Source: a virus. From it: a stretch of DNA of 20,302 nt. Below the pieces are notes generated by a model, which was not told the DNA's origin, did no database searches, and saw nothing but the letters and a program-made list of their open reading frames with translations. Below, in pieces: positions 1-20,302 of this stretch. Each line of letters begins with the position of its first letter. Within the stretch, counting starts at the first letter, position 1. The stretch lies in IMG/VR virus record IMGVR_UViG_3300030451_004463, positions 1-20,302 of that record; one strand, given 5' to 3'. The position numbers and the translations under genes are program-made.

Positions 1-2647
1 TGGGCATTTGGACTTCCACAGTTTCACCTTCAGAATTTGTAAAAGTACATGCTGCGGGTCCATTACATCCTGATTCCGTGCTGTGACATCCACCGATCTT
101 GCTCCAATTTCCACCGGGGTTTTCCTTGAAGCACTTGGTTTCTGTTTCAGGTACTTCAATGCATTCGTCGCAAGACGGTATTTGACCAGTGGTGCTACCA
201 CCCGTCTCGCCTCCTGTTGGTCCTCCTGTTGATCCTCCTGTCCCTCCTGTTCCTCCTGTTGTTCCTCCTGTTGTTCCTCCTGTTCCACTCCCGACAGGTC
301 CGGTCCAGATACCACACTTTTCGTAGCACTGCATTTGCGTTGTTTGAGAGCATGTGCCGTCGCGTTCGCAGCAACGCCCTATTGTGCTCCCCAGTTGTAG
401 GTCAAATGCTATGGTCACCGCACCATTTGTTGGATTCCAACCTGAACTCAACGTGCAGGGACCGGCGAGACCTCGTTTTTGCCAAGGATCGTCTCTTGGT
501 TCAAAAGTGCGGAAACTCATGTTTCCGAAATCAGTTTGGTATATAGTTCCTTCCATTTGAGACTGATAGGTGTAGGGTATAGAAATGCTGTATGACGTTT
601 GCCCTGGCGATGCTAGCTGGCTCCCAGAAATACCAGTACACCCGAAAGAGTGCGAGTTGGTGGACGGTGGATATCCCATGTGTGGTGACAAAAGCAACCC
701 GAACCCGAACACAAGTCCAGTATTACCCGTTTCGGCCTTGAGCCTCCTTGTCCAACCCCACACGCCAGTATCAGGGTCTGGGCCGTAGGTTTCAGCGCAA
801 CTTAAAAAGACATGTCCATAATTTGTAACCCAAATTGAATTTGTTGTACTGAAACTTGGAATCGTGCAGTCGATAGTTTCTGATTCAGTGTCTTCAATGT
901 AAGAGTAACCTCCGGAATGTCCTCCATAAACAGGAGGGTTCCCTAAAGGGTTAGGGTTGACCTGTTCACCCGTCATAACGTCGTGCGTATAAGAATTGAA
1001 TCTGTCTTTTCCAGGGAACATCGAGTACTGAATTCCACCTTGAAAAAAATTGTGCTGATCGACTCTTTGTAGCGTGAACGAAAGCCCGTTAAAAAAATTT
1101 GGAAGGGTTGAGTCTGCGGTTTGACCAAACTCGTCCCTGATGTTTTGTGCTTTAGGACTCCAGCCATCTGCGTTAAATGATAGCGTGATCGTATCAGGCC
1201 AGAGTATCTCAGCAGGATTGCCTTGCTCGTCTACAAGACAAGATGTCGGTGGTGGGCCACCACAATACCAACCAAATGCCCTTTCGTACTCGCTCCAGCA
1301 ATCGCCACAATTCTGGTCGCATTCATCTTTTGTTTTATGACATCCCGTAATTGGTGCGCCAGAAATAGGTGTGTTTGAGCACCTCTTATTTCCTGATGAA
1401 TCTTCATAGCAACGCCAACACTCACAACCGCTATTAATGCATTCCTGCAATGTCATGCATGTGTAAGTACCGGGATCATCTGTTGTTAATGTACCCGCAA
1501 TAACTGGATACCAATCAACCCCAGGTCTCTCGTCTGAGCATCTTTTTTCTACCGGAGATGTAAAATCAGGGCAACTTACAGACTCGCCCGGAGAAAAGTA
1601 AACCCCGCACAAATCGTTGCACTCTTTCCTTGTTGCGGCGAAAGACCTGTCTGGCATGCAGCACGTTCCAGATTCTTCTTCGGGTCCACTTTTAAATCCA
1701 AGCTTGAAGTTTACGTCCATGTTCCAATCAGCCGTAAACTCGTGATCGCCATGCCAGTTTGCACCTGGTGAACCACCTTGAGCACCTGTCGATCCGGTTG
1801 CGTAGCAGTATGTCGCAGAGAAATATGCAGTGTTGGTGCTTTGGTTGAAGTTCAAGGAGACATCTATTTCTTCTTCTTCAGTGTTTCGGTCGATTTCGTA
1901 GAATTCACTCCAGCCGCTAGCATTGTACTGATTTCCGAACATAGCCGAGTGTGAGTACAGGGGTTCAAAGCACGACCTGAAACTCATGTTATTGAAAGTT
2001 ATGCGAACACCGGCTGAATCGCCAAAGTCTTGGCATCTCAGGTAAATGACTTTTTTACTGCAACCGTAACCTGTACTCCTTACATGCCTCCAATTAGGTA
2101 GCGGAGGACTTGACGTGCAAACGTAGGTTCCGCAAGCAAACTTCCCGCCCCACGGATTATCCATAAAATCTTCGCACGTCACGATGTCTACTGTTGGTTC
2201 TACCGAGTAAGCAGTCCGTAGGACATTATCGTCGCCCACGTAGTCCTCTGTCTCGTCTCGGATAAAAGTGACATCAATACTGTTTAGAAGGGCTGCCATC
2301 TGCCCTGGATTTGCGTCGGGTTCGTAGTCGTATTTTGGTCCTGCTTGAACATTACTTGCAGTGACTTTCATGGTAATCTGACTAGGATACTCAATCTCAC
2401 GTTCCCCAAACTTGCAGTATGATGGAGGCGCGTAACTCTCGCATTCACCCGGAAAACTAGGGAACCTCCCCCAGCATTGATAGCAGTAGCATTTTTTCGC
2501 GCACTCTTCTTCGGAGGGGCTACACGAACTCCCGCGTTTTAGCGTATACCCTTGGCTTGCGGCTAAAGCTGGGTCTTTAAAGCACTTACGAAGCCCGTTT
2601 TTTTCGTAGCACTTCCAGCAATCACCACAGCACTCTGAGCAAGTCAT
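1..2647 (-). CDS. Cysteine-rich tail-tip or adsorption protein, C-terminus outside window
   Basis: An uninterrupted reading frame begins with ATG at 2647, directly after the TAA of the preceding gene, and stays open for 882 codons to the window edge, so its C-terminus is missing. A GGAG Shine-Dalgarno lies nine bases before the ATG. I count 53 cysteines. Short C..CW modules occur near residues 3-22, 49-59, 408-413 and 447-451. A 'CC...C...CG' motif occurs at residues 329-352 and again at 759-776. The motif N-M-S-F-R followed by F-E-P occurs near residues 220 and 709, which suggests two diverged copies of a beta-rich domain, each closed by a CC module. A Thr-Gly-Gly linker follows at about 787-820, then another cysteine-rich segment. 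No signal peptide or membrane segment is seen. Its place downstream of the tape measure suggests a tail fibre, tip or receptor-binding component. I recognise no named family; the role is inferred from position. Confidence 0.75.
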   Translation of the reverse strand, partial: MTCSECCGDCWKCYEKNGLRKCFKDPALAASQGYTLKRGSSCSPSEEECAKKCYCYQCWGRFPSFPGECESYAPPSYCKFGEREIEYPSQITMKVTASNVQAGPKYDYEPDANPGQMAALLNSIDVTFIRDETEDYVGDDNVLRTAYSVEPTVDIVTCEDFMDNPWGGKFACGTYVCTSSPPLPNWRHVRSTGYGCSKKVIYLRCQDFGDSAGVRITFNNMSFRSCFEPLYSHSAMFGNQYNASGWSEFYEIDRNTEEEEIDVSLNFNQSTNTAYFSATYCYATGSTGAQGGSPGANWHGDHEFTADWNMDVNFKLGFKSGPEEESGTCCMPDRSFAATRKECNDLCGVYFSPGESVSCPDFTSPVEKRCSDERPGVDWYPVIAGTLTTDDPGTYTCMTLQECINSGCECWRCYEDSSGNKRCSNTPISGAPITGCHKTKDECDQNCGDCWSEYERAFGWYCGGPPPTSCLVDEQGNPAEILWPDTITLSFNADGWSPKAQNIRDEFGQTADSTLPNFFNGLSFTLQRVDQHNFFQGGIQYSMFPGKDRFNSYTHDVMTGEQVNPNPLGNPPVYGGHSGGYSYIEDTESETIDCTIPSFSTTNSIWVTNYGHVFLSCAETYGPDPDTGVWGWTRRLKAETGNTGLVFGFGLLLSPHMGYPPSTNSHSFGCTGISGSQLASPGQTSYSISIPYTYQSQMEGTIYQTDFGNMSFRTFEPRDDPWQKRGLAGPCTLSSGWNPTNGAVTIAFDLQLGSTIGRCCERDGTCSQTTQMQCYEKCGIWTGPVGSGTGGTTGGTTGGTGGTGGSTGGPTGGETGGSTTGQIPSCDECIEVPETETKCFKENPGGNWSKIGGCHSTESGCNGPAACTFTNSEGETVEVQMP
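186..288 (-). repeat. Thr-Gly-Gly-coding minisatellite-like repeat
   Basis: On the minus strand this segment is an imperfect tandem run of GGA-GGA-ACA and GGA-GGA-ACA-ACA units with some TCA, CCA and GAG substitutions. It encodes a flexible TGG/TTGG linker of about 34 residues inside the cysteine-rich tail protein. The codon-level identity of units (mostly GGA and ACA) suggests expansion by slippage or unequal recombination. It probably separates the duplicated domain region from the next cysteine-rich segment. Confidence 0.8.
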
Positions 2648-3007
2648 TTAATCACACTCCGCTGCAACGAGTATGTACTTCGAGCTGCTTGACTCCTTGG
2701 CGACAAAACACTTTCCGCTAGTGGACGTTATCTCGAAGAATAAGTTGTGTGCAGAAACAGTCGCTGATGTAGCGGTCCAGGACCCCGAAGAATACGAGAG
2801 AATCGTCACCGACTTACTTGTTCCCTTTGCCCATGCGCCGCTAAAAGATGCAACGTGCTGACTAGATTTTGGTACAGAAATGCCTTCGGTGTGGTCTACC
2901 GGGAGTTTTTTTGCAGACCCACCATCTGAAGTCATAGCCTGCACTTTTGAGACCGTTGTCTGTAATTCCTCTGCAAATTCAGATGATACAAGGAATGAGT
3001 CTGCCAT
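2648..3007 (-). CDS. Small tail-region protein of unknown function (119 aa)
   Basis: The 119-residue product has a short N-terminal helix-like stretch (residues 10-25) and then a Ser/Thr-rich, probably beta-stranded C-terminal half with alternating hydrophobic residues. It has one cysteine at about residue 99 and another next to the last residue. It starts 12 bases after the 387-aa gene stops, with only a weak Shine-Dalgarno (TTTTTGAT before ATG), so coupling to the upstream gene is likely. Its TAA abuts the ATG of the cysteine-rich protein, making the two look like partners. No signal peptide or membrane segment is seen. I do not recognise a family. The position suggests a minor virion or tip-assembly protein; this is inference only. 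Confidence 0.7.
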   Translation of the reverse strand: MADSFLVSSEFAEELQTTVSKVQAMTSDGGSAKKLPVDHTEGISVPKSSQHVASFSGAWAKGTSKSVTILSYSSGSWTATSATVSAHNLFFEITSTSGKCFVAKESSSSKYILVAAECD

Positions 3008-3019
3008 ATCAAAAAGCCA

Positions 3020-4183
3020 TTAATTGAAGTTGTTAATTCCAAAGTTAGAAAAGTCGTCACCAAACTGTTGCAGTGGTTGCGTTGTGTACTTGTAAACAAT
3101 TGGCCCCTGATCTTCAGTAAGCTTTAGCGGGCGACCCAAACCGTCGAGTGCCACTGGTTGAGCTGACGGTCTCTGCTGGTATTTTGCTGCCGCATTAGCG
3201 TCGTTCGTTGGTACAGGTATAGAGACCATCGCCCTTACGTTTTCACCTGGTCTGACTAGAGCCTCTGGGGTGACAACTTCTCCGTTTTCGTCGTGAACCT
3301 TAGCAAGTTTGTTTTGGTCAACGGTAGCTACACCTAGACCTGAATTTACGATATTGAATCCACTATTAATTGCAGTCGTATCCCAGCCGACAACGTCACT
3401 GGCTCCCACTTGGTTCTCTAGTCGAAGCATCCTCGCTGCGAACGTAAACACAAGCTTGAACCCACGGAATTGACTGCCTCCAAATGATTCGACATGACCA
3501 GTGCTTGATATGCCTTGAAACATCACTTGGTGTTTCTGAAAAGTCGTGTTGCTAAAACTGAAAATGTCAGAGTTAATTACTCCGACATCACTCAAGAACT
3601 CAGAACCATCAGCGTAACTGTACTGAGTTATGGCAATGGTGATCACCGGGAACAGTTGAGTAAGACCGTCCATTAAATCTCCAGCAGCATTCGTTGGATG
3701 CTTTGGGTCTTCTAATGCTCCATTGTCTTTGTGCCTTCTACCCATTGGGTTAGCTGCTTGCTGCAAAGAAGAAGACATGGTGTACGACGGCGGTCTTACC
3801 TCTGGGGACTGCGTGCGGGGGTCTGGTCTATTTGACGATGGTTTAGTTCCTTGAGCAGACCCTGCTCCTCGACCCACAGTCACGCCACCTCCGCCACCAG
3901 AACTCGGCTGCCCTCCTGGCGTTGATCGGTATCGGACAGTAACTATCAGAACCAATCTTGAAGAACCCTCGTATCGTCCTTCAAAAGCAACACACGGTAT
4001 TGGGTCGTTCTGCGTGTAAACATCCCCGATGTTTATCCCAAGCACGGTCGGTATGATAATCGCCTCATCTGGGTTACTTTTGATTATCTTAAAAACTCGG
4101 GTCGCACTATCCGTGAGGGCGTTCCCCTCAGATGACCGAGTGAATGTATTCCCGCTATCAATTTCTTTAACTAACTTGGGCAT
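3020..4183 (-). CDS. Putative distal tail structural protein (387 aa, unknown family)
   Basis: The ATG overlaps the tape measure stop by one base (TAATG), and AGGAA lies just upstream as ribosome-binding site. The protein has two parts. Residues 1-88 form a compact, probably beta-rich domain. Residues 89-135 form a Gly/Pro/Ser-rich flexible linker containing a run of five glycines. Residues 140-387 form a larger domain with many aromatic and beta-prone segments, ending in a Phe/Asn/Gly-rich tail. No transmembrane segment, signal peptide or enzymatic motif is apparent. It occupies the place where siphoviruses normally encode the distal tail protein or baseplate hub, so a ring or hub role after the tape measure is plausible. 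I cannot match it to lambda M/L/J or to Dit/Tal families by eye. Confidence 0.75.
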   Translation of the reverse strand: MPKLVKEIDSGNTFTRSSEGNALTDSATRVFKIIKSNPDEAIIIPTVLGINIGDVYTQNDPIPCVAFEGRYEGSSRLVLIVTVRYRSTPGGQPSSGGGGGVTVGRGAGSAQGTKPSSNRPDPRTQSPEVRPPSYTMSSSLQQAANPMGRRHKDNGALEDPKHPTNAAGDLMDGLTQLFPVITIAITQYSYADGSEFLSDVGVINSDIFSFSNTTFQKHQVMFQGISSTGHVESFGGSQFRGFKLVFTFAARMLRLENQVGASDVVGWDTTAINSGFNIVNSGLGVATVDQNKLAKVHDENGEVVTPEALVRPGENVRAMVSIPVPTNDANAAAKYQQRPSAQPVALDGLGRPLKLTEDQGPIVYKYTTQPLQQFGDDFSNFGINNFN

Positions 4184-7100
4184 TACAGTATTCCTAATGA
4201 ATTTCCAACCTGATCGAGTCGCTCGTTGATTCGAGCCAGCTCCTCGCTCTGCTTCTGAAGCTCCACCAAATTCACATCAAGTGCAGCATCGTCTCCCCTG
4301 ATGAGTCGATTAAGTTCTGATTGTCCTTGGGTGGTCGTGATGTCTGTTGCTTGAAGTGCCGCTCGCGATGGTCCCTGAAGCAAGGCATTGCGTCGCTCCT
4401 GCTGGAACCCTGCCATGATGGTTCCTTGGAAGAATGAACCGCGAGCGTTGTTCAAACCTTGCAATGCAGCGTCACGCCCGTTTGTGTCTAGTTCCTGCCG
4501 AAGTGCGTTTTCTATATCAGTTGCTTGTCGCTCCAGTTCCTCCGCACGCTTTTGCGTGTCTGATAGAGTAAATTGACGACCACGCTCGATAGATGCGGCA
4601 AGCTCACCATCTTCCCTTCGCTGCTCCCGCAGTGCTTTTCTTCGGGCATTCTCGATATCCAAATCATCGGAGCGTTGCTCCAATCGCTGCACATCAGGTC
4701 GCGACTCGAACTCATCCTCAAGAACACCAGCGGTTCGTTCATCTGTCTGCTGCTTTTGCCTTTGAGCCTTGGCTACCCTTCTGTCCGCTGCATCTTTTTC
4801 TGCTTGTGTTGCATTTTCGTCGAGAGCGTCTCGCTCTGCCTTAGCCTTGTCAAGTCGTCGCTGTGCTCTCTCGCGATCCGCAACTGCTTGATTAGCCTCG
4901 GGAGAAAGTTTCCTCTGCTTCGCATCCCTGTTGAAGTCTTCTTGAAGCTTTCGTCGATCTTCTCTAATCGACTGCCTCTCGTCTCGGGTGCGCCTTCTGT
5001 CCTCATCAGCTTCTTCTTTATTCTTGCGTGCGTTAGCAACGTCTTCATCCGCTTTCCGCTTTTGCTCGTCGGTAGCGTCAGCAGGAAGTGCTTGTCGTCT
5101 CCCAATCGCTTCATTCAAATCTCTTCGAGCTTGCTCTGACTCGCTTGTTGCCTCTGACAGAAGCGTGTCTGCAAGATCACTCGCTACTCTATTGAGCGTC
5201 TCTGCGAATGTCTCTGCTGATCGTGCTGCCGACAGGTTTGCATCAATTTGCTGCTTGAGTGCTTCTTGTTCTGCCTGCAAATTCTTGACTTCATCTTGCG
5301 AAAGATCAGCTTCTTGGTCTGTCAACTGATCTGCTATTTCAGCGAAACGTGCTGCAAGACGATTTCGTTCCACAGCAACCGAATCAAACTCCTCTAATGA
5401 GTTCTCAATGATGCCTTGGGCCTCAGACAAAGCACCACTAATCCCTCGAGAAAACTCAATCGCTTGAACTAGAGTTTCGTCTCTAGCTGCATCCACTGCA
5501 CCCTGGAGTTTGTTTTGAGTATCCTGTAAGCGACTTATCTCTTCTGTTATAAACTCTGCTTCTCTACCCGTGGAGTTGTTTTGCAGGAAGTCTGTCAGCA
5601 GAACAATCTTCCTATCTATGCTTTCTATCTGCCTTGCAGCAGCTTCCGAGTCCAAAGTTCCATCAGCTAGCCTTATCTGCTCCCTAGTAAGGTCGTCTGT
5701 CCTTAACTCAGCTACATTAATATCACTAACAAGACCTGTAAGGTTCCGTGCTGATTGACGCAGGCTTTTGTTAACTTCGTCAAGTGATTTGTCTAAATCA
5801 GCTTGTCCAAAATCAAGCGACTCTCGCACTGCCGCTTCCCTCTGCCCAGGGAGCACTCTTCTTGCGAGGTCTATCTGCAACTCGGCAGCACGTCGCTCTT
5901 GCAGGGTCGTTGCCTCGTCGCGTCGTTTTGTTGCTAGCGCAAGCTCTGTTTCTGTCTTCCTAACAGCAGGATCAAATTCGGTTACGTTGCGCTCCCTCAA
6001 TTCTTTCTGCTGCTGAATTAGTGACTTAATCTCTGACGCAACGGATCTAGCCTCTTCTTGAGCTTGCGAAAATATTCCTTTAGTGAGCGAGGTCGAAAGT
6101 GCGTCGAAAGCTGACTTTAATTCTTCCACTAAATTCTTTTGGGTCTCAAGGACAGAATTCAGTCGCTCTAGGTCTGCCTTTGCTTCCTCTGATTTCTGTG
6201 CAAAGTTTGTCAAGGCAAGTACCGCTTGGGTTGCAACTGCGACTCCCAGTGCGGCAAACAGACCTGCGGTTCCACCGACAACAAAACCTAACTGCGTGAT
6301 ATTATTCTGCACTGCTCGAATCTTCTGCGTGATATCACCAGTGGAAGAGAAGAAGTCGTCAATGGCGAATGCAGCTTGTTGAAGACCCAATGAAAGCTTG
6401 TCAAAGCCACCCCTAGCTACATCTCCACCTCGCTTGATTTCATTGAAAGCCGCACCTACTCTTATTTTCCCTGTCGCTGCTGCAGCTTCTGCAGCTTCCA
6501 GCGACAATTTCTCCAACTCCTGATCGAAAGCTTTCGTGCCAATTGTGCCTTGTGTTGTTGCTCTCTGAACCGCTGCACGAAGTTTTTCAAAAGATGCTAC
6601 AGATTTGTCGCCTGCCGTTACACCAATCCTCAAAAGCATCTGCTCCAACGCCTTGACGCTTCCTATCGCCCCTCTTACGGAAGCATCTTGCAATGAGTCT
6701 GCAAACGAAGAAAGCCCTTGAGTTGCGCTGATACGGCGAACACTGGCAGCAAGTTGATCAACTTCGTTTGCTGCGTTTTCAATTTCTTCCTCAGAAGCAC
6801 TTGCACTCGCTCTGAGTCTGACAAACTCTTGCTCCGCTCTCCTTAATTGAGGAATCAAACCAGAGGCAACTGAATTTGGCAGTGTCTCAATGGTGTCTCG
6901 CAAGCTGACAGTCTTGGATCTCAACTTGTCCATGTCTCGCGATGCTTTGGATATGTTTGCACCAAGTTCTCGCGATGCTTTGTCTTCTGTGTTCCTCTGC
7001 AGGAATGCTGGGTCGAGTGGTGTGCTAGCCCCGGCAACAGCGTCAGGATTTGCGGTGACAACCTGCAAGAAGTCACTTGCATTCGCCATCTTGGCTCGAT

Positions 7101-8460
7101 TCAATGCGATCTTCTGCTCTCGCTCTTCAATCTTCTGAAGTTGTATCAAGTATGCTTCAATGTTTTGACTTGCACCTATTGCGGCATCTTTATTTGGGTC
7201 TACAACTTGCAGCAAAGAACTGGCGTTAGCTAAACGCTGCTTCTGAGCCTCTGCTTGTTTTTGAGCCAACGCAGCAGCTTCGGCCTCGACACTGTTTTTC
7301 GCCCTGAGTTTCTGAGTAAGTTGATCAACAACCTTGAGGGAATCCTCTAACTCATTCTCTGCAGAAATAATGTCGTTGAGTAATCCTGTGGCCCTGGTTT
7401 TCTCTAGGTTGGCTTGAAGCCTCAAAGACTCCTGTGTAGCCTTGCCAAGGTTCGCAACTATCTCTTTTATCTGCTGGTCAGATTGCCTTCGTGTTGCAGG
7501 TATGCTCGCTGCAGCATTGCTCGCATCTCGTGCATCTAAAAGTCTCTGCTGGAGGTTCGGGTCGGTAAACTCTAGTTCATTACCAGTTCGCATTCCCGCT
7601 GTTATGTCTGCTGCTTGAGAAAGCCTACTCATAGAAGCAGTCACCTTCTGGACTTTTGCTTCTAATCGACTGAAGTCTTTCTCAGATGCAAATGTTCCAG
7701 AGCGAATCGCTCGCTCCATTCCTGCGACTTCATTCTGAACTTGGCTAAGTGCCGGAATAAAACTTGCCTGAACATTAACACCAAGTTTAGAAAATTGCTT
7801 CGCGACATCACCCAAGGGTTTTGCGAGCTGGTCGGCTACTGATTTAAGTTGCTCAAGTTCTGTCTTGGCTCGCTCAAATGCACCTTGGTTAACGGCATTG
7901 AGAACTACTTGAATTTCCCTCTCATCAAGACGATCAATTCGCTCTTTGAGTTGGTCGATAGTCTGTACACCAATGACCTCAAAGGTGGCCTGGATCGCTT
8001 TGTCACCACGAATTGAGTCGAGAATTCGCTTCACTTGTTGAATATTGTCAACATTGAACTCGGACACAAGCTTTTGCTGCATGTCTGAGCCAAGTGAATC
8101 AAACTCTTGACGCAACTGGGTAATCGAGTCTTTGCCCGTTACCTTGATTGCAATGTCTGTATTCTTCTGAATAGAAGCAACGCTTCTCTTCAGTTGCTCG
8201 ATAGTTTTGATGCCACCATCGAAACCCTTGAAGGAAAGTTTCTGAGACGATGCTGCCTGCAATGCTCGCTGCACACGCTGAAGAGGCGTGTACATAGAAT
8301 CGAACGCTCGCTTCGCCTCATTTGAGGCTCGTGAGATGTCAGACTGAACAGCCTTGGCAAAACTCTTAGTCTCTTTAGCGGCCTCGTTCAGACTTCTGAC
8401 GTACCCAGCGGTATTCGCTGAGACGACTGCCGAAATCTTTCCTAAGTAGCCACTAGCCAT
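4183..8460 (-). CDS. Tail tape measure protein
   Basis: At 1425 residues this is the longest complete gene, and it follows the chaperone pair as tape measure genes do. It is overwhelmingly alpha-helical with heptad-like Leu/Ala/Glu/Arg patterns, consistent with extended coiled coil. A conserved-looking core at about 693-752 (ending in a Gly/Ala-rich hydrophobic stretch at 722-752) probably gives the membrane-inserting segment often seen in tape measures. Residues 1105-1290 are extremely rich in Arg, Asp, Glu, Lys and Gln. Internal repeats exist: an A-N-A-S..LQVV segment at 410-431 recurs at 458-479, and a charged helical unit at about 1108-1155 recurs at about 1195-1243. Using the usual 0.15 nm per residue, the tail would be roughly 210 nm. 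No lysozyme or peptidase domain is evident. The ATG overlaps the G-T stop by eight bases. Confidence 0.95.
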   Translation of the reverse strand: MASGYLGKISAVVSANTAGYVRSLNEAAKETKSFAKAVQSDISRASNEAKRAFDSMYTPLQRVQRALQAASSQKLSFKGFDGGIKTIEQLKRSVASIQKNTDIAIKVTGKDSITQLRQEFDSLGSDMQQKLVSEFNVDNIQQVKRILDSIRGDKAIQATFEVIGVQTIDQLKERIDRLDEREIQVVLNAVNQGAFERAKTELEQLKSVADQLAKPLGDVAKQFSKLGVNVQASFIPALSQVQNEVAGMERAIRSGTFASEKDFSRLEAKVQKVTASMSRLSQAADITAGMRTGNELEFTDPNLQQRLLDARDASNAAASIPATRRQSDQQIKEIVANLGKATQESLRLQANLEKTRATGLLNDIISAENELEDSLKVVDQLTQKLRAKNSVEAEAAALAQKQAEAQKQRLANASSLLQVVDPNKDAAIGASQNIEAYLIQLQKIEEREQKIALNRAKMANASDFLQVVTANPDAVAGASTPLDPAFLQRNTEDKASRELGANISKASRDMDKLRSKTVSLRDTIETLPNSVASGLIPQLRRAEQEFVRLRASASASEEEIENAANEVDQLAASVRRISATQGLSSFADSLQDASVRGAIGSVKALEQMLLRIGVTAGDKSVASFEKLRAAVQRATTQGTIGTKAFDQELEKLSLEAAEAAAATGKIRVGAAFNEIKRGGDVARGGFDKLSLGLQQAAFAIDDFFSSTGDITQKIRAVQNNITQLGFVVGGTAGLFAALGVAVATQAVLALTNFAQKSEEAKADLERLNSVLETQKNLVEELKSAFDALSTSLTKGIFSQAQEEARSVASEIKSLIQQQKELRERNVTEFDPAVRKTETELALATKRRDEATTLQERRAAELQIDLARRVLPGQREAAVRESLDFGQADLDKSLDEVNKSLRQSARNLTGLVSDINVAELRTDDLTREQIRLADGTLDSEAAARQIESIDRKIVLLTDFLQNNSTGREAEFITEEISRLQDTQNKLQGAVDAARDETLVQAIEFSRGISGALSEAQGIIENSLEEFDSVAVERNRLAARFAEIADQLTDQEADLSQDEVKNLQAEQEALKQQIDANLSAARSAETFAETLNRVASDLADTLLSEATSESEQARRDLNEAIGRRQALPADATDEQKRKADEDVANARKNKEEADEDRRRTRDERQSIREDRRKLQEDFNRDAKQRKLSPEANQAVADRERAQRRLDKAKAERDALDENATQAEKDAADRRVAKAQRQKQQTDERTAGVLEDEFESRPDVQRLEQRSDDLDIENARRKALREQRREDGELAASIERGRQFTLSDTQKRAEELERQATDIENALRQELDTNGRDAALQGLNNARGSFFQGTIMAGFQQERRNALLQGPSRAALQATDITTTQGQSELNRLIRGDDAALDVNLVELQKQSEELARINERLDQVGNSLGIL

Positions 8461-8782
8461 TATCCTGCCTCAGTTCTTGGAGTTTCGCGATTTCTGCCAT
8501 CATTGACTCCTGCGACTGAGGCTTTCTTACAGCAGTGGGGATGAATTGCGACTCTTCTGGAACCTTCTTGTAGTTCCCAGATGCCGACATCACCACACGG
8601 CAGAGTCGTGCTGTCTGCTGCCAACCATCTGCGATAGGCCACCGCTGATCGTAAGCAAACCATTCAGCCAACTCCTCGCTGTCAACTTCCGCTAATAATT
8701 GTTTGACTGTCTTACCGAGGGCAAGTGCTAGCTTGAAGTAGAACTGGCGTTCTGGCCTTCGGTAGAGTCGTTTCCCAACCGC
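8453..8782 (-). CDS. Tail assembly chaperone T extension, read by -1 frameshift from G
   Basis: This frame is open from 8782 (after a TGA at 8785-8783) to the TAG at 8455-8453. It has no ATG, GTG or TTG before the TTG at 8671, yet the protein upstream of that TTG is clearly conserved in style: R-R-P-E-R-Q-F-Y-F-K-L-A-L-A-L-G-K-T, then L-A-E-W-F-A-Y. These patterns resemble lambda gpT-like tail assembly proteins. The frame is joined to gene G by a -1 slip at GGGAAAC (8776-8770), giving a G-T fusion of 110 + 105 = 215 residues. The fusion presumably bridges tape measure and tail tube subunits during assembly and is absent from virions, as in lambda. Its end overlaps the tape measure start by eight bases. 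Confidence 0.88.
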   Translation of the reverse strand, partial: AVGKRLYRRPERQFYFKLALALGKTVKQLLAEVDSEELAEWFAYDQRWPIADGWQQTARLCRVVMSASGNYKKVPEESQFIPTAVRKPQSQESMMAEIAKLQELRQDNG

Positions 8783-9099
8783 TCAATGTCCTCATTCCTA
8801 AATGCATTTAATTCCCATGCAGCGTCGAAAATTCGTGCGATAACCTTTGCACTCTTTTTTCCAAACTCATCCACCTCTTCCTCGGTGAACAGCCGCTCGC
8901 CCTTTTCGTCGCACATGCATAGAACCAAGAACCTGGACCGGAAGTTCTTCATCTTTTCAGACGAGTACTGTTCCTCGAACATATCCCTGTCGGTTCCTGT
9001 AAGTACCTTCAGACAGAGGTCTCCACCCCATTCAGGTACTTTTATCTTTTCGATCTTGGAGTCTTTAGCCGCAAGAATCTTCGCCTTACTAAGTGCCAT
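8728..9099 (-). CDS. Tail assembly chaperone G
   Basis: This 123-residue protein has an N-terminal Lys-rich segment, a W-G-G-D-L-C-L-K-V-L beta stretch at about 24-33, then a helical region ending in a Ser/Thr/Asn-rich tail after the frameshift point (N110). Size, position between tail tube and tape measure genes, the 'VPEWGG' pattern and the -1 slippery site all fit the HK97/lambda G-type chaperone family. The G product presumably coats the tape measure and, with G-T, recruits tube subunits. A good Shine-Dalgarno (AAAGGA) sits about nine bases before the ATG. The ratio of G to G-T would be set by frameshift efficiency. Confidence 0.88.
   Translation of the reverse strand: MALSKAKILAAKDSKIEKIKVPEWGGDLCLKVLTGTDRDMFEEQYSSEKMKNFRSRFLVLCMCDEKGERLFTEEEVDEFGKKSAKVIARIFDAAWELNAFRNEDIERLGNDSTEGQNASSTSS
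8740..8753 (-). other. Small hairpin downstream of the frameshift site
   Basis: On the minus strand AGAAC, loop GCCA, GTTCT forms a five-base-pair stem that begins 16 bases after the slippery heptamer. It could modestly stimulate frameshifting, but it is short and slightly far. Lambda G-T frameshifting does not require a strong structure, so its relevance is uncertain. Confidence 0.25.
8770..8776 (-). promoter_or_regulatory. -1 ribosomal slippery heptamer GGGAAAC
   Basis: In the G frame the codons read TTG GGA AAC, so the heptamer is G GGA AAC, a perfect X XXY YYZ site. Slipping back one base gives GGG AAA and continues with CGA CTC TAC, which is exactly the T frame. The lambda counterpart is GGGAAAG. 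The site lies 13 codons before the G stop, inside the region where both frames are open. Confidence 0.9.
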
Positions 9100-9147
9100 T
9101 GCGTAATCCTTTGTAGTTGTCGCAAATGCCTTCCTTGGCGAAAAAAG

Positions 9148-9549
9148 TTAAAAACCGTAGTAGTCTGAAATCTGGAACTGCAAGTTCCCTCGAACGATAT
9201 CACCTTGGGTAGCGGTGACATCTGCTCCCGTGATAACTGTGTTTCGTTCTACCGAGTAATTCGGTGACTCGAATGTGACTCGGCATCGTCTTCCCGTGAT
9301 AGCCTGTGGGTTAACGAAGCTACCAGTTGCAATGAATTCAACAGACATGGTTCCAGCCGATGCACATGCACCGGTTGGAACCATGACTTTTGCTCCTGCT
9401 TGATCGCCAACACCAGTCGCATCAGTAACCTCTGGAGTTGGCGAGGAAATCGACACGCTTACAGGAATCACTTCATAACGCCCCGCTGCGTCATCATTAG
9501 AAAACACAGTCAGACGTAGCGTGCCACCTTGTGCCGAAAGTCCTGCCAT
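9148..9549 (-). CDS. Probable tail tube or tail-associated protein, copy 2 (133 aa)
   Basis: The 133-residue product is beta-rich with few helices, as expected of a tube or decoration subunit, and ends in a F-Q-I-S-D-Y-Y-G-F tail. Its first residues (M-A-G-L-S-A-Q-G) closely match those of the preceding gene (M-A-G-V-S-A-Q-G), suggesting related proteins or a shared assembly tag. It contains two cysteines. The gap from the preceding gene is 11 bases, and no convincing Shine-Dalgarno is seen before its ATG, so translation may depend on coupling. It sits directly before the chaperone gene G, the usual place of the major tail protein. Which of the two copies forms the tube cannot be decided from sequence alone. 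Confidence 0.72.
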   Translation of the reverse strand: MAGLSAQGGTLRLTVFSNDDAAGRYEVIPVSVSISSPTPEVTDATGVGDQAGAKVMVPTGACASAGTMSVEFIATGSFVNPQAITGRRCRVTFESPNYSVERNTVITGADVTATQGDIVRGNLQFQISDYYGF

Positions 9550-9560
9550 TCAAAGTCACG

Positions 9561-9896
9561 CTACGCAACTCGGAACGTCGCGCTCCCCGAAATGAGTGCT
9601 CCGGTCGATCCTGAGATCGATGAACTTGCAAGCGTTGCATTTCCACTGAACGATACAGGTCCGCTAATATCAAGCATACCTGATGTGCCAGCGTCGAGAA
9701 TATCTGTGGAAATGTAATCGCAAGTCACCTCTCGGTCTGTTGCGAAACCACCAACGAACTCACGACGAGCACCTGGGGCAATACCCAAGTGGCTACCGTC
9801 GATAAGGTCTTGGGTATCATTAACGGCGAAGGAAGTAACTGTTAAAGCGTTACCACCGAAAGTAAATGTCAGTCCTTGTGCTGAAACTCCAGCCAT
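9561..9896 (-). CDS. Probable tail tube protein, copy 1 (111 aa)
   Basis: The 111-residue protein is Gly/Ser/Thr-rich and beta-stranded throughout, with the segment G-F-A-T-D-R-E-V-T-C-D-Y in the middle and no membrane or signal sequence. A strong Shine-Dalgarno (AAAGGAG) lies about eight bases before the ATG, the best in the tail cluster, which fits a protein needed in many copies. It follows the tail terminator gene and precedes the related 133-aa gene. Position and composition suggest the major tail tube subunit, although it is shorter than most tube proteins (lambda V is 246 aa). No family match is certain. Confidence 0.72.
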   Translation of the reverse strand: MAGVSAQGLTFTFGGNALTVTSFAVNDTQDLIDGSHLGIAPGARREFVGGFATDREVTCDYISTDILDAGTSGMLDISGPVSFSGNATLASSSISGSTGALISGSATFRVA

Positions 9897-9917
9897 TGTG
9901 TGAACTCCTTTTCAAGG

Positions 9918-10346
9918 TCACTCGGAAGCTTCCTGCCACCGAATTTGATACAGTTGACGAACCTCATAAGCAGGGGGCATTTGAGCACCTGAAGTCGTGG
10001 GGTCTAGAAAATCGTCAACCTCACTAATCAGTCTCATATCATTAATTGTAACACCGGAGCGAGTGCCGGTGTAACCATCCAACACCAAGCGAACCTCGTC
10101 TGCAAGTTCTCGAACGCCATCATATGTAACGCTCCAAACCGCAATCTGAAGGTTTACAACAGGCATGTATAGCGGTCCTGTCAGTGCTGAGTCTCGAACG
10201 ATGTTGCTTCTGCGGTAAACCAAGAACGGCAACTCGGCATTTGTCTTCGGTACTGCTATCGGATAAAGCTGAAATCCGATGATTCGTGCAACCGTGGGGG
10301 TTGTCACCAGCTTGGTAAAGACGTGTCTTTCAGGTGATAAGTACAT
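9918..10346 (-). CDS. Tail terminator / tail completion protein (DUF3168-like)
   Basis: The 142-residue protein has the pattern of the DUF3168 / lambda gpU-like group: P-Y-type beta start (L-P-F-L-V-Y-R-R at about 39-46), a central beta strand L-Q-I-A-V-W-S, a helix D-G-V-R-E-L-A-D-E-V-R-L-V-L-D, and a final beta strand (Y-Q-I-R-W). These proteins cap the tail tube and stop its polymerisation, and then join head and tail. The ATG overlaps the upstream stop by one base (TAATG). The downstream neighbour is the first tail tube candidate, which is the standard gene order. Confidence 0.82.
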   Translation of the reverse strand: MYLSPERHVFTKLVTTPTVARIIGFQLYPIAVPKTNAELPFLVYRRSNIVRDSALTGPLYMPVVNLQIAVWSVTYDGVRELADEVRLVLDGYTGTRSGVTINDMRLISEVDDFLDPTTSGAQMPPAYEVRQLYQIRWQEASE

Positions 10347-11113
10347 TAGTCAGTAAACCTCGCCGTTTGTTCTCTTATGGAGGCTAAAAGTGCTGCTCGT
10401 GCGTTATCCCCAACTTGTTCGAGTGACCTTTCCATAGGTCTTTGTGCAGGCATACCTCCATACGATTCGCCTGACTGCAATGTCATTGGTCTCATGCCAT
10501 CTTCGCCCGGAAGGAAGTCGTGCGGATATCCTGATCCGGCTCGTGCCTGTCTCGTCGGTTCGTCGATTGAACCCATGAGAAAGTAGTACCCTTTACCCAT
10601 GCTTGCGAATTTGGAGTCAGTAACCCCACTTGCTGATCGCTTCATCTTCCCGTTGATCATCTGATGTACGTTGACATATGTCCTTCGACCTTGAGTTCCA
10701 GGCTTTCTTCGAGGTGTTCCGAACTCAACAAGCCACGCATGGTTGCCTGAACCATCTCTTTCGCTTGCACTTCCTGTTCCTGTGCTCCTCGGTCCTGTGA
10801 CAGATATCACAGCACTGTTTCGCGGGTATGCAACGTACTTTGTCTTTACCGACTTCTTCAGATTCCCCGTTACGTCACCAACATTTGATCGATACTGATC
10901 AGCAATCATTCGGGACGGTTTTCGGAGTGCTTTCCTGAGTGCGTCTTCTCCCGTCTTCCCGCTTGCGTCGAGTTTGTCAGCAGCTTCAATAAGTTTTTTT
11001 GCTGCAGTGTCAAAGCCACCGGCATTTACGGTCACGAAACCTGCTGCAATCTGCTTGCCGGTCTGACCTCCGTACTGATTAGGGAAACCCTTTCCTTGAG
11101 TAATTACTCCCAT
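10346..11113 (-). CDS. HK97 gp10-like head-tail or tail completion protein
   Basis: The 255-residue protein has the hallmarks of the HK97 gp10 family: an N-terminal helix with K-L-I-E-A-A-D-K-L, then R-K-P-S-R-M-I-A-D-Q-Y-R, the stretch T-G-N-L-K-K-S-V, and a G-N-H-A-W-L-V-E-F-G-T core. The C-terminal half ends in the helix S-L-E-Q-V-G-D-N-A-R-A-A-L-L. Such proteins take part in joining the head to the tail tube. It is longer than a usual gp10 homologue (110-160 aa); the extra length is a basic Gly/Arg-rich insert at about 135-210. It shares TAATG overlaps with both neighbours, so it is probably translated by coupling. Confidence 0.85.
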   Translation of the reverse strand: MGVITQGKGFPNQYGGQTGKQIAAGFVTVNAGGFDTAAKKLIEAADKLDASGKTGEDALRKALRKPSRMIADQYRSNVGDVTGNLKKSVKTKYVAYPRNSAVISVTGPRSTGTGSASERDGSGNHAWLVEFGTPRRKPGTQGRRTYVNVHQMINGKMKRSASGVTDSKFASMGKGYYFLMGSIDEPTRQARAGSGYPHDFLPGEDGMRPMTLQSGESYGGMPAQRPMERSLEQVGDNARAALLASIREQTARFTD

Positions 11114-11433
11114 TAGGTCACCTCTCGTACTAGCAGCTCAAGAAGTGTTCTGCCATACCGCTCCACAACGCTGGCGACTTCCATAGTCCTGCCTCGCCAC
11201 GTTATTCTCGCTTGGTGGTTAATGCCTTCACGGAAGCGAATATGAATTTTGTGAGTTGCTATCACATTAGCTTGCATTGCCTGCAGTATTTCTCTTGAGT
11301 TCATGCCGTTTACGCTTGCATACACGTTGGCTAACGTCTGCCACGACATGTAGGACTCTCCAAGCGTGTTTCGCGACTCTTTCGGAGTCTCGATGAGTAT
11401 TCGCTCTTTTAGTCTTCCAGCTTGTATGCTCAT
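11113..11433 (-). CDS. Head closure protein (SPP1 gp16-like head-tail adaptor)
   Basis: The 106-residue protein begins with M-S-I-Q-A-G-R-L-K-E-R-I-L-I-E-T-P, followed by G-E-S-Y-M-S-W-Q-T-L-A-N-V-Y-A-S-V, then H-K-I-H-I-R-F-R and W-R-G-R-T-M-E-V-A-S-V. This is the recognisable arrangement of the Phage_H_T_join head-tail adaptor family, a small beta-barrel that closes the head after packaging and docks the tail. Length matches the family (about 105-115 aa). It lies between an unknown 111-aa gene and the gp10-like gene, with TAATG junctions on both sides. Confidence 0.93.
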   Translation of the reverse strand: MSIQAGRLKERILIETPKESRNTLGESYMSWQTLANVYASVNGMNSREILQAMQANVIATHKIHIRFREGINHQARITWRGRTMEVASVVERYGRTLLELLVREVT

Positions 11434-11768
11434 TACGAAAACACCACAGCGGAGTAGGAACCAGAACCTGAAGGTGCTGAAACGGATGGTAATTCTGTCA
11501 CAGGGAGTACTGCTAGACGACCAGCGGATATGTCAATTGAACCCTCAAGCCGAATAGTTGATGAACCTGTGTTCTTAATTGCTAGCATGGAAACTGTTGT
11601 AAGTGCTTGAGTGGTTATTGGTTCTGCTGCAGTAGTCAATGTGTCGGTAACTGTTTCGCAGCGGGTAGGGTTTTGACGCAAATGTTCGTCAATACTGCCC
11701 AGAGAGAACGTGCCTTCCGTTGTCTCGTGATAAACAACGTCTATATCTATCCTTGCTTGGAAGCTCAT
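11433..11768 (-). CDS. Unknown beta-rich protein in the connector cluster (111 aa)
   Basis: This 111-residue product is Ser/Thr-rich and appears beta-stranded, with T-T-V-S-M-L-A-I-K-N-T-G-S-S-T-I in the middle and a Ser/Gly-rich C-terminal end. It begins in an ATGA overlap with the gp6-like gene and ends in a TAATG overlap with the head closure gene, so it belongs to the same translational unit. There is no membrane segment, and one cysteine is visible. I do not recognise a family. The 'I-K-N-T-G' beta motif resembles small virion-surface proteins I have seen in environmental phages, which would fit a minor head or decoration protein; this is a weak inference. Confidence 0.6.
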   Translation of the reverse strand: MSFQARIDIDVVYHETTEGTFSLGSIDEHLRQNPTRCETVTDTLTTAAEPITTQALTTVSMLAIKNTGSSTIRLEGSIDISAGRLAVLPVTELPSVSAPSGSGSYSAVVFS

Positions 11769-12442
11769 CTATAAATTCCTAAATTGCACTGAGACATAAG
11801 AGTTTCAAATGTGTACGGTATCGGCACATTCTGGGAGGTCATCCCGGCTGTTACCGGCTCGCGGTTTGCGTAGAAGTGACCAACCAAAAGAAGAATTGCA
11901 TGTCGGCAAACAGGCTCAAACTGCATCTCGGATCTCCCCGCGCCTGCAGTCCACTTAACGGTCACGCTGTTTTCGTCACCTCTCACAGCAGGCCAGACTG
12001 CAGCGTAGTTTGGATAGATCCTCCCTGGAACTGCCCTGTCATCAACCTGAAAGTCAGCGTTGCTAGATAGCATCGTTCTGTTTGTGCCACCTTCGTCTCG
12101 GTATGTGACTGTGACTTCCAGAGATCCGGTGATATTCGATGCCCTGAGTGGTGGTCTCGGTAATACAAGTTCCCACATAGGGAAGTGGTCGTACTTGGCT
12201 TCCCAGACAGTGGTGATTATCGTGCGATCAAGCCTGTCTTCAACAATTGATCTCCCGAGTGAAATTAAAGACGATATGTATGTGTCATCATCAGATGTAT
12301 CTACCCGACAGTGAGCTTTTGCTTCCTCTAACGTTACTGGTTCAACTGCAGGTGGCGTATGCCTGACCAGCGAACGATATGGAGTTATCGTAGAGGATGG
12401 TGACTTTGGTGTAACATAGACAATCGTCGATGGTTGAATCAT
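11765..12442 (-). CDS. Head-tail connector adaptor (HK97 gp6 / phiE125 gp8-like)
   Basis: The 225-residue protein contains the family signature P-V-T-L-E-E-A-K-A-H-C-R-V-D at about 36-49, followed by D-D-D-T-Y-I-S-S-L-I (helical) and R-S-I-V-E-D-R-L-D-R. A beta-rich middle and a C-terminal helix follow, the latter carrying C-R-H-A-I-L-L-L-V-G-H-F-Y-A-N-R-E-P, another typical family segment. These adaptors form a ring below the portal. The ATG overlaps the stop of the preceding 70-aa gene (ATGA), and its own stop overlaps the next ATG in the same way. Confidence 0.93.
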   Translation of the reverse strand: MIQPSTIVYVTPKSPSSTITPYRSLVRHTPPAVEPVTLEEAKAHCRVDTSDDDTYISSLISLGRSIVEDRLDRTIITTVWEAKYDHFPMWELVLPRPPLRASNITGSLEVTVTYRDEGGTNRTMLSSNADFQVDDRAVPGRIYPNYAAVWPAVRGDENSVTVKWTAGAGRSEMQFEPVCRHAILLLVGHFYANREPVTAGMTSQNVPIPYTFETLMSQCNLGIYR

Positions 12443-12651
12443 TGTTTTCGTCGCCTTCTTGGCTTCTTGTTGATTACGGCACGCTCGGTTTTTTCCTCTG
12501 GAGCGATTGCTGCCTCAACGGGCGACTCTTCTTCTTGGTCCAGGACCTCAACGAGTCCTCGAGCCTTCAGAATCTTCACCATAGGTTCAGGCCAATCGAA
12601 CTCGCCACCTCGTCTATAAATGTCAAAAGCACTTAGTACACGAACCTTCAT
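12439..12651 (-). CDS. Small basic-tailed head-module protein (70 aa)
   Basis: I choose the ATG at 12651 because it overlaps the glycosyltransferase stop (ATGA) and has GGGGAG seven bases upstream; an in-frame start at 12696 would add 15 residues inside the upstream gene. The protein begins M-K-V-R-V-L, carries the segment I-L-K-A-R-G-L-V-E-V-L that resembles small phage proteins found next to gp6-like adaptors, then an acidic region and a strongly basic end (K-K-P-R-R-R-R-K-Q). The basic tail could contact DNA or the acidic inside of a connector. No enzymatic motif is present. Function is unknown. Confidence 0.7.
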   Translation of the reverse strand: MKVRVLSAFDIYRRGGEFDWPEPMVKILKARGLVEVLDQEEESPVEAAIAPEEKTERAVINKKPRRRRKQ

Positions 12652-13373
12652 TTTACCACTCCCCAAGCTTCTGCCGGTGCAGTCCGGTTCTGCCAATAGT
12701 CGTTAGTGTGCTGTTGAACCTTACATGTCCCCGATGAACGTGAAGGCCAGGTGATCATAAGTTCGGCGTGTCCGACACTCACATTTGTGGCAATTCCAAG
12801 TGTGTTGCCCGCCTGCTTGAACTTTCTCCAAAAACCAATGTCGGCATCTTGGTGATCACCATCGTATGTGCCGTTTTCGTCTGCTCTTTCAACAAACCAA
12901 GGTTTTTTCATCTTCTTGATTGCAGCAGTTCGTATGAACGTGAGTCCAAAATGTGCAGTATCAACTTGCTGCACAGGCTCATCAAACCAACTGTCATCAA
13001 CGGACGTTCGCTCCTTCACGTCACTACCGTCTAAGGCGAACATCACGCAGTTTGCTTCTCTTTTTGACTGAAGCGGTGCGATGGCATCTTTGCCACTCCA
13101 CATCAGTAAAGTAAGCAAGGCTTCAACAGTCCTTGCATTGAATACAGTGTCGTAATCGATGGTGAGAATTACATCGTGAGTGTCCAGAACAGGCTCAATT
13201 GCCTTTTGTAGACACTGACCCCAAAAAGCACCTGTGACTTTTATCGGTGCTATGCCATAAGGGGCTAACGCTGACGAAACGCAAAAGAAGTTATCCGTGA
13301 ATCCTAGTCTCGGGGTACTCATTACAGCCGCGACTTTGACTTCGGCATCAACCGAACCAACTTTAACAAGCAT
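12648..13373 (-). CDS. Glycosyltransferase-like protein (GT-A fold) in the head module
   Basis: The 241-residue product begins at ATG 13373, preceded by GGAG at seven bases; an in-frame GTG at 13460 falls inside the terminator and is rejected. The sequence fits a GT-A-fold enzyme: V-A-A-V-M-S-T-P strand and loop at about 14-21, the metal-binding D-Y-D at 73-75 within L-T-I-D-Y-D-T-V-F, H-F-G-L-T-F-I-R at 141-148, K-P-W-F at 157-160, D-A-D-I-G-F-W at 176-182 and V-G-H at 200-202. Acceptor and donor are unknown. It could glycosylate a virion or cell-surface component. It lies alone between the capsid terminator and the connector unit, and it is a non-core gene. It may be an accessory insertion. 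Confidence 0.8.
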   Translation of the reverse strand: MLVKVGSVDAEVKVAAVMSTPRLGFTDNFFCVSSALAPYGIAPIKVTGAFWGQCLQKAIEPVLDTHDVILTIDYDTVFNARTVEALLTLLMWSGKDAIAPLQSKREANCVMFALDGSDVKERTSVDDSWFDEPVQQVDTAHFGLTFIRTAAIKKMKKPWFVERADENGTYDGDHQDADIGFWRKFKQAGNTLGIATNVSVGHAELMITWPSRSSGTCKVQQHTNDYWQNRTAPAEAWGVVK

Positions 13374-13378
13374 TGAAT

Positions 13379-13399
13379 CGCTCCAAAGGTAAAGGAGCG
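13379..13399 (-). promoter_or_regulatory. Hairpin hiding the glycosyltransferase ribosome-binding site
   Basis: On the minus strand CGCTCC (13399-13394), loop TTTACCTTT, GGAGCG (13384-13379) makes a perfect six-base-pair, GC-rich stem. The second arm contains the GGAG Shine-Dalgarno seven bases before the ATG at 13373, so folding would block initiation. A competing stem upstream is described separately. Confidence 0.45.
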
Positions 13400-13412
13400 G
13401 GCGCGCCTCCTT
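13392..13412 (-). promoter_or_regulatory. Competing hairpin that would free the ribosome-binding site
   Basis: On the minus strand AAGGAG (13412-13407), loop GCGCGCCCG, CTCCTT (13397-13392) makes a perfect six-base-pair stem. It shares CTCC with the hairpin at 13379-13399, so only one can form. The AAGGAGG here is itself a perfect Shine-Dalgarno with no suitable start codon following, which suggests a pairing role. A further short stem (GGCGC/GCGCC, 13400-13417) is possible. Confidence 0.35.
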
Positions 13413-13443
13413 GCGCCTTTTCGGTACGTCCTGACCTTCCCGC

Positions 13444-13483
13444 AAAAAAAGAACCCCCACCGGGATTTTTAGTCCCGGTGGGG
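13444..13483 (-). terminator. Intrinsic terminator after the major capsid gene
   Basis: On the minus strand CCCCACCGGGA (13483-13473), loop CTAAAAA, TCCCGGTGGGG (13465-13455) is a perfect 11-base-pair stem, followed by GTTC and seven Ts. It begins 21 bases after the capsid stop. This is the only strong intrinsic terminator I find in the window, and it lies inside the structural operon, so part of transcription must read through or start again downstream. Confidence 0.93.
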
Positions 13484-13504
13484 TCTGTTGCTGCGGACTT
13501 AATA

Positions 13505-14851
13505 TTAAGACGCTGCGGTTTGCAGTGCGATAACAGGACCAGCTTCGGTTGTGCTACCAAGCGAATGATGCTGGATGCTGCAACGCATCGAACCCTGCAT
13601 AAGCAGTTGATCAGTTGTTGCGTACACCTGATCGAACAGTTTAACACTGAACTCGCGACGACTAGCGTAGATTGAACTTAGTCCAAGGTTTCCGAAGAGA
13701 ACCTTAACTACGCCAGCATCTGCACCGAGTGTGCTGTCCATGACGTGAACCAGTTCAACTGGGTATCCCATGAAGGAAAGTCCAGAATCACCAGCGAGGT
13801 CATCGGCAGCATTCCCACCCAAGGCGTACTTCAGTCTTCCGATTGAAGCGGCGTACCCTGCGGGAGATATGTACCACTTAGCACCGGCCCCCCTAGCGTA
13901 GATTGGTAGCTGACCGACTACGTTCAAAAAATCGTCTACGTCGAGAGTCTCGAAACCAGTGTTGCCACTAGCAGCGTCAACTACACTTGCGGTGTGGTTG
14001 CCGTCGTCGATCTTGACAGTAAGACCACTGATAGAACCATCAGAAGATGTTCCATCACCATTCCAGCCAACGCTGTCAATCTTGAATGCCAGTGAAGTGG
14101 CGAATTCTTGAGTGACTTGGTCAGCAATTGAAACGAAGTCAGCGGAGTCCTCAAGGACTTCTGAACTAAGTCGCGTTGCAACAGCAAGTTTCTGTGCATT
14201 GATCGTGACCTGTTCGTAGACTTGCTGACTTTCAGTGATACTACTGCCTTCTCCAACGAAGTAGGCTGTTGTACCTGAACTACGTTTAGGAATGTTCATC
14301 ACATCCCGAGACATAGTTACTCGCTCGCAAGCACCAGGCATTGTGCCGTACTCTTCAACGAGACGAATTACTCGAGCAGCGAACTCGTCAGGGACGAGGA
14401 AGCCACCAGCAGAATTCGTTCCTTCGCTAAGAGCACGAGCTTCGATGCCGTGGTCTTTGCACCAGCGAAGGTCGTCTTGGTTTCGGTACACTGTACCTCG
14501 AATCCAACGACCGATGCCGTAAGCAGTTTTCACGTCATCAGCACCATCACGGTAAGCACGAAGCTCAGTGTGATGAGGAAGAACTTGACGAATTTCAGTC
14601 TTCGTTTCTTCAGCCTTTTCGACAGGTGCTGGAGCAGGAGCGGCAGGTTCAACAACTGCCCGGAGTTCCTTTTCCTTTGCTGCCAACTTGGATTCAAAGT
14701 CGAGATCAGCTTTTACTGCGTCGGCTTCTTCTGAAAGCTTGCGAAGTTCTGCTGTCTGTTCTTCGTTGCGATCTTCTTGATCGGCTAATTCGCTCATGCG
14801 AGCTGCAACTGCAGCGGCACGGTCTTGTAACCTTTTTAGGTTCTGTCCCAT
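13505..14851 (-). CDS. HK97-fold major capsid protein
   Basis: The 448-residue protein has the standard architecture. Residues 1-66 form a charged coiled-coil delta domain, followed by an Ala/Pro linker (68-78) and a further stretch. The mature shell domain begins near E-G-T-N-S-A-G-G-F-L-V-P (143-154), the usual family motif, and contains the E-loop, P-domain and A-domain segments (T-A-Y-F-V-G-E-G, T-R-L-S-S-E-V-L-E-D-S, and a late M-G-Y-P-V strand). It assembles the icosahedral head, with the delta domain serving as internal scaffold removed by the prohead protease. The start ATG follows a strong Shine-Dalgarno (AAAGGAG). It has a 160-base leader and is followed by a terminator, consistent with an individually tuned, highly expressed gene. 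Confidence 0.97.
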   Translation of the reverse strand: MGQNLKRLQDRAAAVAARMSELADQEDRNEEQTAELRKLSEEADAVKADLDFESKLAAKEKELRAVVEPAAPAPAPVEKAEETKTEIRQVLPHHTELRAYRDGADDVKTAYGIGRWIRGTVYRNQDDLRWCKDHGIEARALSEGTNSAGGFLVPDEFAARVIRLVEEYGTMPGACERVTMSRDVMNIPKRSSGTTAYFVGEGSSITESQQVYEQVTINAQKLAVATRLSSEVLEDSADFVSIADQVTQEFATSLAFKIDSVGWNGDGTSSDGSISGLTVKIDDGNHTASVVDAASGNTGFETLDVDDFLNVVGQLPIYARGAGAKWYISPAGYAASIGRLKYALGGNAADDLAGDSGLSFMGYPVELVHVMDSTLGADAGVVKVLFGNLGLSSIYASRREFSVKLFDQVYATTDQLLMQGSMRCSIQHHSLGSTTEAGPVIALQTAAS

Positions 14852-15011
14852 AGCTAAATCACTCCTTTGTGAGATCCAGCCACAGGCAGTGCAAGTAGCT
14901 GGCAGGTATGTAAAAATCCCGCTAGCGCACCGTTATCAGCATCCACTGTAACTTGCACTGTTCAGGTTAGCGTCCACCAACCTGCTGTAATCAATTTTAA
15001 TGGATTGCAGG
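14852..15011 (-). promoter_or_regulatory. Capsid gene leader with repeats and possible pseudoknot
   Basis: This is the longest non-coding gap in the window. A perfect 10-base inverted repeat pairs 14951-14960 (ACTTGCACTG) with 14887-14896 (CAGTGCAAGT). A second five-base stem pairs 14898-14902 with 14876-14880 (GCTGG/CCAGC). The two cross, which gives an H-type pseudoknot order. A six-base hairpin (CAGGTT...AACCTG) lies at 14963-14984, and CAGGTTAGC occurs twice (14963-14971 and 15008-15016). The structures end seven bases before the Shine-Dalgarno AAAGGAGT at 14868-14861. I could not identify a convincing promoter. A role in capsid expression is inferred. Confidence 0.5.
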
Positions 15012-16616
15012 TTAGCCTTGCAACTCAGTCCTAAGCACGGTTGCCTTCAAACCAGCGATCTTTGCTTGGATGTCAAGAGTCTCTACGCCCCTCTCTTCCT
15101 GCTTGCCATCACCACACTTTTTGTCGCACGGTGTTTCCTTGCAGCAGTCATCACCACCCGGAAGTGATCGCTCTTTAGACGATTTTGGATGAGACGACGG
15201 TAGCAGGTCGTTGTCTGTCGTGTATTTTGAGTTCTTCGGTGAACCGTTTCGCAACAGATACAGGTATGCATTTACCCGAGCCATTGCCCAAGCACCTCGA
15301 CTTACATTTGGTCTGTGGCTTGTCGAGTACGCTCCAGCTCCTCTCCGGTAAACAGCAAGAAGTTGACCGCTTGTAGCCTTTGTCCAAGAAGGTTTCTTCG
15401 CCTTTTTCATTGAAGAATTATGGTCCTGGACCTTCTTTTTGATAGCAGAACGCACTTTTTCGCTTACTTTTATCTTGCCAGAAGCATTCTTGGCAGACCC
15501 TTCTTTGTTTTTATCGCTTCCTTTTATCTGGTCTTTCTTAGGTGCTGGTGTAGAAGCAGCGGATCGTTCACCTGCCCGCTCTAATTCTGCGACTTTTCTT
15601 TCGGCCCACTTTGGAGATGCACCCCAAAGAAGCCAAGCAACTGCACCTGGGGTTTCTTTACCAGCATCCATCCACCCCTCTTTTTTGTCGCTAGCATGCC
15701 GCTTGAACCAAGCATTCATCTCAACAACCCAATCTCGGTTCATATTTTCACGGCGAGCAAGCTTATTGGCTCTTGCGACAGTCTCAGGCTTTAGTCCATC
15801 ACCAGACTTACCTTCTTTGTGAAGCCGCAAGCCTCTTTTTGCTGCATTTGCCATCTTAGAGGTAGGTTTGAGGTTAACTTCTCGGTTTTCTGTAACCTCT
15901 TCCTCGGATCTTTTGGCGTAAATGTCAATTTTTTCAACTTTTGGCTTTTCTTCAGCCTTTGGTGGCTCCTCAACCTCTTTTTTCTCATTGAGAAGCGGAT
16001 TTTCAACGCCTTCATCCTGAACTTCTTCTGGATCAGTCAAAACAACCTCTGGATCGACCTTTTTAGCCTCAGATTTTGCTCTTTTAAGTGCTCTTTGGCT
16101 AACAAAAGCCTCTGTTGACGGGTAAGCAGGCTCATCTACTGGCCCAACATCTCCCAAGAAGTCAAAGGAGCGTATTTCGCGTATCATTCGGCCTTCTTCG
16201 TCCTTCTGCCACGACTCATTTTTGCTAGAGGAACGAAATGCAAACGAACTTCCTTTGATATCTTTTCGCTCGAGGCTTTGAACGATATCAGCGTCTGCCG
16301 GTTTCGGGTCTATTTCGTACCGAAGTCCTCTGTCGTCGAGGTAAAGACGAACTGTTCCTGCAGAAGTTCTTCCAAGCAATCGATCATGGTTGTACCTGCC
16401 GAACACGTCGGGGTTTTTACTAAGGACTTCGTCAAATGCTCCTGGCATAATTCGTTCGACGAAACCACCCAAGTCTTGGCTTTCGACGGGTGCATCGTCT
16501 CTGTGGTACAAAGCAGCGTAACCTTGGATGACAGTTCTGCCATTTGCATCCTTTCTGACTTCGAGTTCTGGTGACTCAGCCACCATTCGACGCTCTAATT
16601 TGTTCTGCTCGTCCAT
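15012..16616 (-). CDS. Prohead maturation protease with two extra C-terminal domains
   Basis: The 534-residue protein is far longer than HK97 gp4 (about 225 aa). Residues 15-170 are the peptidase U35-type protease: G-Y-A-A-L-Y (32-37), Y-N-H-D with probable catalytic His77, K-G-S-S-F-A-F with Ser123/Ser124 as nucleophile candidates, and D-V-G-P-V-D-E-P-A-Y-P (156-166). A Lys/Glu/Pro-rich linker spans 175-250. A second domain at about 253-348 contains R-G-L-R-L-H-K-E-G-K and W-L-L-W-G. A third at about 382-476 contains V-Y-R-R-G-A-G-A-Y-S-T-S-H-R-P and W-A-M-A-R-V-N-A-Y. A cluster C-C-(x4)-C-(x3)-C lies at 491-501. The role of the extra domains is unknown (scaffolding or shell binding possible). 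Its start overlaps the portal end by 22 bases, with AAGAGG upstream. Confidence 0.9.
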   Translation of the reverse strand: MDEQNKLERRMVAESPELEVRKDANGRTVIQGYAALYHRDDAPVESQDLGGFVERIMPGAFDEVLSKNPDVFGRYNHDRLLGRTSAGTVRLYLDDRGLRYEIDPKPADADIVQSLERKDIKGSSFAFRSSSKNESWQKDEEGRMIREIRSFDFLGDVGPVDEPAYPSTEAFVSQRALKRAKSEAKKVDPEVVLTDPEEVQDEGVENPLLNEKKEVEEPPKAEEKPKVEKIDIYAKRSEEEVTENREVNLKPTSKMANAAKRGLRLHKEGKSGDGLKPETVARANKLARRENMNRDWVVEMNAWFKRHASDKKEGWMDAGKETPGAVAWLLWGASPKWAERKVAELERAGERSAASTPAPKKDQIKGSDKNKEGSAKNASGKIKVSEKVRSAIKKKVQDHNSSMKKAKKPSWTKATSGQLLAVYRRGAGAYSTSHRPNVSRGAWAMARVNAYLYLLRNGSPKNSKYTTDNDLLPSSHPKSSKERSLPGGDDCCKETPCDKKCGDGKQEERGVETLDIQAKIAGLKATVLRTELQG

Positions 16617-18223
16617 GATTCCAAAACCTCTTCATATGGTTTTCCACTTACATGACAATCATGTAATAGGTCTCGTGAAGTGTTCATCCATTCTACCACG
16701 AATGCTTCAGTGTCTCGACGGGTAGCCTTACCAGAGGCTTCAAGCTCAGATCGCATGCGAGTTTCATGTTGCTGCAGGAAGGCTTCGAGTTTTGCTTGCT
16801 TGTTCCTCCGGTCGCGTATCCCGCTCGCTTCAATTGACGAGAGTCGTGTGAGCGTTGTTTGCCAGAGTGCTTCTGCCGCTCTTCCCTCGTCGTCATCACC
16901 TGAACTTCCATCTGCGTCGGCGTTCGGTTCTTCCTGCCCTTGAGCTGACTCCTCGCTTTCAGCCTCCACGGTTTCTTGTGAACCTTGGCTCGCTTGGGGC
17001 TGGGCCTCGCCCGTTGGACTTTCCGGCGTGAACGCTTCGAGCAATTGCATGTTGACTTGTATGAACCTTTTATCGCCTTCTCCATTCGGTAGCGGGTTTT
17101 CACCGATTGACATTCGCAGTTCGTCAACCGAAAGGACTCCCATGTTGAACATCTCTCGAAGGAACTGAGATCGTGCAGCATGGTCACCAACCATCAAATC
17201 CTTGGTATCAAATTCAACAAAGTATTGATTATCATCAACAACCAAGTCTCTGCGGCATGCTTGCTCCCATCTTCTAAGATGAGGCATCAAACTAAATGTG
17301 ACAAAGTCGATTGCAGACTGTTCAACAGTGCTGAACCGAACATTCTCAAGATTCCCGATCATATGTGCGGGTATTTGATAGCAACGTGCTACTTCTTCTA
17401 CTTGATAACGTCGAGTAGCGAGTGTTTCGTTGTGCTGGCTATTAACTATGCCATATTCTTTGATACTCGTACCAAACGGCATGACCGCTGTTCTTCCTGA
17501 ATTCGCACTTCCTTTGTGATAATCCTCAAAGGACCGTCGAAGTCTCTCCATTGACTCAGGTTTCAGCGGCTGGGAAGTCTCAATAACTGTTCCTGGCCTT
17601 GCACCGTTTCCAAAATATGCACCCGAATGAAGCTCGGTTGCTCGAGCAAGTGCAATCGCATCTCTTGATAGAGTTGTTGGTACAAACCCAGTGATGCCAT
17701 CTTGGGACAACCATCGAAGATGAAATATTTGATCTTGCGTATAAATGTCTGGTACTGCTGTCCCTGGTTGCTGATATGTATATCTAAGCCTTCCGTTCTC
17801 CAACATTTCAATCGACATGCGACTCGGATGCAGCGGTATCAATTCGCTGACACTGCCTCGACGACCACTTTTAATCAGAGAGTACGAATTTCCCCAAAGA
17901 AGCAGGTGCGATTGGCACAATTCCTTGTACTCATACGCAGTCATCCATGAATTCGGTTGATATGCCAGTAATTCATTCAAAGGATGATCAACTGCTATCT
18001 CTTTCCCACCATCAGGTCGTCTTCTCATCAGGTGGCATGGCAGTTGTGCTACTGCAGACGATAAAACTCGGACGCATCCAAGAACTGCCGAGCATTGCAA
18101 GCTTGTGTCGGGTGAAATATGTACCCCGGCAACTGTTCGTCGCTGCTCGACCATCTCCTCGAAGACCCGAGAGATCCCAGAGCGTATTTCAACGACGTTA
18201 TCGATGATTGCTTCTTCTTCCAC
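16595..18223 (-). CDS. HK97-family portal protein
   Basis: The 542-residue protein forms the dodecameric DNA gate at the capsid vertex. Typical features are C-V-R-V-L-S-S-A-V-A-Q-L-P (50-62), L-L-L-W-G-N-S-Y-S-L-I (107-117), the strand P-L-H-P-S-R-M (130-136), Q-I-F-H-L-R-W (165-171), A-Y-F-G-N-G-A-R-P-G (202-211) and Y-Q-I-P-A-H-M-I-G (282-290) before the crown region. An acidic Glu/Asp/Gln/Ser linker at about 400-447 separates the core from an extra helical C-terminal region (448-542), longer than usual. It starts with GTG at 18223, abutting the terL stop (TAAGTG). The alternative M24 start would lose residues before the first conserved strand but is not excluded. Confidence 0.95.
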   Translation of the reverse strand: MEEEAIIDNVVEIRSGISRVFEEMVEQRRTVAGVHISPDTSLQCSAVLGCVRVLSSAVAQLPCHLMRRRPDGGKEIAVDHPLNELLAYQPNSWMTAYEYKELCQSHLLLWGNSYSLIKSGRRGSVSELIPLHPSRMSIEMLENGRLRYTYQQPGTAVPDIYTQDQIFHLRWLSQDGITGFVPTTLSRDAIALARATELHSGAYFGNGARPGTVIETSQPLKPESMERLRRSFEDYHKGSANSGRTAVMPFGTSIKEYGIVNSQHNETLATRRYQVEEVARCYQIPAHMIGNLENVRFSTVEQSAIDFVTFSLMPHLRRWEQACRRDLVVDDNQYFVEFDTKDLMVGDHAARSQFLREMFNMGVLSVDELRMSIGENPLPNGEGDKRFIQVNMQLLEAFTPESPTGEAQPQASQGSQETVEAESEESAQGQEEPNADADGSSGDDDEGRAAEALWQTTLTRLSSIEASGIRDRRNKQAKLEAFLQQHETRMRSELEASGKATRRDTEAFVVEWMNTSRDLLHDCHVSGKPYEEVLESWTSRTN

Positions 18224-19732
18224 TTATATCACCACTATCTCCGGTTCAAAATCGCCGCTTCCAGCATCTTCAGATGCCAGACCCATTGCCATGATGAGGG
18301 CGACTGCCCCGTCGATTCTGGATGTTGAGTGAGAGTGCTTTTTGGTTGGCTTGATATTTCCCGCTTCATCGGTTTTCACCTCCACGTTACTCATCTGATG
18401 AGCCAAAGCATGATTAGACGTACCTGCACGAAGTGCTCTTGAGCTAATGAGAGTCCTTAAAAATTTAGTAGGAGAACTCATTGAAGCATAACCCTGTCCG
18501 AAAGGCCGCACATTTACTGCTTCCGATACGAGTTGGCTGGTGAGATGTACGGCGTTCCATCGGTCAATGGCTACACCTTTCACTGCATTCTTGTCGCAGA
18601 ATGTCAGAATCCAATCTCGCACGGCATCGTAATCGGTAATATCACCTTCTGTCATTGTAACAAATCCCTCCTTAGCCCATTGGAGGTACGGCACTCTATC
18701 TGTCTTGGATTTCTTGACTGCCGTGTCTTCTGGTATGAAGAAGTGGCATCCGACATCGAACGTGCCATCTTCTTCACCACCCCAAACCCAAGCTACTGCC
18801 GTGGTGTCTTCTGTGCTACTAAGGTCAACACCCAGCCAGCACGGTCTATCCGCTGTCGGCCTATGCTCGACCATGTTCGCTTCCCACTCAGCGTGCCTTA
18901 GCCACTTGGATTCTGATGAGCACCACTGATTAAGGTGTAACGTCCTGAATGTAATTTCGTCTGATGGTGATTCTCTTGCTCTTTGAGCCATTTGCTCGAA
19001 GTAAGCTGGCTTTAATGTGATGTCATAATTTGGGTTGGCTTTCTTCCATGTCTCTTCTGAAAAGATGTCGTCATCGGGGTCTGCCGCAAAAATGCATGGA
19101 AGGAACGAAGGATCTTTCAGTGAACCATCAGCGACTTTTGTCGCTCGGTCCCAATCCTTGTAGCATGGTGAGTTCCGGTTTGTACCTGCTGTCGTCACGT
19201 AAATTACTAGCGGTTGTGATCTAGCACCGACAGAAGTTTCGAGCACATCGACGAGTTCTCGGTCCTTAAATACGTGATACTCATCTACGATGCAGCAACT
19301 TGCCCCAAATCCGTGCTTGGTTCCTGCCTCACTAGAAATTGCTTTAATTACGGCGTTTCTTTCGGGTATCACAATTGAGCTTCTATATATTTTTGCTCGT
19401 TTAGCCAGGGCAGGGCATGACTCTAAAAGCTGCTTGCATGCATCGAACATAAGTCCGGCTTGCGAGCGGGAGCCTGCTGCCATAATTACTTCAGCACCCT
19501 CGTCATCACAGAACCCCATAAACGCACCGAGTGCTGCTGCCATTTGGGTCTTGCCATTCTTTCGTGGCAATGCAAGTAATGATCTCGTGTACTGCCTGAG
19601 TCCATCTTCCCGAAATGTTCCAAGAAGTTTACGAAAGTACTCTGACTGCCACGGTTCAAGAATGAATTGCTTCCCAGCAAAGTCACCGCGAGTGTGCGCC
19701 ATCAATCCGATGAATTCTTCGATATCAACCAA
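18224..19732 (-). CDS. terL: Large terminase subunit
   Basis: The 502-residue protein is the ATP-driven packaging motor and nuclease. Walker A is L-P-R-K-N-G-K-T (55-62, Lys61); Walker B is C-I-V-D-E (147-151, Asp150 and Glu151); the coupling motif is Y-V-T-T-A-G (178-183). Nuclease acidic residues are Asp303 (G-V-D-L-S), Asp390 (A-I-D-R-W) and Asp474 (R-I-D-G-A-V-A). This is the Terminase_1 (HK97-like) family pattern. The start is TTG at 19732, with a TAG upstream in frame at 19748 limiting it; the ATG of residue 11 (19702) is possible. It overlaps terS by eight bases. Confidence 0.96.
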   Translation of the reverse strand: MVDIEEFIGLMAHTRGDFAGKQFILEPWQSEYFRKLLGTFREDGLRQYTRSLLALPRKNGKTQMAAALGAFMGFCDDEGAEVIMAAGSRSQAGLMFDACKQLLESCPALAKRAKIYRSSIVIPERNAVIKAISSEAGTKHGFGASCCIVDEYHVFKDRELVDVLETSVGARSQPLVIYVTTAGTNRNSPCYKDWDRATKVADGSLKDPSFLPCIFAADPDDDIFSEETWKKANPNYDITLKPAYFEQMAQRARESPSDEITFRTLHLNQWCSSESKWLRHAEWEANMVEHRPTADRPCWLGVDLSSTEDTTAVAWVWGGEEDGTFDVGCHFFIPEDTAVKKSKTDRVPYLQWAKEGFVTMTEGDITDYDAVRDWILTFCDKNAVKGVAIDRWNAVHLTSQLVSEAVNVRPFGQGYASMSSPTKFLRTLISSRALRAGTSNHALAHQMSNVEVKTDEAGNIKPTKKHSHSTSRIDGAVALIMAMGLASEDAGSGDFEPEIVVI

Positions 19733-20210
19733 TATCGCGTTTGCCTAATACAGCCTCAACTGGGTCAACGACTTTCTTTACAGCCTTGTATCCCATCCTG
19801 GTTCTGTCAGCCGGTGTCAGACCCAACACTGTTTCGAGCTGACGAAGTTGCTCGTGACAGTTATTACTCTGAGCTTGCCACTTCGATGGTCTCACGAATT
19901 TCAATGAACCATCAGGATTGAGGATCTCAACATACGAGTCAGCACCCTTTGCGAGATATTCTTCCGAAGATCGCCATCGATCCCAGATAACTGAATATCG
20001 AGTGATGACTTCCACGTCACTTTGAGCCAAGGTTCCCATCGAAACCATGAATCCACAGACTTCTGTGAATTTGTCTTGTGCTCGTTGACTGATCCAATCC
20101 GGTGGTGGTGGAAGCTCGTCCATGATGTCACCAAGTTCTTCCCTGTTCTTCGCATGCTTTGAGTTGCGAAGTTCGAGTATGTGCTTTGGTGTTGGTGGGC
20201 GACCTTTCAT
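19725..20210 (-). CDS. terS: Small terminase subunit (P27 family)
   Basis: I choose the ATG at 20210, giving 161 residues that begin M-K-G-R-P-P-T-P, the standard P27 family start. An in-frame TTG at 20279 would add 23 residues with no such similarity. The body is helical, with a Pro-rich segment P-P-P-P at about 34-37 (before D-W-I), Y-S-V-I-W-D-R-W-R at 72-80, and a C-terminal helix L-R-Q-L-E-T-V-L-G-L-T-P-A-D-R-T-R-M, which is diagnostic. It recognises packaging sites and passes DNA to the large subunit. The Shine-Dalgarno is weak (AGAAG). The first 92 bases at the right edge (20211-20302) hold nothing I can call. Confidence 0.92.
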   Translation of the reverse strand: MKGRPPTPKHILELRNSKHAKNREELGDIMDELPPPPDWISQRAQDKFTEVCGFMVSMGTLAQSDVEVITRYSVIWDRWRSSEEYLAKGADSYVEILNPDGSLKFVRPSKWQAQSNNCHEQLRQLETVLGLTPADRTRMGYKAVKKVVDPVEAVLGKRDIG

Positions 20211-20302
20211 GCTTCTAATTTTAGGGAAAAGTGGTTTCCGAATGGTGGAGTGATAGGTCCAGGACCAAAAAAGTCCCAATTTTGTCCTCGTGTTCTCTGC
20301 TG

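Follow-up and report, generated by a model that had tools for sequence, protein, structure and literature searches.

The cysteine-rich open reading frame (ORF) described here probably encodes a modular tail-tip adhesin of uncultured siphophages, in which an N-terminal Cys cluster would serve for attachment and would be followed by exchangeable, disulphide-stiffened surface domains. The main new facts are that such a cluster is nearly universal in the proteins encoded at the same place in related viruses, and that the modules occur in both split and fused forms. The virus record from which the ORF comes (IMG/VR record IMGVR_UViG_3300030451_004463; positions 1 to 20,302, the whole of which was analysed and is called the window below) is a 20.3-kb fragment that carries genes for terminase, portal, an HK97-type capsid protein, tail assembly chaperone, and tape measure. 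The tape measure gene is followed by genes for proteins of 387 aa and 119 aa and then by the Cys-rich ORF. The features are listed in Table 1.

The ORF runs for 882 codons from an ATG on the minus strand (2..2647) with no stop inside the window; it is open at the window edge, and its C terminus thus lies outside, as the initial annotation had said. The 53 Cys residues counted in that annotation were also found, and they make up 6.0% of the chain, compared to 0 to 2.4% in the 18 further window ORFs counted. They are gathered in four blocks, at residues 1-78 (16.7% Cys), 328-480 (11.8%), 758-790 (15.2%), and 826-882 (10.5%), and the two long regions between blocks have 2.8% and 1.4%.

Table 1. 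Features of the Cys-rich ORF and of the genes preceding it, in window coordinates
Feature	Position	Strand	Remarks
Cys-rich ORF, 882 codons, 53 Cys, 3' end outside window	2..2647	minus	
N-terminal Cys cluster CSECCGDCWKC + Cys module 1, residues 1-80	2408..2647	minus	repeat of 397-489; equivalent cluster in 22/23 lineages; beta-hairpin + helix, scoring best within a poor AF2 model
Strand-rich region 1, residues 84-327, begins YPSQITMKV	1667..2398	minus	low-confidence model
NNMSFRSCFEP, motif copy 1 of the initial annotation, residues 219-229	1961..1993	minus	
CC module 1 (GTCCMPDRSFAATRKECNDLCG), residues 326-360	1568..1672	minus	alignment; hairpin + helix, pLDDT about 56-67
Cys module 2 (CECWRCYE...TKDECDQNCGDCW...PDTITL), residues 397-489	1181..1459	minus	repeat of 1-93, 0/400 shuffles
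Strand-rich region 2, residues 484-757, begins PDTITLSF	377..1198	minus	no clear likeness to region 1
GNMSFRTFEP, motif copy 2 of the initial annotation, residues 708-717	497..526	minus	non-collinear with copy 1
CC module 2 (GRCCERDGTCSQTTQMQCYEKCGIWTG), residues 756-785	293..382	minus	alignment
Gly/Thr linker (TGG)n, residues 788-822	182..286	minus	
Cys module 3, residues 826-882, cut by window end	2..172	minus	weak likeness to modules 1 and 2
119-aa gene, directly upstream of Cys-rich ORF, order conserved	2648..3007	minus	
387-aa gene, possible distal-tail-like protein, anchor for finding relatives	3020..4183	minus	AF2 pLDDT 81; residues 1-97, weak tail-tube/Dit-like matches (Z about 6 or less)
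Tail tape measure protein, no Cys	4183..8460	minus	phrog_33360, E 8.8e-06

Internal repeats were assessed by comparing local alignment scores with those of composition shuffles. Residues 1-93 align with residues 397-489 with a score of 106 (shuffles, 35.6±6.1; 0/400), and the CC modules at 326-353 and 756-785 align with a score of 51 (23.4±4.8; 0/400), which bears out the duplication of Cys modules proposed at the outset. The similarity of Cys module 3 to modules 1 and 2 is weak (26/400 and 14/400 shuffles). The motif [ST]xxECxxxC, picked post hoc from the sequence, is seen four times in the ORF against 0.035 expected, and the looser [ST]xx[EDQ]Cx(3-5)C, also picked post hoc, six times against 0.24 (0/5000 shuffles for each). 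The initial annotation had described two copies of an N-M-S-F-R...F-E-P domain, each followed by a CC module. The part concerning the CC and Cys modules stands, while the long regions carry no detectable duplication: the NMSFR..FEP pair scores 44 (26.2±4.9; 6/1000 on preselected regions), and this match is real but short and non-collinear, lying ~130 residues past the start of beta domain 1 and ~225 past that of domain 2. Regions 79-328 and 471-758 have a top local score of 56 (1/400) that comes from one 54-column stretch, and the N-terminal parts of the two long regions score 32 (26.4±4.6; 135/1000); duplication of the beta domain was rejected on these pairwise tests. Since the NMSFR match is short and the long regions are not clearly alike, it is the Cys modules, and not the whole domain, that are tandemly duplicated. 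A P-x-x-I-T-[ML] strand does open each of the long regions, behind the respective Cys module (residues 88 and 484).

No relatives of the Cys-rich protein were found among viral contigs or plasmids, and against phages there were only three chance-level matches (best E 1). The 119-aa gene searched alone and the first Cys-module alignment used as a query likewise had no relatives, and no Pfam, PHROG, NCBIfam, or PDB-sequence family fits the protein. A match to PF00073 (E 0.024, below the cut-off) and one to PDB 8pjw (E 0.0045 over 36 residues, with no stretch passing alone) were taken as chance. Cys-rich YTV proteins have been reported from planctomycete cell walls (PMC8567305). A consensus of the CC repeat, CC..T..C..G.F.G.G..C, matched nothing in the plasmid and phage collections searched.

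The 387-aa protein provided a more productive marker. It has one relative at 71% identity, 20 when a two-row alignment was the query, and 44 with a ten-row alignment; none was found in the host-genome contigs or in the annotated phage collection searched. Grouped at 90% identity, the relatives form 23 lineages, the window included. The AF2 model of this protein is good (pLDDT 81). Residues 1-97 have weak matches to distal-tail, tail-tip, and terminator folds mixed with ribosomal S24e, at Z 6.2 and below, where Z 8 is the threshold advised for trusting such matches (VIA), and Foldseek against the PDB returned nothing at E ≤ 0.001. The model thus suggests, without proving, a distal-tail role, with which it is compatible.

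Other genes of the fragment have features of their own. Cys is absent from the tape measure proteins (1421-2214 aa) of every lineage checked (the window, 1425 aa; L002, L022, L025, L026, L027, L028, L030, and L045), which sets them apart from the product of the Cys-dense gene three places downstream. An ORF at 15012-16616, between the portal and capsid protein genes, is a probable prohead protease by position and sequence and has a small Cys cluster, DDCCKETPCDKKCGDGK, near its C terminus (15102-15152, minus strand). The ORF at 12648-13460 (minus strand), between the capsid and head-tail connector genes, looks like a putative glycosyltransferase (LTIDYDTVF).

The order tape measure, 387-aa gene, 119-aa gene, Cys gene recurs in 44 viral contigs of about 23 lineages and persists as identity in the 387-aa protein falls from 71% to about 30%. 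In nearly all relatives a gene of 114 to 305 aa follows the 387-aa gene, and a Cys-cluster gene comes next, its start overlapping or adjoining. In 22 of the 23 lineages, a 25-residue stretch near the N terminus contains at least 4 Cys; the same holds for 5 of 275 other ORFs, one of which is itself a Cys-module gene. For L037 and L038, the ORF entered in this count was assigned manually. Examples are MTCSECCGDCWKC in the window, MLFGCSPCCGGCSKC in L014, MACPCCGPKWACYQCCC in L026, and MLGSDCSKCCGTCDQC in L038. The exception is L022, with MLGSPCSPCCS; its cluster-mate L024 has MLGSPCSPCCGC. The closest relative, L002, whose contig ends after 171 codons of the gene, aligns with the window protein only at the N-terminal CxCWKCYE (1/1000), and it is by position and the Cys cluster that the same-slot proteins are linked as kin.

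Beyond the cluster, the lineages diverge widely, which would suit a part in contact with the host. L024, L026, L028, L030, and L039 have single strand-rich domains of about 170 to 350 aa, and L014 has a protein of about 1060 aa with GGSGY repeats, for which the PHROG matches are virion-structural, baseplate-wedge, and tail-fibre families. L008 has a Cys-dense region with 41 Cys in 329 residues, and in L005 and L009 Cys-dense regions are followed by PATR and cadherin-like parts. L025, L026, L028, L030, and L050 encode the Cys module downstream in a gene of its own (gene B, MPCYxA...YATQQECEQEC..GACC...C....C.C.G.G..F.G.GT.C), which stands alone or is joined to a strand-rich domain of its own (L025 and L050; L052 is similar). 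In the window ORF, several units of this kind seem to be strung together in one chain. Against a profile of the relatives' module B, the window protein scores 23.9 bits in total (maximum in 200 shuffles, 22.1) and its single modules fall inside the shuffle range; these scores were obtained without the null2 correction, with which hmmsearch suppressed all Cys-rich matches. The link between the window modules and the gene-B module is therefore suggestive only.

Many of the Cys and Cys-module genes end in NPLP (L026, L028, L030, L031, L034, L037, L039, L040, L042, and L052; NPFP in L032), at 12500-12550 in L026, 12775-12825 in L028, and 12600-12650 in L030. The codons of this end vary at third positions, and it overlaps the start of a downstream gene (ITCHRxxLExRCxERGYTLDEVMPCV). 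A 700- to 900-aa protein with the sequence SISGLALWLDAADxSSL is encoded far downstream in several relatives (18391-20679 in L014 and 18312-20453 in L009); we take it to be LamG/concanavalin-like. The L014 copy matches the virion structural family phrog_10356, and the protein is a candidate for a second adhesin of the group.

The Cys residues are conserved preferentially: 29/31 are kept between L016 and L017, against 192/457 (42%) of other residues; 47/49 against 535/746 (72%) between L005 and L009; and 13/15 against 567/1015 (56%) between L003 and L014. In aligned pairs, whole genes have dN/dS values of 0.16-0.34, and the Cys-rich part of L005/L009 has a value of 0.15. In 13 Cys-dense stretches (modules), CxxC occurs 22 times against 27.7 expected, which is no excess, CxC 18 times against 27.8, and CC 36 times against 28.5, slightly above expectation; His accounts for 10 of 1205 residues (0.8%). 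Across 23 N-terminal clusters, CxxC occurs 41 times against 30.1 in within-span shuffles (7/2000). All of these motif counts come from related sequences, and their independence is overstated. They suggest that the modules are more disulphide-like than zinc-like, and we infer two chemistries, a metal-knuckle-like one at the N terminus and a disulphide-like one in the modules beyond it. When residues 1-395 were modelled with AF2 from three rows, the result was poor (pLDDT 38), with no readable metal-site or disulphide geometry; only the Cys blocks at residues ~11-40 and 326-360 attain a pLDDT of about 56-71, each forming a hairpin and helix with ECxxxC.

A uniform chemistry along the chain has to be weighed against these two. 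It is a serious possibility, to which we give somewhat less than even weight, that all the Cys residues, the N-terminal cluster included, form structural disulphides in a metal-free adhesin whose oxidation would take place after lysis or in oxidising surroundings; such a protein would account for modules that are enriched in CC, lack a CxxC excess, and are scarce in His, and disulphide networks are reported from phage tails (PMC11945409, PMC10172136). However, the CxxC excess in the N-terminal cluster is typical of metal knuckles, and metal at a tail tip has precedent. The converse, in which every Cys cluster is a metal site (zinc knuckles or Fe-S) in an expanded version of the iron-binding domain of the lambda gpL and RcGTA hubs, can draw on the four-Cys Fe-S clusters of those tail tips (PMC10721106, PMC7296036) and on the strong conservation of Cys, yet we consider it unlikely, given main modules with no CxxC excess, very little His, and common vicinal CC.

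The virion location of the protein is itself deduced from gene position and same-slot relatives, and the L005 and L009 relatives bear repeats of extracellular type (PATR and cadherin-like), which would also suit a secreted or moron-type Cys-rich protein encoded behind the tail genes by chance. This seems quite improbable, because the gene keeps its position behind the 387-aa and 119-aa genes from one lineage to the next, with starts that overlap or adjoin, because same-slot relatives match virion-structural PHROGs, and because the N terminus of the window ORF, as read from the sequence, does not look like a signal peptide. The conserved slot after the three upstream genes and the virion-structural matches of the L014 repeats support the original assignment to a tail protein. 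The gene lies directly after the tape measure and distal-tail genes (the latter identity being only suggested for the 387-aa protein), and a conserved N-terminal module is followed by a variable remainder; both traits are those of an adhesin.

In the modular tail-tip adhesin that we favor, the short N-terminal CxxCC..C..C cluster, kept in essentially all lineages, would be the constant module and probably docks the protein onto the end of the tail that the 387-aa and 119-aa proteins would form; the Cys spacing of the cluster favors a small metal knuckle (Zn or Fe-S), although disulphides are possible. The exchangeable part would comprise one or more strand-rich domains, two in the window ORF, separated by Cys modules of the CC or TxxECxxxC type. 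Once the virion leaves the reducing cytoplasm, these modules probably become hairpin-helix spacers stapled by disulphides, and they may present rigid domains to the host surface, where receptor contact would occur. In the window phage, units that are single or on separate overlapping genes in relatives may have been multiplied and fused in one chain. More tentatively, the proteins could constitute a new tail-tip family in which an N-terminal CxxCC metal knuckle is a universal socket and exchangeable, partly disulphide-stapled domains are plugged in, fused, or split; we regard this as possible but doubtful. If true, a metal-bound module and redox-matured modules would be combined in one chain.

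No described protein family with such an architecture was found among the libraries and literature searched. The architecture points to the use of Cys in constructing and varying the tail tips of phages, with the split and fused forms illustrating a route by which such adhesins grow. In this phage group, the N-terminal cluster can readily serve to locate the host-contact gene. The protein also calls into question the assumption that a virion assembled in the cytoplasm has little use for Cys-dense domains. The earlier view of disulphides as out of place in phage virions was too strong: the tail of T1 is reported to have an extensive disulphide network (PMC11945409), as is that of Milano, cited in the same paper, and a disulphide network is also reported for crassvirus (PMC10172136), besides the Fe-S clusters held by four Cys in the lambda gpL tail tip (PMC10721106) and in the RcGTA hub, gp13 (PMC7296036).

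With lambda gpL and RcGTA gp13, the window protein would share a conserved Cys group in a tail-tip protein, and its N-terminal spacing is metal-compatible. No Pfam, PHROG, NCBIfam, or PDB-sequence match connects it to the gpL-type hub family, and the structure model is poor. In the hubs, four Cys lie in the iron-binding domain (PMC10721106, PMC7296036), whereas the window cluster lies at the N terminus, is more densely packed (CxxCC..C..C), and precedes hypervariable domains and additional Cys modules. The resemblance to siphophage receptor-binding and tail-fibre proteins lies in a constant N terminus, a variable modular remainder, and a fixed place after the tape measure region; the constant module here differs in being a Cys cluster of ~15-25 residues, and no known adhesin family matches. 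The tails of Milano, T1, and crassvirus use virion disulphides for stability, as would apply here. There, as far as the cited accounts describe them, a few Cys cross-link subunits, whereas the window chain has 53 Cys in intra-chain modules.
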